A DNA stretch of 64,000 bases from Alphaproteobacteria bacterium (GTDB lineage Bacteria > Pseudomonadota > Alphaproteobacteria > UBA6615): NCBI GenBank assembly GCA_039980135.1, contig JBDXCV010000009.1, positions 195,854 to 259,853 on the forward strand, written 5' to 3'. Numbering within the stretch: the stretch's first letter is position 1; each line of letters opens with the position of its first letter. Below the pieces are notes generated by a model. That model ran no database searches. It was given only the letters and a program-made list of their open reading frames with translations, and was not told the DNA's origin. Shown piece after piece: positions 1 through 64,000 of the stretch. Position numbers and translations under genes: made by a program.

Positions 1-868
1 CGGTGAAGCGATAGCCCGCCGTGGCCTTGAAGGTCGGCCGGCCCTGGAGGCGCGCCCAGCCCTCGGTGATGATGCCCAGCGCGCCCTCGGAGCCCAGGGC
101 GACGAAACGGTCGGGGCTGGGCCCCGCGCCCGAGCCCGGCAGGCGGCGGCTCACGATATCGCCCGCGGGGGTGACGGTCGTCGTCGCCTCCACCAGATCG
201 TCGATATGGGTGTAGAGCGTCGCGAAATGGCCGCCCGAGCGGGTCGCGATCCAGCCGCCGAAGGTCGAATGCTCGAAGGATTGTGGGAAATGGCGCAGAG
301 TCAGGCCATGGGGCTTCAGCTGTGCCTCGAGCTGCGGGCCCAGCGCCCCGCCCTGGATGCGCGCGGCGCGGGAGACCGGGTCCACCTCCAGCACCTTGTT
401 CATGCGCCCCATGTCGACCGAGATGGTGCCGTTATATCGGGACCCCACATCGGACGTGACGCCGCCGACCACGGATGAACCCGCGCCCCAGGGGATGACG
501 GCGGCGTTCGCCTTGCCCGCCCACTCGTAGATCTCGGCGATGTGCCGGTCGGTCTCGGGAAAGGCCACGATATCCGGCGCGTGGTCGAAATCGCCGTTAT
601 AGGTGCGCAGCGAATCCGGCTGGGACTGGCCGAAGGCGTGATAGACGCGCTCGAAGTGATCGTCGGTGCAGACGCCTTCCAGAGACGCAGGCGCTTCGAG
701 GCGGCATTTCGGCAGTTCGATGGCGTCGAGGGTGGGGAACCTGCCGTCGCGGGACGGCCGGATGCCGAACCCGTCGGCGAAGGTGGCCAGCAATGCCTTC
801 GTCTGGTCGGCGTCGAGGCCGGCGTCTTCGTAGCCCCAGCCCCAGTATTTCAGTTTACGATCTGCCAT
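1..868 (-). CDS. FAD-linked oxidase (alkyl-DHAP synthase/GlcD-like), 3' part outside window
   Basis: About 289 N-terminal residues are visible; the gene runs off the left edge. The glycine-rich FAD-binding (PCMH-type) motif PWGAGSSVVGG lies at residues 126-136, and a TRSGGHFATLYTHIDDLV segment resembles the conserved stretch of alkyldihydroxyacetonephosphate synthase-like and glycolate-oxidase-like flavoenzymes. The N-terminus (KYWGWGYED) also fits that group, whose members are about 530 residues long. By family it would be a cytosolic or membrane-associated 2-hydroxyacid or ether-lipid-type oxidase; the substrate is unknown. The ATG at 868 has an AGGAG ribosome site 7-8 bases upstream. A GntR gene lies 23 bases upstream on the same strand and probably controls it. 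Confidence 0.8.
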   Translation of the reverse strand, partial: MADRKLKYWGWGYEDAGLDADQTKALLATFADGFGIRPSRDGRFPTLDAIELPKCRLEAPASLEGVCTDDHFERVYHAFGQSQPDSLRTYNGDFDHAPDIVAFPETDRHIAEIYEWAGKANAAVIPWGAGSSVVGGVTSDVGSRYNGTISVDMGRMNKVLEVDPVSRAARIQGGALGPQLEAQLKPHGLTLRHFPQSFEHSTFGGWIATRSGGHFATLYTHIDDLVEATTTVTPAGDIVSRRLPGSGAGPSPDRFVALGSEGALGIITEGWARLQGRPTFKATAGYRFT

Positions 869-891
869 TGTCTTCTCCTTGCAAATGTCGT

Positions 892-1548
892 TCAGCGCCC
901 GGCATCGAGCGCGGCGCGGGTAAAGCCCGCGAGGTGATCCATCAATTCATCCGACGCCCGCGCGGCCGTGTCCGCATCGCCATCGGCGACGGCGCGCGCC
1001 ACCGCGGCGTGCAGCGACGCCATGCGCGGCAGGTCGCCCACATTGCGGTGGTGCTGAAACCAGAAGCGGCGCGCCAGGGGGTTCCACTGCTCCATGGAGG
1101 CCCGGGCGAACGGGTTGCGGCAGGCCGTGCCGACCAGGTTGTTGAAGGCCTGGTCGAGGGCCATGAAGCCCTCGTCGTCGCCGTCGCGTGCAGCCCGGTC
1201 CATTGCGTCGGCGAGGCTGCGGAACCGGCTGCGTTCATCCGCGCTGGCCCGGCGCGCGGCGTGCCGCGCCATCAGCCGTTCCACCTCGCGGCGCAGGTCG
1301 AGCAGCTGCAGCTGGGTCTCGACGTCGATCCCGGTCACGAACATGCCCCGGCGCGGCAGGATGTTGATCAGGCCCTGGCGGGCAAGCCGCTGCAGGGCCT
1401 CGCGCACCGGCGTCCGGCCGAAGCCGGTCCGGGCGCACAGCTCGCCCTCGGACACGGCGCCGCCGGGTGGCAGCTGGAGGGTCACGATCAGCTCCTCGAT
1501 CTGCGTGTAGGCCTGCTCGGTGAGGCTGATTCCCGGATTTCCACCCAA
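892..1548 (-). CDS. GntR family regulator, FadR/FCD type
   Basis: This 218-residue protein has an N-terminal winged helix (recognition helix near residues 44-56, TGFGRTPVREALQRL) followed by an all-helical FCD-type effector domain that includes LDLRREVERLMARHAARRA. FCD regulators normally bind small carboxylates and repress or activate neighbouring catabolic genes. The open frame has no early ATG, so the best start is TTG at 1548. It precedes the FAD-linked oxidase on the same strand, which suggests local control of that gene. A short palindrome TGATATATCA at 1587-1596 lies just upstream of its start and could be its autoregulatory operator, though this is a guess from position only. Confidence 0.85.
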   Translation of the reverse strand: MGGNPGISLTEQAYTQIEELIVTLQLPPGGAVSEGELCARTGFGRTPVREALQRLARQGLINILPRRGMFVTGIDVETQLQLLDLRREVERLMARHAARRASADERSRFRSLADAMDRAARDGDDEGFMALDQAFNNLVGTACRNPFARASMEQWNPLARRFWFQHHRNVGDLPRMASLHAAVARAVADGDADTAARASDELMDHLAGFTRAALDAGR

Positions 1549-1586
1549 AACAAGGCACTCCTGTCTCGTCTACTCTGAAATACTAT

Positions 1587-1596
1587 TGATATATCA
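1587..1596. promoter_or_regulatory. Palindrome upstream of the GntR gene, possible operator
   Basis: The perfect 10-base palindrome TGATATATCA lies about 39 bases upstream of the GntR start, in a locally AT-rich stretch. GntR-type repressors often bind short AT-rich dyads that overlap their own promoters. The site is short enough to occur by chance, so this is only a candidate. Confidence 0.3.
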
Positions 1597-1650
1597 GTGG
1601 TAAGAAAAGCGGTAATTCACGCATTCGGTGTTTGGTTTCGGGCGCGCGTG

Positions 1651-2052
1651 TCAGCCCGTGTTGCGGAACAGCTCGTAGCGGTGGGTCCGGCTGGCGGTCT
1701 CGAACACGCCGGTGACGACGCCCACCGCCGGGTAGGCCGCATCGTTCGGGCGGGACGTGAACCGGATGCCGGCCGACAGGCGCCAGGTGCGCGTGTCCGG
1801 CTCGTGCTGGGAGTAGCCGAGGATCTCGAAGCCGTGCGCGACAGCGGCCTCGTCCGTGATCGTCCCGACGATGGAGAAATCACAGACGTCCGGCGCCTCG
1901 TTCTCGAACAGGCTCCATTTGATATCGCCTGCCAGGAGATCGCCGGTGATCGTCCCGTTACCGCTGCCGATATAGTCGCCGAACTTGGTTTCCGGCACCC
2001 AGATCGTCTCGCCCAGATACCGGAGCTCCATATCGGCGAATTTTTCGAGCAT
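1651..2052 (-). CDS. DUF3237-like small protein
   Basis: This 133-residue protein has no signal peptide or membrane segment. The pattern FGDYIGSGNGTITGDLLAG, an acidic middle part and GRxxP-like beta-rich spacing resemble the DUF3237 (UPF0311) beta-barrel family, whose biochemical role is unknown. The ATG at 2052 lies near a degenerate GGGGTGAG ribosome site. It sits 102 bases upstream of the GntR gene on the same strand and may belong to that transcription unit. No catalytic motif was recognised, and the family assignment is by general resemblance only. Confidence 0.6.
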   Translation of the reverse strand: MLEKFADMELRYLGETIWVPETKFGDYIGSGNGTITGDLLAGDIKWSLFENEAPDVCDFSIVGTITDEAAVAHGFEILGYSQHEPDTRTWRLSAGIRFTSRPNDAAYPAVGVVTGVFETASRTHRYELFRNTG

Positions 2053-2149
2053 GGCCTGTTCTCACCCCTTGATGCGCGAACGCGATACCGGTTTGCAGCC
2101 AGCGCTGATACTATCGCGCCGGGGAGACGCCATCCACCAACGCGCCAGA

Positions 2150-2236
2150 GATGGCCGGATCAAGTCCGGCCATGACGGGGCAATGTGGACGACCGATATT
2201 ATTCTCTCGTCATGCCCGGACTTGATCCGGGCATCC
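2150..2236. repeat. Pair of REP-like palindromes (family A)
   Basis: Two inverted-repeat units of opposite orientation, 2150-2176 (arms GGCCGGA/TCCGGCC) and 2208-2236 (arms GCCCGGA/TCCGGGC), share the centre TCAAG or CTTGA and flanking GATG/CATGAC. Arms differ between copies but remain self-complementary. They occupy the gap before the first PRISE-like gene and create a false upstream extension of its reading frame. Confidence 0.8.
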
Positions 2237-2265
2237 AGAACTCACATGGGCCCGAAGGAACGCGG

Positions 2266-3336
2266 ATGCGCAGACAAAAGGCACTCATCGCCGGGGCGCT
2301 CGGCGTCGTCGGGCGGGCGCTTGTCGAGCATCTCGACGACGACCCGGACTGGGAGGTCGTCGGCCTGTCGCGCCGCACGCCGGACTTCGAGACGAACGCC
2401 AGCTTCGCATCGGTCGATCTGCTCGACCGGGCCGCGACGCAGTCTGCGCTCGGCGAGATGTCGGACGTGACCCATGTCTTCTTCGCCCCCTACGCGCCGC
2501 ACGAGACCTTCGCCGCCGAGGTGGCGCCCAACCTCGCCATGCTGGTTAACCTGATGGACGCGGTGGAGCCCGCCGCGAAGGGCCTCGCCCATGTGCAGTT
2601 GATGCAGGGTGCGAAATGGTACGGCGTCCAGTTCGGCAAGCCCTACAAGACGCCCGCAAAGGAGAACGATCCGCGCCACATGCCGCCCAACTTCTACTAC
2701 GACCATCAGGACTGGCTGGTCGAACGTCAGGCCATGGCGCAGAAAGACGGCAAGGGCTGGAGCTGGTCGGCACTGCGCCCCCACGGGGTCTGGGGCTTCT
2801 CGACCGGCTCGGCCATGAACATGATGACGTCGCTGGCGGTTTACGCCACCGTGTCGAAGCATCTCGGCCTGCCGCTGCGCTGGCCCGGCAACCCGGCACT
2901 GCTCGACAGCGTCTACCAGATCACGGACGTGGCACTGCTGGCCCGCGCCATGGTCTGGGCCGCGACCACGCCCGGCGCGGCCAACCAGCCCTTCAACATC
3001 ACCAACGGCGACTACACGCGCTGGAAGCTCCTGTGGCCGAAGCTGGCCAAATTCTTCGACATGGAGGTCGGGCCGGTCCAGAGCGTGAACACGCAGACCA
3101 TCATGGCCGACAAGGAGACCGTCTGGGCCGAGATCGCGGAGGCGCACCAGCTGCGCAAATACGCCATGTCGGACATCGTCACCTGGCCGTTCCTCGACTA
3201 CGCCTTCGCCAACGGTTTCGACCAGATGTCGAGCCTGACCAACATCCGACAGGCCGGCTGGACCGAGGTACTGGATACGGAAGAAACGGTCACGGATCAG
3301 CTGCAGAAACTGCGCGACAACCGGATCATCCCGTGA
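2266..3336 (+). CDS. PRISE-type short-chain reductase, copy 1
   Basis: This 356-residue extended SDR starts with a Rossmann dinucleotide motif, IAGALGVVGRALVEHL. A lysine follows in GAKWYG and a tyrosine in NFYYDHQDWLVERQ. These two correspond to the Lys/Tyr pair of progesterone 5-beta-reductase/iridoid synthase (PRISE) enzymes, which reduce activated C=C bonds of enones with NADPH in the cytosol. The ATG at 2266 was chosen because the frame upstream only encodes a REP-like repeat, and AAGGAA precedes this ATG. A close paralogue follows at 3679. The natural substrate is unknown; an enone or terpenoid is likely from the family. Confidence 0.85.
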   Translation: MRRQKALIAGALGVVGRALVEHLDDDPDWEVVGLSRRTPDFETNASFASVDLLDRAATQSALGEMSDVTHVFFAPYAPHETFAAEVAPNLAMLVNLMDAVEPAAKGLAHVQLMQGAKWYGVQFGKPYKTPAKENDPRHMPPNFYYDHQDWLVERQAMAQKDGKGWSWSALRPHGVWGFSTGSAMNMMTSLAVYATVSKHLGLPLRWPGNPALLDSVYQITDVALLARAMVWAATTPGAANQPFNITNGDYTRWKLLWPKLAKFFDMEVGPVQSVNTQTIMADKETVWAEIAEAHQLRKYAMSDIVTWPFLDYAFANGFDQMSSLTNIRQAGWTEVLDTEETVTDQLQKLRDNRIIP

Positions 3337-3355
3337 TCATAACAACCACACCGAT

Positions 3356-3644
3356 CGTCGTTCCCGCGAAGGCGGGAACCATCAAATACCGTCATGCCCG
3401 CACTTGTTGCGGGCATCCACGTCATCGGATTACCTCGCATCTCCACGTGGATGGCCGGATCAAGTCCGGCCATGAGAAAAAGGGCGTGGTGGCTACCGAA
3501 ACCCACCACCGTCATGCCCCGGTTTTGCCGTGAGCGTGACAACCGCCAGTTTCGTCGTTCCCGCGAAGGCGGGAACCCATAAACACCTGCGTTTGTACGG
3601 GCAGCCATCGGCGTCTATGGATGCCCGCCTGCGCGAGCATGACG
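3356..3644. repeat. Cluster of five REP-like palindromes filling a 342-base gene gap
   Basis: The gap between the two PRISE-like genes (3337-3678) contains no gene. It holds palindromic units at 3356-3380 (family B, GTTCCCGCG-AAG-GCGGGAAC), 3390-3419 (family A variant), 3450-3476 (family A), 3553-3578 (family B) and 3619-3644 (family C, ATGCCCGCCTGCGCGAGCAT). Units 3390-3476 recur as a composite at 18096-18181, and units 3553-3644 recur at 5067-5157. Confidence 0.8.
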
Positions 3645-3678
3645 ATGATGCTGCGGTGCGTACCGAAGGACACCACCC

Positions 3679-4731
3679 ATGACCCAAAACACCGCACTCA
3701 TCGCCGGCGCGCTGGGCGTCACCGGGCGGGCGCTTGTCGAGCATCTCGAGGACAAGCCCGACTGGGACATCGTCGCCCTTTCGCGCCGGGCGCCGGATTT
3801 CCCGACCCGCGCGACCTTTCTTTCGGTCGACCTGACGGACGCGGCCGACTGCCGGGCGAAGCTCGCTGCGCACCGCGAAATCACGCATGTTTTCTACACA
3901 GCTTACAGCCAGCAGGCGACGGTGGCGGCGGAGATCCCGGTCAATGTGGGCATGCTCGCCAACCTGATGGACGCGGTCGAGGAAACGGCCAATCTTCGAC
4001 ACGTCCAGCTGATGCACGGAGCCAAGTGGTACGGCACCTATCTGGGTTCCTACAAGACGCCCGCCCGCGAGGACGACCCGCGCCCTCTGCCCGTGAATTT
4101 CTACCACGCCCAGCAGGACTGGCTGGTTGAGCGACAGGCGGCTCAGTCAAGCTGGTCATGGTCCGCGATGCGCCCCCATGGCGTCTGGGGCTTCTCGACA
4201 GGCTCGGCCATGAACCTGATGACAGGCGTCGCGTGTTACGCCGCGATCTCGAAACAGCTCGGTGTGCCGCTGCGCTGGCCGGGCAACGCGGGCTTCTTCG
4301 ACCGGCTCTACCAGCTGATCGACGTGGACCTGCTGGCCGAGGCCATGGTCTGGGCCGCGACCACGCCATCAGCCAAGAACGCGGCCTTCAACATCACCAA
4401 CGGCGACCTGTTCCGCTGGCGCCAGATATGGCCGCGCATCGCCGACTTCTTCGAGATGGACGTGGCCGAACCCCAGCCGATCCCGATCGCCGCCACCATG
4501 GCCGACAAGGGCGAATTGTGGGACCGGATGGTCGCCGGGAACGGCCTCAGGCCCTACGCACTGGACGAGATCGTCAACTGGGCCTATCTCGACATGGCGC
4601 TCAACAACGACTTCGACCAGATGTCGAGCCTGACGAAGATTTTCAAGGCCGGCTGGACCAATGTGTGGGACAGCGAGGCGACCATCACCCGCCAACTCCA
4701 GAAGCTGCGCGACAACAAGATCATTCCGTGA
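3679..4731 (+). CDS. PRISE-type short-chain reductase, copy 2
   Basis: This 350-residue paralogue of the preceding gene has the Rossmann motif IAGALGVTGRALVEHL, the lysine in GAKWYGTYLG and the tyrosine in NFYHAQQDWLVERQ. The second tyrosine of copy 1 (NFYY) is histidine here (NFYH); the first tyrosine, which I take to be the catalytic one, is kept. The C-termini of both copies are nearly the same (TRQLQKLRDNKIIP versus TDQLQKLRDNRIIP). Both probably reduce activated double bonds with NADPH, perhaps with different substrates. The start ATG follows an AAGGA ribosome site. The tandem arrangement implies a local duplication, later separated by repeat elements. Confidence 0.85.
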   Translation: MTQNTALIAGALGVTGRALVEHLEDKPDWDIVALSRRAPDFPTRATFLSVDLTDAADCRAKLAAHREITHVFYTAYSQQATVAAEIPVNVGMLANLMDAVEETANLRHVQLMHGAKWYGTYLGSYKTPAREDDPRPLPVNFYHAQQDWLVERQAAQSSWSWSAMRPHGVWGFSTGSAMNLMTGVACYAAISKQLGVPLRWPGNAGFFDRLYQLIDVDLLAEAMVWAATTPSAKNAAFNITNGDLFRWRQIWPRIADFFEMDVAEPQPIPIAATMADKGELWDRMVAGNGLRPYALDEIVNWAYLDMALNNDFDQMSSLTKIFKAGWTNVWDSEATITRQLQKLRDNKIIP

Positions 4732-4768
4732 AGTCCCGGTATCCTGTGACCCATGAAGAACAGGAGGC

Positions 4769-5058
4769 GTGGTGTCCGGATTCACCTATATTCTTGCGAA
4801 CCGAAAACACGGTGCGCTTTACATCGGCGTGACGAACGACCTCGTTCGGCGGATCAACGAACACCGATGCGATGCCATCCAGGGATTCTCTTCCAAATAC
4901 GGAATCAGAAAGCTCGTGTACTTCGAGCAACACGCGACGGTTCCGCTGGCAATCACGCGCGAGAAACAACTGAAAAATGGAATCGCGATTGGAAGATTGG
5001 ACTGATCGAGCAGACGAACCCCGAGTGGTCGGATTTGTACGAAGGCATCACCAAATAA
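4769..5058 (+). pseudogene. GIY-YIG nuclease-domain protein, frameshifted
   Basis: The first 68 or so codons encode a typical small GIY-YIG (UPF0213-like) protein: GFTYILANRKHGALYIGVTND followed by LVRRINEH. After REKQLK the frame ends early (NGIAIGRLD, stop at 5003-5005). The -1 frame continues exactly as the family does, KWNRDWKIGLIEQTNPEWSDLY, to the stop at 5056-5058. The break lies in a run of five A at 4973-4977; one extra A, or a -1 slip on AAA, restores the full protein. The start is GTG (4769 or 4772) behind AGGAGG at 4762-4767. It is probably a pseudogene or sequencing indel; programmed slippage is possible. Such proteins are often solitary and of unknown role. Confidence 0.8.
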
Positions 5059-5066
5059 TAATGGTT

Positions 5067-5157
5067 CGTCGTTCCCGCGAAGGCGGGAACCCATAAACAC
5101 GGACGTTGCCCGTTCAAGCATCGGCGGTTATGGATGCCCGCCTGCGCGGGCATGACG
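5067..5157. repeat. Composite REP-like element (families B and C)
   Basis: A family B palindrome (5067-5092) and a family C palindrome (5132-5157) flank a variable 39-base spacer. The order and shared edges (AACCCATAAACAC after B, TATGGATG before C) match the copy at 3553-3644, so the two palindromes travel as one unit. Confidence 0.75.
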
Positions 5158-5200
5158 AATGTGATTCGTGCGACCACGGAAAGCCCAAGGAAAAATAGGT

Positions 5201-6328
5201 ATGCCCCTCCACATCGCCAGTAATTTCGACAGCGGCAACATCGTCTGCCGGGACGCCTCCGACCCGGGCGACATCCGGCTGGAGATTTCCAAGGACAACA
5301 ACTCCGACTTCTACATGTGGTTCCACTTCCGCCTGACGGGCGCGAAGAACACGGCTGTATCCATGAAGATCACCAACGCCGGCGGGGCGGCCTATCCCAA
5401 GGGCTGGGAGGGGTATCGGGCCGTTGCGTCCTCGGATCGCGAGAATTGGATCCGGGTGCCGACCAGCTATGCCGACGGCGTGCTGACCATCGAGCATACC
5501 CCCGCCGCGGACAGTGTCTGGTACGCCTACTTCGCGCCCTACTCCATGGAGCGCCACGCCGACCTGATTGCCCGCACCCAACTCGACGACCGGGTGTCGC
5601 TCGACGTCCTCGGCGAGACCCTCGACGGCCAGGCCATGGACCTGCTGACCATCGGCGCGCCATCGCCCGACAAGCAGAACTTCTGGGCCATCGCCCGCCA
5701 GCACCCCGGCGAGAGCATGGCCGAATGGTGGATGGACGGGTTCCTCGCGCGGCTTCTCGATCCCGCAGACAGAACAGCGAAGGCGCTGCTGGAGCGCGCC
5801 GTGTTCCACATCGTTCCCAACATGAACCCGGACGGGTCGCGCCGCGGCCATCTGCGCACGAACGCCGCCGGGGCCAACCTCAACCGGGAATGGTCCGAAC
5901 CCGCCATGGACCGCAGCCCGGAAGTGTTCCTCGTTCGACAACGTATGCAGGATACCGGCGTGGACTTCTGTCTCGATGTGCACGGCGACGAGGCCCTGCC
6001 GTATAATTTCCTCGCTGGGATGATGGGTATTCCGTCCCTCAGCGAACGCCAAAAATCGCTGCAGGAAGTCTTCTCCAACGCGCTGCTGGCGGCCAGTCCG
6101 GATTTCCAGACCAAATACGGCTATCCCGACGCCAAGCCCGGCAAGGGCAACATGACGCTCTGTTCCAACTGGGTCGCGGAGGCATTCGGCTGCCTGGCAC
6201 TCACCCTGGAGATGCCATTCAAGGACAACGCCGACCGGCCCGACGCGACCTTCGGCTGGTCACCCGACCGCTGCCAGGCCTTCGGTGCGGCCCATCTCGA
6301 CGCGATGCTGGCCGTGCTGGCAGCGTAA
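5201..6328 (+). CDS. M14 family zinc carboxypeptidase, cytosolic type
   Basis: This 375-residue protein has an N-terminal beta-rich domain (DNNSDFYMWFHFRLTG) followed by a carboxypeptidase fold. The zinc ligands are visible as HPGES (His and Glu of HxxE) and DVHGDE (third ligand His), with the general-base glutamate in LTLEMPFKD near the C-terminus. The architecture matches the AGTPBP1/Nna1-like cytosolic carboxypeptidases of subfamily M14B/D. There is no signal peptide, so it acts in the cytosol, removing C-terminal residues from peptides; the substrate is unknown. The start at 5201 (MPLHIASNFDSGN) matches the family N-terminus and follows AAGGA; an upstream GTG would extend into repeat-derived sequence. 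Confidence 0.88.
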   Translation: MPLHIASNFDSGNIVCRDASDPGDIRLEISKDNNSDFYMWFHFRLTGAKNTAVSMKITNAGGAAYPKGWEGYRAVASSDRENWIRVPTSYADGVLTIEHTPAADSVWYAYFAPYSMERHADLIARTQLDDRVSLDVLGETLDGQAMDLLTIGAPSPDKQNFWAIARQHPGESMAEWWMDGFLARLLDPADRTAKALLERAVFHIVPNMNPDGSRRGHLRTNAAGANLNREWSEPAMDRSPEVFLVRQRMQDTGVDFCLDVHGDEALPYNFLAGMMGIPSLSERQKSLQEVFSNALLAASPDFQTKYGYPDAKPGKGNMTLCSNWVAEAFGCLALTLEMPFKDNADRPDATFGWSPDRCQAFGAAHLDAMLAVLAA

Positions 6329-6339
6329 AACTTCGACGA

Positions 6340-6412
6340 GATGCCCGGATCAAGTCCGGGCATGACGAAAGCTCGCAAAAGCCGTCATGCGCGGGCTCGA
6401 CCCGCGTATCTC
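6340..6412. repeat. Two REP-like palindromes (family A)
   Basis: Units at 6340-6367 (arms GCCCGGA/TCCGGGC) and 6383-6412 (arms GCGCGGG/CCCGCG) lie between the convergent carboxypeptidase and VOC genes. They may act as a bidirectional terminator or mRNA-stabilising hairpin, but no U-tract is obvious. Confidence 0.7.
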
Positions 6413-6431
6413 ATCTCGGTGACGAACGGCC

Positions 6432-7331
6432 CTAGAGCGTCGCGTCGTCGACCGACCAGAGGGCGAATCCCGGGCTCTCGTCCCAGATGCGCGGCTCCCA
6501 GCTGTCGTCCATGCGGTCCATGTCGGCGAAATACTCGGTACGCCCGCCCGCCGGGTTGTTGAAATACCAGTAATAGTTCGAACCGAGGATGTGGCGGCCC
6601 GGGGTCGTATCCGGGTCCCAGCCCTTATCCTTCATAAACTTGCCGCCCATCATGACCATGTCGAAATTCTCGACCTCGAAGGAGGCATGATCGAAGGCGT
6701 TGCGGTCGGCCCGGCTGATCAGGAAGAGATTGTGATGGTCATGCCCGCCCTCGCAGCGCATGAAGTCGCCACCGGTCTTGGTGCTGTCCGACAGGCGGAA
6801 GCGCAGCCGGTCGAGATAGAAGCTCACTGCCTTCTCCCGGTCGGCCATCTCGATCATGTAGACCACATGGCCGATCCGGATCGGGTTCGCCTGGGCTGCC
6901 GGCGAGATCACGGCATTCATCCGCGGCTCGTTCGTGTTGACGTTGTGGGGGATGATCTCGACGTCGGTTTGTGTCGGTGACGCGACCATGAGGCCCAGCC
7001 CGTTGCCGCTCTCATCGGCAAAACAGAGCGTGCCACCCTCGTCGGTCACGTCGCGATCGCTGGCGAGATCCTCGCCCATCTCCTTGAGACCGGCCGCATC
7101 GGCCACGCCCCAGATCGCACGCCGCAGCGTCGATTTCGCCGGGTCCGGTGTCGCCGGCAGCGACGGATCATCGGACCGGCGCAGCTCGATAACCTGGCCC
7201 GTGCGGGTCTTGAAAACCGTGCGCTCAGGGCCGCTCTCGACCTCGTTCACGCCCCAGTCCCGGTAGTAGTTGGCGCCGGTCTCCATATCCTCGACGCCAT
7301 AGATCAGTTTCTCGACACGCGTGATGGTCAT
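6432..7331 (-). CDS. VOC-superfamily dioxygenase, extradiol (catechol 2,3-dioxygenase) type
   Basis: This 299-residue protein has two vicinal-oxygen-chelate modules: residues 1-120 (VEKLIYGVEDMETGANYY) and the catalytic half from about 150. In the second half a His-His-Glu metal triad is visible in IRIGHVVYMIE, FDHASFEVENF and GRTEYFADMD, the arrangement of iron-dependent extradiol dioxygenases. The role would be ring opening of a catecholic substrate in the cytosol. It is the last gene of a minus-strand operon with two FAH-family hydrolases 33 bases upstream, which fits a meta-cleavage pathway. The substrate is not deducible. A glyoxalase-like function is possible but less likely given the triad and partners. 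Confidence 0.85.
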   Translation of the reverse strand: MTITRVEKLIYGVEDMETGANYYRDWGVNEVESGPERTVFKTRTGQVIELRRSDDPSLPATPDPAKSTLRRAIWGVADAAGLKEMGEDLASDRDVTDEGGTLCFADESGNGLGLMVASPTQTDVEIIPHNVNTNEPRMNAVISPAAQANPIRIGHVVYMIEMADREKAVSFYLDRLRFRLSDSTKTGGDFMRCEGGHDHHNLFLISRADRNAFDHASFEVENFDMVMMGGKFMKDKGWDPDTTPGRHILGSNYYWYFNNPAGGRTEYFADMDRMDDSWEPRIWDESPGFALWSVDDATL

Positions 7332-7364
7332 GGCTGGTTCCTCCCGCCTCTAACTTCGTCAAAT

Positions 7365-8204
7365 CTACTCGTCGACGACGTCGGCCCACAAGGTACCGAT
7401 CTTTGAAATCTCGACCTCGATCCGGTCCCCCGCCTTCATCCAAAGCGGCGGGTTGCGCCTGGCGCCGACCCCGCTCGGCGTGCCCGTCGCGATCACGTCC
7501 CCCGGCTCCAGCGGGGTGAAGCGCGAGATGTAGGAGATGATATACGGCACGGAGAAAAGCAACATATCGGTCGTGGAATGCTGCACGACCTCGCCGTTGA
7601 GCCGGGTGGTGAGCTCCATCGCAGACGGATCGGGAATCTCGTCGGCGGTCACCAGCCACGGTCCGAGCGGGCCGGACTTGTAGAAATTCTTGCCCGCCGT
7701 GACCGAGTGTTTCTGGTAGTCGCGCACGCTGCCGTCGATGAAGATCGTGTAGCCGGCGACATGATCCAGCGCATCGGCCTCGCTGATATGCCGGCCGCCC
7801 CTGCCGATGATCGCCGTCAGTTCGCCCTCGAAGTCATAATTGTCCGAGGCTTTCGGCCGCTCCATCTCACCGCAATGGCCGACAAGCGTGTTGGTCGAGC
7901 GCATGAAGAGCTGGAGTTCGGCCGGCAATGTGTTGGCGGTCTCCGTCACATGGTCCTTGTAGTTCAGACCGGCGCAGAGAATCTTGTCCGGGTCGGTGAT
8001 CACGGGCAGGAAGGTCACGTCCGGCAGCACCGTGTCGGGATCGCCGGTCATGGCGCTTTCACCCAGCGCATCCAGATCGCCGGCGGCAATCGCCGCACGA
8101 AGGCTCTTGTGAGGTCCGTGCTGACTGAGGTCTACGACCCCGTCCTCGCGGACCAGGCCGAATGTATCGGGGCCGTCCGCGACCCTGTAGCTGATGAACT
8201 TCAT
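7365..8204 (-). CDS. Fumarylacetoacetate hydrolase family protein, copy 1
   Basis: This 279-residue FAH-fold enzyme has the family core CAGLNYKDHV, DFEGELTAIIGR (metal-binding glutamates), DHVAGYTIFIDGSVRDYQ (metal aspartate) and PGDVIATGTPSGVG. FAH-family enzymes cleave C-C bonds of beta-diketo acids or hydrate and decarboxylate 2-oxo-pentenoates in meta-cleavage pathways. The ATG at 8204 follows GAGGGAA. It starts 11 bases after the stop of its paralogue (8216-9055) and ends 33 bases before the VOC dioxygenase start, so the three form one operon. It probably acts on the ring-opened product of that dioxygenase. The two copies share most of the active-site sequence but differ in their N-terminal domains. 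Confidence 0.88.
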   Translation of the reverse strand: MKFISYRVADGPDTFGLVREDGVVDLSQHGPHKSLRAAIAAGDLDALGESAMTGDPDTVLPDVTFLPVITDPDKILCAGLNYKDHVTETANTLPAELQLFMRSTNTLVGHCGEMERPKASDNYDFEGELTAIIGRGGRHISEADALDHVAGYTIFIDGSVRDYQKHSVTAGKNFYKSGPLGPWLVTADEIPDPSAMELTTRLNGEVVQHSTTDMLLFSVPYIISYISRFTPLEPGDVIATGTPSGVGARRNPPLWMKAGDRIEVEISKIGTLWADVVDE

Positions 8205-8215
8205 GACATTTCCCT

Positions 8216-9055
8216 CTAAATCTCGTCGATAATATCGACAGCCAGCGTGCCGATCTTCGGCACCTCGACATCGAGCCTGTCGCCGCCCTTCATCCAGAGC
8301 AACGGTTCGCGCCCCGCGCCGGAACCCGCAGGCGAACCTGTCGCGATGATGTCGCCGGGCTGCAGCGGCGTGACCTTCGACAGGTACGAGATGATATACG
8401 GAATATCGAAGATCAGCATGTCCGCGCCGCAATCCTGCACGACCTCACCATTGAGGCGGGTCGTCACATGCAGCCTGGACGGGTCGGGAATCTCGTCCGC
8501 CGTGGTCATCACCGGGCCCAACGGCCCCGTCGCCACGAAGTTCTTGCCCGCCGTCACCGAGTGTTTCTGGATATCGCGGACGCTGCCATCGACCATGATC
8601 GTGTATCCCGCAACATGGTCCAGCGCCTCGGCCTCCGACACATGGCGGGTCTCCCGCCCGATGACGGCGCAGATCTCCCCTTCGAAATCGAGACACTCCG
8701 ACACTCTGGGCCGAATCATGGCGCCGCCATGGGGCACCAGCGTCGAGTTTGCCTTGAGGAACAGCGAGAGATTCTCGGGCATCTCGAAGCCCATCTCCTC
8801 GACATGATCCTTGTAGTTCTTGCCGGCGCAGAACATATGGGTGGGATCGGGGATGGTCGGCAGATAGGTGATGTCCGCCAGCGCCGCATCCGGGCCCTCG
8901 CCCCGTGCCGCCGCACCGATGTCCATCAGATCACCCGACGCGATCGCCGCCCTGAGGCTGCCATGAGGCCCACGGGCGCCGAGATCGACCACGCCGTCAC
9001 CGGCAACGAAGCCCCAGGTCGCACCTTTGGCACCGATATAACTCACGAACTGCAT
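8216..9055 (-). CDS. Fumarylacetoacetate hydrolase family protein, copy 2
   Basis: This 279-residue paralogue has the same length as the downstream copy. Core motifs are CAGKNYKDHVEEMG, DFEGEICAVIGRE, DHVAGYTIMVDGSVRDIQ and PGDIIATGSPAGSG. It is the first gene of the FAH-FAH-VOC operon. The true start is ATG 9055 (MQFVSYIGAKG), equivalent to MKFISYRVADG of copy 1; the frame upstream only reads through a repeat. Two adjacent FAH enzymes in one operon suggest successive steps, such as hydrolysis then hydration or decarboxylation, or a hetero-oligomer. It is cytosolic and metal-dependent (Mg or Mn) by family. Confidence 0.87.
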   Translation of the reverse strand: MQFVSYIGAKGATWGFVAGDGVVDLGARGPHGSLRAAIASGDLMDIGAAARGEGPDAALADITYLPTIPDPTHMFCAGKNYKDHVEEMGFEMPENLSLFLKANSTLVPHGGAMIRPRVSECLDFEGEICAVIGRETRHVSEAEALDHVAGYTIMVDGSVRDIQKHSVTAGKNFVATGPLGPVMTTADEIPDPSRLHVTTRLNGEVVQDCGADMLIFDIPYIISYLSKVTPLQPGDIIATGSPAGSGAGREPLLWMKGGDRLDVEVPKIGTLAVDIIDEI

Positions 9056-9138
9056 GTATTCCCCTGCTTTGACCCGAGCATATCCGTTGGGGACCGAGCG
9101 ACCAAGCCATGGGTTGAACCAGGAATTAGAAAGAAACG

Positions 9139-9212
9139 CGTCATACCCGGGCTTGACCCGGGCATCTCTGACAACGGTGCCCCGGATGCGCGGATCAAGT
9201 CCGCGCATGACG
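9139..9212. repeat. Two REP-like palindromes (family A)
   Basis: Units at 9139-9168 (centre GCTTGAC, arms CCCGG/CCGGG) and 9185-9212 (arms GCGCGGA/TCCGCGC) lie between the small acyl-CoA dehydrogenase and the FAH operon. They separate two minus-strand transcription units or modulate readthrough. Confidence 0.7.
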
Positions 9213-9226
9213 AAATTGACCAGACC

Positions 9227-10264
9227 CTATCCCGTCAAATCCGGCCAGAGATTGTCCGCGCCACGCGTGATGATCATTGAGCCCAGCATCTCCGACCATG
9301 CGCCTTCGGCCCCGAACTCCGACCGCCAGGCCCACAACCGCCGGGTCAGATGATGCAGCCGGTACTCGTCGGTGAACCCGATCGCGCCATGCACCTGATG
9401 GGCGATACTGGCCGTCTTGCCTGCCGCCTCGCCGGTACGGATCTTGGCCGCCGCGATGGCCGACAGCCCCGCGCCATCCAGCCCGAAACGATCCACCGCC
9501 CGGCAGGCCTTCCGCGCGGCGACCCCGGCGGCGGCGGCCTCCCCGGCCATCACGGCCAATTGCTGCTGGATCGCCTGGAACCGCCCGATGGGCCGGCCGA
9601 ACTGCACCCGTTCGTTGGCATAGGTCACGCACAGGTCGAGCGCGGCAGAGATAGCCCCCGCCATCTGACATGACCGCACCAGCGCGCCGAGGGTCCGCAG
9701 CGGGGGTGTCCCGATGGACACCTCCCATGCCGTGACAGACGTCTTGTCGCACGTCAGCGCATCGCGCGGGTCGCGGCCGATATTGCGGTCGGCGGTGACG
9801 CGCGTATCGGATGTTGCGACAGCGGCCAGATGCAACGCATCGCCCCGCATCGCGTCCACCAGCACATGCGTCGCCGACCGGCCCCACGGCACCCGTTCGA
9901 GTTCACCCGTTATCCCGGCTTCCGTCATCGCAACCGGCGGCGCATCCGCGATGGTCGGCACACCCGCGGGGATGTCGTGGCCGCCGCCGGCGAACATCCA
10001 GCCCGCGGCGATTGCCTCGGCCAACGGCACAGGTGCTGCGTGTGCGCCGGCGGCGCGCAGAACCACTTCGGCATCCTCCCAGCCGAGCCCGCTGCCGCCT
10101 TTTTCTTCGGATACGAGGATGCGGTCGAGGCCGTTTTCGGTGATCACGTCCCACAGGCCCTGTGGAAAGTCGCCCGCCTCGGCGGCGCGGAACACATCCG
10201 CGTCGAGATGTTCTGCGAACAGCCGGTCGCAGGTCTCGGCGATCATGGCGCGTTCTTCGTTCAT
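9227..10264 (-). CDS. Acyl-CoA dehydrogenase, small-subunit type
   Basis: This 345-residue flavoenzyme is shorter than typical homotetrameric acyl-CoA dehydrogenases (about 380). It shows the family N-terminal helical domain (LVSEEKGGSGLGWEDAEVVL) and the C-terminal domain with ANERVQFGRPIGRFQAIQQ and HQVHGAIGFTDEYRLHHLTRR. No EGTxE catalytic glutamate is seen at the usual place. The neighbouring longer dehydrogenase is on the same strand, so the pair could form an alpha2beta2 heterotetramer, as in steroid side-chain degradation. ATG 10264 was chosen (GGAAGG nine bases upstream) over GTG 10270. The role is alpha,beta-desaturation of an acyl-CoA with FAD in the cytosol; the substrate is unknown. 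Confidence 0.85.
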   Translation of the reverse strand: MNEERAMIAETCDRLFAEHLDADVFRAAEAGDFPQGLWDVITENGLDRILVSEEKGGSGLGWEDAEVVLRAAGAHAAPVPLAEAIAAGWMFAGGGHDIPAGVPTIADAPPVAMTEAGITGELERVPWGRSATHVLVDAMRGDALHLAAVATSDTRVTADRNIGRDPRDALTCDKTSVTAWEVSIGTPPLRTLGALVRSCQMAGAISAALDLCVTYANERVQFGRPIGRFQAIQQQLAVMAGEAAAAGVAARKACRAVDRFGLDGAGLSAIAAAKIRTGEAAGKTASIAHQVHGAIGFTDEYRLHHLTRRLWAWRSEFGAEGAWSEMLGSMIITRGADNLWPDLTG

Positions 10265-10284
10265 GGGCACGCGCCTTCCACAAT

Positions 10285-10369
10285 CGTCATACCCGGACTT
10301 GATCCCGGCATCTCCCGAATAGTTTCCGCCGGATGAACGTGGATGGCCGGGTCAAGCCCGGCCATGACG
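10285..10369. repeat. Two REP-like palindromes (family A)
   Basis: Units at 10285-10314 and 10342-10369 (arms GGCCGGG/CCCGGCC) lie in the gap between the two acyl-CoA dehydrogenase genes. The second unit has the same ACGTGGATGGCCGG edge as copies at 3450 and 18156. Confidence 0.7.
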
Positions 10370-10394
10370 ACGGTGGGAATGGTTTGGAAAGCGA

Positions 10395-11552
10395 TCACCG
10401 CAGCCCCAGCCCCCGCGCGATGACACCGCGCATGATCTCGGTCGTGCCACCACGCAACGAGAACGACACGCAGGCCTGCTGCACATAGGCCAGCGTCTTC
10501 TCGAAATCGCCGCCGTGGTCGATCCGCGGTGACGCGCCGATCACCTGATGCGCGATCTCGGGGACGGACTGCTCGAACATCACCCCCAGATCCTTGACGA
10601 AGGCCGCCTCCAGCGCCGGTTCCGCGCCCGCATCCAACTGGGCCGCGACCGACAGGGACATGGCCCGCAAGGTGGACAAATGGGCATACAGGCGGCCGAT
10701 CGCCGACGCCGCCATGTCCGTCGGCGCCTCGCCCGCCACCCGCACCAGCTCCTTGAGCAACGCGAAGGCGCTCAGGAACCGATCCGGTCCGCTGCGCTCG
10801 AAGGCGAGCTCGGCCGTCACCTGGCGCCAGCCGGTGCCCTCCTCGCCCACCAGCATCGTATCGGGAACGAACACATCATCGAACGTGACCTCGTTGAACT
10901 CCGCGTCGCCGATCATGTTGCGGATCGGCTGGACCGTCACGCCGGGCGAGGCCAGGTCGATGATGAATTGCGTGGTGCCGCCATGGCGGTTCTCCCCCGC
11001 CTCGCCGGTGCGCAGCAGCGCGATCATGTAGTGGGAATGCTGGGCGTAGGTGGTCCAGACCTTGCGGCCGTCGACGATCCAGCCTTTCTCGCCATTCACT
11101 TCCGCCGGTTCGGCCTTCGAGCGGATCGACGCCAGGTCGGAGCCTGAATCCGGCTCGCTCATACCGATACAGAAATAGGACTCCCCCGCCGCGATCCCCG
11201 GCAGCAGCGTTTCGCGCTGTTCGTCGGTGCCGAAACGCAAAATCAGCGGCCCCGACTGGCGCTCGGCGATCCAGTGGGCCGCCACGGGCGCCCCCGCCGC
11301 CAGCAACTCCTCGATGACCACGTAACGCTCGAGCGCGCTGCGCCCGGCCCCATAGGGCGCGGGCCAGGTCATGCCCAGCCAGCCGCGTTGCCCCAGTTTG
11401 CGCGAGAAGTCCGCATCGAAGCCGACCCAGGACCGGGCCCGCGCCGGGACCAGGATGTCCGAGGCCTCGGCGTCCAGAAACGCGCGCACCTCGGCCCGCA
11501 ACGCGTCGGCGCCGGGCGGCAGTTCGCATGGCTCGAAGGCAAAGGCCTGCAT
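10395..11552 (-). CDS. Acyl-CoA dehydrogenase, large-subunit type
   Basis: This 385-residue protein has the complete acyl-CoA dehydrogenase fold: helical N-domain, a middle beta-domain with CIGMSEPDSGSDLASIRSKA (FAD and substrate contacts) and the C-terminal helical domain ending SLRGGTTEIMRGVIARGLGLR. In many family members the catalytic glutamate lies in EGTSE; here the matching stretch is RGGTTE, so the base must come from elsewhere or from the partner subunit. It lies 130 bases upstream of the small dehydrogenase on the same strand. Together they probably catalyse acyl-CoA desaturation feeding electrons to ETF. ATG 11552 follows a GGAGGA site. Confidence 0.87.
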   Translation of the reverse strand: MQAFAFEPCELPPGADALRAEVRAFLDAEASDILVPARARSWVGFDADFSRKLGQRGWLGMTWPAPYGAGRSALERYVVIEELLAAGAPVAAHWIAERQSGPLILRFGTDEQRETLLPGIAAGESYFCIGMSEPDSGSDLASIRSKAEPAEVNGEKGWIVDGRKVWTTYAQHSHYMIALLRTGEAGENRHGGTTQFIIDLASPGVTVQPIRNMIGDAEFNEVTFDDVFVPDTMLVGEEGTGWRQVTAELAFERSGPDRFLSAFALLKELVRVAGEAPTDMAASAIGRLYAHLSTLRAMSLSVAAQLDAGAEPALEAAFVKDLGVMFEQSVPEIAHQVIGASPRIDHGGDFEKTLAYVQQACVSFSLRGGTTEIMRGVIARGLGLR

Positions 11553-11621
11553 CTGTCCTCCTGTTGAACGCGCATATTAGAGGATGGAACCCGGGTTCGT
11601 CGCCTTCCCGAACAACTCAGC

Positions 11622-11809
11622 CTCATGCCCGGACTTGATCCGGGCATCTCACCACCGGTGCCAGTCTCGAACACACGGGCGGGTCACAGACCCGCCCCGA
11701 TTAGGCATTTCCGGTCTCTGTAGGGGCGGGTTTGCAACCCGCCCGCGGAAAGCATCACATCCAACCGCGCTTCCCTCGAAGAACGGGCGGGTTTAAAACC
11801 CGCCCCTAC
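11622..11809. repeat. REP-like cluster (families A and D) filling a 302-base divergent gap
   Basis: The gap 11553-11854 between divergently transcribed acyl-CoA dehydrogenase and crotonase genes holds no gene. It contains a family A unit (11622-11650) and three family D units: 11676-11698 (GGCGGGTC-ACA-GACCCGCC), 11723-11744 (GGCGGGTTTGCAACCCGCC) and 11784-11809 (GGCGGGTTTAAAACCCGCC). Arms are perfectly self-complementary while centres differ. Promoters for both sides must lie here, but no clear -35/-10 pair stands out. Confidence 0.75.
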
Positions 11810-11854
11810 GGCCTCAAGATGGCCCAACGGAGGTAACTCTGGGGGAGGAAACCA

Positions 11855-12646
11855 ATGAGCGATTTTCTGATCTATGAACAGGACGGCGCGGTCGTCACCC
11901 TGACGATGAACCAGCCCGATGCGCGCAACCCCCTGTCGGGCGAGAGCCAGTATGAAGCTTTCGTGGACGCGACCGACCGGATCAGCCGCGACGATTCCGT
12001 GAAATGCGTGATCCTCACAGGCGCGGGCAGCGCCTTTTCCGCCGGCGGCAACGTCAAGGACATGCGCGACCGCAAGGGCCTGTCGGAAGGCGGGCCGTAT
12101 CAGATCCGCAACAACTACAAGCGCGACATCCACAACATCCCGCTTACCCTCTACAACCTCGAGGTGCCGACCATAGCCGCCGTGAACGGTGCCGCCGTGG
12201 GCGCAGGCTGCGATCTCGCCTGCATGTGCGACATCCGCATCGCGTCCGAAAAGGCCCGCTTCGCCGAGAGCTTCGTCAAGCTGGGCATCATCTCGGGCGA
12301 CGGCGGGGCCTTCCTGCTGCCCAAGCTGGTCGGCATGTCCAAGGCCGCCGAAATGACCTTCACCGGCGACATGATCGACGCCAACGAAGCGCTCGCATGC
12401 GGGCTGGTCTCACGCGTGGTGCCCCATGACAGCCTGATGGACGAGGCCCACATCCTGGCGGGCAAGATCGCCGCCAATCCGGGCCACTCCCTGCGCATGT
12501 CCAAGCGCCTGCTGCGCGAGGGCGTGCATTCCCGCCTCGAGACGGTGCTCGAAATGGCCGCCGCCTTCCAGGCGCTTGCCCATCACACGGGCGAGCATGA
12601 CGACGCGGTAAACGCGCTGATCAAGGCGATGGAGAAGAAGGGCTGA
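11855..12646 (+). CDS. Enoyl-CoA hydratase/isomerase (crotonase) family protein
   Basis: This 263-residue crotonase fold has both oxyanion-hole segments, FSAGGNVKDM (residues 61-70) and GAAVGAGCDLACMCDIRIAS (112-131). At the place of the first hydratase glutamate (Glu144 of rat enzyme) it has Phe140 (FVKLGIISGDGG), while the second (Glu164) appears kept as Glu166 in KAAEMTFTGD. Straight enoyl-CoA hydration is therefore uncertain; isomerase or hydrolase chemistry is possible. The start has a strong GGGGGAGGAA site. An alpha/beta hydrolase follows after 25 bases, and acyl-CoA dehydrogenases lie divergently upstream, so it probably belongs to an acyl-CoA beta-oxidation-like route. Confidence 0.87.
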   Translation: MSDFLIYEQDGAVVTLTMNQPDARNPLSGESQYEAFVDATDRISRDDSVKCVILTGAGSAFSAGGNVKDMRDRKGLSEGGPYQIRNNYKRDIHNIPLTLYNLEVPTIAAVNGAAVGAGCDLACMCDIRIASEKARFAESFVKLGIISGDGGAFLLPKLVGMSKAAEMTFTGDMIDANEALACGLVSRVVPHDSLMDEAHILAGKIAANPGHSLRMSKRLLREGVHSRLETVLEMAAAFQALAHHTGEHDDAVNALIKAMEKKG

Positions 12647-12671
12647 GGCCCGATTTCGGGAGGAACGAACC

Positions 12672-13559
12672 ATGGCGCACATCACCACCGACGACGTCGT
12701 AAAGCTCTGGGTCGAGGAGCATGGCAGCGGGACGCCAATTATCTTCGCCCACGAGTTCGGCGGCGATATCCGCAGCTGGGAACCGCAGCTCCGCCACTTC
12801 GCGCGGAACTACCACACGATCGCCTTCAACGCCCGGGGCTACCCGCCCTCGGACGTGCCCGAAGATTTGGCCATGTACGGCCAGTTCCGGGCCGTGGACG
12901 ACATCCTCGCCGTGCTCGACGCGCTGGGCATCGAAAAGGCCCATATCGTTGGCCTGTCCATGGGCGGCTTCGCGGCACTCCATTTCGGCTTCCGCCACCC
13001 CGACCGGGCGCTGTCCCTCACGGTGGCCGGCGCGGGTTACGGTGCCCACCCCGACGTCCACGCGCAGTTCGCAGACGAAACCAAGGAAGTGGCCTCGCGG
13101 ATCGAGGCCGACACGATGGCCGAATTCTCCAAGATCTACGCCATCGGCCCGACCCGGGTGCAGTATGCCAACAAGGACCCACGCGGCTGGGAGGCCTTCT
13201 CCCAGGAGCTCGCCGACCATTCGACCAAAGGCTCGGCGAACACCATGCGTGCCGTCCAGGGCGGCCGCCCGTCGCTCTACGACTTCGCGCGCGAGATGCA
13301 GGCCCTCGAGGTTCCGACCCTGATCATGAATGGTGACGAAGACGACCCGTGCCTCGATGTCGGCCTGTTCATGAAGCGCAACATCCGCTCAGCCGCGCTC
13401 GTGCTGCTGCCCCGTTCGGGTCACCTGATCAACCTGGAGGAGCCGGGCCTGTTCAACCAGCAGCTGGGCGACTTCCTGGCCCGGGTCGATGCCGGCCGCT
13501 GGGAGCTGCGCGACCCGCGCTCGATGACGACCGATATTCTGTGGACACCGGATCAGTAG
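12672..13559 (+). CDS. Alpha/beta hydrolase (meta-cleavage hydrolase-like)
   Basis: This 295-residue single-domain alpha/beta hydrolase has its nucleophile elbow GLSMGG (Ser96), the acid in IMNGDEDDPC and the histidine in PRSGHLINLEEP, a complete Ser-Asp-His triad. HEFGGDIRSWEPQL near residue 27 supplies the oxyanion strand. The overall layout resembles C-C bond hydrolases of meta-cleavage pathways and 3-oxoadipate enol-lactonases, but it could be a general esterase. It is cytosolic (no signal peptide). It is co-transcribed with the crotonase 25 bases upstream; GGGAGGAA precedes the ATG. The next gene downstream is in an AT-rich insert and is unrelated. Confidence 0.85.
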   Translation: MAHITTDDVVKLWVEEHGSGTPIIFAHEFGGDIRSWEPQLRHFARNYHTIAFNARGYPPSDVPEDLAMYGQFRAVDDILAVLDALGIEKAHIVGLSMGGFAALHFGFRHPDRALSLTVAGAGYGAHPDVHAQFADETKEVASRIEADTMAEFSKIYAIGPTRVQYANKDPRGWEAFSQELADHSTKGSANTMRAVQGGRPSLYDFAREMQALEVPTLIMNGDEDDPCLDVGLFMKRNIRSAALVLLPRSGHLINLEEPGLFNQQLGDFLARVDAGRWELRDPRSMTTDILWTPDQ

Positions 13560-13594
13560 AGTAGGAGATCGTTAGGGCATGGTGTGACCAACCC

Positions 13595-13628
13595 AAATTG
13601 AGATCACCAATTACAACAACTGCACGAC
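13595..13628 (+). repeat. Left imperfect direct repeat flanking AT-rich insert
   Basis: AAATTGAGATC (13595-13605) and AACTGCACGAC (13618-13628) both recur, with one mismatch and closer spacing, at 15007-15029 on the other side of the AT-rich nuclease gene. They could mark the ends of an inserted segment. Confidence 0.4.
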
Positions 13629-13673
13629 GCACACCGAAAGCGGGAAGAAAACATTAAATAATCCGAGTCCTAT

Positions 13674-14939
13674 TTAGAAAATCGAATACCCAGAAAAATC
13701 AGTGTATTTAACGCCTTTGTTTTTGAAGTGATAAACAGAACCACCCGTAGTGGAAGAAAAATCCCCAATGACACTAGATTGATGAATGCCAACATTGGCG
13801 TCACCGCGTGCAAAAAAAGCAAATTTATGGATATGGCTCCAATCCTCTCTCGACAACAAATCACTAGCCAGATGCTGTAGAGCGGACAGATTGGTTGATT
13901 TCTCTACCTCCGCTATCTCGTGCAGTTGTTGATCGCTCATATCAACAAACCGGACACAGACCATTCCGGATCGTAATCCAGAAAGCTGATCAGACGCAGC
14001 TTCCTTAGTCCGCTCCGCCAAATAGTCCATGATTCTTGTGTCCGCCTGACTGTCGACGACAACTGCCGTGACCCCGTGTCCAGGCGTAATATTGAACACT
14101 ATGTTAGCGTTCTGCGTTTCCGCCAAACTTTCAACTGCGCTCCGGAGACCCGAAACGGATTCCGGATTGATGATGGTCGGAATCTCTGGACATTCGACTG
14201 GTCCGACCAATCGATATTCCACACTAAAACCGTCGACACCCGAAGAGCCTGTCTGCGTTCGCAAACTTTCGGCTACCGCATTTGCAATGCTAAGTTGATG
14301 TTCGGTTCGACCTTCCAATCGCTTTTCCAAAGTCACCTTGACTAACTCAATCCCTGCCTCACGCTTTCGATCCTCACCAACAATATTCTGTATGGCAGCC
14401 CCAAGTTGAACCAACCTTTTCCTGTGAATCGGTCTCCCCGCGTCTCCGCTCAGGTTCTTGCACTCGACCTCAAGGAAAGAGCCATCCCTCTCACATAGAA
14501 GGTCGAATTTTTCAGTTCCTTCCAGGTCGACAAATTCGACGGAAAACCCCCTATGCATAAGGTGCGCAGCGACAACAAACTCAAAAGCAACGGGGGCTAA
14601 ACCACTGTCGTTTTTAAGTGCGTCACGAATTGCACCTTCGAGCCGAACTTTTCCTTGGCTCGAAAGCCGTTGATGAATCCTACTGGTCATACCAATAAAC
14701 CCAAAAAGGGCTGCTTCATCCGCGTCAATAGGAACTCGATAATTCCTCCCAGTCGATTTCCTCCAACTCAAAAAATCCTGTAATGATATTTCCAAAGGAA
14801 ACCGATCGACAATGTACTCTTCATAGAACGGATTACTCTTTATTTGGGTGTCGAAGGATTCGAATCGTTTCTTCCAATTTTTGGCTCCCGCAATGACCAT
14901 GAATCTTGTCAGAAGTGCAGAAAATTCAGCCGGAATCAT
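13674..14939 (-). CDS. Predicted PD-(D/E)xK nuclease, orphan, in AT-rich insert
   Basis: I do not recognise the whole protein. Its middle part, however, carries a restriction-endonuclease-like core: FEFVVAAHLMHRGFSV with Glu120, then KFDLL with Asp146, and FLEVECKNL with Glu159-Cys160-Lys161, the D-x(n)-ExK pattern of PD-(D/E)xK nucleases. The rest (N-terminal 110 and C-terminal 240 residues) has no known motif. The gene is much richer in A and T than its neighbours and uses different codons, which suggests horizontal transfer. Start choice is uncertain: ATG 14939 (MIPAEF) gives 421 residues and TTG 14957 adds six; neither has a clear ribosome site. It stands alone, without methylase or helicase. 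A defence or DNA-repair role is inference. Confidence 0.7.
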   Translation of the reverse strand: MIPAEFSALLTRFMVIAGAKNWKKRFESFDTQIKSNPFYEEYIVDRFPLEISLQDFLSWRKSTGRNYRVPIDADEAALFGFIGMTSRIHQRLSSQGKVRLEGAIRDALKNDSGLAPVAFEFVVAAHLMHRGFSVEFVDLEGTEKFDLLCERDGSFLEVECKNLSGDAGRPIHRKRLVQLGAAIQNIVGEDRKREAGIELVKVTLEKRLEGRTEHQLSIANAVAESLRTQTGSSGVDGFSVEYRLVGPVECPEIPTIINPESVSGLRSAVESLAETQNANIVFNITPGHGVTAVVVDSQADTRIMDYLAERTKEAASDQLSGLRSGMVCVRFVDMSDQQLHEIAEVEKSTNLSALQHLASDLLSREDWSHIHKFAFFARGDANVGIHQSSVIGDFSSTTGGSVYHFKNKGVKYTDFSGYSIF

Positions 14940-14969
14940 TTCAGGAACGAAGTGCAAGTTAAGTGTAGC

Positions 14970-14985
14970 GGCGGTCTAAACCGCC
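14970..14985. other. Hairpin upstream of the orphan nuclease gene
   Basis: GGCGGT-CTAA-ACCGCC forms a perfect 6-base-pair stem with a 4-base loop, 12 bases upstream of the earliest possible nuclease start. It could be a 5' leader hairpin, an operator dyad or the remnant of a family D repeat. Confidence 0.35.
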
Positions 14986-15006
14986 TCCCTGTTCAACTGA
15001 AGACCA

Positions 15007-15029
15007 AAATTGAGATCGAACTGCATGAC
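15007..15029 (+). repeat. Right imperfect direct repeat flanking AT-rich insert
   Basis: AAATTGAGATC (15007-15017) followed by AACTGCATGAC (15019-15029) mirrors the pair at 13595-13628. It marks the right boundary of the AT-rich segment, immediately before the GC-rich hydroxypyruvate isomerase gene. Confidence 0.4.
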
Positions 15030-15043
15030 TAGCTGATTACGCC

Positions 15044-15826
15044 TCACCCAATCCCGTATTTCTTCGCCCAGCCCAGCCCCGCAACCGTGTCGCCGCGTGG
15101 CCTGTATTCCGCGCCGACCCAGCCGTCATAGCCGGCGTCTTCGAGCATCGCGAACAGGAACTCGTAGTTCATCTCGCCATCGTCGGGCTCGTGGCGGCCG
15201 GGCACGCCGGCGAACTGCACATAGCCTGATTGGGCGAGGTAACGCTCGATCTTGTCGGCGATGAAACCCTCCGACATCTGGGCGTGATACAGGTCGAACT
15301 GCACCTTCACATTGTCCATCCCGGCCTCCTCGACGATCGAGTGTCCCATCGCCTGGCCGATCAGGAAGTAGCCGGGGTTGTCGGTGAAGTTCAGGGGCTC
15401 GATGTGGAGCGTTATGCCGCGCGCCGACGCCGCCACCGCGCCCGCGCGCAGGTTGGACAGGAGCGTTTGGCGGTGCGCTGCCGGATCGCCGCCCTCAGGC
15501 ACCGTGCCCGACATGACGTGAACACGCGTACAACCCAGCGCTTCCGCACTGTCCATCGCGAGCTTGAGATCGGCCGCGAAGGCCGCCTCCTCGCCCGGGA
15601 TCGAGGCGCGACCGAACTTGGTGGCCTCCGTGTCGCCATAGGGCGTGTTGAGCAGGGTGCATTCGATGCCCGCCGCATCGAGGCGCTTGGCCAGCTCGTC
15701 CAGATCCTCGCCATAGGGCCGCTGGATCTCGACGCCCGTGAAGCCCACATCGGCCGCGGCGGTGATCCGCTCGGGCAGCGGCAGATCGGTGAACATCATC
15801 ATGATGCAGGAGGAGAGTTTGAGCAT
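15044..15826 (-). CDS. hyi: Hydroxypyruvate isomerase family protein (Hyi/OtnI-like)
   Basis: This 260-residue TIM-barrel isomerase carries the Hyi signature FAGVPGRHEPDDGEMNY near the C-terminus, plus LHIEPLNFTDNPGYFL (metal-binding glutamate) and FDLYHAQMSEG (metal-binding aspartate and histidine). Family members interconvert hydroxypyruvate and tartronate semialdehyde or isomerise 2-oxo-tetronates, in the cytosol with a divalent metal. The true start is ATG 15826 (MLKLSSCIMMMF), preceded by AAGGAA; the longer frame reads into non-coding sequence. No glyoxylate carboligase or tartronate semialdehyde reductase lies alongside, so the pathway is not settled by context. Confidence 0.85.
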   Translation of the reverse strand: MLKLSSCIMMMFTDLPLPERITAAADVGFTGVEIQRPYGEDLDELAKRLDAAGIECTLLNTPYGDTEATKFGRASIPGEEAAFAADLKLAMDSAEALGCTRVHVMSGTVPEGGDPAAHRQTLLSNLRAGAVAASARGITLHIEPLNFTDNPGYFLIGQAMGHSIVEEAGMDNVKVQFDLYHAQMSEGFIADKIERYLAQSGYVQFAGVPGRHEPDDGEMNYEFLFAMLEDAGYDGWVGAEYRPRGDTVAGLGWAKKYGIG

Positions 15827-15901
15827 GGTACGCGGTTCCTTGGCGGGCGTTTTCAGCGCCATTTATCGCGGGTTCAAGGGCTGTGTACAAGATTGCGACG
15901 A

Positions 15902-15989
15902 GATGCGCGGATCAAGTCCGCGCATGACGGTTCATTATGGTCCCGACCGAACTCTTAAACGTCATGCCCGGACTTGATCCGGGCATCTC
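15902..15989. repeat. Two REP-like palindromes (family A)
   Basis: Units at 15902-15929 (arms GCGCGGA/TCCGCGC) and 15960-15989 (arms GCCCGGA/TCCGGGC) lie between hyi and the OsmC gene. Opposite orientation and about 30-base spacing match other pairs in this region. Confidence 0.7.
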
Positions 15990-15998
15990 AAACAGCGG

Positions 15999-16493
15999 TC
16001 AGCAGTCCACCCAGCCGTCGGCGGTCTTGAGGCGGTGGGTGATGTTGTTCTGGGGCGTCAGCATCGCCTCGATGAAGCAGCCCTTCTTGGCCGCCTCGAT
16101 CAGCCGCAGCTGATCCTCGACCGGCGATTCCGTGTCCATGGAGATGTCCATATGGATGCTCTTGGGCGCAGACTCATAGGGTTCGCGGCCCTTCTGGGTC
16201 GCCACCCATTCGCAGCGGCAGGAAATCTTCGGGTCCTCGATGTCCACACGCAGGCGCTTGGAGAAGGCGCGCATCTGGGTCATCAGGCAGGAGGTCAGCC
16301 CGGCGATGAAATAGGCGATCGGCAGCGGGGCCGAGCCGTCGCCGCCATGGAAACCATACTCGTCCGACGCCATCTGCCACTCGATGACCTCGGGCACCAT
16401 CAGGCGTACATCCATCTCGCAGCGCATCTTGCCCACACCCGTGGCATCGCACTCGAACGCCACGTCGAAACTCTTGATATCGTCTTTCGCCAT
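15999..16493 (-). CDS. OsmC/Ohr family peroxiredoxin-like protein
   Basis: This 164-residue protein has the OsmC fold. The first redox cysteine is seen in IAGLTSCLMTQMRAF and the second in AAKKGCFIEAML, the places of the reactive pair in OsmC proteins, which reduce organic hydroperoxides in the cytosol using lipoylated or dithiol partners. The sequence between (KISCRCEWVATQKGREPYESAP) matches the family. ATG 16493 (MAKDDIKSF) fits the family N-terminus; the longer frame has no support. It is divergent from the SDR gene at 16659, and stands alone. Its target peroxide is unknown. Confidence 0.85.
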   Translation of the reverse strand: MAKDDIKSFDVAFECDATGVGKMRCEMDVRLMVPEVIEWQMASDEYGFHGGDGSAPLPIAYFIAGLTSCLMTQMRAFSKRLRVDIEDPKISCRCEWVATQKGREPYESAPKSIHMDISMDTESPVEDQLRLIEAAKKGCFIEAMLTPQNNITHRLKTADGWVDC

Positions 16494-16658
16494 CGTCTTC
16501 GTCCCCGGTGTATTGGTGGTTTTATTGTTCGCTGCCCGGATTGTGCCGTAGGCTTGCCGCCATGCAAAGAGGCGGCGAGACAAAGGCAAGATTGAACCAA
16601 AAGCCCCAAATCGCTATGCATGGGGGAACATCAAAAAGAACCAACCGGGGGAAGTTCC

Positions 16659-17399
16659 ATGTCGAAAGTTTTGATCGTGACCGGCGGCAGCCGGGGCCTG
16701 GGTGCGGCCACCTGCATCGCGGCGGCTGAACAGGGCTATGAGGCCATCTGCGTCAACTATGTGGGCAACAAGGAGCGTGCCGACCAGGTCGTCGGGGCCT
16801 GCGAGAAGGCCGGCGCGAAGGCCCTCGCCGTGCAGGCCGACATCACCAGGGAAGCCGACATCGTGCGGATGTTCGAGACCGTGGACAAGGAACTCGGGAC
16901 CGTTACCCATCTGGTGAACAGCGCGGGCATTGTCGGCCCCTATGCGCGCGTCGACGAGTTGGACGACTGGAATGCGCTGGAAGAGCTCTGGACGCTCAAC
17001 ATCACCTCGACGATGATCTGCTGCCGCGAGGCCATCAAGCGCATGTCGACCAAGCATGGCGGCAAGGGTGGCGCGATCGTCAACCTGTCGTCCGCAGCCT
17101 CCCATCTGGGTGGTGCCGGCGTGAACGTGCCCTACGCAGCCTCGAAAGGCGCGATCGATTCAATGAACTGGGGCATGGCCCAGGAAGTGGCCGCCGAGGG
17201 CATTCGCGTCAACGCGGTCAGCCCCGGTGTCATCGACACCGAGATCCAGCCCGAGGGCCGGGTCGAGGCCGTAGGCCCGAACCTGCCGATGAAACGCGTC
17301 GGCCAGGCCTCGGAAGTCGCCGCCGCCATCCTGTTCCTGCTGTCGGACGACGCGTCCTATATCGCCGGCACCAAGGTCAACGTCTCGGGCGCGCGGTAG
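16659..17399 (+). CDS. Classical short-chain dehydrogenase/reductase (FabG-like)
   Basis: This 246-residue classical SDR has the cofactor motif TGGSRGLG (residues 8-15), the NSAG structural motif, a catalytic Ser-Tyr-Lys set in SSAASHLGGAGVNVPYAASKGA and the C-terminal PGVIDTEI segment. It would be a cytosolic NAD(P)-dependent alcohol/ketone oxidoreductase; the substrate is unknown. ATG 16659 follows GGGGGAAG and agrees with family N-termini. It is monocistronic, divergent from the OsmC gene and followed by a repeat cluster. Fatty acid or polyhydroxyalkanoate synthesis cannot be excluded, but no acyl carrier genes are nearby. Confidence 0.88.
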   Translation: MSKVLIVTGGSRGLGAATCIAAAEQGYEAICVNYVGNKERADQVVGACEKAGAKALAVQADITREADIVRMFETVDKELGTVTHLVNSAGIVGPYARVDELDDWNALEELWTLNITSTMICCREAIKRMSTKHGGKGGAIVNLSSAASHLGGAGVNVPYAASKGAIDSMNWGMAQEVAAEGIRVNAVSPGVIDTEIQPEGRVEAVGPNLPMKRVGQASEVAAAILFLLSDDASYIAGTKVNVSGAR

Positions 17400-17431
17400 G
17401 CCCGCCCCGACAAGGCACGTACCAATCGACG

Positions 17432-17533
17432 TAGGGCGGGTTTCAAACCCGCCCTACTTCGTCATGCCCGGGCTTGACCCGGGCATCTCATGCACCTGCG
17501 ACGGAGATGCGCGGATCAAGTCCGCGCATGACG
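17432..17533. repeat. REP-like cluster (families D and A)
   Basis: A family D unit (17432-17456, GGCGGGTTTCAAACCCGCC) is followed by family A units at 17460-17489 (arms GCCCGGG/CCCGGGC) and 17506-17533 (arms GCGCGGA/TCCGCGC). They fill the space between two convergent genes and could stop transcription from both sides. Confidence 0.7.
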
Positions 17534-17585
17534 AAACTGGTTGATAGTCCGGGTCGGACCGCGGCACGCGCGGTCAGTAGACCTT

Positions 17586-17990
17586 TCATGTGTAGGGCAA
17601 CGTGTTGCCCTTTTCCATGACCGCCGCGAATGTGCGCTCGGGCGCAATCATCTCCACACGCACGCCGTCAGGGTCCTCACGGGGCGTCAGTCGATATGAC
17701 CGCGCCGCGAAATCCGTATTGTCATAGGTCAGGCTGAGGACGTTGTCGGGATCGAGGGACCAGCTGCCGCTCTCGATGGTGCAGGGGAAGTACCAGTCGA
17801 AATTCCCGAACCGGCCGAAATGGATCAGGTTCTCCTGCCCGTCCACGCCGGGATAGATCAGCGTGTTCTCGGTCAGGAAGGTCGGCGCGGGCAACCCGGA
17901 TTCGGCATTCGCCGGCGCGGAAAGCACGAGCATTCCAACCGCGGCAACCGCCGCTTTCAGCCAGTTTGTATATGCACGGCATCTGTTCAT
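17586..17990 (-). CDS. Small exported protein of unknown function
   Basis: I do not recognise the family. The 134-residue protein begins with a clear Sec signal peptide: a basic N-region (MNRCRAYTNWLK), a hydrophobic core (AAVAAVGMLVL) and an SAPANA cleavage site. The mature part of about 105 residues is rich in aromatic and acidic residues with no cysteine pair except one Cys in WYFPCTIESG, and has no other motif. It should be periplasmic. In-frame ATGs exist at 18011, 17996 and 17990; the last has a GAGAG ribosome-like site seven bases upstream. A 16-base palindrome lies just upstream at 18024-18039. Confidence 0.65.
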   Translation of the reverse strand: MNRCRAYTNWLKAAVAAVGMLVLSAPANAESGLPAPTFLTENTLIYPGVDGQENLIHFGRFGNFDWYFPCTIESGSWSLDPDNVLSLTYDNTDFAARSYRLTPREDPDGVRVEMIAPERTFAAVMEKGNTLPYT

Positions 17991-18023
17991 GAGCATACTC
18001 TCATATGCCATCATCGCACCCGC

Positions 18024-18039
18024 ATTGATCCGGATCAAT
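18024..18039. promoter_or_regulatory. Perfect palindrome ATTGATCCGGATCAAT, possible operator
   Basis: This 16-base perfect dyad lies 34-49 bases upstream of the start of the small exported protein. It does not belong to any of the four REP-like families. Its position suits a repressor or activator site. Confidence 0.35.
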
Positions 18040-18095
18040 CGCAAGAATGATCCGCCCCGTTGTGGATTTCATGAACAGGATCATCCAAGCAATGT

Positions 18096-18249
18096 CGTCA
18101 TGCCCGCACGCGTTGCGGCCATCCACGTCATCGGGTCACGTGACATCACCACGTGGATGGCCGGATCAAGTCCGGCCATGGCGGTATTTGTCTGAAAATC
18201 CGGGCGCACACAACACCATCGTCATGCCCGGACTTGATCCGGGCATCTC
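18096..18249. repeat. Three REP-like palindromes, last cluster of the series
   Basis: Units at 18096-18126, 18156-18181 and 18220-18249 (family A) fill the gap before the first selenoprotein gene. The first two with their spacer repeat the composite at 3390-3476, including CCACGTCATCGG and CACGTGGATGGCC. I see no further copy of these families between here and 64000. Confidence 0.75.
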
Positions 18250-18273
18250 GGCACAAATCTACACAAGCCGACC

Positions 18274-19365
18274 CTACATGTGCCGGAACGTGTTGATCGC
18301 GGTGCTGAAGTCGTTGATGCCGAGCTGTTCGCGCAATTCCACGGTGTCGTTGAACATCGGCATGTCGAGGGGAATGCCGAGGGCATTGGCCATCCGGTCG
18401 TTCTTGGTGAAATCCCCGGCGATGGCCGAGATGCCGGCGATGGCGACAGGGCCGAGCGCTGCGGCAAGCTCGGTGCGCACCTCGTCCAGCGCCTTGCGGT
18501 CGGTGCCCAGCACCAGATCGGAAAACGCCAGCAACAGATTGCCATGGGGGACGCCGCTGTCCAGTTCCGGCCGCACGAGGGCTTCCGGGTTCACATTCAG
18601 GTTTATCGCTTTGCCACTCTCACGGAGGTTCCTTGCATGCCCGGTCGTTCAGTAAAAGCAGTCGTTGAGCGCTGACACACGCCCCGCGACGACCTCCGTC
18701 TGGGGCCGCGTCAGCCCCTCGTGATAGTGGAGATCGAACTCCATCAGCCTGTCGACGGGCACATACTGCGCGCCTTCGAGTTCCAGATTGGCGCGATACT
18801 CGTCGGGCACGAGGCTCAGACAGCGAAATATGAAGGGGCTCCACTTACCGAGGAGTTCCCGGGCGAATTCACCGCCCTCGGGCAGGTTGGGAATTGTCGG
18901 CACGAAGGCCTCTTGCTGTTTCGCCTCGGCGGGGCGAACCCGCGACGGCTCACCGGGCTCGGGCGCAGGCAAGGGCCGCAGGGGCACGCCGAGGCCGCGG
19001 GCGAAAACATCGAGATTGGTGATGAATGCCACCAGCGCGATGATCTCGGTATATTCCGCATCGCTCAGGCCGGTACCAATGGCCGCCTTGTAGAAATCCT
19101 CGTTCACGACCCTGGGGGTCACGGCTACGGTCGCGATAATGTCGCGCACGACCCTCGGCAGTTCGAAATCGCTGACGGCGCCGCCATCCTCCGGCGCCTC
19201 GAGCACGCCGGCATCGATCCCCGCCTGGCGCGCGGCGGAAACCACCGCGATGCGCTGCGCGCCGCTGCCCCAGGTGCCGGGCTTGCCGAACCGGTCGAAC
19301 TGGGCCTGGTGGGCCGCCTCGAGGTGAGGGCGGACCGGAAAGGGTGAATCTTCATACAGGCGCAT
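18274..19365 (-). CDS. AhpD-like selenoprotein with in-frame UGA (Sec239), copy 1
   Basis: Read through one UGA (18649-18651), this is a 363-residue protein. Residues 1-238 hold an N-terminal carboxymuconolactone-decarboxylase-like domain (GLSDAEYTEIIALVAFITN) and end RVSALNDCFY; the UGA follows, then TTGHARNLRESGKA and a C-terminal part ending INTFRHM. The junction gives Cys236-Phe-Tyr-Sec239-x-x-x-His243, the C-x-x-C-x-x-x-H redox site of AhpD with selenocysteine for the second cysteine. The downstream frame stays open for 125 codons and matches the paralogue at 19514. AhpD-like proteins act as cytosolic thiol/peroxide reductases. ATG 19365 (MRLYEDSPFP) matches the paralogue. A cysteine-to-UGA recoding by tRNA-Sec requires sel genes elsewhere, none being in this window. 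Confidence 0.85.
18616..18629 (-). other. Candidate bacterial SECIS hairpin, copy 1
   Basis: The RNA downstream of the UGA can fold as ACCUC-CGU-GAG(A)GU, five base pairs with one bulged A and a CGU loop. The loop begins 24 bases after the UGA, within the window used by bacterial SECIS elements, and has a G in its first two bases. The stem is short and other folds are possible. Confidence 0.4.
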
Positions 19366-19513
19366 CGAACATTCGCCATCCGCCGACGGCGTCCATCGTT
19401 GAATGTATACCTGATTCAGTACCAGACCCGGGAACAGGATTGCACCCCGTGGCAAACGAAGATGGCAAGGCTCCCATGTGCGTCCGGCATGGCCGCACCC
19501 GTTTGCACCGGCG

Positions 19514-20605
19514 TTACATGTGCCGGAAGGTGTTCGCCGCCGACCGGTAGTTGTTGAGGCCGAGTTGCTCGCGCAACTCCTCGGTGCCCTTGAGGACGGG
19601 CGGGTCCACGGGAATGCCGAGGCCGTTGGCGACCCGATCGTTCTTGGTAAAATTACCGGCGATGGCCGCCGCCCCGGCGATGGCTTCGGGTCCGAGTGCC
19701 GCGGCGAGCGCCGCGCGGGCCGTATCCAGCGCTGCGCGGTCGGTGCCGATGATCGCCTCGGCGAAGGCCAGCAGCAGGTCGCCATGGGGCACACCGATAT
19801 CCAGTTCCGGCCGCACCAGCGCTTCCGGGTTCACATTCAGGTTTCTTGCTTGTCCACTCTCACGGAGGAACCGGGCATGCCCGGTGGTTCAGTAGAAGCA
19901 ATCGTTGAGCGCGGACACCCGCCCGGCGACGACCTCCACCTGGGGCCGGGTCAGCCCCTCATGATGGTCGAAGTCGAACTCCATGATCTTCTCGAGCGGC
20001 AGATACTGGGCGCGCTCGAGCGCGATATGGTCGTTGAACTCTTCCGGCACCAGGCTCATGGCCCGCATGATGTAGGGCTTGAACGGGCCGTACATCGCCT
20101 TGGCCACCTCGCCGCCCTCGGGCGGGTTGGGAATGGTCGGCACGAAGGCCTGCTCCTGCACGGCCTCGGGCGGGCGCACCCGTGACGGTTCGCCGGGCTC
20201 GGGCGCCGGGAGGGGCCGCAGCGGGACGCCAATGCCGCGCGCGAATACATCGAGATCGGTGATGAAGGACACCAGGCCGACGATTTCGGTGTATTCGGCA
20301 TCGCTCAGCCCGCTGCCGATCGCCGCATTGTAGAATTCCAGATCCACATCCTTGGGTCGCACCGCGACCGTGGCGATGATGTCCTGCACCACCTTGGGCA
20401 GTTCCAAGTCACTCGTGGTGCCACCGTCTTCGGGTGCTTCGAGCACGCCGGCGTCGACCCCCGCCTGGCGCGCGGCCGCGATCACCGCGATCCGCTGGGC
20501 GCCGCTGCCCCAGGTGCCGGGCTGGCCGAACCGGTCGAACTGGGCCTGATGGGCGGCTTCCAGGTCCGCGCGGACCGGGAAGGGTGAATCTTCATACAGG
20601 CGCAT
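19514..20605 (-). CDS. AhpD-like selenoprotein with in-frame UGA (Sec239), copy 2
   Basis: This tandem paralogue has exactly the same length (363 codons) and the same UGA position (codon 239; 19889-19891). The motif is Cys236-Phe-Tyr-Sec239-Thr-Thr-Gly-His243, followed by ARFLRESGQARNLNVNPEAL, which aligns with copy 1 without gaps. Upstream (LSDAEYTEIVGLVSFITDLD) and downstream (GNFTKNDRVANGLGIPVDPP) parts are conserved to the same degree, as expected for one continuous protein rather than two genes. The start is ATG 20605 (MRLYED), or GTG 20614. It lies 102 bases after hupE on the same strand and 148 bases before copy 1, so the three may be co-transcribed. It is a probable cytosolic redox enzyme; the substrate is unknown. 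Confidence 0.85.
19856..19869 (-). other. Candidate bacterial SECIS hairpin, copy 2
   Basis: The same CCUC-CGU-GAG(A)G hairpin as in copy 1 is present at the same distance from the UGA; the 14-base CTCCGTGAGAGTGG stretch is identical in both genes. A second, stronger palindrome (CCGGGCATGCCCGG) lies 8-21 bases after this UGA but is not kept in copy 1, so it is the weaker candidate. Confidence 0.4.
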
Positions 20606-20707
20606 CCGGATCACCGTTGGCTTGGTTGAACTCGCGTAACCCTAACAGAAAAAGGCGCCGGCCTGCGCCCGCGCCCTCTTCAATTCCAGTTGTTCGGCGC
20701 CGTTCGC

Positions 20708-21361
20708 TCAGACGACCCAGCCCATGGCCGAGAAGACCAGGCCTTCGGCATTTTCGAGCGTCAGGAACACGCCGACCCCCGCCACGACCGCGCCCGCGAT
20801 GCGCGCCTGAACGGCGCTCGCCTCGGTGGCCTTCAGCGCCGTGCCGACAAACCAGCCGGCCGCCAGCGCGACCAGATACTGGGTCGCACCCAAACCAATC
20901 AGGTAACCGATCAACACGGCATTGCTTACGCCTGCCTCCTGCGCCGCGATCGACCCGCCGAAGGCTGAACCGTGGAACAGGCCGAACAACGTGAAGAGCA
21001 CGACCGCCGGGCCGATACCGAGCGCCCGGCCGGAAAGCACGAACCCACCCAACACGAGCAGGGAAAGTCCGATGACGATCTCCGCCGCCGGTAGCGCCAG
21101 GCCCAGGCTCATCACCAATGTGCCGATCAGCATCGCTGCAATATACGTCGCCGGCGCGACGAGGCGATGGCCGGTATAGAGCGCCGCAATACCGACCAGC
21201 GCGATGAAGAAGAGATGGTCAAAGCCGAGGATCGGGTGACCGATGCCCGACAGGACACCATGGGCGAAAGTCTCCATCGGCATGCCGCCGAGCGGATGAT
21301 GCGCCAAGGCAGGCGTCGAGAAGGACAGCAAGGCACCGGCAGCGATCAGGTATTTTTTCAT
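20708..21361 (-). CDS. hupE: HupE/UreJ family metal permease
   Basis: This 217-residue protein has an N-terminal signal-like segment (MKKYLIAAGALLSFSTPALA) and about six transmembrane helices. The HupE/UreJ hallmark HPILGFDHLFFIAL lies near residue 41, and a second histidine motif FGLFHGSAFGG follows. Family members are secondary nickel or cobalt transporters linked to hydrogenase or urease maturation; none of those genes is in the window. ATG 21361 follows GAGGGGA. It lies upstream of the selenoprotein pair on the same strand. The exact metal and direction of transport cannot be told. The longer frame (starting 33 bases upstream) lacks a ribosome site. Confidence 0.85.
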   Translation of the reverse strand: MKKYLIAAGALLSFSTPALAHHPLGGMPMETFAHGVLSGIGHPILGFDHLFFIALVGIAALYTGHRLVAPATYIAAMLIGTLVMSLGLALPAAEIVIGLSLLVLGGFVLSGRALGIGPAVVLFTLFGLFHGSAFGGSIAAQEAGVSNAVLIGYLIGLGATQYLVALAAGWFVGTALKATEASAVQARIAGAVVAGVGVFLTLENAEGLVFSAMGWVV

Positions 21362-21390
21362 GATTCCCCTCAGGATATTCGTTCCGCGCG

Positions 21391-21406
21391 GCAAACGAAG
21401 GTTTGC
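21391..21406 (-). other. Hairpin in hupE leader
   Basis: GCAAAC-GAAG-GTTTGC forms a perfect 6-base-pair stem with a tetraloop, 30-45 bases upstream of the hupE start. A cobalamin or nickel riboswitch core was looked for and not found; the element may be a simple leader hairpin. GCAAACGAAG also occurs at 19453-19462, upstream of selenoprotein copy 1. Confidence 0.35.
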
Positions 21407-21502
21407 ACCGGAATTAGATTCTCAGTGGGGATCAGCATTCGCGAAAACGTGGTCGAAGGCAACAGCTTTCGGCCCGAAATGCCCTGTCCGTGGGGACGGT
21501 TT

Positions 21503-22516
21503 TCAGATTTCGACGACGACCTTGCCGAAATGGCGGCCCTCGCGCAGATGCGCCATCGCGGCGGGCAGCGTGTCGAGACTGAAGCGCCGCTCGTCCAGCG
21601 CCGGCTTGAGGCCGTTCCGTTCGATCGCCCGGAGCATCGCTTCGAACTGTTCGCGCGAGCCGCAGGTAACTCCTTCGAGGCGGATCTTGCGGGTCACCAC
21701 CAGCGGCAGCCGGAATTCATGATTGGCACCCGACAGCACGCCGATCAGCATCACCGCCCCGCCCAGACGGACCGCCTTGATCGACTGCTCCAGCGTGCCG
21801 GCACCGCCGACCTCGACGACCAGATCAAGCCCGCGCCCGCCGGAGATCTCGCGCGCCGGCCGCGCCCATTCGGGCGTGTCCACATAGTTGATCAGGTGAT
21901 CGGCGCCCAGCGATCGCAGGCGTTCGAGTTTCGCGTCCGACGACGAAGTCGCGATGACCTCCGCGCCCGCCATCTTGGCGAACAGCAGCGCGAAGGCCGA
22001 AACCCCGCCCGAACCTTGTGTGAGGACCAGGTCCCCGGGTTTCACGCCGCCCTGATCGAATACCGCGCTCCACGCCGTCAATCCGGCACAGGGCAGCGCG
22101 GCGGCCTCCGCATCCGACAAGTGCGACGGCGTGTGGCAGAGGCCGTACGCCGGCAACACCCGCAGCTCGCAGGCCATGCCGTCGATCTGCCCGCCCAGCC
22201 CGGAGTGGAGGCCAGCCTCATCGGGTTCGCCCGCCAGCCATTCCTGGAAGAAATTCGCCACGACCCGGTCGCCGACAGCAAAACGCGTGACACCGGCGCC
22301 GACCGCGACCACCTCGCCCGCGCCGTCGGACACAGGAATCAGGTTCTCGGTGCGCTGGCGCGAGCCGTAGCCGCCCTCGACCGTCAGCAGGTCGCGGTAG
22401 TTGAGCGTCGCGGCCCGCACCCGGACGAGCACCTCGCCCGGGCCCGGTTCGGGGTCCGGCAAGTCGACAACCGAAAGATTGTCGAGACCCGCCTTTGAAA
22501 GGACCGCCGCGCGCAT
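21503..22516 (-). CDS. Zinc-independent medium-chain dehydrogenase (quinone oxidoreductase-like)
   Basis: This 337-residue MDR protein has the GroES-like N-domain (NYRDLLTVEGGYG, PVSDGAGEVVAVGAGVTRFAVGDRV) and a Rossmann domain with LVLTQGSGGVSAFALLFAKMAGA. Cysteine zinc ligands of alcohol dehydrogenases are absent, so it belongs with the quinone oxidoreductase/zeta-crystallin-like group, which uses NADPH to reduce quinones or enones. ATG 22516 is the only start that fits the family N-terminus (MRAAVLSKAGLDNLSVV). It ends 9 bases downstream of the MscS gene stop on the same strand and may be co-transcribed. The substrate is unknown. Confidence 0.85.
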   Translation of the reverse strand: MRAAVLSKAGLDNLSVVDLPDPEPGPGEVLVRVRAATLNYRDLLTVEGGYGSRQRTENLIPVSDGAGEVVAVGAGVTRFAVGDRVVANFFQEWLAGEPDEAGLHSGLGGQIDGMACELRVLPAYGLCHTPSHLSDAEAAALPCAGLTAWSAVFDQGGVKPGDLVLTQGSGGVSAFALLFAKMAGAEVIATSSSDAKLERLRSLGADHLINYVDTPEWARPAREISGGRGLDLVVEVGGAGTLEQSIKAVRLGGAVMLIGVLSGANHEFRLPLVVTRKIRLEGVTCGSREQFEAMLRAIERNGLKPALDERRFSLDTLPAAMAHLREGRHFGKVVVEI

Positions 22517-22525
22517 GTTTGACCG

Positions 22526-23356
22526 CTACTCGGCGGCGTTGACGTGATGGACCACCTGCTGCGGGAACGGGATCGAGATGCCGTCCGCCTCGAGCTGTTC
22601 CTTGAGCTTTTTGGTGATGTCCCAGCGAACGCCCCAGTAATCAGCGGCATTTACCCAGACACGCACGACGATGTTCACCGAGCTGTCGGCCAGTTCGGCG
22701 ACGGCGACGACCGATTCAGGATCCTTGAGCGCGCGGCTTTCCTCGCCGATCACCCGATTGATGGTGGCCATGGCGGTATCGATATTGTCGCCATAGTCGA
22801 TGCCCATCATCAGATCCACGCGCCGCGTCGGGTTGGCGCTGAAGTTCTGGATTGCCGTGCCCCAGATCTGTCCGTTCGGCACGATGATCTTCACATTGTC
22901 GCCGGTCGCCATTTCCGTGGTGAACAGGCCGACCTCCTTGACCGTGCCCGTCTGGCCGCCGGCGGTGATGAAATCACCGATCTTGAAGGGCCGGAACATC
23001 AGCAGCATCACACCAGCCGCGACATTGCTGAGCGTACCCTGCAGGGCGAGACCGATGGCCAGGCCCGCGGCACCGAAGACCGCCACGAGGCTGGTCGCCT
23101 CGACCCCGAAGCGCTGCAGCGCGGCGATGATGACGAAGGCGATGATTGCGTAGCGGACGATGCTGCCGAAGAAGCGGACCAGCGTCGCATCAACGCGGCC
23201 GGTGCGGCTCAGGGCACGCTCCAGTGAACGGCGCGCCCACCCGGCGGCGATGAAGCCGATGACGATGATGGCCAACGCACCGAGCACGTTCAGCCCGTAG
23301 CTCGCCAGCACCGTATAGATTTGTTCGATCAGGTTTTGAATGTCTTCATTGCTCAT
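22526..23356 (-). CDS. MscS family small-conductance mechanosensitive channel
   Basis: This 276-residue membrane protein has three N-terminal helices, the third being the glycine/alanine-rich pore helix GAAGLAIGLALQGTLSNVAAGVMLL, followed by the beta-domain FRPFKIGDFITAGGQTGTVKEV and a C-terminal alpha/beta domain ending NAAE. Length and order match E. coli MscS (286 residues). It would open under membrane tension to release solutes in hypo-osmotic shock, as a heptamer in the inner membrane. The ATG at 23356 starts MSNEDIQNLIEQI. It precedes the MDR gene by 9 bases. A small membrane protein lies just upstream on the same strand. Confidence 0.9.
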   Translation of the reverse strand: MSNEDIQNLIEQIYTVLASYGLNVLGALAIIVIGFIAAGWARRSLERALSRTGRVDATLVRFFGSIVRYAIIAFVIIAALQRFGVEATSLVAVFGAAGLAIGLALQGTLSNVAAGVMLLMFRPFKIGDFITAGGQTGTVKEVGLFTTEMATGDNVKIIVPNGQIWGTAIQNFSANPTRRVDLMMGIDYGDNIDTAMATINRVIGEESRALKDPESVVAVAELADSSVNIVVRVWVNAADYWGVRWDITKKLKEQLEADGISIPFPQQVVHHVNAAE

Positions 23357-23431
23357 TGTGCTTACCCCTGGTTTTTATTCCTGGCTGCGCGCCTCCCCAC
23401 GCTCGCGAACCAGCTGGTTTTCGAAATTCTG

Positions 23432-23680
23432 TTACCGCCGCCGTGCGATTCTGATCGCTGTCAAAATCACCCAGATCGGGATCACCACGACAGCCCCGAT
23501 CAGGACGAAGGGCACGGCCCATTCCACAGTGTCCGCGATCACATTGAAGATACTCTCAACCGTCCCGCCCACGGCACCGAGCAGCGATTCCGGCCGGATA
23601 TCGAACGCCGACAGGACGAGCCCGATGATCAGGGACAGGATAAACAGCCGCAACAATGTGGAGCCGAGATTGCGAGGCAT
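23432..23680 (-). CDS. Small membrane protein (DUF6460-like)
   Basis: This 82-residue protein has two hydrophobic helices (LLRLFILSLIIGLVLSAF and VPFVLIGAVVVIPIWVILTAI), an acidic linker and a basic C-terminus (RIARRR). The pattern matches the small alphaproteobacterial DUF6460 proteins of unknown function. The start at 23680 (MPRNLGSTLLRLF) is chosen from family length; the open frame extends to 23782 but that part is repeat-poor and not membrane-like, and neither start has a good ribosome site. It lies 75 bases upstream of the mechanosensitive channel gene on the same strand. Confidence 0.65.
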   Translation of the reverse strand: MPRNLGSTLLRLFILSLIIGLVLSAFDIRPESLLGAVGGTVESIFNVIADTVEWAVPFVLIGAVVVIPIWVILTAIRIARRR

Positions 23681-23821
23681 CTGGGTATCAATGTGTGGTG
23701 GAAACCCGAGGGTTTTAGGCGACTGCGGGCGTGGCGTCGATAACTTTTCCGCCGCCGGGACGTCCCGCGGCCCGGCGGTCACACATCGCGGTCACACAGC
23801 AGAGCGCCCGTGGCGAAAGCC

Positions 23822-24601
23822 CTAGGTCCGGTAGCTCGGGTCGAGCGCGTCGAGCCGGCGCAGATGCCCCGCCCAGTCACGTGTGGCCACCGGCAGCGCG
23901 TTCTCGTATGCCAGCGCCGACTTCTCACAAACCTCGACAGACGGGTAGACCAGCGCGTCGGGCCCGCCGGCCGAGAGCGCCTGGATCTGGCTCTTGGCGC
24001 ATTTCTCCAGATAAAACATCACCGAGAATGCCTCGGACATCGACCCACCGGCGGCGAGAAACCCGTGATTGCGCAGGACCATGGCGAGATTGTCGCCAAG
24101 ATCGGCGATCAGCCGCGCGCGCTCGCCCAGATCGAGCGCCGGGCCTTCATAGTCGTGATACGAGATCCGGTTGTAGAAGCGCATCGCGTGCTGGGTGATG
24201 AACAACAGCCCGCATTTCATGGCTGACAGGGCCAGGCCGGCATCCGAATGGGTGTGCATCACACACGCGACCTCGGGCCGTGCCTCGTGAACCGCAGAAT
24301 GGATCGTGAAACCCGCCTTGTTGATCTTGTACGGACCTTTGTTCTCGATCTCATTGCCGTCCAGGTCGACCTTGATCAGGCTCGATGCCGTGATCTCGTT
24401 AAACATCAGGCCGTAGGGGTTGAGCAGGAAGGTTTCCTCGCCGGGCACCCGTGCCGAAATATGGGTACGGGTCATATCGGTCATGTCATAGAGATCCGCG
24501 AGCCGGTAACAGGCGGCCAGATCGACGCGCGTTTCCCATTCCTCGGGCGACACCTGATTCTCGACACTCGGATACAAATCTACGATTTCGGCATTGGCCA
24601 T
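23822..24601 (-). CDS. Class II aldolase/adducin family protein
   Basis: This 259-residue protein has the class II aldolase fold. The zinc-binding histidines appear in VMHTHSDAGLAL (two) and MVLRNHGFLAAGG (third), and the phosphate-like loop in THISARVPGEETFLLNPYG. It could be a fuculose-phosphate-aldolase-like enzyme, a decarboxylase or an aldehyde-lyase acting on a hydroxylated acid. ATG 24601 follows AGGAGG. It is the last gene of a minus-strand run (TPP enzyme, GST, FAH, aldolase) with 13 bases between it and the FAH gene, which suggests a lyase at the end of a degradation route. The substrate is not known. Confidence 0.87.
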   Translation of the reverse strand: MANAEIVDLYPSVENQVSPEEWETRVDLAACYRLADLYDMTDMTRTHISARVPGEETFLLNPYGLMFNEITASSLIKVDLDGNEIENKGPYKINKAGFTIHSAVHEARPEVACVMHTHSDAGLALSAMKCGLLFITQHAMRFYNRISYHDYEGPALDLGERARLIADLGDNLAMVLRNHGFLAAGGSMSEAFSVMFYLEKCAKSQIQALSAGGPDALVYPSVEVCEKSALAYENALPVATRDWAGHLRRLDALDPSYRT

Positions 24602-24614
24602 GGCGGGCCTCCTG

Positions 24615-25613
24615 TTACTGCTCGTCGACTTCGGCGACGACATTGTTGCGCTGGGCGCCCAGACCTTCAACCTCGGTTTCCACGATGTCGCCCGCCTTCA
24701 GATAGGTGCCGGCGCCGTGCCCGACCCCTTCCGGGGTGCCGGTTGACAGAATATCGCCGGGATCCAGCGTGATCAGGGTCGAACAATGCTCGATCTGCTC
24801 CTCGGCGGAAAACACCATGTCGCCGGTGATCCCGTCCTGCTTTGTCTCGCCGCTGACCTTCAGGGTCAGGCGCAGGCTCCGGTAGTCCGGCACGAAGGCG
24901 CGCGGGACAAAATACGGCCCCATGGGCGCAAACGTGTCATGGCTCTTGCCGCCGAACCAGTCCGTCCGCAGGGTCGGCCAGTCGTCACGCATGTTCCAGT
25001 CGCGCGCCGAGACATCGTTGGTGGTCATGAACCCGGCGACGTGATCCATCGCCTTCTCGGCCGGAATCCGCTTGCCCGTCCGGCCCATCGCCAGCGCCAG
25101 CTCGACTTCCCAGTCGACCTTGGTGGTGTCCGGCGGGATGACGATATCGTCATAGGCGCCCGAGAGCGCACTCGCGGCTTTCAGAAAAGAGTAAGGCCGC
25201 ACCCGGGCTTTGTCCCGATCGAGCATGTTGTCGCGCTCTTCATCGGTTTTGGCGGTGCCCGCCGCGACCATCTCGCGGATGTGCCCGCCATAGTTCGCGG
25301 CCGCGTACATCATCTTGCCGGGGTTCAGGATCGGCGGGAGATAACGAACCTCTGCCGGATCGACCGCCACTTCCGGGCCGGCATTCCCCGCGGCTGCAAA
25401 CGCCGCCATCTCGCACAACGCCTCGAAATTCATCTCCCACTCATCGAGCAGATGCCGGATGCTGCTGACCCCGAGTAGCGCGCCACCGCGCCTTCCCTGC
25501 CGCCACGCCTTGTAGAGTTCGTCCAGCGACCAGCCCTGTTCTCCGATCACCATCATCACGAAGGGCGCATTCCGGTTCTGGACTGTCGCCAGTTTGAAAG
25601 CTGTATCCGTCAT
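24615..25613 (-). CDS. Fumarylacetoacetate hydrolase family protein, copy 3
   Basis: This 332-residue enzyme is longer than the two FAH copies at 7-9 kb and belongs to another branch. Core features are NPGKMMYAAANYGGHIREM, the metal ligands in VDWEVELALAMGRTGK (two Glu) and TTNDVSARDWNM (Asp), and the PGDILSTGTPEGVGHG loop. By family it hydrolyses a 3-oxo or 2,4-dioxo acid or hydrates a 2-oxopent-4-enoate. The ATG at 25613 precedes TDTAFKLATVQ, which matches family N-termini. It lies 32 bases after the GST gene and 13 before the aldolase gene, so it is part of the same operon. Confidence 0.87.
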   Translation of the reverse strand: MTDTAFKLATVQNRNAPFVMMVIGEQGWSLDELYKAWRQGRRGGALLGVSSIRHLLDEWEMNFEALCEMAAFAAAGNAGPEVAVDPAEVRYLPPILNPGKMMYAAANYGGHIREMVAAGTAKTDEERDNMLDRDKARVRPYSFLKAASALSGAYDDIVIPPDTTKVDWEVELALAMGRTGKRIPAEKAMDHVAGFMTTNDVSARDWNMRDDWPTLRTDWFGGKSHDTFAPMGPYFVPRAFVPDYRSLRLTLKVSGETKQDGITGDMVFSAEEQIEHCSTLITLDPGDILSTGTPEGVGHGAGTYLKAGDIVETEVEGLGAQRNNVVAEVDEQ

Positions 25614-25645
25614 GCCCGATTATCCCTGTACCCGCTGTCGCGCCG

Positions 25646-26338
25646 CTACCAATCGTAATCCGTGTCCTGGCGCATCAGCCCGCCATACAGATCGAGGCAT
25701 CGGTGCACCCATGCATGAACCGGATCGTCGTCGTCCAACAGGACGAACGGACTCACCTTTCGTGTCCAGATGAACGGTGCTATGGCCAGATAATCGGCAT
25801 AGACCGGCGTCTCGCCACCCAGGAAAGGCTGATCGGCAACGACCCGGCGCAGCGGCTCGAGCCTTGCCTGCAACTCCGGCAGCCGGTCCTCACGCCCCGC
25901 CTGCACCTGGTCGATGGGTCGGCCCAGGCGCTTTGCCCGGCTTTCCCAGAAATATGGCTGGTCGGCCGGATCGAGATGCTCGTAAATATCATGCACGACC
26001 ATCGTCATGACCAACGGCTGAATCCGGGTCACATTCCAGTGGCCGACGAACCGCGCATAATCGACCCCGGCCGCATCGCCGAATAGCGAAGGTGCATCCG
26101 GATAGGTTGCTTCGAGATAGGCGGCGATCTCCCAACTGTCACCAAGACGGGTGGCGCCATCCTCGATCACGGGGATCGTCGGGAACGAGCCATCGCCGAT
26201 CGAGGATATATCGGAGAAACGGGTCGGCACCGTATCGCACGCCAGGCCCTTATGGGCGAGCGCATAGCGGGTCTTGCAGCAATTCGAACTGAACCGCCGG
26301 TCGTCTCGACCCACCAGATCGTAGAGAAGGATCGCCAT
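25646..26338 (-). CDS. LigE-type glutathione S-transferase
   Basis: This 230-residue GST has an N-terminal thioredoxin-like domain (NCCKTRYALAHKGLACDTVPTRF, cis-Pro in FPTIPVIEDG, DSWEIAAYLEATYPD) and a C-terminal helical domain. KTRYALAHKGL and GDSWEIAAYL resemble the LigE/LigP beta-etherases, which cleave beta-aryl ether bonds of lignin-derived aromatics with glutathione. Here the active-site region has two adjacent cysteines. It lies between a ThDP-dependent enzyme (17 bases upstream) and an FAH hydrolase (32 bases downstream), so a step in aromatic or dicarbonyl catabolism is likely. Simple detoxification by conjugation is the alternative. It is cytosolic. Confidence 0.82.
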   Translation of the reverse strand: MAILLYDLVGRDDRRFSSNCCKTRYALAHKGLACDTVPTRFSDISSIGDGSFPTIPVIEDGATRLGDSWEIAAYLEATYPDAPSLFGDAAGVDYARFVGHWNVTRIQPLVMTMVVHDIYEHLDPADQPYFWESRAKRLGRPIDQVQAGREDRLPELQARLEPLRRVVADQPFLGGETPVYADYLAIAPFIWTRKVSPFVLLDDDDPVHAWVHRCLDLYGGLMRQDTDYDW

Positions 26339-26354
26339 CGCGCACCCGGCTGCG

Positions 26355-28037
26355 TTAACTCACCGCGACCGGCGCCATGGCCTCCAGGTCGCTCGTGACA
26401 TCGAGGATCACCGGACGCGTTTTTGCGGCTTCGAACGCCTGCTGCAGTGCGCCCGCAACCTCACCCGGCTTCTCGACACGGATACCGACCGCACCCATTT
26501 CCTCGGCGATCCGGGCGAAATTCACTTCGGTGAACTGCCACATCTTGCGTGACTCGTCGGTCTGGTTGCCGCCGTAAACCGTGTCAAAACCGCGCTTGGA
26601 CTGGTTTCCCGAAGCGTTGTTGTTGACCAGCGTGACCGTGTTGATCCCCCAGCGAGCCGCCGTCTCCACATCGCCGATATGATACCAGAATCCCGCATCG
26701 CCGGTGAAACAGAAGACCGGACGCTCGGGTGCGCCACATTTGGCGCCGAGCGCTGCGGGGAACGCCCAGCCCAGATGACCGGCCGAACGCATGTAGCTCT
26801 GGCTTGGCGAATTCAGATCGAGCATGCCGCCCATCCACATGCCCGTATGGCCCGTGTCGGCCACGACGATTGCGTCGCTGGGCAGATGCTCCGACAGTTC
26901 CTTGCACATGCGCTCGGGACGCATCGGTTCGGCGTCGGATGTCAGCAGGTCGTTATACTTATCACGCCACTGCTGGTCGGCCTCCGCGGCGCGCGCCGCC
27001 CAACCGGCACGCCGGCCGGCCGATTCCGCATTGGTCATCGCCAGCATCCGGGTCAAGGCAACCTTCGCATCGCCCTGCACCCCGGCAACGACAGGATAAT
27101 TGCGGCCTATTTCCATCGGCTCGATGTCGATATGCACGACCTTCCGGCCAATTTCCGGCACGGCCCAGAAGTGGGTCACCATGCCGCCCGTGGTCGAACC
27201 GATATAGATGACGAGATCGGCTTCGTTGACGATGATGTTCGCACTCTCGCGCGAATAGGTGCCCACGACGCCCACCGAAAGTGGATGATTGGCCGGAATG
27301 CTGTCCTTGCCATTGAGCGAGGTCGCGACGGGAATATTCAGGCGTTCGGCCAGCGCGACCACGTCCGCCTGTGCCCCCGACGCGCGCACGCCGCCACCGG
27401 CGACGATCACCGGGCGGTCGGCGGCCTCGATCGCGGCCATGGCAGCACGCAGTGAGTCTTCCGAAGGTTCGGGGCGATAGGCCGGCAGTTGTGCGAAGGC
27501 CTCTTCGATCAGCGGCTCCATATCCGCCTCTTCCATATCCATCTGGCCCTCATTGCCGCGGAACTGCAGATGCACCGGCCCCGGCGTCCCTGAGGTCGCC
27601 ACGCGGAACGCCTGCCGGACCATGTCGGGGAAGCGCGAAACATCGTCGACGGTGGCGTTGAACTTGGTCACCGGCTCAAACGCAGGGACGTCGTCGACTT
27701 CCTGATACACGTTTCTGAATTTTGTCTTGGGGTTCCGTCCGCCCGTCATTGCGATCACCGGCGACTTGGCCAGCCAGGCATCACGCAGGCCGGCCGCGAG
27801 ATTAAGCGCGCCGATCACCTGGGCCATGCAGACGCCGGGCTTCCCACTGGCGCGGGCATATCCGTCGGCCATATAGGCTGCCGTGGCTTCGGAATGGACG
27901 TGCAGGCGCTTGATATCCGTACGTTTCTCGATCTCCATCATGGACGTGCGCAGCACGGCCGGGACGTGGAAAATATGCGTGACCCCGTAGCCCTTGAGCA
28001 TATCGGCCATCACCTGTGCACCGGTCATTTTCGCCAT
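26355..28037 (-). CDS. ThDP-dependent acetolactate synthase-like enzyme
   Basis: This 560-residue protein has the three-domain ThDP enzyme layout: PYR domain with catalytic Glu50 in HVHSEATAAYMADGYAR, a central domain (IVAGGGVRASGAQADVVALAERL), and a PP domain with the GDAGFWYHIGDVETA...LVNNNASGN metal/ThDP motif. Length matches acetolactate synthase, benzaldehyde lyase and oxalyl-CoA decarboxylase-like enzymes; it would make or break C-C bonds next to a carbonyl in the cytosol. ATG 28037 follows GAGGGGAA. It is the first gene of the ThDP-GST-FAH-aldolase operon and lies 138 bases after the TRAP permease gene. Branched-chain biosynthesis is unlikely: no ilvN or ilvC is nearby. Confidence 0.87.
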   Translation of the reverse strand: MAKMTGAQVMADMLKGYGVTHIFHVPAVLRTSMMEIEKRTDIKRLHVHSEATAAYMADGYARASGKPGVCMAQVIGALNLAAGLRDAWLAKSPVIAMTGGRNPKTKFRNVYQEVDDVPAFEPVTKFNATVDDVSRFPDMVRQAFRVATSGTPGPVHLQFRGNEGQMDMEEADMEPLIEEAFAQLPAYRPEPSEDSLRAAMAAIEAADRPVIVAGGGVRASGAQADVVALAERLNIPVATSLNGKDSIPANHPLSVGVVGTYSRESANIIVNEADLVIYIGSTTGGMVTHFWAVPEIGRKVVHIDIEPMEIGRNYPVVAGVQGDAKVALTRMLAMTNAESAGRRAGWAARAAEADQQWRDKYNDLLTSDAEPMRPERMCKELSEHLPSDAIVVADTGHTGMWMGGMLDLNSPSQSYMRSAGHLGWAFPAALGAKCGAPERPVFCFTGDAGFWYHIGDVETAARWGINTVTLVNNNASGNQSKRGFDTVYGGNQTDESRKMWQFTEVNFARIAEEMGAVGIRVEKPGEVAGALQQAFEAAKTRPVILDVTSDLEAMAPVAVS

Positions 28038-28174
28038 GTCATCGTTCCCCTCAATGTTCCATCGGCCCCTTCTACCGGGTCCGTTTGCAGTTGTTGTCGG
28101 TCAAGAATCGTAGCCAGCCCGCGCGCGGGACACAACGCCTGCCGACGCATATCCGCCCGGCGCGCGGCGCACCC

Positions 28175-30664
28175 TTACCCCTCGGTAGCGAAGGATTTGT
28201 CACGCCACAGCAGCACGAACATGATGACCGACAGAACGGCACCGACGGCGTAGAGTTCATGCAGCAACGGGCTGTCGAGACCGAATATCAGCGAGACAAT
28301 CGCACCGGTCGGCAGCAACAGACAGGCCGAGACCAGCCCCGCCAGCGGCCGGATCAGACGACCGCTCCCGAACCCTTCCAGAAAAATCGCCCAGCCCACC
28401 ACGCCGAAGACACAGGCAGCGGCCGTGATGGTGATTTCCAGGGTCGTGCCATCGAGCAACAACGGCGTGTACACGAACAGGAACGGCATGATCAGGATCG
28501 TCGAGGCCATCTTGAAAGCCTGGTTCCCCGTCGCAACCGGATCCGACTGGGATATCGAGCTGGCCGCGAATGCCGCCAGGGCCACCGGCGGCGTGACCGC
28601 ACTTACGACGGCGACCCAGTAGCTGATCATGTGCGCGGCCAGGCTGGGCACACCCAGCTCAACCAGCGCGCCAACCGAGAAGATCGCCAGCAGGACATAG
28701 CTGGCGACAATCGGGAGCCCCATGCCGATGATGTAGCCGGCAAAGATGATCAAAACGATGGTGATCGGCAGGATGCCGCCACTCGCCGAGATCAGTACGC
28801 CGCCGATCGTACTCGGCAGATCGGTCTTGGTCGCCGCCGACAACAGAATGCCCAGCACACCCGCGATGCAGCTCACGACCAGTGTGTTGCGCGCGCCGGC
28901 CTCGAGCGAAACCCAAATGGTGCGGACCAGTTCAAACAGCACATCCCGGAGCCCGGTCATCGGCTTTTCGTCCATCGAGACGCCGATCATGTTCTCGTTC
29001 GTCGGCTGCTTGGCCAGTTCGGCCGCCGCCACTTCGTCGCGTCCATAGATCACGATCTCGCCGAGCTTCAGAACGATGAAGGTGAAGACGACCCAGTAGG
29101 CGGCATCCCCGAAGCCGATGCCCACATAGTCCTCGACGAACCAGCTGAAGGGCGCACCGATTTTCATGCCGAAGAAGTATACGAGGACACCCACGGTGAC
29201 CGAGATCAACAGATAGGGCTTCCAGGAGGTTTTCGATTTCACCGTCGGTATCGAGACCAGCAGATCAATCAGCTTGAGCATGAGGATCAGCAGGATCGTC
29301 TTGGCCGCCGCGAGGAACGGCGAATCGCCGATCACCAGGAAGAAGACCATCGCCGGAATGGGCAACAGAAGATGCAGGCGCGGCACAATATCGTCCCAGC
29401 GCGGCAACTCGCTGACCGGCACGCCGTGCAAACGGTCATGCTTGGCGCGGAAATAGACGATCAGACCAACCGACAGATAGTAGAGAATGGCCGGGATGAC
29501 GGCGATCTTCACGATGTCGAAATAAGGCACTTCCGTCAGCTCGGCGAGCAGGAACGCGCCCGCGCCCATGATCGGCGGCATATACGCGCCCCCCGTGGAC
29601 GCGGCTGCCTCGACACCGCCCGCGAAGGCAGGCCGATACCCAACGCGTTTCATCAGGGGAATGGTCAGCGTGCCCGTGGTCATGACATTGGCCACGCCGC
29701 TGCCCGAGATCATCCCGAACAGGCCAGAGCTGACCACCGCGGCGAGACCGGGCCCGCCGGTCTTGGCGCCCGTCAACCGATACGCGGTGTTGATGATCAC
29801 GGCGCCGAGACCGGTTTTCTCCAGAAACGCACCGAGAATGACGAAAATCACGATGAATGTGGCGAACACATTTGTGATGAGGCCGAACATGCCCTCGGTC
29901 GAGGCAACCAGGAAGTCCATCACCTCTTCGGCCTGGTAGCCCGGATGATTGAGGAGGCCCGGCATCGCCTGACCTATCGCCTCGAACGAGTAGATGAAGA
30001 ACAGGAAACCAAGCAGCGGGATCAGCGGCCCGACAATGCGGCGCGCAATCTCGAAGCTGACCGCCACCATCATGATCGCATAGATAAACAGCAGCGCCGG
30101 AATGGGCCGACCGGTTGCGATGCGCAGATCCTGCACATTCTCGACCCACCACAGAACGGCGAGGATCATGCATATGAGGTACAGAACATCGGAGATGGTG
30201 AACCCGTCGCTACGCTTCTCCCCGTAGCCCTCGAAGACATAAAGCGCGATACCGAATGCGGCGCCGATGAAACCGATCATCCGCACATTGTCGTCGAAAT
30301 AGTTTATCCAGCGGGCCGGGCTGTCCGTGACCTGCCAGTGAATCCAGATGGCGATCGCGGCGGCGATCATCGCGAGGTTGATGATCGCGAACATTTCGTC
30401 GAGCCAAACCGTCCTGTCCCGGAACGAACGATGCCGGTTCTTGAATGCCAGCAGCGACATGACGGCGACTCCGAGCACGAAGGTGCCGCGGAACACTTCC
30501 TCGACCGGCGGCCCGAAGAAGGAAATATGAATAAAGAAGTACGCGTAGACCACCGCGACCACGGAGAAGATCGGCCGAACGATGCCGGACAAGCCGCGCG
30601 GCGGCGTCATCTCGTCGGCAATGATGCCGATCTTGGTCAGTACCGAAAGTGTGGTGATAGCCAT
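28175..30664 (-). CDS. TRAP transporter fused permease (TAXI type)
   Basis: This 829-residue inner-membrane protein fuses the small (DctQ-like, about residues 1-200) and large (DctM-like) permease subunits, as is usual for TAXI-type TRAP systems. Many hydrophobic helices are visible, together with the DctM signatures SGLFGMISGSGVANVMTTGTLTIP, VEAAASTGGAYMPPIMGAGAF and TPPVALAAFAASSISQSD. It imports organic acids using an ion gradient, with the periplasmic binding protein encoded just upstream at 30795-31784. ATG 30664 follows GGGGGGA. A 15-base-pair inverted repeat between the two genes probably tunes expression. The ThDP operon follows downstream. Confidence 0.93.
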   Translation of the reverse strand: MAITTLSVLTKIGIIADEMTPPRGLSGIVRPIFSVVAVVYAYFFIHISFFGPPVEEVFRGTFVLGVAVMSLLAFKNRHRSFRDRTVWLDEMFAIINLAMIAAAIAIWIHWQVTDSPARWINYFDDNVRMIGFIGAAFGIALYVFEGYGEKRSDGFTISDVLYLICMILAVLWWVENVQDLRIATGRPIPALLFIYAIMMVAVSFEIARRIVGPLIPLLGFLFFIYSFEAIGQAMPGLLNHPGYQAEEVMDFLVASTEGMFGLITNVFATFIVIFVILGAFLEKTGLGAVIINTAYRLTGAKTGGPGLAAVVSSGLFGMISGSGVANVMTTGTLTIPLMKRVGYRPAFAGGVEAAASTGGAYMPPIMGAGAFLLAELTEVPYFDIVKIAVIPAILYYLSVGLIVYFRAKHDRLHGVPVSELPRWDDIVPRLHLLLPIPAMVFFLVIGDSPFLAAAKTILLILMLKLIDLLVSIPTVKSKTSWKPYLLISVTVGVLVYFFGMKIGAPFSWFVEDYVGIGFGDAAYWVVFTFIVLKLGEIVIYGRDEVAAAELAKQPTNENMIGVSMDEKPMTGLRDVLFELVRTIWVSLEAGARNTLVVSCIAGVLGILLSAATKTDLPSTIGGVLISASGGILPITIVLIIFAGYIIGMGLPIVASYVLLAIFSVGALVELGVPSLAAHMISYWVAVVSAVTPPVALAAFAASSISQSDPVATGNQAFKMASTILIMPFLFVYTPLLLDGTTLEITITAAACVFGVVGWAIFLEGFGSGRLIRPLAGLVSACLLLPTGAIVSLIFGLDSPLLHELYAVGAVLSVIMFVLLWRDKSFATEG

Positions 30665-30720
30665 AGCTTACGTCCCCCCATGCGCGAATACGCACGTACC
30701 CGAATTGTTATTCATGCGGA

Positions 30721-30754
30721 CGAGGCGCGAAGAAGATAACTTCTTCGCGCCTCG
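30721..30754. other. Strong 15-base-pair hairpin between TAXI binding-protein and permease genes
   Basis: Perfect inverted repeat: CGAGGCGCGAAGAAG, loop ATAA, then the complementary arm. No U-run follows on the minus strand, so it does not look like a complete terminator. Such hairpins in binding-protein-dependent operons usually protect the upstream mRNA so that the binding protein is made in excess. Confidence 0.7.
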
Positions 30755-30794
30755 ATGCACTTATTCAAACTTTTGGTCTGGCTGAAGACCCGGA

Positions 30795-31784
30795 CTAGAA
30801 AGCCTTGACTTCAACACCCGCGGTGTCGAAGCCACGTTCTTTCCAGTACTTCTCCGCCGACGGATGCAGCGGAATACCGAGCGCCTTCAGGTTCGAGAAG
30901 TCGCCATTCAGCGTCTTCCAGTAACCCGCAACGGCTGCCAGCTTCTTGAGATTGGCCGGATCGGCAACGACCGTCAGCATGTCGTAGATCGCCGCGTCGG
31001 ACATCGACTTGTTGGCCATCCAGTAGACGTCATAGGAGATCGAACGCGCCGGCGCGTCCATGCCCTTCACGTCAGGCTGCACCGGAATGGTGACCGCCGC
31101 ATAGAACGGGTTGGTCTTGATGACCGCGGCCTGCTCCGCTTCGGACAAACCGACGTAGCGCACGGGCTTGGTGATCGACAGCTGCGTCAGCGCCGGGATC
31201 GTGAACGGCGCACCGGCCGAGCAATACACATCGATCTGACGATCGCCGAGTGCTCGCGCGGAGTCGGAGAAGCCGAGGTTGCGAACATCGACATCACCGA
31301 TGATGCCCGCGCCTTCCATGATGTTGCGGCAGTTGACGTTCGAGCCCGAACCCTTGTTCAGCAGGTTCACGATCTTGCCCTTCATGTCCGCGTAGGACTT
31401 GATCGGGCTGTCCGCGAGCACGGCAACGATCTGCGTCTGCTTACGCACGTTGGCGATGATGCGGAAATCCTGGAGCTTGCCGTCTTCCTTGAAGAGACCT
31501 TCACCGTTCCAGGCCTGGTAGACCTGACCGACATGACCCCAGGCCGTGTCGAACTTGCCGTAGGCGGTGCGGCGAACGTTATCGACCGAACCGTTCGACG
31601 GCGAATAGTTGAACTTGTACTTGTCGCCAAGCTCGGCGTTCAGCAGCTGTGCGCCGGCGCTCACCGACGGATGCCAACCACCACCGGCGGGGCCGCCGCC
31701 GATGCGATAGGATTCCTCGGCCTGCACCGCAGTGCTGAGCGCAACCACACTGGCTGCAGCAATAAGGGTTGTTACGAGTTTCAT
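30795..31784 (-). CDS. TAXI family TRAP transporter substrate-binding protein
   Basis: This 329-residue periplasmic protein has a Sec signal peptide (MKLVTTLIAAASVVALSTAVQA, then EESYRIG) and the TAXI-type start IGGGPAGGGWHPSVSAGAQLL. MKGKIVNLLNKGSGSN and LGDRQIDVYCSAGAP fit the family's binding-cleft segments. It captures a small organic ligand and delivers it to the fused permease encoded next. ATG 31784 follows GGGAGGG. It is the first gene of the operon, and a 16-base dyad (31912-31927) lies upstream. The ligand cannot be read from the sequence; the downstream ThDP, GST and FAH genes suggest an organic or aromatic carboxylate. Confidence 0.92.
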   Translation of the reverse strand: MKLVTTLIAAASVVALSTAVQAEESYRIGGGPAGGGWHPSVSAGAQLLNAELGDKYKFNYSPSNGSVDNVRRTAYGKFDTAWGHVGQVYQAWNGEGLFKEDGKLQDFRIIANVRKQTQIVAVLADSPIKSYADMKGKIVNLLNKGSGSNVNCRNIMEGAGIIGDVDVRNLGFSDSARALGDRQIDVYCSAGAPFTIPALTQLSITKPVRYVGLSEAEQAAVIKTNPFYAAVTIPVQPDVKGMDAPARSISYDVYWMANKSMSDAAIYDMLTVVADPANLKKLAAVAGYWKTLNGDFSNLKALGIPLHPSAEKYWKERGFDTAGVEVKAF

Positions 31785-31911
31785 AAATCCCTCCCAGATC
31801 GGAATTTTATGTGATGTGACTTAACGCCACGAATTAGCCCGCACCGCACACTTGTACGGACGGATATTTGAAGGGCGAACGATGGCAGTGAGGCAAAGCA
31901 ATGGCAAGAGC

Positions 31912-31927
31912 ATTTGTCCTGACAAAT
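31912..31927. promoter_or_regulatory. Palindrome ATTTGTC-CT-GACAAAT between divergent genes, possible operator
   Basis: This perfect dyad lies in the 268-base gap between the divergent TAXI-binding-protein and TauD-like genes, which holds no gene. The TGTC..GACA arms fit the general yGTM..KACr pattern of GntR-type operators. One regulator could control both directions. Confidence 0.45.
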
Positions 31928-32052
31928 TCGCAAAAAGAGATTTTTCTCACGAAAGAGAATTTCGCGCACCCGGTTTGCACCGCGGCGCATATTCCCGATA
32001 GATTCTGATTTCAACTACAATTGATCCCAACGGCGGCGCGAGGACGACGAAG

Positions 32053-33084
32053 ATGGTCGAGATCATCCGCGATAATATCGCCACACCGGATGCTTGGGTC
32101 GGCCCGGACATCCAGGGCGACAGCCGATGGCTACACCGCCTCAGCGACATGGAAGTGGACGAGATCGACGCCGCGCTGGAGTCCGTGAAATCAGGCGGCC
32201 AGCACATCCCGTTCCCGGCCGACGCCTTTCCCATTCCCGCTTTCAAGGCGCGCCTTGACGAGCTGATGGATCGCGTCTCGAACGGACTCGGGGTCATCCT
32301 GATCCGCGGCGTCCCGCGCGAGCGCTATACCGACGAGGAATGCGGCCTGATTTACTGGGGCCTGAGCGCACATATCGGATCGCCGGTTTCGCAGAACGGG
32401 CGCGGGCACCTGCTGGGTCATGTCACCGATGAGGGCAAGACCCTCGCCGACCCGAACGCACGCGGCTACCAGACCAGGAACCGCCTCGACTTTCACAGTG
32501 ACCAGCTGCCGGTCGATGTGCTGGGCCTGTTCTGCCTGCGCGGCGCCAGGTCCGGCGGCACCAGCTACCTCGTCAGCGCGCCCGCCGTGCACAATGTCAT
32601 GCTCGCGGAGCACCCCGAACTGCTGGACGTGATGTACGAACCCTTTCATGTGGACTGGCGCGGCGACCATCCCGATGGCGAACAGCCCTGGTACGACATC
32701 CCGATGCTCAGCGCGCGCAACGGCAAGCTCGCGTCGCGCGTGACCAACCGGTCCTTCATGGAATCCGTATCACGCTACAGCGACGATCTCGCTCTCAGCG
32801 AGGCCCAGCGTGCGGCACTGGACGCATTCCAGGAAATTTCGAACCGCGAAGAGCTTCGCCTGATGATGGATTTCCAGCCCGGCGACATGCAGTTCATCAA
32901 CAACCACACCATCCTCCACGCCCGCCAGGCGTATGAAGATCACGACGACCCGGTGTTGAAACGCCACCTGTTGCGCGTCTGGATCGCACTGCCCGAGGGC
33001 AAGCGCCGGCCGCTGGCGCCCGTCCTCGACGAACGCTACCGTTTCGTGGCGATGGGCGGCATCCCGAAACAGGCGGCCGCATAA
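32053..33084 (+). CDS. TauD/TfdA family 2-oxoglutarate-dependent dioxygenase
   Basis: This 343-residue enzyme has the iron triad His148-x-Asp150 in LDFHSDQ and His289 in TILHARQAYED, with Arg308 in RHLLRVWIA for 2-oxoglutarate binding, all in family order. It would hydroxylate or cleave a substrate using Fe(II), oxygen and 2-oxoglutarate. TauD relatives act on taurine, aryloxyacetates or gamma-butyrobetaine; the substrate here is unknown. It is transcribed divergently from the TAXI-TRAP genes with a shared palindrome between, which suggests the transported compound may be its substrate. The amidase gene lies convergently 7 bases downstream. The start ATG lacks a strong ribosome site (GAGGACGACGAAG). 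Confidence 0.88.
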   Translation: MVEIIRDNIATPDAWVGPDIQGDSRWLHRLSDMEVDEIDAALESVKSGGQHIPFPADAFPIPAFKARLDELMDRVSNGLGVILIRGVPRERYTDEECGLIYWGLSAHIGSPVSQNGRGHLLGHVTDEGKTLADPNARGYQTRNRLDFHSDQLPVDVLGLFCLRGARSGGTSYLVSAPAVHNVMLAEHPELLDVMYEPFHVDWRGDHPDGEQPWYDIPMLSARNGKLASRVTNRSFMESVSRYSDDLALSEAQRAALDAFQEISNREELRLMMDFQPGDMQFINNHTILHARQAYEDHDDPVLKRHLLRVWIALPEGKRRPLAPVLDERYRFVAMGGIPKQAAA

Positions 33085-33091
33085 TTTCACA

Positions 33092-34495
33092 CTATTCGTA
33101 ACCGCTGAGATTGTAGCCCGGCGGTTGCATCCGCTCGACAAAGGCGGCGGCGCGGACGACGGATGCCTCATCCAGATAACGCCCCACAACCTGCAGCCCC
33201 ACCGGCATCCCGTCGCTGGCGATCCCGGCGCAGACCGATGCCGCCGGCTGGCCGGTCAGATTGAACGGATATGTGTAGTAGACCCAGGACACCAGATTGC
33301 GGTCCTCGTAACCCGCCGGGACGTTGACCCCGACATCCACGGAGCTGACCGGCAGGACCGGCGAGATCAGCGCGTCATATTTCTCGAACATCGCCGTCAT
33401 CCGGTCGCGCAGGACATAGCGCTCGAACACCTTGGTGTAGTAGTCGCGCATCTCCTGGCCGAGCGCCGGCTCCAGAATATCGGCCACCGCCGGGTCGAGC
33501 ATGTCGCGCTGGTCCTCGAGCACGGCGCGCAGCTTGATGCCGACACCGGCATAGAATTCCGCCGACCAGAGGTCCGCCGGGTCTTCGGTGAACACGTCAT
33601 CGACCTGTTCCACACGGGCGCCCGCATCTTCGAACTTGCGAACCGCCGCCTCCACGATCTCGACCACCTCGGGGTCGGGCTTGGCGTAGCCCAGGGTCGG
33701 GCTCCAGGCGATCCGCATGCCTTCGACCGACTGCTCGCACGCAGCAATCACATCGGGCACATCACCCGCGATGCCGAACGGATCACGCGCGTCGTAGCCT
33801 GCGATTGCCGAAAACAGCAGCGCGGCATCGCGCATGTTACGTGCCATCGGCCCGACATGGGCCAGCGTCGGGGTCGCAGTGGTCGGCCAGACCGGCACCC
33901 GGGCGAAGCTGCCCTTGATGCCGGCAAGCCCGGTCAGCGAACAGGGGATGCGGATCGACCCGCCGCCGTCGGTACCCAGGCCAAATGGCGTGACCCCGGC
34001 GGCGATCGACGCACCGGCGCCGGCGCTCGACCCGCCCGGCGTCTTGTCGCGGTTCCACGGGTTTCGGGTGATCCCGGTCAGGGGCGAATCCCCCACCGGC
34101 TTGCAGCCGAACTCGCTGGTCGTGGTCTTGCCGATCACGATGGCGCCGGCCGCACGGGCACGTTCGACCGCCGGGGCATCGGCCGGGGCGATGTTGTCGG
34201 CCATCACCTTGGAGCCATACGCGAAGGGTGCGTCGCCGACCGCGATCAGGTCCTTCACCGACATGGGCAGGCCATGCAGCGCGCCGAGCGTGCCGCCGGA
34301 CATGACCGCGTCCTCGGCGGCCTGCGCGGCGTCGAGCGCTTCATCCGGGAACATGACGAAGAACGGATTGAGGTCCGCCTGCACCGCCGCGGCACGTTCG
34401 AGGCTATGCCGGGCCAGCTCGACCGGCGAGATGTCCTTGCGGCCGATGCGCAGGCGTAACTCGCTGGCGCTCATATAGTCAAAGTCATGGGCCAT
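33092..34495 (-). CDS. Amidase signature family hydrolase
   Basis: This 467-residue enzyme carries the Ser-cisSer-Lys triad: Lys81 in MSVKDLIAVG, Ser156 in TPGGSSAGAGAS and nucleophile Ser180 in GTDGGGSIRIP. The 24-residue distance between the serines is the family spacing. It hydrolyses a carboxamide to acid and ammonia, probably in the cytosol; indole-acetamide, nicotinamide or a formamide-type substrate are all possible. ATG 34495 (MAHDFDYMSASEL) follows AAAGAGG; the open frame extends further but overlaps the cyclase gene. It is downstream of the cyclase and cupin genes on the same strand (27 and about 30 base gaps), forming a three-gene operon. Confidence 0.9.
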   Translation of the reverse strand: MAHDFDYMSASELRLRIGRKDISPVELARHSLERAAAVQADLNPFFVMFPDEALDAAQAAEDAVMSGGTLGALHGLPMSVKDLIAVGDAPFAYGSKVMADNIAPADAPAVERARAAGAIVIGKTTTSEFGCKPVGDSPLTGITRNPWNRDKTPGGSSAGAGASIAAGVTPFGLGTDGGGSIRIPCSLTGLAGIKGSFARVPVWPTTATPTLAHVGPMARNMRDAALLFSAIAGYDARDPFGIAGDVPDVIAACEQSVEGMRIAWSPTLGYAKPDPEVVEIVEAAVRKFEDAGARVEQVDDVFTEDPADLWSAEFYAGVGIKLRAVLEDQRDMLDPAVADILEPALGQEMRDYYTKVFERYVLRDRMTAMFEKYDALISPVLPVSSVDVGVNVPAGYEDRNLVSWVYYTYPFNLTGQPAASVCAGIASDGMPVGLQVVGRYLDEASVVRAAAFVERMQPPGYNLSGYE

Positions 34496-34521
34496 GGCGG
34501 CGCCTCTTTCCGTGCTTCGTA

Positions 34522-35223
34522 TTATTCGTCGACGATGGCGAAGGCGCGGATGGGCGAGCCGGAGCCACCCTTGAACCGGAGCGGCACACCGAAGAACTCG
34601 AACTCGCCCAGCCCGATCAGGTCTTCCAGGTTGACCAGCCATTCCATATGGCTGATGCCGAGCTCCCGGCAGATGCGATGCTGGGCGAACAGGCTGTCGG
34701 ACGGCTTGTCGGTCGACGGCCCTTCCACCCCGTGCAGGCGCGAACCGCGATCATACATCCACTGGGTGGCCGCGACCGTGATGCCCGCATTCGACAACAC
34801 GACCTCGCGGTCCGGGTAGTGGCGTTTGTGCAGGCCCGTGCAGAGCAAAATTATGTGCCCGTCGATGGTCACGCCCGATTCCACCTCGGCCTTTTCCATG
34901 TCCACAACGTCGATATCGCCCAGGTCGCCGACATGGCGCATGTCGAAACACACGCCCTTGCCGAAGAACCGGTCGATCGGCATCTCGTCGATCGAAGCGC
35001 CGGCGGGATCGAAATGGCGCAACGCGTCCACATGGGTCCCCACATGGTCCAGGGTCGAGATGAAGTTGGTCTGGAAGGTGATTGGGTCGTCGGGCGTGCC
35101 GAGGTTAAGCGCCTTGGTGTTCTCATGGGTCATCGCCTTGAGATAGACCGGACTCTGGAACAGTTTGTGGGACGGCATGTTGTCCTCGATGTCGAGGCTC
35201 AGGTCGATGATGCGTCGGGCCAT
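34522..35223 (-). CDS. Cyclase family metal hydrolase (kynurenine formamidase-like)
   Basis: This 233-residue protein has the metal motif HVGTHVDALRH (His60, His64, Asp66, His70) of the cyclase/KynB family, whose members hydrolyse N-formyl bonds, isatin or carbamate-type cyclic amides, or act in polyketide cyclisation. Further family sequence is IDGHIILLCTGLHKRHYPDR. ATG 35223 follows GGGAGA; a TTG start upstream is less likely. It sits between a cupin gene and an amidase gene, so the operon probably opens and hydrolyses a cyclic amide or hydroxy-acid derivative. A second, longer cyclase-family gene lies at 59487. It is cytosolic. Confidence 0.85.
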   Translation of the reverse strand: MARRIIDLSLDIEDNMPSHKLFQSPVYLKAMTHENTKALNLGTPDDPITFQTNFISTLDHVGTHVDALRHFDPAGASIDEMPIDRFFGKGVCFDMRHVGDLGDIDVVDMEKAEVESGVTIDGHIILLCTGLHKRHYPDREVVLSNAGITVAATQWMYDRGSRLHGVEGPSTDKPSDSLFAQHRICRELGISHMEWLVNLEDLIGLGEFEFFGVPLRFKGGSGSPIRAFAIVDE

Positions 35224-35253
35224 GATGGCGTCTCCCAATTGTGTGGTTCGCGA

Positions 35254-35784
35254 CTAGTCTTTCTTCAAATGGCCGTCGCGATTGGCGTAAAGGTTTTCGT
35301 CGGCATAGCCCATCGTCTCGGGCTGGCCCCGGCCGAGCATCACCTGGAACCAGACCGGCTCCAGGCTGTTGTTGTCATAGCCGTGGATCACGCCCGGCGG
35401 GCAGGTGATGCACTCCCACGGCCCCAGTCGCGTCTCCAGCCGACGCCCGTCCTCGTCCTCGACGAACACATCGAGCAGGCCTTTGAGCACGAAGAATGTC
35501 TCCTCCACCTCATGGGTGTGGGCCGCGTTCCCCTGGCCCGGATTCACGTACATGATCGAGAGCGTGTGCGCGCGCGCCGGGATCGCGTTGTCGTCGTCAT
35601 GCTTGCCCGAGCCGCCGGCCCCGATGAAGCGGTGCTGAGCGCGGCGGTAGCCCTCGATCTTGGCGTCCTCGAAGGCTTCCCAGTCCGGCACCCGGTCGCG
35701 GTAGCGCGCGACGTAGGTTTCCATGATCTCCTCGAGCGAGGTATCGACGAGTTCGGGCGGGCGCGGATGGCGGGCGACGGACAA
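35254..35784 (-). CDS. Cupin domain protein with TTG start
   Basis: This 176-residue protein has a single cupin barrel at its centre-to-end: motif 1 GNAAHTHEVEETFFVLKG (metal histidines and glutamate) and motif 2 CPPGVIHGYDNN. The preceding 80 residues are helical. It could be a dioxygenase, isomerase or small-molecule-binding regulator. The start is best placed at TTG 35784: GAGGAGAG ends five bases upstream, whereas no ATG is found before residue 23. It is the first gene of the cupin-cyclase-amidase operon. No substrate can be given. Confidence 0.78.
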   Translation of the reverse strand: MSVARHPRPPELVDTSLEEIMETYVARYRDRVPDWEAFEDAKIEGYRRAQHRFIGAGGSGKHDDDNAIPARAHTLSIMYVNPGQGNAAHTHEVEETFFVLKGLLDVFVEDEDGRRLETRLGPWECITCPPGVIHGYDNNSLEPVWFQVMLGRGQPETMGYADENLYANRDGHLKKD

Positions 35785-35880
35785 TGCTTCTCTCCTCGGA
35801 TTGATTGCACCCCGAACGGAAGCATGCCGAGGGATCGGCGTCAAACACACCATGGGCAGGAATCGGTGTAGTTTCCATCC

Positions 35881-36723
35881 ATGATCAAACGTGCGTTCAA
35901 GACCTATCAGTCAATCCTCGCAGGCGAAGGTATCGGCCGGGTCCCGTTTGTCGCCGCGACCGTGCGCGGACTGGCGGCCGTGACCGGCATGGCGGCACTC
36001 GGGCGCTGGGTGCTCATGCGCCGCCCGGTCGATATGGGCGGGTTCCAGCTCTATCTCGACCCCCGCTCCACCAGCGCGCCGTTGCTCGGCAAGGGATTCA
36101 ACAAGAAGGAGGCCGCCTATGCGCGCACGTGTCTCCAACCCGGCGACATGGCCGTGGATGTCGGCGCAAACATCGGTTTCTTTGCCGCCCTGTTCGGCAC
36201 TCTGGTCGGGCCGGACGGCAAGGTCTTCGCCTTCGAGCCGGTGCCGGCAAACATCGCCATCCTCAAGCGCAACATCGGCCTGAACAATCTCGACAACGTC
36301 GTGATCGAGCCTTCCGCATGCGGCGAGACGAACGCGGTCGCCGCCATGCAGGTCGAGGGGAATCTCTCGACCGCGCGCATGGAAACACGCGGGGAAAACA
36401 CGGATGGCGGATCATCGGGCATCGCCGTGGTCACCATCGATTCAGTCCTGGCCGGCGACCCGCGCCCCGTGCGCTTCATGAAGATCGATATTGAGGGGTT
36501 CGAGCTATTCGCACTGCGCGGTGCCGACGAGACCCTTGCCCGCAGCCCCGACATAGAACTGCTGGTCGAATACAGCGAGAGCGCGTTCGCGCAATTCGGC
36601 TACTCCGGCGCCGACCTGATCGCCCACTTGGCTGAACACGGATTCCACGCCATCGACCTACGCCGCGGCGAACCGTTCACGCCCCGCGACGGGACGGTGA
36701 ACGTCCTGTTCAAACGCGGATAG
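35881..36723 (+). CDS. FkbM family methyltransferase
   Basis: This 280-residue protein has the class I methyltransferase core: AVDVGANIGFFAALFG (SAM-binding loop), KVFAFEPVPANIAILKRNI and the FkbM signature RFMKIDIEGFELFALRGA. FkbM enzymes O-methylate hydroxyls of sugars, polyketides or lipids. An N-terminal 45-residue segment is basic with a hydrophobic patch (FVAATVRGLAAVTGMAAL) and may touch the membrane. It is a single gene between the cupin operon (divergent) and tRNA-Phe (opposite strand). The target is unknown; no glycosyltransferase genes are nearby. Confidence 0.88.
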   Translation: MIKRAFKTYQSILAGEGIGRVPFVAATVRGLAAVTGMAALGRWVLMRRPVDMGGFQLYLDPRSTSAPLLGKGFNKKEAAYARTCLQPGDMAVDVGANIGFFAALFGTLVGPDGKVFAFEPVPANIAILKRNIGLNNLDNVVIEPSACGETNAVAAMQVEGNLSTARMETRGENTDGGSSGIAVVTIDSVLAGDPRPVRFMKIDIEGFELFALRGADETLARSPDIELLVEYSESAFAQFGYSGADLIAHLAEHGFHAIDLRRGEPFTPRDGTVNVLFKRG

Positions 36724-36777
36724 GCAAACACCGCGTCCCGAACGCCGCCTGTCTCTGAGTTCCGGAATGTGGAGTAG

Positions 36778-36854
36778 TGGTGCCCAGGGGCGGATTCGAA
36801 CCACCGACACCGCGATTTTCAGTCGCGTGCTCTACCAACTGAGCTACCTGGGCA
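36778..36854 (-). tRNA. tRNA-Phe (GAA)
   Basis: The minus strand reads TGCCCAGGTAGCTCAGTTGG through to CTGGGCACCA. The acceptor arms TGCCCAG/CTGGGCA pair fully, the anticodon stem CGCGA/TCGCG encloses the loop CTGAAAA with anticodon GAA, and the T-arm has GGTTCGAATCC. CCA is encoded. It precedes yacG in the opposite direction of travel along the window, a usual neighbour order in Alphaproteobacteria. Confidence 0.97.
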
Positions 36855-36908
36855 CACGGTCAGTTGGAAGGCGCGGATATACGTAAATTCACCCGGCCTG
36901 TCCAGCGC

Positions 36909-37091
36909 TCACCCCTGATCTTCCTCACCATCGTTCAGCCCGCCTTCATAGACGGTCGGCGCTTCGTCGGTCGGGATGCGGTAATTGCCCCCCAGCCAAC
37001 GCGACAGATCGACATTGGCGCAGCGCTGGGAACAGAACGGCCGATGCTTCTCATCGACTTCCTTGGAACAGATCGGACAGGTTTTGGCCAT
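36909..37091 (-). CDS. yacG: DNA gyrase inhibitor YacG-like zinc protein
   Basis: This 60-residue protein has four zinc cysteines in the YacG pattern, CPIC (5, 8) and FCSQRC (20, 24), followed by LSRWLGGNYRIPTDEAP and an acidic tail. YacG binds gyrase GyrB and blocks DNA binding. Length and motif match. It lies 51 bases downstream of the RNase E/G-like gene on the same strand, as in related genomes. No strong ribosome site is seen before the ATG, so it is probably translated from the shared transcript at a low level. Confidence 0.9.
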   Translation of the reverse strand: MAKTCPICSKEVDEKHRPFCSQRCANVDLSRWLGGNYRIPTDEAPTVYEGGLNDGEEDQG

Positions 37092-37142
37092 CGCGGGGAG
37101 AAGAGTTTCTTGTCGAAATATATGCGGATGCGGGTTCGAGTT

Positions 37143-38360
37143 TCAGGCGGACCCTAGCATGACCTCGAATCGGTCATTCGCACGGTCGGCCTCGGCCACC
37201 ACGTCCAGCCGTCCGACGGTCCGGGCAGCCTGATCGCAGGCGCCCTTGAGCCGGCGACCGAGCGCATCGGCCACGGGTTGCGCGACCAGCAAACGGTACC
37301 CGCCCGACGGTTTTGCCGCCGCCGCGCGCACGACGGCCCGCAAACCGGCATAGGCCACCGCGTCGACCGAAAGCTCCGGCGCGGGCGCCGGTGTAAGCAT
37401 GCGATCGGCCAGCGACAGGCCGGTGCGCGTGCGGGTCATCTCGATCAATCCCAGATTGGTAATCCCCAGCACATGGCACGCGCCCGGATCATCCTTCAGC
37501 GCGTTGCGCAATGCGCCCAGGACCCGGTTGCGATCGTCGCGGGCGCCCATCTTCAAGGCGTCGATGACGATCGCGCCGGCGATGTTACGCAGGCGCAGCT
37601 GCCGGGCGATCTCTGGCATCGCCTTCTGGTTCACGTCGCGCGACGCGCGGCCGGACTTGCCGACCGCCGCCGCGGAATTGATGTCGATCACGCACATCGC
37701 CTCGGTCGTGTCGAATACCAGTTCGGCGCCGCCGGCGATCCGGATGCGCCGCGACAGCGCCGCCTCAATCGCGTCCTCGATGTCATGCTTGGCGAACAGA
37801 TCACCCGATCCGCGCGTGATGATCCCGGCGAGGTCGGGGAGATTCTCGGCCGCCCAGGCGCGCGCGGCATTCTCGAGCGCGGCATCGCCGCAGATGACCT
37901 GTTCCGTATCGCGATTGGCGAAACGCTCAAGGATCAGTGCCACTGCCGTAGGTGGCGATTCGAGGCAATCGGGCGCGGTCCTGTCCGTGAACATCGGGTT
38001 CGGGCTGACCCGGGCGATGCGCGGCCCCTTGTCGGCAAACCCGTCCGCCACCACCCGGACATCGACCTGCATGCCTTCGTTCACCCGCTCGCCGATCCGC
38101 GCGTTGCGCGGGGCCTTGTCGGCGGGGTCGGATGCGTTGCGTGCGCGCAAATAGGCCGCCGCGCCCTGCCCGATATCGACGAAGGCGCCGTTCAGCCCAT
38201 GATCGACCTTGCGGACCCGGCCACGATAGACCGCGCCGATCAGGCTGGGCTCCGCGTCGCGATGGTGGACGACATCCCAGGTCGCACCGCCGCGAACCAG
38301 CGCGCCGCGCACTTCGCCCGGGCCGCTGTCGATGATGATGGTCGTCGAGAATTTGCTCAC
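37143..38360 (-). CDS. Ribonuclease E/G-like endonuclease, short form
   Basis: This 405-residue protein has an S1-like RNA-binding part (IGAVYRGRVRKVDHGLNGAFVDIG) and the catalytic core with metal-binding aspartates in CVIDINSAAAVG and AIVIDALKMGARDDR. It lacks the long C-terminal degradosome scaffold of RNase E and the CPxC zinc-link after the core, so it is nearer to RNase G-like or the small alphaproteobacterial RNase E/G-like family. It cleaves single-stranded RNA, for example in rRNA or mRNA processing. The start is GTG 38360, overlapping the maf stop (ATGTGA), which implies translational coupling. A full-length RNase E probably exists elsewhere. Confidence 0.88.
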   Translation of the reverse strand: MSKFSTTIIIDSGPGEVRGALVRGGATWDVVHHRDAEPSLIGAVYRGRVRKVDHGLNGAFVDIGQGAAAYLRARNASDPADKAPRNARIGERVNEGMQVDVRVVADGFADKGPRIARVSPNPMFTDRTAPDCLESPPTAVALILERFANRDTEQVICGDAALENAARAWAAENLPDLAGIITRGSGDLFAKHDIEDAIEAALSRRIRIAGGAELVFDTTEAMCVIDINSAAAVGKSGRASRDVNQKAMPEIARQLRLRNIAGAIVIDALKMGARDDRNRVLGALRNALKDDPGACHVLGITNLGLIEMTRTRTGLSLADRMLTPAPAPELSVDAVAYAGLRAVVRAAAAKPSGGYRLLVAQPVADALGRRLKGACDQAARTVGRLDVVAEADRANDRFEVMLGSA

Positions 38361-38938
38361 ATGGTTGCTTTCCAGCCCAGCCCGATGAGCATGGACTTCG
38401 TCAGCGCTAGATCGAGGCCGACAATGTTGGTGTAGGAGCCGTTGATCGTCGGCACGAATGCGCCGGCGCTTCCCTGGATCGCATAACCCCCGGCCTTGCC
38501 CTGCCACTCATCGGTGGCGAGGTAGGCCGCGATGTCGGCGTCGGCCAGGCGCTTGAACCGGACGATCGTGGTCGAGACGCGATCCGAACGGCGGCCATCT
38601 GGTGCGATCACGGAAATCCCGCCATGCACCCGGTGGCGCCGTCCCGAAAGCATCTCGAGAAATGCCCGCGCCTCGGCCGCGCCGGCCGGCTTGCCGAGCT
38701 GCCGGCGACCGACCGCGACGACCGTGTCGGCGGCCAGCACGAAGGTACCGGGTTCCTGTCGGGCGACCGCGTCGCCCTTCAGGGCGGCCAGGCGCTTGGC
38801 GGTGGCGAGCGGAAGCTCGCCAGCGCGCGGCATCTCGTCGATCTCGGCGGGCACGACCGCATCCGGGACAATACCGATCTGCACCAGCAGGTCGCGTCGA
38901 CGCGGCGAGGCGGATGCCAGGATAAGGCGCTGGCTCAC
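38357..38938 (-). CDS. maf: Maf-family nucleoside triphosphate pyrophosphatase
   Basis: This 193-residue protein starts with the Maf motif LILASASPRRRDLL (P-loop-like nucleotide site) and contains VLAADTVVAVGRRQLGKP, SGRRHRVHGGISV and KAGGYAIQGSAGAFV. Maf proteins hydrolyse dTTP, UTP or modified nucleotides to monophosphates, cleaning the pool and affecting septum formation. It lies in the usual alphaproteobacterial place between infA and the RNase E/G-like gene, which starts inside its last codons. It is cytosolic. Confidence 0.93.
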   Translation of the reverse strand: MSQRLILASASPRRRDLLVQIGIVPDAVVPAEIDEMPRAGELPLATAKRLAALKGDAVARQEPGTFVLAADTVVAVGRRQLGKPAGAAEARAFLEMLSGRRHRVHGGISVIAPDGRRSDRVSTTIVRFKRLADADIAAYLATDEWQGKAGGYAIQGSAGAFVPTINGSYTNIVGLDLALTKSMLIGLGWKATM

Positions 38939-39019
38939 GGCGTGCCCCCAGGGTCTTGGAACATTTTAGGTGGCCGGACTCCCGCCGACATATTCGGCGG
39001 GCCGGGAATAATCACGCGC

Positions 39020-39238
39020 TTACTTGAAGCGGAACGTGATGCGCCCCTTGGTCAGGTCATAGGGCGTCATCTCCACGTTCACCTTGTCACCGGCGAGAAC
39101 GCGGATACGGTGCTTGCGCATTTTACCGGCGGTGTGCGCCAGGACTTCATGGCCGTTGTCGAGCTCAACGCGGAACATCGCGTTGGGCAGGATTTCGGTC
39201 ACGGTACCGGAAAATTCGAGCAGGTCTTCTTTTGCCAT
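39020..39238 (-). CDS. infA: Translation initiation factor IF-1
   Basis: This 72-residue OB-fold protein has the standard IF-1 sequence: [40 protein letters not shown] and [13 protein letters not shown]. It binds the ribosomal A site during initiation. Length equals that of IF-1 in related bacteria. The start at 39238 is set by homology; the open frame continues upstream but has no family match, and only a weak GATGGG ribosome-like site is present. It is between the LMW phosphatase gene (110 bases upstream) and maf (81 bases downstream), in the same strand. Confidence 0.97.
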
Positions 39239-39348
39239 ACCCATCATCACGTTGTTGATATCGGCCCGCAGTTGCACGGGATGGGGCAAGCAACCCGAAA
39301 ACCACCGCCAATTCAAGCGTTTTCGGGCGGTCTGCGCACACGAATGCC

Positions 39349-39798
39349 TCAAATGGTCCGGTCGGGGTCGGGAAACCGCGCCTTGATCTTCTCGAAAAGC
39401 GTGTCGCGCAGCTCTCGATAGGCCTCGAGCTGAACCTCACGCGGACCCGTGACATCCCCCGGGTCCATCAGGGGCCAATACTCCACGTCGCACGCGATCG
39501 TCTGAGTAAATTCAACCGCGCGCAGCTGGGCCTGCGGCGTCAGGGCAATGATCAGATCGACCGAATCGTCAGACAGATCATCGAAGCTTTTGGCCCGATG
39601 CGCCGACATGTCCATATCGATCTCCCGCATCGCGGCGATCGCGAACGGATCGGCCTGTTCGTCGGTCAACTGCACACCGGCGCTGTCGACATAGACGCGA
39701 TGTCCGACCAGATGTTTCATTATCGCCTCGGCCATCGCCGAGCGAATGGTGTTGCGGTTGCACGCAAACAGGATGCTGCCTGGCAGGCCGTCGGTCAT
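39349..39798 (-). CDS. Low-molecular-weight protein-tyrosine phosphatase-like protein
   Basis: This 149-residue protein has the Cx5R phosphatase loop CNRNTIRS (Cys13-Arg19) and the acid loop LMDPGDV near the end. Both are in the places seen in LMW-PTPs and ArsC-type arsenate reductases. It would remove phosphate from tyrosine or a small molecule, or, less likely, reduce arsenate. It lies 2 bases after UPF0262 and before infA, the conserved order hisD-UPF0262-LMWP-infA of many Alphaproteobacteria. Its physiological target is unknown. Confidence 0.88.
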
Positions 39799-39800
39799 GG

Positions 39801-40292
39801 TCAGGCCCGTATATGCAGCGCGCAGATCAGCGTAAAAAGCCGCCGCGACGTGTCGTGGTCAATCGTGATGCGGCCGTCCAGCATCTCCCGCAGCCGGTCC
39901 GAGCCCTCATTGTGGAGGCCGCGGCGGCCCATATCGAGCGCCTCGATCTGGGCCGGGGACGAGGCACGGATCGCCTCATAGTAGCTCTCACAGACGGTAA
40001 AATAGTCCTTGATGATCTTGCGGAACGGGGTCATGGGCAACGGCATCGTTCCGACCGCTGCACCGGTTTCGCTCGCGATATCGAATTGAAGCTGGCGGCC
40101 CTGGGCGCGCAGGATCAACACGTAGGGGCCGTCGGGCACGGCGCCGAAATGGGCCGCGTCAGGTGCAAACAGGTTGGCCTCGACCAGGTCGTAGATCGCG
40201 ACCTCGATCTCGCGCTCCACATCGGGATGGTAACGCACGACGCCGGGATTATCGATTTCGACCCGCGCGATCCTGTGTCCGGTGTCGCTCAT
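39801..40292 (-). CDS. UPF0262 family protein
   Basis: This 163-residue protein matches UPF0262, an alphaproteobacterial family of unknown function. It includes PFRKIIKDYFTVCESYYEAIR and MGRRGLHNEGSDRLREML, the most conserved segment. There is no signal peptide or membrane helix. It lies 18 bases after hisD and 2 bases before the LMW phosphatase, as in related genomes. No enzyme motif is visible. ATG 40292 (MSDTGHRIARVEID) matches the family start. Confidence 0.9.
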   Translation of the reverse strand: MSDTGHRIARVEIDNPGVVRYHPDVEREIEVAIYDLVEANLFAPDAAHFGAVPDGPYVLILRAQGRQLQFDIASETGAAVGTMPLPMTPFRKIIKDYFTVCESYYEAIRASSPAQIEALDMGRRGLHNEGSDRLREMLDGRITIDHDTSRRLFTLICALHIRA

Positions 40293-40310
40293 CGCAGATC
40301 CGGCGCCGTC

Positions 40311-41630
40311 TCAGCCATCGTCCGAACGGGGTGTCGGATCGCCCGCGAGCCGCACCTCAACCGCGCGCGCATGGGCCTCGAGCCCCTCGGCGCGGGCGAG
40401 CGTTATGGCCGGCCCGGCAAGGGCGCGGAAACTCTCCTCGTTGGCCGAAAACATCGAGCTGCGCTTCATGAAATCGAGCACCCCGAGGCCGGACGAGAAT
40501 CGCGCCGTGCGCGCCGTCGGCAGCACATGGTTCGGCCCGGCCAGGTAATCCCCCAGAACTTCGGGTGCGTAGGCGCCGAGGAAGATCGATCCGGCATTGC
40601 GGATTTCCGGCGCGAACGCCTCGCTGCGCGGGCCGATCAACTCGAGATGTTCGGGCGCCATACGGTCGATCAGTGGCAAGGCGTCGTCCAGGTCATCCAG
40701 CACGATCACCGCGCCGAATTTCTCCCAGCTGTCGCCCGCGATCTCGTGGCGTGGCAGCGCGGGAATCTGGCGGAAAACCTCGGCCTCCACCGCGTCGGCG
40801 AAAGCCGCATCATCGGTCATCAGGACGGACTGGGCGCTCCGGTCATGCTCGGCCTGGCTCAGGAGATCGGCGGCGATCCAGGCCGGGTTCGCGGACGCCT
40901 CGGCAACGACAAGTATCTCAGACGGCCCGGCGATCATGTCGATCCCCACCACACCGAAGACCTGGCGCTTGGCTTCGGCCACATAGGCGTTGCCGGGGCC
41001 GACGATCTTGTCGACAGGCGCAACGGTTTCGGTCCCGTAGGCCAGGGCCGCCACGGCCTGGGCGCCGCCGACCCGATAGATTTCATCGACACCGGCGATA
41101 CCCGCGGCCGCAAGCACCAGCGGGTTCAGGACGCCATCGGGCGACGGCACCACCATGACGATCCGATCCACGCCCGCGACGCGGGCCGGGACCGCGTTCA
41201 TGAGAACGGACGATGGATAGGCCGCGGTGCCACCGGGCACATAAAGCCCCGCCGCCGCGACCGGGCGCCAGCGGCTGACGAGCCGAACTCCCAGATCATC
41301 GACATAGTCGAACGCATCGGGGCGCTGGTTTTCATGATAGGCGACGATACGCGCATGCGCCGTCTCGAGCGCCGCGAGCGCGTCGACATCGCACGCCCCG
41401 CGCGCAGCGGTAATCTCGTCCGCCGTGACTTGCAGGTCATCAGCGGTGAGGCTCAGACGGTCGTGTTTTTCCGTGAGGGCCAGCAGTGCGCCATCGCCTT
41501 CCGCCTTGACCCGGGCGACGATGGCCTCGACATCACTGCGCACATCGACACCGGCCTCGCGCCGTTCGGCCAGCAGCGCTGCGAACAACGTGGCGAAATC
41601 TGCGTGCGCGGCATCGAGCCTACGCGACAT
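40311..41630 (-). CDS. hisD: Histidinol dehydrogenase
   Basis: This 439-residue enzyme catalyses the last two steps of histidine synthesis, oxidising L-histidinol to histidine with two NAD. Key segments are [48 protein letters not shown] (zinc ligands) and the catalytic Glu-His in [10 protein letters not shown]. The chosen ATG at 41630 ([11 protein letters not shown]) follows AGGAAG; it overlaps the hisG stop by 11 bases, indicating coupling. An ATG at 41651 lies further inside hisG and is less likely. Homodimeric, zinc-dependent and cytosolic by family. Confidence 0.96.
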
Positions 41631-42297
41631 CTCGGGCTTCCTGGGCCGCATCCCGGAACCGGTCGATCCAGCCCGTCATTTCCGTCGCGCGGGTCTTCAG
41701 GGCCGCGCGATTGACCACGAGCCGCGAACTGATTTCCGCGATTGTCTCGATCTCCACCAGGCCGTTGGCCTTCAGGGTGGAGCCGGTCGAGACCAGATCC
41801 ACGATCCGTCGACACAGGCCGAGCGCCGGGGCCAACTCGATCGCGCCGTTCAGCTTGATGCATTCGGCCTGCACGCCACGTCGGGCAAAATATTTCTGGG
41901 TCATGTTGGGATATTTGGTGGCGACGCGCACATGGCTCCACCGCGCGGGGTCATCCACCGCGACGACGGATTGCGGCGCGGCCACGGCCAGGCGGCACGT
42001 GCCGATGCCGAGATCGATCGGCGCATAGAGTTCGGGATAGTCGAACTCCATGATCACATCGCTGCCCGCGACGCCGAAATGCGCCGCGCCGAAAGCCACG
42101 AAGGTGGCCACGTCGAACGCCCGCACACGAATGATGTCGACATTCGGTACCGAGGTCTCGAACCGCAGCAGGCGCGACTTGGGGTCATGAAACGCAGGCT
42201 CGGGCTCGATGCCCACATGGGTGAGCAACGGCATCACTTCGCCCAGAATTCGGCCTTTCGGCAGGGCAAGGATCAGTTTCTCGGTCTTTGTCGCCAC
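41620..42297 (-). CDS. hisG: ATP phosphoribosyltransferase, short form
   Basis: This 225-residue protein is the catalytic subunit of the first histidine pathway enzyme (ATP + PRPP). It begins [18 protein letters not shown] and has [11 protein letters not shown] and the PRPP-binding loop [14 protein letters not shown]. It lacks the roughly 80-residue C-terminal regulatory domain, so it is HisG-S, which needs HisZ for activity and feedback control. No hisZ is in this window. The start is GTG 42297, with GGAAGG six bases upstream. It precedes hisD with an 11-base overlap. Confidence 0.95.
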
Positions 42298-42370
42298 GTC
42301 ACACCTTCCATGGACCGCATCCAGTGCCGCCGGTCACCGGAGGCTGGCACCTCGCGCCGTCCGGCGGCCG

Positions 42371-42826
42371 CTATTTGTCCGCGTGCTCGGGCCGCCACTG
42401 GGTCGGCCAAGCTTCGCCGAAATCCTCCAGATGGCAGAGAAGTCCGGTTGTTTGCAGCCGAATAGCCGTATCTCCGGAGAAGGTCAATTGCACGCTGGTC
42501 CCTTCGCCCACGCTGTCGGGCTCACACGCGATCGCGAGGAGATTCAAAAAGGCACCGCGGGCGGCGAAATCGATGCCCCGGCGCTTGACGTCAGTCACGT
42601 TCGAGAACGTCACGCCCGCGTTGATACGTTCGGCCTTTTCACCCGCCCGGGATGCATCGTCAGCCTCCCAGCGGAACCGGTTGGCGACGAACAGGAAACG
42701 CCTGTCTTCGGGCTGAAATGCAATGTCACCAATAGGCACGATCGCGTCCTGCAGCGCCCCGGAGACAACCGCCAGGTCCTTTTCGTCCGTGGCGGCGAGC
42801 TTCAGCAGGGGTGCATCGGCAGACAT
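42371..42826 (-). CDS. DUF2948 family protein
   Basis: This 151-residue protein matches the alphaproteobacterial DUF2948 family of unknown function, e.g. AALQDAIVPIGDIAFQPEDR-like sequence near the N-terminus and LLAIACEPDSVGEGTSVQL later, ending in a beta-rich LTFSGDTAIRLQ segment. No enzymatic motif or membrane helix is visible. It starts at 42826, overlapping the murA stop by one base, and lies 73 bases before hisG. Its constant place between murA and hisG in related genomes suggests a role tied to one of them, but none is known. Confidence 0.88.
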   Translation of the reverse strand: MSADAPLLKLAATDEKDLAVVSGALQDAIVPIGDIAFQPEDRRFLFVANRFRWEADDASRAGEKAERINAGVTFSNVTDVKRRGIDFAARGAFLNLLAIACEPDSVGEGTSVQLTFSGDTAIRLQTTGLLCHLEDFGEAWPTQWRPEHADK

Positions 42827-44115
42827 CAGCTGTCCTCGACCCGCTCGACATCGGCGCCGACGAGGCGGAGCTTTTCCTCCAGCCGCTCATAGCCGCGATC
42901 GAGATGATAGATTCGCCGCACCTCGGTCACGCCGTCGGCGACGAGACCCGCGAGTACCAGCGATGCGCTGGCCCGCAAATCCGACGCCATCACCGGCGCC
43001 CCGTTGAGCCGATCGACCCCGCGCACCACCGCCGTATTGCCCTGGATGGTCACGTCCGCACCCATGCGCTGCAGCTCGGGCACATGCATGAAGCGGTTCT
43101 CGAAGATCGTCTCGGTGATGACCGAGGCGCCCTTCGCCGTCGCCATCAGTGCCAGGAACTGCGCCTGCAGATCGGTCGGAAATCCGGGATACGGGTCGGT
43201 CTCGACATCGACGCCCAGCAATTCGGTGTTCGCGCGGCTGACAAAGATGCCGCCGTTGCGGGTCTCGATGGTCGTGCCGGTCTTGCGCAGCTGGGCCGCC
43301 GCCGCCTCGATATGGTCGAGCCGCGCACCCTCGAGTTCAACCGTGCCGCCGGTGATCGCGGCGGCCATGGCGTAGGTACCCGCCTCGATCCGGTCGGGCA
43401 TGATCGCATGCTCGGCCCCGTGCAGCCGGTCGACGCCCTGCACCGTCAGTGTTGCGGTCCCGACCCCGTCGATCCTTGCGCCCATGGCGATCAGACATTC
43501 GCACAGGTCGGTGATCTCCGGTTCGCGCGCGGCATTCTCGAATATGGTCTCCCCGGTCGCCAGCGACGCGGCGAGGAGAAGATTTTCCGTCGCACCCACC
43601 GAGACCTTGGGGAAGACATAGCGCGCGCCGCGCAGGCCGTTCGGTGCGCGCGCACGAATGTAACCGGCCTCGACCTCGATCTCGGCGCCCAGCGCCTCCA
43701 GCCCCGACAGATGAATGTCGACGGGCCGGGTGCCGATGGCGCAGCCGCCCGGCAGGGAGACGGTCGCCACACCCTCGCGCGCCACAATCGGACCGAGAAC
43801 GAGCACGGATGCGCGCATCCGGCGCACCAGGTCATACGGCGCGGTGGTGCTGGTGATCCGGCCGGCGGTCAGGGACATGACCCGGCCCACATGGCCGCCA
43901 TTTCCCGCCTGGCCTTCGAGGGATACCAGCACGCCGTGCTGGCCGAGCAGGTTCGCCATGGTGGTGATGTCGGCCAGATGAGGCACGTTCGACAGCACCA
44001 GGGCCTCGTCGGTCAGCAGGCTCGCGGCCATTAACGGCAGGGCGGCGTTCTTCGCACCGCCGATCCGAATGACGCCGTTCAGCGTGTTGCCACCCCGGAT
44101 CCTGATCTTGTCCAT
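42826..44115 (-). CDS. murA: UDP-N-acetylglucosamine 1-carboxyvinyltransferase
   Basis: This 429-residue protein is MurA, which transfers enolpyruvate from PEP to UDP-GlcNAc in the first committed step of peptidoglycan synthesis. The catalytic cysteine is Cys125 in [15 protein letters not shown], which is the fosfomycin target; Lys22 in [10 protein letters not shown] and Arg in the C-terminal half are also kept. Length is normal. ATG 44115 begins [14 protein letters not shown]. It heads the minus-strand set murA-DUF2948-hisG-hisD-UPF0262-LMWP. Cytosolic and essential by family. Confidence 0.97.
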
Positions 44116-44210
44116 GAAATCCCGTTACCGGCTGTGGTTGCGTGAGGCGCGTCTGATAGCCGGCGAATGCGGCAATTGCGTGTCGTCGAGTGAGCTTCGG
44201 CCCGCCATCA

Positions 44211-44765
44211 TCAGAGTTTGGGCACCGTGATGCCGCGCTGATGCATGTACTTGCCCTTGCGGTCGGCATAGGAGATTTCCGGTTCGCCCTCGCCCTTGAG
44301 GAACAGGAACTGGCACGCGCCCTCGTTGGCGTAGATCTTCGCAGGCAGCGGCGTGGTGTTGGAAAACTCCAGGGTCACGTGACCCTCCCACTCGGGCTCC
44401 AGCGGGGTCACATTCACGATGATGCCGCAGCGCGCATAGGTGGACTTGCCAAGGCAGATCACGAGGGTGTCGCGCGGGATGCGGAAATACTCGACCGTGC
44501 GGGCCAGCGCGAAGGAGTTCGGCGGGATGACGCAGACATCGGTCTCCCGGTCCACGAAGCTTTCCTCGTTGAAATTCTTCGGATCGACCGTGACCGAATG
44601 GACGTTGGTGAAAATCTTGAACTCACCCGACACCCGCGCGTCGTAGCCGTAGGACGACAGGCCGTAGGAAATGACCCCTTCGCGGGTCTGCTCATCGACG
44701 AAAGGCTCGATCATGCCGTTGTCGCGAGACATCTGGCGAATCCAGCTATCGGGCATGATCGGCAT
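44211..44765 (-). CDS. dcd: dCTP deaminase
   Basis: This 184-residue enzyme deaminates dCTP to dUTP, feeding thymidylate synthesis. Family motifs are [12 protein letters not shown] at the N-terminus, [31 protein letters not shown] (with the catalytic glutamate) and [25 protein letters not shown]. The ATG at 44765 agrees with the family length; a GGGGG tract lies upstream. It is separated from murA by 95 bases and from the next upstream gene by 140 bases, so it has its own promoter region. Homotrimer in the cytosol. Confidence 0.96.
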
Positions 44766-44874
44766 GTAACGAACCCCCAAGGACATCCAGCGGCCTTAAC
44801 GACGACGCGCGAAGACCTGATATTGCCTTGTAGCCGATGGCCCACGGCCCCTCAAGCATACCCGGTGGATAACA

Positions 44875-44903
44875 ATTATATGTTTAAAATCAATCGATTA
44901 ATG
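44875..44903 (-). promoter_or_regulatory. Candidate dcd promoter with consensus -10
   Basis: On the minus strand a perfect TATAAT (44875-44880) lies 17 bases after CATTAA (44898-44903, a poor -35), about 110 bases upstream of dcd in a locally AT-rich stretch. The short charged-protein gene ends just upstream of it. Evidence is limited to the -10 match. Confidence 0.35.
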
Positions 44904-44905
44904 GC

Positions 44906-45094
44906 CTAGTCGCCATCGACCGCCGTCCCGGAGTCGGGCGCGGGCGATTTGCGTTCCCGGCGCTGGGCGTTGCGCTTGCGCAGGTTCTCACGGAGCGCCG
45001 CTGCCTGGCGCGCCTCGCGGGCGCGCTCGCTTTCGGTCTGGTTGGACTTTTTTGTGGCCGCCTTGTCGGCGTCCCCGGAGGTCTCGTCGTTCAT
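44906..45094 (-). CDS. Small highly charged protein
   Basis: This 62-residue protein is very rich in Arg, Lys, Glu and Ala, with a predicted helical middle (ERAREARQAAALRENLRKRNAQRRERK) and acidic ends. Proteins of this kind are common in Alphaproteobacteria; I cannot name the family or role. It could be a nucleic-acid-binding or assembly-type peptide. The start has no strong ribosome site, so it may be translated by coupling with the RidA gene 12 bases upstream. Confidence 0.6.
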   Translation of the reverse strand: MNDETSGDADKAATKKSNQTESERAREARQAAALRENLRKRNAQRRERKSPAPDSGTAVDGD

Positions 45095-45106
45095 TTAAAC
45101 CCGCAC

Positions 45107-45496
45107 CTACTTACTTTGCGACGCCACGACTTCGACCTCGACCTTCCAGTTCGGCGCGGCCAGTGCCGGCACCATCACCAGGGTCGATGCCGCCGCATGG
45201 CCCGCCATCCACCGGTCGCGGATATCCCGGAAACCACCGACATCGCCGGCATCCGTCAGATAGGCGTTGAGACGCACGAGGTCGGACATCTGCATGTCCA
45301 TGGCGGCGAGTGCGGCCTTGATGTTGGCGAACACCTGATTGCACTGGCCGGCGAAATCATCCGCGCAGTTGCCGTGCGTATCGAGCCCCACCTGACCCGA
45401 AACGAAGATCAGGCGGCTGCCCTCGGGCACCTCGACGACATGGCTGTAGTTGCTGGCCGGGGCGGGCAGCGTGTCCGGGTTTACGAGATTAAGCAT
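45107..45496 (-). CDS. RidA/YjgF family protein, copy 1
   Basis: This 129-residue protein has the RidA fold, with LIFVSGQVGLD, CNQVFANIKAALAAMDMQMSDLVRLNAYLTD and LVMVPALAAPNWKVEVEVVA. The last segment replaces the usual RVEIE-type stretch; the catalytic arginine of true RidA (imine deaminase) is not evident there (NWKVEVE), so it may belong to a non-deaminase Rid subgroup. ATG 45496 (MLNLVNPDTLP) follows GGAGGG; the longer frame has no family match. It is between a TerB-like gene and the small charged protein on the same strand. Confidence 0.85.
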   Translation of the reverse strand: MLNLVNPDTLPAPASNYSHVVEVPEGSRLIFVSGQVGLDTHGNCADDFAGQCNQVFANIKAALAAMDMQMSDLVRLNAYLTDAGDVGGFRDIRDRWMAGHAAASTLVMVPALAAPNWKVEVEVVASQSK

Positions 45497-45525
45497 GACG
45501 GCCCTCCATTGATTTCGTATCGCGG

Positions 45526-46089
45526 CTATTCGGCAAGCGCCTCGAATGCGCCCGACGTCGCCTCGGGCGCGAGACCGAGGGCCGCGCAAATCTGATCGAT
45601 GACTTTGTGCTCGTCGGCGCTGTCGCGCCCGTCGGCGAGGCTCATGGCAACGCTGATCCGCAACAACAGATCCGCCGCGCCCTCGTTCTCGGTGCCGGCA
45701 GTGATCGTCTTCAGCATCTTGTTATGGCCCTCGTCCGGATCGTCCGCCAGCACGGCCACATGCTCGTCGAACGCATCGACGACCTCGTGGGGATCGAACA
45801 GACGCAGTTCGGACAGGCTCTCGACCACGGCGTCGAGCCGCGCGCGTTCGGAGAAGCTCACCTCGCCGTCGGCGGTAGCGACAAGCGCGCAGGCGGCGGC
45901 GACAGCTTCGAGAAACGGCCGCTGGCGGTGACGCTGGAGTTCCTTGCGAAATCGGTCGAACAAAGTGGCTGCCTCATGGGGGTTCGCAATCTGAAAGCGC
46001 GCGGATTTTTGCACGGCGCGTTTCGCGCGCCAACCATGGCCTTGCTGCACGGGAAGACCCGTGGCATAACCCGCGCGTTTTTCGACCAT
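45526..46089 (-). CDS. TerB-like tellurite-resistance family protein
   Basis: This frame of up to 187 residues has a helical TerB-like domain with two acidic metal-binding helices: VAAACALVATADGEVSFSERARL and LLRISVAMSLADGRDSADEHKVIDQ. TerB-domain proteins are linked to metal or stress responses; many act as generic helical adaptors. The start is uncertain. ATG 46089 is only 3 bases from the 5' end of the divergent tRNA-Thr, which leaves no room for a promoter, so the real start may be further in. No transmembrane helix is present in this version. It lies 29 bases before the RidA gene on the same strand. Confidence 0.65.
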   Translation of the reverse strand: MVEKRAGYATGLPVQQGHGWRAKRAVQKSARFQIANPHEAATLFDRFRKELQRHRQRPFLEAVAAACALVATADGEVSFSERARLDAVVESLSELRLFDPHEVVDAFDEHVAVLADDPDEGHNKMLKTITAGTENEGAADLLLRISVAMSLADGRDSADEHKVIDQICAALGLAPEATSGAFEALAE

Positions 46090-46092
46090 CGT

Positions 46093-46167
46093 GCCGCCGT
46101 AGCTCAGGGGTAGAGCGCGCCATTGGTAATGGCGAGGTCGAGTGTTCAATTCACTCCGGCGGCACCA
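46093..46167 (+). tRNA. tRNA-Thr (GGT)
   Basis: The sequence GCCGCCGTAGCTCAGGGGTA to CCGGCGGCACCA folds as a tRNA: acceptor GCCGCCG/CGGCGGC, anticodon stem CGCCA/TGGCG around TTGGTAA (anticodon GGT, threonine ACC/ACU), and T-loop GTTCAATTC. The CCA end is encoded. It is on the plus strand, head-to-head with the TerB-like gene. Confidence 0.97.
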
Positions 46168-46270
46168 GTTCGATCAAGGCCGACCCCGATTGCGGGTATT
46201 TTAAAACCGTTCCGCCCAACACCGATTGTGATACGCTCACGGATCAACCACCTGTGGGGGGAACCGGGTG

Positions 46271-47476
46271 ATGCTTGAATTTTTTTCCGGTAGCAGCAGC
46301 GCCGTAAATTCAAAGTCGGCCGTCCGTGAATGCCTGGATTTGGCATTTGGCGAAGGCGGCGGCAGCGATGCGAATATCGTTTTCGTCCACTCGACAATGG
46401 GCCACAACATGGCCCAGATCCATGACGCCATACAGGCATTTTGTCCCGATGCGGAAATCGTCGGCTGCACCGGCAGTGGCGTCATCGGCCGCGAAGGGGT
46501 GAGCGAAAACATGCGCGCCCTTGCCCTGATGGCGGTTGTGGGTGACGAATGCGCCGTCATCCAGAATGCCGGGCTGACCAGCACAAATTCCAGGGACCTG
46601 GCCGCGGAAACTGCGCAAGCGCTGAAGGCGAAGCTCGACGGCATCAACATGATCTATGTGATCACCGCAGGTCTGGATGTCGCGGGTGATCGGGTCATCG
46701 CCGGGATCGAGAGCGTCTTCGGCCCCGATACGCCGCTGTTCGGCGCGTCAGCCGGCGACAACGGCAAGGCCGCCCGCACCTTCCAGTTTCACAGTGGCGG
46801 TGTATTGGAAGACGGCATCACGATGGTCGGCTTCGCCGATCCCACGCTCGAATTGCTGACCGGCGTCCATCACGGCTCCCTCCCGGTCGAGGGCATGACC
46901 TTCGACGTCACCAAATCCGACGGCAATCAGATCATTGAACTCGACGGCAAACCGGCATGGCCAACCCTGATGGGCCGGCTTGGCCTGCCGCCGGAAACCG
47001 ACCCGGGTTCGGTTCTGGGCATGAGCGGCCTGGGAGAGGATTTGAGCCCCGAAGATGCCGATGAATACGACAACAAGCAGATATTGAGGGTCCCGATCCG
47101 GGTCACGGACGATCACCAGACCTTCTTCGTTCATTCGACCTGTGAGGAAGGGACCAAGCTGACCCTCATGCAGCGCGATGAGCAACACATCTTCGACGGG
47201 GTCGACCGACTGATGTCACGCATGACCGATGCGCTGGTCGGCCGCAAGCCGGTCGCGGTCTTCCAGTCGGACTGCATGGCGCGCGGACGCATGACCTTCA
47301 ACAAGATCCTGAAGGACGAGATCATTGCCAAGATCCAGTATCCGCTGGCGGGCGACGACGGTGTGCCCTGGCTCGGAGTCTATGGGTATGCGGAATTCAG
47401 CCGTTTGTCCGGACGCAACCGATTCCACAATTACACGACATCGCTCTATCCGCTGGTGCGCCGCGAGTCCGCCTGA
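46271..47476 (+). CDS. FIST domain sensor protein
   Basis: This 401-residue protein has a FIST N-terminal domain (NIVFVHSTMGHNMAQIHDAIQ, IVGCTGSGVIGREGVSENMRALAL) and a FIST C-terminal domain (GLGEDLSPED through GVPWLGVYGYAEFSRLSGRN). FIST domains bind small ligands such as amino acids and regulate signalling or methyltransferase partners. There is no signal peptide or membrane helix, so sensing is intracellular. ATG 46271 has GGGGGGAA eight bases upstream. It ends 29 bases before a class III cyclase gene and is probably co-transcribed with it, making a ligand sensor plus cyclic-nucleotide output pair. The ligand is unknown. Confidence 0.88.
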   Translation: MLEFFSGSSSAVNSKSAVRECLDLAFGEGGGSDANIVFVHSTMGHNMAQIHDAIQAFCPDAEIVGCTGSGVIGREGVSENMRALALMAVVGDECAVIQNAGLTSTNSRDLAAETAQALKAKLDGINMIYVITAGLDVAGDRVIAGIESVFGPDTPLFGASAGDNGKAARTFQFHSGGVLEDGITMVGFADPTLELLTGVHHGSLPVEGMTFDVTKSDGNQIIELDGKPAWPTLMGRLGLPPETDPGSVLGMSGLGEDLSPEDADEYDNKQILRVPIRVTDDHQTFFVHSTCEEGTKLTLMQRDEQHIFDGVDRLMSRMTDALVGRKPVAVFQSDCMARGRMTFNKILKDEIIAKIQYPLAGDDGVPWLGVYGYAEFSRLSGRNRFHNYTTSLYPLVRRESA

Positions 47477-47505
47477 CGCCGTTTGCGGGACCGAGCGGAC
47501 GTTAG

Positions 47506-49581
47506 ATGACGGACAGCGACAAAAAGCCGAGTTACGATGAACTCGTCGCGAAATGCGCGCGATTGGAAACCGAATCCGGTCGTCGGCTCGTCGTGCAGAA
47601 TGACCTGATCCGTGCAAAGGATCAGGTCGATGAAGAACTCGCACGGTTCCAGACATTTCAGCGCTATATCGCCGCCGGCCTGAAAACCGAAACCGAGGAC
47701 GAATTTCACAATCTCACGCTGGAAACGTTGATCGAGGCATTCGAGGTGGAGGTTGCGTTGTTCCTGCGAATCGATGCGGCCGGCGAACGACTGGACGTTC
47801 TGGGCCAGTTCGGCTTCGAGGACGTACCGGAGTCCCTTCCCTTCGATCCGGACTGGTTCACGGGTCCCGGGAGCCGGGTCGCGGAGATCGGCGACGAGAT
47901 GCTTGCCGGTTGGGGCGAGCTCCCCCTCAAGCAGGCGATCGCCTGCCCGTTCCACGACGAGAACCAGTCTGTCGCCGGCATTATCGTTGCCGGCGTCACC
48001 CATGACGGATCGGGTTACTACACGGAACCAACCGAGGCTCTGGCATCCGCCTTTACCGTCATGGTCGGTCAGGCCGCGACGATGCTCAACATCCGCAGTC
48101 TGAACGGCGAATTGTTCCAGCAGAACACGCGGCTCGAGAAAGAGGTCGGCCAGCATATCGTGACCCAGCAGGGGCTGATCGTCGCCAAGCGCCAGGTCGA
48201 TGAAGAACTGACCCGCTTCCAGGCAATCCAACGCTACATCTCCGGTGCGCTGGACAGCGACAGCGAGACCGAATTCACGACCCGTACGCTGGAGGCGATC
48301 ATCGAGGCTTTCGAGCTTGAGGTGGCCGTTTTCCTCCGGCACATGCCGGACAGCGGCACTCTCGCCGTGGTCGACCAGTTCGGTTTCGAGGATGTGCCCG
48401 AGAATCTGCCGCACGATGCGAGCTGGTTTGCTTCGGACGAAAGCCGGATCGTCGCCGCGGACGACCCCGCGCTCGAAGCATGGTCGGACCTCGGCTTCAG
48501 CGAGGCGATCCTGTGTCCCTACCACGACAAGAACGGCGCGTTCGCAGGCGCCATCGCGGCGGGGGTGACGGCGGCGGGCGCGGACTTTTTCGAGCCGTTG
48601 AGCGGGACTCAACTGCCGGCCTTCACGGTGATGGTGCAGCAGGCCGGCGCGCTGTTCATCAACCGGCAGCTGAACGCCGAAATCCTCGAGCACAACCGGG
48701 CGCTCGCCAGCCTGACCGATTCATATAGCCGCTTCGTGCCCTTCCAGTTTCTGGAACTTCTGGGTCGGTCGACGATCCAGGAAATTGATACCGGCGACAG
48801 CACGGCGCTGGATATGAGCGTTCTGTTCGTCGATATCCGCGGCTTCACCGCTCTTTCCGAGCGTCTCGGACCGGCGGATATTTTCGCTTCCTTGAACGCA
48901 TTCCTCGAAGTCGTCGAGCCGCTGGTGACGGGCGCGGGCGGCTTCATCAACCAGTATCTCGGCGATGCGGTCATGGCGCTGTTTCCCGAGGACGCCGACG
49001 CCGCGCTCGCCTGCGCGACAGCGATTACCGACGCCGCCGGACCATTCAATGCGGATCGCGTCGCGGCCGGGGAAATGCCGATCAACTTCGGGCTCGGGAT
49101 CAACAGCGGCCCGCTGATGCTGGGTGCGCTGGGCGGCGGCAAACGGCTCGATTCCAACGTCATCGGCGACACCGCAAATCTGGCCTCGCGCACGGAGGGC
49201 CTGACCCGGCAGTACGGGGTCGAGGCCTTGTGCACCGAGCACACGCTGGTGCGGCTGCAGCAGCCCGACGCGGTCGACCTGCGCGAACTCGACCGGGTGG
49301 TTGTGAAAGGCCGCGCGGCCCCGGTTTCCATCTACGAGCTACTGGCCTGCGATACGGACGCGAGCGCTGCCCAAAAGCGCGCGACCCGCGAGGCATTTGC
49401 GGCCGCGCTCACGCTCTACCGGGACGGGGATTTCGCCGCAGCACGCGACGGCTTCGCGGCCTGCACGGAACAGGCGCCCGACGACAATGTCGCCGCGCTC
49501 TATATCGCGCGCTGCCAGGGCCTGATCGACACACCACCGGACGGCGATTGGCAGGGCGTGTGGGTGCTCGACAGCAAGTAG
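47506..49581 (+). CDS. Class III nucleotide cyclase with two tandem GAF-like domains
   Basis: This 691-residue protein has two similar repeats of about 195 residues, each with a short coiled coil (AKDQVDEELARFQTFQRYI / AKRQVDEELTRFQAIQRYI) and a GAF-like sensor (FGFEDVPESLP / FGFEDVPENLP). A class III cyclase domain and a TPR-like tail (YRDGDFAAARDGF) ending GDWQGVWVLDSK follow. Metal aspartates are Asp443 (FVDIRGF) and Asp487 (LGDAVMALF); the transition-state Asn558 and Arg562 are kept. The purine-selecting pair is Gln483 and Asn551 instead of Lys and Asp/Thr of adenylyl cyclases, so the product is uncertain. It follows the FIST gene by 29 bases and probably acts on its signal. Confidence 0.88.
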   Translation: MTDSDKKPSYDELVAKCARLETESGRRLVVQNDLIRAKDQVDEELARFQTFQRYIAAGLKTETEDEFHNLTLETLIEAFEVEVALFLRIDAAGERLDVLGQFGFEDVPESLPFDPDWFTGPGSRVAEIGDEMLAGWGELPLKQAIACPFHDENQSVAGIIVAGVTHDGSGYYTEPTEALASAFTVMVGQAATMLNIRSLNGELFQQNTRLEKEVGQHIVTQQGLIVAKRQVDEELTRFQAIQRYISGALDSDSETEFTTRTLEAIIEAFELEVAVFLRHMPDSGTLAVVDQFGFEDVPENLPHDASWFASDESRIVAADDPALEAWSDLGFSEAILCPYHDKNGAFAGAIAAGVTAAGADFFEPLSGTQLPAFTVMVQQAGALFINRQLNAEILEHNRALASLTDSYSRFVPFQFLELLGRSTIQEIDTGDSTALDMSVLFVDIRGFTALSERLGPADIFASLNAFLEVVEPLVTGAGGFINQYLGDAVMALFPEDADAALACATAITDAAGPFNADRVAAGEMPINFGLGINSGPLMLGALGGGKRLDSNVIGDTANLASRTEGLTRQYGVEALCTEHTLVRLQQPDAVDLRELDRVVVKGRAAPVSIYELLACDTDASAAQKRATREAFAAALTLYRDGDFAAARDGFAACTEQAPDDNVAALYIARCQGLIDTPPDGDWQGVWVLDSK

Positions 49582-49594
49582 ACGCAGCAGGCGG

Positions 49595-51325
49595 CTAGAA
49601 AATCTCCGGCTCGGGGATCATCTCCCCCGCATGCAGGAAGTCGAAGTCGCAGCCCCGGTTGGCCTGGGTCACATGCTCGGCATACATCGATACGTAGCCG
49701 CGCTCGGGAATCTTTTTCCGGGGTGTCCAGTCGGCCCGGCGTCGGGCGAGTTCTTCCGGGTCCACATCCAGATCGATTTTTCGGCCTTCCACATCGAGCG
49801 TGATCATGTCCCCGTCGTGCACCAGCGCCAGCGGCCCGCCGACATGGGCCTCGGGCGCGACATGCAGCACGCACGTCCCGTAGCTGGTGCCCGACATGCG
49901 GGCATCGGAGATGCGCACCATGTCGCGCACGCCGGCTTCCAGCAGTTTCTTCGGAATCGGCAACTGGCCCCATTCGGGCATCCCCGGCGCACCCACGGGC
50001 CCGGCGTTCTGGAGCACCAGCACCGAATCCGCCGTGACCGGCAAATCCGGATCGTCGATCCGGGCGTCGAGGTCCGCCCTGTCTGCGAACACCACGGCAG
50101 GGCCGGTGTGTTTGAGCAATGACGGGTCGGCGGCGGATTGCTTGATCACGGCACCGTCGGGCGCGAGCGAGCCGGACAGCACCACCGTGCCACCATCCGC
50201 ACTCAGCGCGTTGTCACGGCGGCGGATGACGTCGTCATTGTGGAGCGGCGCGTCTTTGTAGGACTCGCCCAGAGGCCGGCCGGAGACCGTCGCCGCGCTG
50301 CCGTCGAGCAGATCGCCCAATTCGCGCATCAGCGCGTGCAGCCCGCCCGCATAGTAGAAATCCTCCATCAGGAATTCGCCCGAAGGGCGGATGTTCGCGA
50401 GCCAGGGCGTGCGTTTGGATATCTCGTCGAAACGCGACAGCGGGATATCGATGTGCGCCCGCCCCGCCATGGCGACCAAATGGATGATCGCGTTGGTCGA
50501 CCCGCCGATTGCCATGTCCACTGTGATCGCGTTGTCGAAGGAGGCCGCAGTCAGGATGTTCTCCGGCCTCAAGTCCTCCCAGACCATCTCGACGATACGC
50601 CGCCCGCTGGCGGCCGCCATGACCCCATGGTTGGAATCCGGCGCGGGGATCGACGACGCGCCCGGCAGGGTCAGGCCAAGAGCTTCGGTGAGCGACATCA
50701 TGGTCGCGGCCGTACCCATGGTCATGCAGGTGCCCGACGAGCGCGACGCGCCGGCCAGCACCTCATCCACCACCGAGGCATCCACGTTGCCGGCGCGATA
50801 TTCGGCGTAATACTTCCAGTGATCCGTGCCGCTGCCCAGCGTCTCGCCGTTCCAGAAGCCGCGCAGCATCGTGCCCGCGGGCATGTAGATCAGCGGCAGG
50901 CCCGCCGAGACCGCCCCCATGATCAGCGCCGGTGTTGTCTTGTCGCAGCCGCCCATAAGCACCACGCCATCGACGGGGTAGGAGCGGATCAGCTCCTCGC
51001 ACTCCATCGCCAGCAGGTTGCGATAGAGCATGGTCGTCGGTTTCATCAGGATCTCGCCGAGCGTAATCGCTGGCATCTCGACCGGGAAACCGCCCGCCTG
51101 TAGCACCCCGCGTTTGATCTGTTCGGCGCGCTCGGGGAAATGGCCGTGGCAGGTGTTCAGATCGGACCAGGTGTTGACGATGCCGATGACCGGCTTGCCG
51201 TCGAAATCATCCGGGCTGAAACCGAGTTGGCGCAGGCGCCCGCGATGGCTGAAGGCGCGCATGGTCTCCCCGTCGAGCCAGCGACGGCTGCGGAGTTGGT
51301 CGGGGGATATTCTGGACTGTGTCAT
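49595..51325 (-). CDS. IlvD/Edd family dehydratase (sugar-acid dehydratase type)
   Basis: This 576-residue enzyme has three cysteines that ligate the Fe-S cluster: WSDLNTCHGHFPERA, LMGGCDKTTPALIMG and SSGTCMTMGTAATM. The N-terminal SRRWLDGETMRAFSHRGRL matches the L-arabonate/D-xylonate-dehydratase-like branch rather than branched-chain IlvD. It would dehydrate a sugar acid or dihydroxy acid to a 2-keto-3-deoxy acid. ATG 51325 (MTQSRISPDQLRS) follows AAAGGGAT; an ATG at 51343 is possible. No other sugar-acid genes are adjacent. D-tartrate dehydratase at 56232 acts on a chemically related substrate. Confidence 0.88.
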   Translation of the reverse strand: MTQSRISPDQLRSRRWLDGETMRAFSHRGRLRQLGFSPDDFDGKPVIGIVNTWSDLNTCHGHFPERAEQIKRGVLQAGGFPVEMPAITLGEILMKPTTMLYRNLLAMECEELIRSYPVDGVVLMGGCDKTTPALIMGAVSAGLPLIYMPAGTMLRGFWNGETLGSGTDHWKYYAEYRAGNVDASVVDEVLAGASRSSGTCMTMGTAATMMSLTEALGLTLPGASSIPAPDSNHGVMAAASGRRIVEMVWEDLRPENILTAASFDNAITVDMAIGGSTNAIIHLVAMAGRAHIDIPLSRFDEISKRTPWLANIRPSGEFLMEDFYYAGGLHALMRELGDLLDGSAATVSGRPLGESYKDAPLHNDDVIRRRDNALSADGGTVVLSGSLAPDGAVIKQSAADPSLLKHTGPAVVFADRADLDARIDDPDLPVTADSVLVLQNAGPVGAPGMPEWGQLPIPKKLLEAGVRDMVRISDARMSGTSYGTCVLHVAPEAHVGGPLALVHDGDMITLDVEGRKIDLDVDPEELARRRADWTPRKKIPERGYVSMYAEHVTQANRGCDFDFLHAGEMIPEPEIF

Positions 51326-51474
51326 GGCGAGATCCCTTTGCATGACCGCGTTGGATTGCCGGGTTGCCCGACCGCAGCCCGCGACCGCGCGGCCCAGCCC
51401 GGTGCGGCAGCGCCTTTTGAGTAGCAAATGCGGAATCACGAGTCCCGGCGAAAAAGCGCAATCCGAAATGCGGC

Positions 51475-51966
51475 CTAGCCGGCCATCCAGAGCTGCGCCT
51501 CGGCCTCCCGGCGGCGCACCAGCCCGGCAAGTTTGCGTCCGCGCGCAAACACCCAGCGGCGAAACTGCGCCGGCGCATCCGCATATTCGCCCCTGTTGAT
51601 GACCTTGCGCAGGGTCGACGCCATGAGATTTCCCGACCCGCAATTGAAGGCAAAATCGATCAGCGCGGCCTCCTGCTCGACGGAGAGCGGCACGTCGATC
51701 AGTCGATCGACCGACGCCGCGGCCCGCAACATGTCCTTCATCAGCAATTCCAGCGCCGCGTCGCGATCGGGCAACGCCGCCCATTGCGTCAGGTCCGCGC
51801 CGGGTTCGCGTGAGAGCAGATGCCCATATCCGATGGTCGGATATCCGACGGGATCATGATACGGCTCGAGGATCAGGCCCTCGAAATCCTCCGCCAGCAA
51901 CGCCGCTTCTTCAAGCGCGGGGTTGATGCGGGCATCGCCGAAGATGTCAGGCTGCGGGTCGCTCAT
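51475..51966 (-). CDS. GH24 phage-type lysozyme (endolysin)
   Basis: This 163-residue protein has the T4-lysozyme catalytic triad with exact spacing: Glu29 (DFEG), Asp38 (YHDPVG) and Thr44 (YPTIGYGH). Also seen are ALIDFAFNCGSGNLMASTL and RRWVFARGRKLAGLVRRREAEAQLW, conserved in GH24 endolysins. It cleaves the glycan strands of peptidoglycan. No signal peptide is present, so it needs a membrane-passing partner; the gene directly upstream encodes a membrane protein and its stop overlaps this start (ATGA). The pair looks phage-derived, but no other phage gene is visible here. Confidence 0.88.
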   Translation of the reverse strand: MSDPQPDIFGDARINPALEEAALLAEDFEGLILEPYHDPVGYPTIGYGHLLSREPGADLTQWAALPDRDAALELLMKDMLRAAASVDRLIDVPLSVEQEAALIDFAFNCGSGNLMASTLRKVINRGEYADAPAQFRRWVFARGRKLAGLVRRREAEAQLWMAG

Positions 51967-52505
51967 ACGTTATTGTTCGCGCGCCGCCGCACACGGTCAC
52001 CGAACCAGAAACCGAGGATGACGAACAGCACATCCTGATCAAACTGTGTATAGAAGCCATTCGTGGTGAAGACCTCGAGCGCGCGCGCCGTCACGGAATC
52101 CGCGCTGTCCGTGGTCCCGAAAATCAGGCTGAACTGACCGGCCTTGTGCAGTCCGTACAGGCCGAACACCCAGTAGGACACGGTCGGGCGCACCGCCGAA
52201 ATCAGCCAGTCCAGAACGGCGAACAGCATGAAGGCCAGGTTGAACGACCAGCGCCAGACATGATCCTGATTGGCCGCCGCTTCGAGCAGTTTCACGCCAT
52301 AGGATTGATGAGGGCGTCGCGCGGATCGCCGGTCGGCGAGTGCCGATTCAACCTCGATCTGCTCGAGCCGGTAGGCGTGCTCCTTTTCCGCCAACTCGCC
52401 CTGCAGGCGCAGCATCTGCATTTCCTGCTTGTGGTCCAGCCACTGTTTGCCGAAGCCGAGCACGTCCGGCAGGAAAGGCGCGAGAAAACCCAATATGGCC
52501 AGCAT
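51963..52505 (-). CDS. Membrane protein, possible holin-like partner of the lysozyme
   Basis: I do not recognise the family. The 180-residue protein has an N-terminal hydrophobic segment (MLAILGFLAPFLPDVLGF), a charged coiled-coil-like stretch (KQEMQMLRLQGELAEKEHAYRLEQIEVESALADR), and then two hydrophobic segments (AFMLFAVLDWLISAV and YWVFGLYGLHKAG) before a C-terminal one (DVLFVILGFWFGDRV). It ends in the ATGA overlap with the lysozyme start, which is typical for phage holin-endolysin pairs and gives translational coupling. Its size and coiled coil differ from classical holins; it may be a phage-tail or gene-transfer-agent-type membrane protein. ATG 52505 follows GGGGGA. Confidence 0.7.
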   Translation of the reverse strand: MLAILGFLAPFLPDVLGFGKQWLDHKQEMQMLRLQGELAEKEHAYRLEQIEVESALADRRSARRPHQSYGVKLLEAAANQDHVWRWSFNLAFMLFAVLDWLISAVRPTVSYWVFGLYGLHKAGQFSLIFGTTDSADSVTARALEVFTTNGFYTQFDQDVLFVILGFWFGDRVRRRANNNV

Positions 52506-52774
52506 TCGATCCCCCAATCGACATTCGCAGCCCCCACAACAGGCGGAAGGCGGCGCATATTCACGAACACGTTTAACGAATGAAAAGGCTGATTGTTTCT
52601 ATCTCCGGCAGAGACTAATCGACCCAAAAGCGACCGTAAAGGGCGACGCGCAACCCGCCACACCCGACCCGGCCTGTCCGAAACATGTCCAAGTTAGGCA
52701 TATTCCGACCGTGACAAAAGACGTACAAGTAGCGCCCTGCCCGCCGCCGTCCTCAACCCTTTCTCCCGTTGCTC

Positions 52775-54088
52775 ATGTCCGTATCCGATCCCACACCGCC
52801 CGCCCCGCGCAGTGAACTCACCGGCGCGCGCGCCTTCCGGCACCGTGATTTCCGCTACTTCTGGGCCACACGCGTATCGGGCATTCTGGCGACGGAGATG
52901 CTGGTCACGACGGTCGGCTGGCAGGTCTACCGCCTGACATCCAGCGAGCTGAATCTGGGCCTGATCGGCTTCGCCCAGTTCGCCCCCTTCGCACTTCTGT
53001 TTCTGGTCTCGGGTGTGGCCGCCGACCGGTTGCCGCGCATGCGGATCATTTTCGCCTGCGTGGCGCTGCAGACCGTCTGTGCCGCGGCACTGCTGTGGGG
53101 CACATGGTCGGGCGCCATCGACTTCGGGGTGATTCTGGCGATTCTGGTCCTGTTCGGCGTGGCGCGCGCCTTCCAGGCCCCCGCGCAGATGGCGATCGTG
53201 CCCAACCTGGTCCCGAAAGAAGACCTCGCCAACGCCATCGCCTGGTCGGCGACCGGGTTCCAGATGGCGCGGATAATCGGCCCCACCATCTCGGGGCTGC
53301 TCATCGCATTCGGCGCCGCACGCGGGCAGGACGAGTTCTTCGTCTACGTACTCGCCGTCGGCGTGTTCGTGCTGGCGACGATGCTTGCCGGGATGGTGCG
53401 CAAGCCGGTGCAGATCGTCAGTTCGGCCCCGATCACCATCGGCAACATTCTCGGCGGGTTCAAATTCATCGCCTCGCGACAGGTGATCTTCGGGGCCATC
53501 GGTCTCGACCTGTTCGCCGTGCTGTTCGGCGGCGCCATCGCCCTGTTGCCGGTCTACGCCAAGGATATTCTCGACGTGGGCGCGGACGGGTTCGGGCTGC
53601 TGCGCTCTGCCTTCACCCTCGGCTCCTTCGTCGGCGCGCTCTACATGACCCAAAATCCGGTGACCCGGCGTGCCGGCGTGAAGCTCCTGTCTGCCGTGGG
53701 AGTATTCGGGATCGGCGTGATCGTGTTCGGCGTCTCGGAGATCTTCTGGCTTTCGGCGGCCGCGCTGATCGTCATGGGGCTGGCCGATTCCGTCAGCGTG
53801 TTCGTCCGGCAGAACCTGGTGCAGATCATCACGCCCGACGAGATGCGCGGCCGGGTGAGCGCGGTGACGGCGGTGTTCATCGGCGCATCCAATGAACTCG
53901 GCGAATTCGAATCCGGTGTGACGGCCCACTGGTGGGGCACCGTGCCCGCCGTCGTGGTCGGCGGCGCGGCCACGGTGACGGTTGCGGTCAGCTTCGCCTG
54001 GCTGTTCCCCAAGCTGCGCCAGGTGGACTCGCTCGAACCGGATGAGCTGATCGCAAAGTATCGCGACGCGCCGCCGCGCCGGGGGTAG
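52775..54088 (+). CDS. MFS transporter, EntS-like exporter family
   Basis: This 437-residue inner-membrane protein shows about twelve hydrophobic helices; RHRDFRYFWATRVSGIL at the N-terminus and ARAFQAPAQMAIVPNLVPKEDLANAIAW are typical of EntS/MFS_3 transporters. It probably exports a small molecule using the proton gradient; EntS relatives export siderophores, but no siderophore genes are nearby. The start is ATG 52775 (MSVSDPTPPAPRSEL); no ribosome site is visible upstream, so a leaderless or weak start is possible. The RidA gene downstream is convergent. Confidence 0.88.
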   Translation: MSVSDPTPPAPRSELTGARAFRHRDFRYFWATRVSGILATEMLVTTVGWQVYRLTSSELNLGLIGFAQFAPFALLFLVSGVAADRLPRMRIIFACVALQTVCAAALLWGTWSGAIDFGVILAILVLFGVARAFQAPAQMAIVPNLVPKEDLANAIAWSATGFQMARIIGPTISGLLIAFGAARGQDEFFVYVLAVGVFVLATMLAGMVRKPVQIVSSAPITIGNILGGFKFIASRQVIFGAIGLDLFAVLFGGAIALLPVYAKDILDVGADGFGLLRSAFTLGSFVGALYMTQNPVTRRAGVKLLSAVGVFGIGVIVFGVSEIFWLSAAALIVMGLADSVSVFVRQNLVQIITPDEMRGRVSAVTAVFIGASNELGEFESGVTAHWWGTVPAVVVGGAATVTVAVSFAWLFPKLRQVDSLEPDELIAKYRDAPPRRG

Positions 54089-54106
54089 CAGGCGGGATTG
54101 CTAGTC

Positions 54107-54532
54107 CTAATCAATCACCGCGATTGCGTTGACCTCAATGATGCAGCGCGGGTCGGTGGCGAGGCGCACGATCTGCACCGTCGTGGTGGCCGGCTTGGCA
54201 TCCACAAAATATTCCGCCCAGACTTTGTTGAGGATGTCCTGGTCCTCCATGTCGGTCAGGAACCGGTCGGCGGTGACGATGTCGTCGAAGGTGGCACCCA
54301 CCGCGTCGAGGCCCTTCTTCAGATTCTCCAGCACCGCGCGGGCCTGCCCGTCCATGTCGTCGGGCATGTCGGCGAACTCTTCGGGCACATGGGGATGGCT
54401 GTGATAGACCGGTGCCGCCGTCACACCCGCCAGATAAACAGTCGTCCCGCCCGCCACCTTGATCGCCGGCGCGTAAGGCATCCAGATGTCCGGCGCATCG
54501 GGCCAGTGACAATGTTCGATCTTCTTCGCCAT
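54107..54532 (-). CDS. RidA/YjgF family protein, copy 2
   Basis: This 141-residue protein has the RidA fold with TTVYLAGVTAAPVYHSHPHVPE, ARAVLENLKKGLDAVGATFDD and VQIVRLATDPRCIIEVNAIAVID. The arginine in DPRCIIEVNAI matches the reactive-imine deaminase arginine, so enamine/imine deaminase activity is plausible. The start ATG 54532 (MAKKIEHCHW) follows GGAGGAAAG. It is convergent with the MFS gene (18 bases) and divergent from the acyl-CoA ligase gene; its own pathway is unknown. Confidence 0.85.
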   Translation of the reverse strand: MAKKIEHCHWPDAPDIWMPYAPAIKVAGGTTVYLAGVTAAPVYHSHPHVPEEFADMPDDMDGQARAVLENLKKGLDAVGATFDDIVTADRFLTDMEDQDILNKVWAEYFVDAKPATTTVQIVRLATDPRCIIEVNAIAVID

Positions 54533-54670
54533 GCTTTCCTCCCAGAATGTGAGACCGCCTGCCCCGTTCCGGTTTGCGGATGGAGCACCAATCACTAGGC
54601 TGCCATGCTACGCAACGGACCGCGTTTGTGGATAGCCGTTTCAGCCTGACGCTTTTTTGGAACTTCTCCG

Positions 54671-56188
54671 ATGCTGCCCATCGACACACTTTATCGCGGC
54701 CGACAGATCAATCCCGACGGGGTCGCGCTCGAAGACGACACGACCCAACTCACTTATCGCGAGCTGGTCGCGCGGGTCGAGGCGCTCGCCGCCGCGCTGC
54801 AGGAGCGCCTGCCTGCGCCACAGGCCAGGGTCGGCGCGTGCGGATTCAACAATTTGCAGCATGTGATTGCGATCCTCGCGACCCATCTGGCCGGGCATAT
54901 CTGGGTGGCCGTCAATCCGCGCTCGGGCAAGGCGGAGAACACCGCCCTGATGGACCTCGTCGCGCCGGACCTTATGATCGCCGATGACGCCGCGCGCGAC
55001 GCGTTCGACATCGGCGATACGCCATTCGTCGTCGCCGGACCGGACGGCCGGTCCCATGCCGACGATACCGTCGACGGCCTGATCGAGGCGTATCGCGGCA
55101 AGCGGCCCGAACGTCATCTGCTGGACCCGAACACGGATTTGCAGGCGATCAAGTTCACCGGCGGTTCGACCGGCCTGCCCAAGGCCGTGATGCAGCCCTA
55201 CCGCACGGGAACGACGTTGATCGGCACCGTTCTGTCGGTGTTTGGCGTGAACGCCAACGACATCCAGGTGGCGGCAGCCCCCGTGAGCCACGCGGCGTTC
55301 ATCCTGATGCTGCCGATCTTCGCCGTGGGCGGGCGCAACATCGTACTGCCCTCGCCGGACCCGGACCGCATCCTGCATGCCTTCGAACATCGCGGCGTCA
55401 GCACGATCTTCATGCCGCCGACGATGATCTACAAGACGATGGCCGAGCCGAATATCGCGATGCGCAACTTCCCGAATTTGCGCCACCTGATCTACGGCGC
55501 CGCCCCCATGCCGCCGGAAAAGGTGCACGAAGCCCAGCAGGTGTTTCCACACGCGCTCGAGACCTTGTACGGCCAGACCGAGGCCTCCTCGGTCTGTACG
55601 ACCATGACGGCGGCCGAACTGGAGATGGACGCGAACAACGGCTCGGTCGGGCGCGCGACACCTTTGATGCGGGTCGAGATCATGGACACCGAAGGCAACA
55701 TCCTGCCGCCGGGCGAGACCGGCGAGGTCGTCGTGCGCGGCGGCCTGACAATGACCGGCTATTACAAGAACCCCGAGGCCACCGCGGCAGCGTTTCGCGA
55801 TGGCTGGCTCTTGACCGGCGACGGCGGGCTGATCGATGAGCGCGGCTACCTGTTCCTGAAAGACCGTCTTCGCGACGTGATTATCTCGGGCGGCTTCAAC
55901 GTCTACCCGACAGACGTCGAAGGGGCGCTGGTGCGCCATCCCGATGTCTATGAATGCGTCGTGTTCGGTGCCGCCGACGACCATTGGGGCGAGCGGGTCG
56001 AGGCGGCGGTGCAGTTGCGCGAGGGCGCGACGGCCGGCGCCGATGACATCATCGCCCACGCGAAGGACCAGCTCGGCTCGGTAAAGGCCCCCAAGGCCGT
56101 GCATCTGGTCGATGACCTGCCACGCAGCGCGGTGGGCAAGGTCCTGCGCCGCGAAATCAAGGAACGGTTTTCCACCCCTTCGAACTAA
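54671..56188 (+). CDS. Acyl-CoA synthetase (AMP-forming)
   Basis: This 505-residue adenylate-forming enzyme has the P-loop FTGGSTGLPKAV, YGQTEASSVCTTMT (A5), the hinge-type TGDGGLIDERGYLFLKDR and the C-terminal catalytic Lys in GKVLRREIKERF. It activates a carboxylic acid to acyl-CoA via acyl-AMP. The chain length or aromatic specificity cannot be read. It is the first of a plus-strand run (ligase, D-tartrate dehydratase, hydrolase) with a 43-base gap before the next gene. There is no signal peptide. A Shine-Dalgarno site is weak before the ATG. Confidence 0.9.
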   Translation: MLPIDTLYRGRQINPDGVALEDDTTQLTYRELVARVEALAAALQERLPAPQARVGACGFNNLQHVIAILATHLAGHIWVAVNPRSGKAENTALMDLVAPDLMIADDAARDAFDIGDTPFVVAGPDGRSHADDTVDGLIEAYRGKRPERHLLDPNTDLQAIKFTGGSTGLPKAVMQPYRTGTTLIGTVLSVFGVNANDIQVAAAPVSHAAFILMLPIFAVGGRNIVLPSPDPDRILHAFEHRGVSTIFMPPTMIYKTMAEPNIAMRNFPNLRHLIYGAAPMPPEKVHEAQQVFPHALETLYGQTEASSVCTTMTAAELEMDANNGSVGRATPLMRVEIMDTEGNILPPGETGEVVVRGGLTMTGYYKNPEATAAAFRDGWLLTGDGGLIDERGYLFLKDRLRDVIISGGFNVYPTDVEGALVRHPDVYECVVFGAADDHWGERVEAAVQLREGATAGADDIIAHAKDQLGSVKAPKAVHLVDDLPRSAVGKVLRREIKERFSTPSN

Positions 56189-56231
56189 TCCATATTTGGC
56201 GTCCGCGCCCGAGCATCGTAAGAAAGCAGCC

Positions 56232-57410
56232 ATGCAAATCACCGACATCCGCGAGACCGCGATCCCCCTGAACTCGAACCTGCGCAATGCGGTGTTCGAT
56301 TTCAGCCAAATGACCACATCGATTGTCGCCGTAATCACCGACGTGATCCGCGACGGCAAGCCCGTGGTCGGCTATGCCTTCAACTCCACCGGGCGCTATG
56401 CCTGCGGCGCACAGATGCGCGCGCGGTTTATCCCGCGCATTCTGGATTCGGACCCCGACAGCCTGATCGACGCGGCGCGCAACAATCTGGACCCGGAAGC
56501 GATTCTGGCGGCCATGATGCAAGGCGAGAAGCCGGGCGGACATTCCGACCGCTCGGTCGGCATCGGCACGATCGAGGTCGCGGTCTGGGATGCGATCGCG
56601 AAGATCGAGGAGAAACCCGCCTATCAATCGATCGCCGACCGCTACAACCCGGGCGGCGCGAAACCCGACATGTTCGTCTATGTGGGTGGCGGCTGGTATG
56701 CGCCGGACAAGGGCATTCCCGAGCTGCTCGACGAAATGCGCGGCTATCTCGACATGGGCTATACCCAACTCAAGATGAAGGTGGGCGGCGCTTCCGTCGC
56801 GGAAGACATGGAACGCCTCGAAGCCGTGCTGAAACTCGTCGGCGATGACGGCTGGAACCTGGCCGTGGATGCCAATTGCGGCCTCACGGACGATGGTGCG
56901 CGTGCTTACGCGAAGGCGCTGTCGCCCTACAAATTGCGCTGGTACGAGGAGCCGACGGATCCGCTCGACTTCGCGCTCATGGCCGAACTCGCCGACATCT
57001 ACGAACCGCCGCTGGCAACCGGCGAGAATCTGTTCTCCCAGCAGGACATGCGCAACCTCGTCACGTTTGGCGGCATGCGCCAGAATCACGACGTCCTGCA
57101 GATCGATCCGCCGCAAAGCTATGGCGTGGTTGCCGTGGCGCGCACGGTCGAGATGCTGAACAAGTCCGGCTGGGCCGCGGGCAGCTCGGTCATGCCCCAT
57201 GGCGGCAATCAGATGTCCCTGCACATCGCCGCCGGGCTGGGCATGCTGCTGTGCGAATCCTACCCCAACACCTTCGGGATGTTCTCCGGCTTCGCCGACG
57301 ATGCGGAAATCATCGATGGCTATCTCAAGCTCGATCCGGACCGCCCGGGGATCGGTTTCGAGGCCCAGGCCGATCTTTACAAGGAAATGTCGGAGCTTTC
57401 GTCGGCCTAG
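56232..57410 (+). CDS. D-tartrate dehydratase-like enolase-superfamily enzyme
   Basis: This 392-residue protein closely resembles Bradyrhizobium D-tartrate dehydratase. It has IRET-type N-terminal cap (LRNAVFDFSQMTTSIVAVITD), the catalytic lysine in TQLKMKVGG, the metal ligands in AVDANCG and WYEEPTDPLD and ATGENLFS, and the His in PHGGNQMSLHIAAG. It would dehydrate D-tartrate to oxaloacetate (EC 4.2.1.81) in a Mg-dependent way. ATG 56232 matches the family start; the frame upstream overlaps the ligase gene. Neighbouring genes do not obviously complete a tartrate route, so the in vivo substrate may be a related hydroxy acid. Confidence 0.85.
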   Translation: MQITDIRETAIPLNSNLRNAVFDFSQMTTSIVAVITDVIRDGKPVVGYAFNSTGRYACGAQMRARFIPRILDSDPDSLIDAARNNLDPEAILAAMMQGEKPGGHSDRSVGIGTIEVAVWDAIAKIEEKPAYQSIADRYNPGGAKPDMFVYVGGGWYAPDKGIPELLDEMRGYLDMGYTQLKMKVGGASVAEDMERLEAVLKLVGDDGWNLAVDANCGLTDDGARAYAKALSPYKLRWYEEPTDPLDFALMAELADIYEPPLATGENLFSQQDMRNLVTFGGMRQNHDVLQIDPPQSYGVVAVARTVEMLNKSGWAAGSSVMPHGGNQMSLHIAAGLGMLLCESYPNTFGMFSGFADDAEIIDGYLKLDPDRPGIGFEAQADLYKEMSELSSA

Positions 57411-57481
57411 AAACGACCCGGATTCGCCGAATCAAACACGGGGCGAGAGACCCCGGTACAATCTCAAGGGAGTGCCACGCC

Positions 57482-58669
57482 ATGATGTTCGAATATTTCC
57501 CCGACAATTACCCTTGGTCGATGGCCGCCGTGATGGCGATCAATGCCGGCGCGGTGCTTTCGGAAGTTCACGAAGCGCTCGACCCGCTCAAACCGGTGGC
57601 CGCGGCGAATGATGATGACGCGAATGATGCGTGGCATGCCCGCTGGATGATGCTCGGCGAACGCAGCGAGCGGCTCGCCAACGAAGACGACGCGGCCGGA
57701 CGGCGTCTCAGTGCCAGCGCCAAGTACAAACGCGCAGCGGTCTACTACATGACTGCAGAACGCATGTGTAAGTCCGAAGCGCCGATCCGAATCGAGACCT
57801 ATGAACGCATGCTCGCGATGTTCCGCAAGGGTGTTGAGCGTGAACAGGGCCCGGCCGAGTGGGTCGAGGTACCGTACGCACATAATGGCGAAGACACGAC
57901 GCTGCCGGCGCTGTTTTATCCGGCCGACGCCAACGCCGTGACCGGCGACGGACCGCCGCCCTGCATCATCCATTTCGACGGCCTCGATGTGATGAAGGAG
58001 TTTCTCTATCTGGCCGGCGTTGCGCGGGCCTATGCCGCGCGCGGCATCTCGACCCTGATGATCGACCATCCCGGCGTCGGCGAGGCGCTGCGCCTGCGCG
58101 GGCTGAAGCTGTTCCCCGAAACCGAAATCCCGGCCGGGGCGGCCATGGACTATCTCGAGGCGCGCGATGACGTGGATTCGGACCGGGTCGGCATGGCCGG
58201 CATCAGCCTGGGCGGCTACTACGTGCCGCGCGCGGCGGGCTTCGAACATCGCCTGAAATGCGCCATCGCCTGGGGCGGCATCAACGACTACGGCAAGATC
58301 ACCCGCGGCCGCCTGGACGGCACTGGCACCAAATTGTCCGTGTCACACTGGGAAGAACATATGAACTGGGTGTTCGGCACGAACTCGGCCGAGGAAATCC
58401 TCGAGGTCGTCGACCGCATGAACCTGGAAGAGGCCGTCCCGAACATCCAATGCCCACTGCTGGTGGTGCATGGCGAGGGGGACCGCCAAATTCCGCTGGA
58501 AATGGCCCAGAAGACGATCCGCGAAGCGGTCAAGAGCCCGCGCGCGGAACTCAAGGTCTTCACGCCCGACGACGGCGGCATCGAACATTGCCAGGTCGAC
58601 CACGGTGCACTGGCGGTCGAGTACATGGCCGACTGGGCCGCAGACGTGCTGGGTTCGGACAGGCGGTAA
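57482..58669 (+). CDS. Alpha/beta hydrolase, FrsA/pseudooxynicotine-hydrolase-like
   Basis: This 395-residue protein has a helical N-terminal cap (residues 1-115) before an alpha/beta hydrolase domain. The nucleophile elbow is GISLGGYYVPR, the acid is in VVHGEGDRQIP and the histidine in CQVDHGALAVEYM. The large N-terminal cap and MIDHPGVGEALRLRG match 2,6-dihydroxypseudooxynicotine hydrolase and FrsA-like esterases, which cleave C-C bonds of beta-diketones or hydrolyse esters. ATG 57482 follows AAGGGAG. It lies 71 bases after the D-tartrate dehydratase gene and before the TetR gene. The substrate is unknown. Confidence 0.83.
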   Translation: MMFEYFPDNYPWSMAAVMAINAGAVLSEVHEALDPLKPVAAANDDDANDAWHARWMMLGERSERLANEDDAAGRRLSASAKYKRAAVYYMTAERMCKSEAPIRIETYERMLAMFRKGVEREQGPAEWVEVPYAHNGEDTTLPALFYPADANAVTGDGPPPCIIHFDGLDVMKEFLYLAGVARAYAARGISTLMIDHPGVGEALRLRGLKLFPETEIPAGAAMDYLEARDDVDSDRVGMAGISLGGYYVPRAAGFEHRLKCAIAWGGINDYGKITRGRLDGTGTKLSVSHWEEHMNWVFGTNSAEEILEVVDRMNLEEAVPNIQCPLLVVHGEGDRQIPLEMAQKTIREAVKSPRAELKVFTPDDGGIEHCQVDHGALAVEYMADWAADVLGSDRR

Positions 58670-58684
58670 TCCGGCGCATTTGAC

Positions 58685-58704
58685 TCAATCAAACGCTTGA
58701 TTGA
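58685..58704. promoter_or_regulatory. 20-base palindrome upstream of TetR gene, likely operator
   Basis: TCAATCAA-ACGC-TTGATTGA is a perfect inverted repeat with 8-base arms. It lies 45-64 bases upstream of the TetR start, next to ATCTTT and TTGAAT stretches that could be promoter parts. CAAACGCTTG resembles binding cores of fatty-acid-type TetR repressors. It probably mediates autoregulation and control of the downstream transport genes. Confidence 0.7.
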
Positions 58705-58748
58705 ATATCTTTCCTGATCGTCCGGTCAACGGACGGCAGGGAGGAACA

Positions 58749-59465
58749 GTGACAGCACTTCCACTGGAAGATGCTGGTGTCGCCCCGGAGCCTCGGGGCG
58801 AGGCCACGCGCCAACGGATACTCGACGCCGCCGAGCGTCTGTTTTCCGAACGTGGCATCAATGGCGTGTCCCTGCGGGCCATTACCGCGGCGGCCGGCGC
58901 CAACTCGGCTGCCGCCAACTATCACTTCGGTTCCAAGAAAGGCTTGCTGCACGCGGTGTTCGAGCGCCACGCGACAGGCATGGCCGCGGAACGCGCGACA
59001 TTGCTCGCGGATTGCCGCACCGCACCGGGTCGCCCGCCGCTGGTCGAGCAGATCATTTCGGCATTTCTCGAACCGGGCATGCGCGGCGAACATGGCGGCA
59101 CGACATTCGCGCTGCTGCGCGGGCGCATGCTGGCCGAGAACAGCGAGCAGACCCGCGAACTCTACGCACTCCACCTCAATGATTCGACCGGACGGTTCCT
59201 AGAGGCCCTCGGTGAAGCCATGCCCGCGTTGCCGGCGCATGATCTGCACTGGCGCTTCCACATGATGCTGGGCGCGATGGTCTACACCCTCGCGAATCCG
59301 GGTCGCATACAAATACTGACCGAGAATGCGTGTGATCCCTCGGACCCCGATCAGGCTCTCGACTACCTCGTCCCGATGCTCGCCCAAATGTTTTGCAGTC
59401 CACCGATCGCCCGTACGGCGAAGCCGGTGGAAATGCTGCGAACTGTCAAATCTTCCAAACGATAA
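58749..59465 (+). CDS. TetR family transcriptional regulator
   Basis: This 238-residue regulator has an N-terminal TetR helix-turn-helix (RQRILDAAERLFSERG, RAITAAAGANSAAANYHFGSKKGLL) and a helical ligand-binding C-domain. GTG 58749 is the start, with GGGAGGA directly upstream; an in-frame TTG at 58701 lies within the palindrome and is less likely. It probably represses the cyclase and TRAP genes that follow (22-base gap to the next gene), and itself, via the palindrome at 58685-58704. The inducer is probably the transported compound or its CoA ester. Confidence 0.9.
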   Translation: MTALPLEDAGVAPEPRGEATRQRILDAAERLFSERGINGVSLRAITAAAGANSAAANYHFGSKKGLLHAVFERHATGMAAERATLLADCRTAPGRPPLVEQIISAFLEPGMRGEHGGTTFALLRGRMLAENSEQTRELYALHLNDSTGRFLEALGEAMPALPAHDLHWRFHMMLGAMVYTLANPGRIQILTENACDPSDPDQALDYLVPMLAQMFCSPPIARTAKPVEMLRTVKSSKR

Positions 59466-59486
59466 GCCAGAAGGAAAAAAACGACG

Positions 59487-60470
59487 ATGGCCAATCCCAA
59501 TAGCGATATGCGCGTGACGCACGAAGTCCTCGCTGAATATGCCGAGAAGTACAAGAACTGGGGCAAATGGGGACCCGACGACGAGATCGGTACGCTCAAT
59601 TACACCACGCAGGACGACGTTGTAGGCGCGGCCCAGCTGGTCAAGAAGGGCAAGGTCATGTCCATGGGCCTGAACTTCGACCAGTTCGGTCCGCAGGGCG
59701 CCAAGACCCCCTATCCCGCCATGGGGCGCTTCAACCCGATCCACATGATGACCCGCACGGGCACCGATGCCTGGGCAGGGACACTCGACAGCCGCGGCAT
59801 CCGCGGTGCGGATGATCTCGTCATGATGCCGCTCCAGTGCGGCACCCAGTGGGATGGCCTCGGTCATGTCTTTTATTGGGACCATATGTGGAACGGCTAC
59901 GAATGCCGTGAAGTCACATCCGCCGGTGCCCAGAAGGCGGGCATCGAGAAGACCAAGGACAAGATGACCGGTCGCGGCGTGTTTCTCGATATCCCCCGCG
60001 TCAAGGGCGTCGAATATCTGGAAGACGGTTATCCGATCACATGCGAGGATCTCGACGAAGCCTGTGAAGAACAGGGCGTAGAAGTGCGCAAGGGCGACTA
60101 TGTGGTGCTGCGCACGGGCATGATGGAGCGCTGCCTGGAAGACGGCAGCTGGGACGGATATGCCGGCGGCGACGCCGCGGGCATGGCCTTCGAGACCCTC
60201 GACTGGATCTACAACAAGGAAATCGCCGGTTACGCGTCCGACACCTGGGGCAACGAAGTGCGCCCGTGCGAGACCGACGAAAACATCAATCAGCCCTGGC
60301 ACTGGATCGCGATTCCGATCCTCGGCCTGACGATGGGCGAAATCTTCTACCTCAAGGACATCGCCGACGATTGTGCGGAGGATAAAGTCTACGAGTTCAT
60401 GTTTGTCGCCCCCGCCCTGCCGATTACGGGTGCGGTCGGATCACCGGTGAATCCGCTGGCGATTAAATAA
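59487..60470 (+). CDS. Cyclase family protein, long form
   Basis: This 327-residue protein belongs to the cyclase/kynurenine-formamidase superfamily but is longer than KynB. GPDDEIGTLNYTT is the family N-terminal signature and LQCGTQWDGLGHVFYW matches the metal motif (H-x-G-T-H-x-D usually; here QCGTQWDGLGH), so two of the usual histidines are replaced by Gln. It may bind metal weakly or not at all. The same subgroup occurs widely beside TRAP transporters. ATG 59487 follows AGAAGGAAAA. It lies 22 bases after the TetR gene and 179 before DctP. The substrate is unknown. Confidence 0.85.
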   Translation: MANPNSDMRVTHEVLAEYAEKYKNWGKWGPDDEIGTLNYTTQDDVVGAAQLVKKGKVMSMGLNFDQFGPQGAKTPYPAMGRFNPIHMMTRTGTDAWAGTLDSRGIRGADDLVMMPLQCGTQWDGLGHVFYWDHMWNGYECREVTSAGAQKAGIEKTKDKMTGRGVFLDIPRVKGVEYLEDGYPITCEDLDEACEEQGVEVRKGDYVVLRTGMMERCLEDGSWDGYAGGDAAGMAFETLDWIYNKEIAGYASDTWGNEVRPCETDENINQPWHWIAIPILGLTMGEIFYLKDIADDCAEDKVYEFMFVAPALPITGAVGSPVNPLAIK

Positions 60471-60568
60471 CGGGACGCAACAGTAAATTTATCTGTCCCG
60501 AGTCCACCGTATCGGTAGGATGGTCTGCAATAACGGACCAAAAATACCGGTCACGGATGTTTGTGACG

Positions 60569-60597
60569 GTTGGCCTTGACCCGTTCCAGGGCCAACC
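60569..60597 (+). other. Hairpin in DctP leader
   Basis: GGTTGGCC (60569-60576) pairs with GGCCAACC (60590-60597) across a 13-base loop, about 52 bases upstream of the dctP start. The 179-base gap holds no gene. The hairpin may be an attenuator, a processing site or a terminator of the upstream cyclase transcript; no U-run follows. Confidence 0.4.
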
Positions 60598-60649
60598 GCA
60601 GAGTTAACCCAAGAACGGGGGAGCGCTCAACGTCTCTAGGGAGGATCAA

Positions 60650-61843
60650 ATGCGCAAAACACTACTAGCAACCACCAGCCTGGCAATGGGCATGGTGTTG
60701 GCCATTGGATCGGCAGCAGCCGGCCCCTTCGGCAGCACCGTCGAAGAAGCCAAGGGAAACTCGCAGGTCGTCCTCGACTGGCTCGACGGCAAGCTCGACA
60801 ATTACGGCAAGAATGACGTTTCGTATGACGGACCGGTTATCGAGTTCCGTTCGACGAGCCACATTCCCGCCGTTTCAAGTCTCGCCAAACTCCAGATCAA
60901 GGGTTTCAATCAGCTCGAGAGTATGTCGGGCGGCAAGATCAAGGTCTCGACCACATGGTCCCAGTCGGTCCACGGTGTGCGTGAAGGCCGCAAGGCGGTC
61001 CGCACCGGGCTGTCCGACCAGGCACCATGCTTCTCACTCTATACCGCGCGCGACTACAATGTGGTTGGCGGACTGGGACTGCCGTTCCTGTTCAACAACT
61101 CGCATGAAGCGGTGGCCACGGCCGAGCATCTCTATCCGAAGTATCTGAAGGAGGAGTTCGAGCGGTTCAAGGTCAAGATCATGCGCGAGGCCCATACCGG
61201 CCCGTACCATCTGTACAACAACAAGCCGGTCCGCACGCTCGAAGATGTCCAGGGCATGAAGGTTCGCGCCGGTGGCGGCACCCATGCCCAGATCATCGGG
61301 GCGCTGGGTGCAACCCAGGTGTCCATGCCGGGTGCTTCGGCCTACACGGCCGTTCAGCGCGGCACACTCGACGCGATCCACTTCAACGACGCCGCGGCAC
61401 TGATCTTCAAGCTCCACGAAGTCACGAAGTTCCGTACCGAGAACGGCTTCAACGTGCTGACGATCGAGTACTGCATGTCCGGTGACTGGTTCGACGACCT
61501 GCCGGCCGACCTGCAGGTTGTCGTTAACAACTGGGGTCGCCAGATGGCGATCGCCGAGGCCGTCGGCTTCTATGACTATGGCGGACTGGTCAACGTCGCC
61601 AAAATGGAGTCGGAAGGCCTTGAGAGCCTCAACATGGGTGCAGCTGAACTCGACAAGTGGAAAGCCGCCGTCGCGGGTGTCGAGTCAGCCTGGGTTGCGG
61701 ATGCCGAGAAGAAGGGCGTTCCGGCCAAGGCCATGATGGCTGATATTCGGGTAGGCGCGGCGAAATACGCCAAGATGTCTCCGAACGAAGTCATGCTCGA
61801 CGCGATCAACAATCCCGTCCAGGGCATGTACGACATGAAGTAA
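60650..61843 (+). CDS. dctP: TRAP transporter substrate-binding protein, DctP family
   Basis: This 397-residue periplasmic protein starts with a Sec signal peptide (MRKTLLATTSLAMGMVLAIGSAAA, then GPFG). The binding domain has LEDVQGMKVRAGGGTHAQIIGALGATQVSMPGASAYTAVQRGTLDAIHF, typical of DctP proteins with the carboxylate-binding arginine. It is longer than the usual 330 residues. It is followed by small and large permease genes at 59 and 3 bases gap, giving a complete three-part TRAP importer for an organic acid. ATG 60650 follows AGGGAGGA. The ligand is unknown. Confidence 0.93.
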   Translation: MRKTLLATTSLAMGMVLAIGSAAAGPFGSTVEEAKGNSQVVLDWLDGKLDNYGKNDVSYDGPVIEFRSTSHIPAVSSLAKLQIKGFNQLESMSGGKIKVSTTWSQSVHGVREGRKAVRTGLSDQAPCFSLYTARDYNVVGGLGLPFLFNNSHEAVATAEHLYPKYLKEEFERFKVKIMREAHTGPYHLYNNKPVRTLEDVQGMKVRAGGGTHAQIIGALGATQVSMPGASAYTAVQRGTLDAIHFNDAAALIFKLHEVTKFRTENGFNVLTIEYCMSGDWFDDLPADLQVVVNNWGRQMAIAEAVGFYDYGGLVNVAKMESEGLESLNMGAAELDKWKAAVAGVESAWVADAEKKGVPAKAMMADIRVGAAKYAKMSPNEVMLDAINNPVQGMYDMK

Positions 61844-61902
61844 CGGAGGTTTCGTCCGGTCGGCGCACACGCCGGCCGGACACCTTCTGAAAGGCTCCAA
61901 AG

Positions 61903-62424
61903 ATGGAAAAAGTCGAAAAAGCATTTCTGTTCATATCCAGAAACCTCGACAAGATCGGCGGGTTGATCGTTCTGCCCGCGATTTCCACAATCGTCATTGT
62001 CGATGTGTTCAAACGCTATGCGCTGAATGACCCCTGGATCTGGAGCCTTGAATTCAACGAGTGGATGCTACTGTTAATTTTTGCATTCGCGATCCCCGAG
62101 TGCACACGTCAGAACGGCCATGTGCGCATGGAATTGCTGATCTCGAACCTGCCCAAACGCAGCCAGGAGGCGATGGATGTCGTCTATATCCTGTGCGCGA
62201 TTTCTCTTTTCTATCTCCTTGGCCACCACGCCTGGGAAGAGTTCCTGTTCGATTACGAACTGGGACGCATCACCGAGTTCGTCCGGCTGCCCATATGGGG
62301 CCATCATCTGGCGATTTTCGGAATGTGCGTCATCCTGATCATCTATTACGTATTGCGGCTTGTCGCCACGATCTTCAATTTTGGAGAGTTTACGCGGACC
62401 GAATCTGTCGGGCTGGAGGAATAG
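61903..62424 (+). CDS. dctQ: TRAP transporter small permease, DctQ family
   Basis: This 173-residue protein has four predicted membrane helices (IGGLIVLPAISTIVIVDVF, LLLIFAFAIPECTRQNGHVRMELL, VYILCAISLFYLLGHHAWEEF and HHLAIFGMCVILIIYYVL). R-Q-N-G-H-V-R-M-E follows the usual DctQ cytoplasmic signature. It joins the large permease in the inner membrane; its function is structural. The stop is 3 bases before the DctM start, so the two are translationally coupled. Confidence 0.92.
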   Translation: MEKVEKAFLFISRNLDKIGGLIVLPAISTIVIVDVFKRYALNDPWIWSLEFNEWMLLLIFAFAIPECTRQNGHVRMELLISNLPKRSQEAMDVVYILCAISLFYLLGHHAWEEFLFDYELGRITEFVRLPIWGHHLAIFGMCVILIIYYVLRLVATIFNFGEFTRTESVGLEE

Positions 62425-62427
62425 ACG

Positions 62428-63846
62428 ATGAACGCTAAAGCGATAAATTTACCCGCATTGGGGGTGCTGGTTGTCATCCTGCTCGCCGCCGCCCTCTTCA
62501 GTGCCACAGGCACACTCGAGGCCCTCAAATCCGTCGACAAGAGCGCCATCGGTCTCATTGCGTTCGCGGCCATGATGCTGCTGATCGTGCTCGGCGTGCC
62601 GATCGGTTTCGCGATGCTGGCGACGGCCGTGGCCGGTTTCTTCATCGTCGGGCGATCGAATTTTGCCGAAACACAACTCTCGATCACCTTCATCGAGCAG
62701 GGTACAAGCTTCGTTTTCGTCGCGGTGCCCCTCTATTTCATGATGGGCCAGATCGTCCAGCGAACGAACATCGCCTACGATCTGTATGAATGCGTCTATC
62801 GTTGGCTGGGGCGCTTGCCCGGCGGCCTGGCGATCTCTTCGGTCGTCGCCTGTGGCGGTTTTGGCGCCGTGTCGGGAGGCAGCGTGACCGCGGTCGCGAC
62901 CATGGCCCCGATGTGTATTCCCGCCATGCGTCGATACAATTACGACGATTCACTGGCAACAGGCAGCGTGAGTGCTGCCGGTACGCTGGGTATCCTCATT
63001 CCGCCAAGCATCATCATGATCGGCTACGGCATCCTGACCGAGACATCGATCGGCGCGCTGTTCATCGCCGGTATCATTCCGGGCATCCTGATGACGATCG
63101 GGTATTCGGCAACGATCATGGTCAAATGCATGATCAACCCCGAGCTGGGGCCCGTGGGCGAGAAATACAGCATGGGTGAGAAGGTCCGGTCGCTGACCAA
63201 GGTGACGCCGATCTTCCTGACATTCATCATCGTGATCGGCGGTATTTACACCGGTGTCTTCACCCCGACCGAGGCCGCCGGCGTCGGCGTGCTCGCGCTT
63301 CTGCTCATTTCCATCGCGATGAAGCGGTTGAACATCACCAACTTCAAGGAATCCCTGCTCAAGTCCATGCACACCTCGGCGATGATCTTCGTGATCATCA
63401 TCGGCGGTCACATGATGGGCAAGTTTGTGGTCCTCACCGGGTTGACCACCGGCGTCGTCGACTGGATCACGGCGGCCCAGTTCTCGCCGCTGATGGTCAT
63501 GCTGATGATCAGCCTGCTGTTCATCGTACTGGGGATGGTGCTGGACGTCTGGGGCATGCTGATCCTGACCATTCCGTTCACCATGCCGATCATTCTGGAC
63601 CTGGGCTACAGCCCGGTCTGGTATGGCGTGTATGCGGTGATCATGGCCGAGCTGGCGCTGATTACACCGCCGGTTGGGATCAATGTCTATGTGATGGCAA
63701 AGATGGCACCCGACGTGCCGTTGATGAAGATATTCAAGGGTGTTGCACCCTACTTCATCTTCACACTGTTCCTGGTCATGCTGATCACGCTGTTTCCGGA
63801 GATCGTGCTGTGGCTGCCGCGAACAGCGGGCATGGGCGTCTTCTAG
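62428..63846 (+). CDS. dctM: TRAP transporter large permease, DctM family
   Basis: This 472-residue inner-membrane protein has about twelve to fourteen helices. The DctM motifs are VACGGFGAVSGGSVTAVATM, SAAGTLGILIPPSIIMIGYGILTE, GVFTPTEAAGVGVLALL and ALITPPVGINVYVMAKMAPDVP. It forms the ion-coupled translocation path for the substrate delivered by the DctP protein. The ribosome site GGAGGA lies inside the end of dctQ. It closes the operon; the plus-strand sequence after 63846 holds no gene. Confidence 0.94.
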   Translation: MNAKAINLPALGVLVVILLAAALFSATGTLEALKSVDKSAIGLIAFAAMMLLIVLGVPIGFAMLATAVAGFFIVGRSNFAETQLSITFIEQGTSFVFVAVPLYFMMGQIVQRTNIAYDLYECVYRWLGRLPGGLAISSVVACGGFGAVSGGSVTAVATMAPMCIPAMRRYNYDDSLATGSVSAAGTLGILIPPSIIMIGYGILTETSIGALFIAGIIPGILMTIGYSATIMVKCMINPELGPVGEKYSMGEKVRSLTKVTPIFLTFIIVIGGIYTGVFTPTEAAGVGVLALLLISIAMKRLNITNFKESLLKSMHTSAMIFVIIIGGHMMGKFVVLTGLTTGVVDWITAAQFSPLMVMLMISLLFIVLGMVLDVWGMLILTIPFTMPIILDLGYSPVWYGVYAVIMAELALITPPVGINVYVMAKMAPDVPLMKIFKGVAPYFIFTLFLVMLITLFPEIVLWLPRTAGMGVF

Positions 63847-63874
63847 GCGGGACAGGCGTCAGGAAAGTTCACGC

Positions 63875-64000
63875 TTAGCGAAGCGCGCGGCGTTTCGGGT
63901 CCGGGGCATTCTCCGGGCCCGGCTCTGCATGCGCCGGGACGGGTGCGGTCAGCCGGGGTAGCGGTGTCACCGTTGGTGACGGCGCATCAGAACCCCGCAT
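63875..64000 (-). CDS. Possible C-terminal end of a minus-strand gene, proline-rich
   Basis: The minus strand is open from the right edge to a TAA (63875-63877) and would encode about 41 residues, rich in Pro and Ala, ending PENAPDPKRRALR. This could be the disordered tail of a protein whose body lies outside the window. A G+C-rich hairpin (GGGTCCGG/CCGGGCCC, 63897-63920) lies within it and could instead terminate dctM transcription. Too short to judge. Confidence 0.3.
   Translation of the reverse strand: MRGSDAPSPTVTPLPRLTAPVPAHAEPGPENAPDPKRRALR

Follow-up and report, generated by a model that had tools for sequence, protein, structure and literature searches.

Two adjacent genes on the minus strand of an alphaproteobacterial contig each contain an in-frame TGA, which raises the question whether they are broken genes or whole genes in which the TGA is read as selenocysteine (Sec). 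Both lie in a stretch of 64,000 nucleotides, here called the window. Copy 1 (P0001; 19514..20605, minus strand) runs from an ATG at 20605 over 363 codons to a TAA, and copy 2 (P0002; 18274..19365, minus strand) from an ATG at 19365 over 363 codons to a TAG. Each holds a single TGA, at codon 239 (19889..19891 in copy 1 and 18649..18651 in copy 2, both minus strand) in the context CFY-TGA-TTGH, and no further stop is met before the end on readthrough. The original prediction had placed the two genes at exactly these positions and on this strand, with the UGA at codon 239 in CFYUTTGH. As it also anticipated for normal gene callers, translation table 11 splits both genes into short ORFs: a 241-aa ORF (19889..20614) and a 106-aa GTG ORF (19514..19834) for copy 1, and an ORF stopping at 18649 and a 106-aa GTG ORF (18274..18594) for copy 2. 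The two products align gap-free over 363 residues at 75% identity, with pS 0.448 above pN 0.138 before the UGA and pS 0.413 above pN 0.160 behind it; together with the family-wide TGA, the latter values bear out the claim that the protein stays conserved behind the UGA. The argument that independent nonsense at the same codon is very unlikely holds only in part. The pair of UGAs is indeed more than chance, but the two are not independent, as both descend from one duplication of a gene already carrying the UGA. The strong evidence is therefore the conservation of the UGA throughout the family and not the coincidence between the copies.

Both products belong to NCBIfam NF041238 (AhpD_rel_CFYUT, alkylhydroperoxidase-related (seleno)protein), with 369.4 bits for copy 1 and 331.5 bits for copy 2 against a cut-off of 175, covering positions 1-357 and 1-356 of the 357 in the profile. 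The CFYUT-type CxxU motif with a His four residues behind it is present in both, both match Pfam CMD, and the UGA aligns with the second, catalytic Cys of the CxxC in the AhpD structures 6k40 and 3c1l. TIGR01926 scores 35.6 and 38.3 bits for the two copies, with a cut-off of 81.8. That AhpD-like proteins form a known prokaryotic selenoprotein family, as originally proposed, agrees with this catalogued entry and with the accessible part of a 2026 review (PMC13188914), which has a family entry 'AhpD-related protein (hypothetical protein 1, Sargasso Sea metagenome)' with CxxU. According to excerpts of a 2005 paper (PMC1088965), the Sargasso Sea hypothetical protein 1 family is marked by a CXXU motif and was predicted to have a SECIS.

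Next to this membership stands the constancy of the UGA. All 66 distinct homologues, pooled from class, taxonomic-family and related searches, carry TGA at the CxxU place and none carries Cys; the alignment kept rows with U only, and in the full match lists every full-length row has U. Among 385 genomes of the class, NF041238 is found above its cut-off in 27, and 48 of the 48 matches listed hold one TGA. In the taxonomic family the gene occurs in 18 of 24 genomes (22 matches, each with one TGA), and two gammaproteobacterial genomes gave 5 further matches, 5/5 with TGA. Among 398 genomes of the phylum, the present genome alone gave a match at E <= 1e-30, and among 369 genomes of the class of G763 the gene was met in G763 alone. 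The 385-, 398- and 369-genome searches covered the best 4 or 5 candidates per genome, and extra copies may be missed. Homologues with Cys (TGC/TGT) in place of the UGA, which the original prediction proposed to look for, were not found among the 385 class, 398 phylum and 24 family genomes or the 369 genomes of the class of G763. Cys forms exist, since the part of the 2005 table (PMC1088965) that concerns hypothetical protein 1 gives them, but they are rare or absent in the present sample. A tblastn search with P0001 against 72,556 plasmid records gave no match and 26 pattern matches in viral contigs included no relative of the family, so a mobile-element origin was rejected.

Both UGAs might also be ordinary stops, leaving pseudogenes or split pairs in which a second gene starts from the GTG 19 codons downstream, and the 106-aa GTG ORF behind the UGA in both copies would suit such a split. 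However, the residues between UGA and GTG, including T240 and H243 just behind the UGA, are invariant in the 66 rows, which makes a separate gene from this GTG unlikely. Homologues that stop at the UGA and are followed by a separately initiated gene had been named as contrary evidence, and this check did not go against the prediction. The UGA in every homologue, the Sec machinery of the genome and the finding that, among the 385 genomes, the family occurs only beside a strong SelA also argue against ordinary stops, which are considered extremely improbable.

The Sec machinery is complete in this genome (3.76 Mb, 15 contigs, 98.8% complete). tRNA-Sec (71.2 bits, gathering score 47), SelA (538.9 bits), SelB (467.2 bits) and SelD (284 bits) were all detected, and their genes lie on contig C3 within about 17 kb. 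The check for selA, selB, selC (tRNA-Sec) and selD that accompanied the prediction thus returned all four, and lack of a Sec system does not count against it. SelA reaches at least 263 bits in 56 of the 385 class genomes, a threshold chosen after inspecting the list, in which the next score is 64.3 bits; Pfam's own SelA cut-off is passed by 77/385 genomes and also admits related enzymes. The 56 include 27/27 genomes with the NF041238 family, and none of the 329 class genomes without strong SelA is family-positive (hypergeometric 3e-26, relatedness being ignored here as in the p-values for codon use and selection below). With the Sec machinery in the genome, T240 and H243 invariant behind the UGA and neither contrary outcome encountered, the selenoprotein reading is supported: the two apparently stop-broken genes are almost certainly whole selenoprotein genes of a catalogued bacterial redox family. 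For copy 1, Sec decoding can be taken as near certain; for copy 2 the certainty is lower.

In 7 of the 27 family-positive class genomes, a family member lies at most 5 kb from selA (G007:C741, G091:C73, G123:C19, G185:C80, G227:C550, G279:C50 and G357:C22), which suggests linkage of the family to selenium genes in those seven lineages; this is not the case in the present genome. The present genome also holds four more CMD/AhpD-superfamily ORFs with an in-frame TGA at a CxxU, with 124-135 codons open behind it. These are L122, L123, L124 and L126 (G000 C3:1000492, C3:590034, C9:87338 and C3:850707), with the motifs CQHUIEH, CNHUISH, CFYUTHH and CSYUGNV. None of them reaches an NCBIfam full-protein cut-off, the exception being a marginal match of L122 to the AhpD core domain (27.9 vs 27.8). 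Counting the pair in the window, 6 of the 19 Pfam CMD matches in the genome hold a TGA.

Sec insertion in bacteria is guided by a SECIS hairpin behind the UGA. According to the published bacterial SECIS model, as quoted in the accessible part of PMC13188914, this has a loop of 3-9 nt, a stem of 4-16 bp, a G as the first or second base of the loop, a distance of 16-37 nt from the UGA and an MFE <= -7.5. The hairpin predicted behind the UGA of copy 1, GUUCCUC-CGUGA-GAG(U)GGAC (19852..19871, minus strand), fits this model, with a 5-nt loop CGUGA, 7 pairs with a bulge, a distance of 24 nt and a 60-nt MFE of -12.7 kcal/mol with the inner pairs formed, as judged from folds computed here and not by the program of the model's authors. 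The region behind the UGA aligns without gaps in 57/57 sequences first collected. In these, columns 25-27 and 33-35 read CUC and GAG (one exception, in one pair), and the second loop base is G in 57/57. The six-pair helix 22-27/33-38 is paired in 91.3% of 288 cells, which 0/500 shuffles reach, and its double-change cells and covariation score also lie above all 500 shuffles. The number of pairs with a double change (54/500 shuffles) and of extra pair types (46/500) is not outstanding, and slides of +1 and +2 give 10 and 19 double changes, compared with 9 in the proposed register. RNAalifold on the 57 sequences returned three inner, invariant, non-covarying pairs only (-0.9 kcal/mol), and a four-pair RNAalifold route to covariation was dropped for that reason. 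Codon use is restricted at the same place: Leu at +8 is CTC in 56/56 sequences vs 378/1670 elsewhere in the genes, and Arg at +9 is CGT in 49/56 vs 181/1392 elsewhere.

Short folds are less clear. The stability of the 52-nt fold is no better than that of shuffles (z 0.06 for copy 1 and 1.47 for copy 2), and the fold of copy 1 is dominated by a competing upstream hairpin, CCGGGC/GCCCGG. The inner-pair probability is below 0.5 in 25/66 sequences, including copy 1 (0.36). An Rfam scan of the region gave three sub-threshold hits, none of them to a SECIS family. The competitor is a self-complementary ACCGGGCATGCCCGGT-like hairpin at window positions 19874-19887, between UGA and SECIS, which outcompetes the SECIS in short folds; it is found in the present genus and its neighbours (L021-L028) and is absent in copy 2. 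A ribosome standing at the UGA would be expected to cover part of it.

The predicted hairpin of copy 2 (18612..18631, minus strand) has lost its lower stem, leaving CUC-CGUGA-GAG and one C-G past the bulge. Its loop, G and spacing fit the SECIS model; it has at most 4 pairs, and its 60-nt MFE of -6.4 lies outside the limit of the model. An identical 20-mer hairpin is shared by 19 of the 66 sequences, including copy 1, and copy 2 differs from it with four stem bases changed. When the hairpin is forced, copy 2 is the weakest of the 66 (-0.9 kcal/mol, the next being -3.8 and copy 1 -5.7), and it is the only one of the 66 with a 60-nt MFE above -7.5. Given this degraded hairpin, as predicted from sequence, the two copies are not equivalent.

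Copy 2 also evolves faster. Codons were taken as lineage-specific where one sequence differs and the other four of the set (copy 1 or 2, L022, L023, L024) agree. The resulting ratio of nonsynonymous to synonymous changes is 33/27 for copy 2, against 1/13 for copy 1, 2/9 for L022 and 1/8 for L023 (33:27 vs 4:30 pooled; Fisher p 2.7e-5, relatedness ignored). The nonsynonymous share of 33/60 is nevertheless below the neutral share of 0.747 (p 0.0009), as is that of 10/20 behind the UGA (p 0.018), both with relatedness ignored, and copy 2 retains 36/36 columns conserved at >= 90%, UGA and active site included. On these substitution patterns, copy 2 looks more like a gene in fast evolution than like a simple pseudogene. 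As its lower SECIS stem is lost and its evolution is faster, its UGA is probably decoded with lower efficiency, and copy 2 may be on its way to a different function or use. Within the literature searched, the fast evolution of copy 2 together with the weakest of 66 hairpins is new, a modest addition.

A stronger version of this, tentative but possible, would be that only copy 1 works and that copy 2 mostly stops at its UGA, releasing an N-terminal half of 238 residues, as a step towards becoming a pseudogene or towards a new use of that half. It would account for the weakest hairpin of the set, lying alone above -7.5 kcal/mol where 19 sequences including copy 1 share one 20-mer, and for the 33:27 changes. 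The apical stem and loop are intact, however, all 36 conserved columns including the UGA and the active site are kept, and the 10:10 changes behind the UGA lie under the neutral share; this selection may predate the hairpin loss. An unlikely further idea is that the eroded SECIS makes copy 2 a selenium gauge, giving the full enzyme when selenium is ample and the 238-residue N-terminal half as a regulatory product when it is scarce, and that NF041238 proteins are Sestrin-shaped selenium enzymes whose dead N-terminal half serves as a sensing or docking platform.

Relatives carry a single gene at the same place, between the same neighbours. The tandem pair was found in one of seven same-genus genomes, the present one; two others (87% and 79% complete) are without any match. 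Several class genomes (G279, G185, G065, G357, G281 and others) have between two and four members of the family distributed over separate contigs, so that several copies per genome are common, and a tandem was seen in the window alone. The second copy in the same-genus genome G759 (L110) was rejected as an orthologue of copy 2, being a different paralogue with a strong hairpin and cut by a contig end. The pair could in principle stem from misassembly or from an amplification of very recent date, as it is tandem in the present genome alone and the other gene-bearing genomes of the genus carry a single copy here. Yet the products differ in 25% of their residues, both copies lie inside a 796-kb contig, and their dS of 0.65 exceeds that between copy 1 and L022 or L023 (0.37-0.39), which leaves this explanation with hardly any probability. 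From the same dS values, the duplication seems to predate the genus-level separation from L022/L023, in which one copy would then have been lost; alternatively, copy 2 would have come from outside. Copy 1 is separated from L024/L021 by a dS of 0.87-0.98, which places the duplication after the split from these two, while in the protein tree copy 2 branches outside L021/L024; this deep placement is probably due to the fast evolution of copy 2.

The original prediction considered a tandem pair next to hupE unusual. The tandem arrangement is indeed so, but the neighbour is not informative: hupE adjoins the gene in L021, L022, L024 and L091, and the interval is missing in L025, L026, L027 and L028. 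Since the adjacency is not conserved, hupE says nothing on function, and a functional link was rejected. A promoter and terminator scan gave, on the coding strand, no promoter-like site and three terminator-like sites (20670-20653 behind hupE and two overlapping ones inside copy 1; 4 in all vs a shuffle mean of 2.0). Behind copy 2, at window positions 18096-18249, a repeat-like stretch matches L022 7174-7327 in both orientations and gives rise to weak Rfam hits. Some 1.7 kb from copy 2 and outside the tandem there is an OsmC-like gene (window 16002-16589, minus strand), which belongs to another peroxide-related family and is conserved in neighbours.

What kind of protein is recovered by reading through the UGA is suggested by the active site. 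In copy 1 (19877..19936, minus strand), E224, C236, Y238, U239 and H243 form a predicted helix-turn-helix site, and copy 2 has the same five residues (18637..18696, minus strand). E224, C236, the Sec position 239 and H243 do not vary across the 66 aligned sequences, and Y238 hardly does. The spacing is that of Glu36-Cys48-Tyr50-Cys51-His55 reported for PA0269 in the part of PMC3141380 describing its site, with Sec replacing the second Cys. An AlphaFold model based on 13 sequences is all-helical (mean pLDDT 80.5, pTM 0.86), with helices at 220-233 and 237-253; across the five models mean pLDDT falls from 80.5 to 60.0, and the linker 149-184 is mostly below 50. VIA-align places Sestrin2 first (Z 17.3, rmsd 3.3, 242 aligned, model residues 1-332), followed by single AhpDs with Z about 11 and unrelated chains with at most 3.1. 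Taken by themselves, the N-terminal 145 residues (pLDDT 87.9) match the AhpD-like 3c1l with Z 10.1, unrelated rows scoring from 3.8 down, although the tool warns of high scores for helical bundles. Foldseek gave no match at E <= 0.001, with Sestrin2 on top at E 0.04, and a profile of the 66-row family gave 19 PDB hits at E <= 10, Sestrin not among them. These models make a fused AhpD dimer the probable architecture, in which the N-terminal half is dead, lacking a site, and Sec lies in the C-terminal half.

As defined in the available portion of PMC11429811, Sestrins carry an acidic hinge (DDYDY) in place of the C-terminal helix-turn-helix and have their catalytic Cys in the N-terminal half. 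Assignment to the Sestrins was rejected, as the C-terminal half here keeps the helix-turn-helix with the site and the sequence has no DDYDY. That portion also describes bacterial fused AhpD dimers (Corynebacterium ureicelerivorans, Comamonas aquatica) in which only the C-terminal half has Cys; selenocysteine is not mentioned in it. Literature on sestrin, AhpD and bacterial selenoproteins yielded no work joining sestrin and selenoprotein among the matches listed. The modelled fused-AhpD-dimer fold resembling Sestrin2 along its length would therefore be new within the literature searched, again a modest addition.

Taken together, it can be held with high confidence that both genes encode NF041238 selenoproteins, with UGA 239 decoded via an in-gene hairpin and a fused AhpD-like dimer as product, likely a peroxidase or adaptor, and that copy 2 is a tandem duplicate, probably less decoded. 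SelB and Sec-tRNA would read UGA 239 as Sec, guided by the coding-sequence hairpin 24 nt behind it. The product would comprise an N-terminal AhpD-like half without a site and a C-terminal half with E224-C236-Y238-U239-H243, the CxxU form of the AhpD proton-relay site. By analogy only, a peroxidase activity is proposed, and the most likely role would be that of a thiol/selenol peroxidase or a peroxiredoxin-reducing adaptor. As in AhpD, the Sec/Cys pair would meet a hydroperoxide or an oxidised partner, form a selenenyl-sulfide between U239 and C236, and then be reduced by a cellular thiol system. Copy 2, arising from the tandem duplication, keeps this active site, evolves faster and has its lower SECIS stem lost, and Sec insertion is probably poorer in it.

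An apparently frame-broken gene pair would thus be a selenoprotein pair, of which callers stopping at the UGA lose the active site. A natural paralogue pair with an intact and an eroded SECIS in one genome makes it possible to test directly how large a part of the bacterial hairpin is required. In addition, a selenoprotein family on a Sestrin-like fused AhpD dimer would provide a bacterial selenium comparison for the way in which Sestrins arrived at one working and one silent half.

Compared with known systems, the pair shares with NF041238 and the Sargasso Sea hypothetical protein 1 the full-length match, the CFYUT motif, the length, the Sec position and the downstream hairpin; it differs in its tandem arrangement and in a copy 2 without the lower SECIS stem. 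The passages on this family in PMC1088965 and PMC13188914 do not mention the fused AhpD-dimer architecture proposed here. With AhpD and AhpD-like proteins (PA0269, M. tuberculosis AhpD, TIGR01926) the five-residue proton relay and the helix-turn-helix are shared, the latter lying here in the C-terminal half, whereas the second Cys is replaced by Sec, the length is doubled and an extra AhpD-like N-terminal half without a site is present. Like the bacterial fused dimers in the available portion of PMC11429811, the present proteins carry an active site in the C-terminal half but lack one in the N-terminal half. With Sestrins they appear to share two AhpD-like halves per chain and, in the model, a whole-length structural match to Sestrin2 (Z 17.3). 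Unlike Sestrins, which have Cys125 in the N-terminal half, their predicted site is C-terminal, has Sec, and keeps the helix-turn-helix where Sestrins have the hinge.
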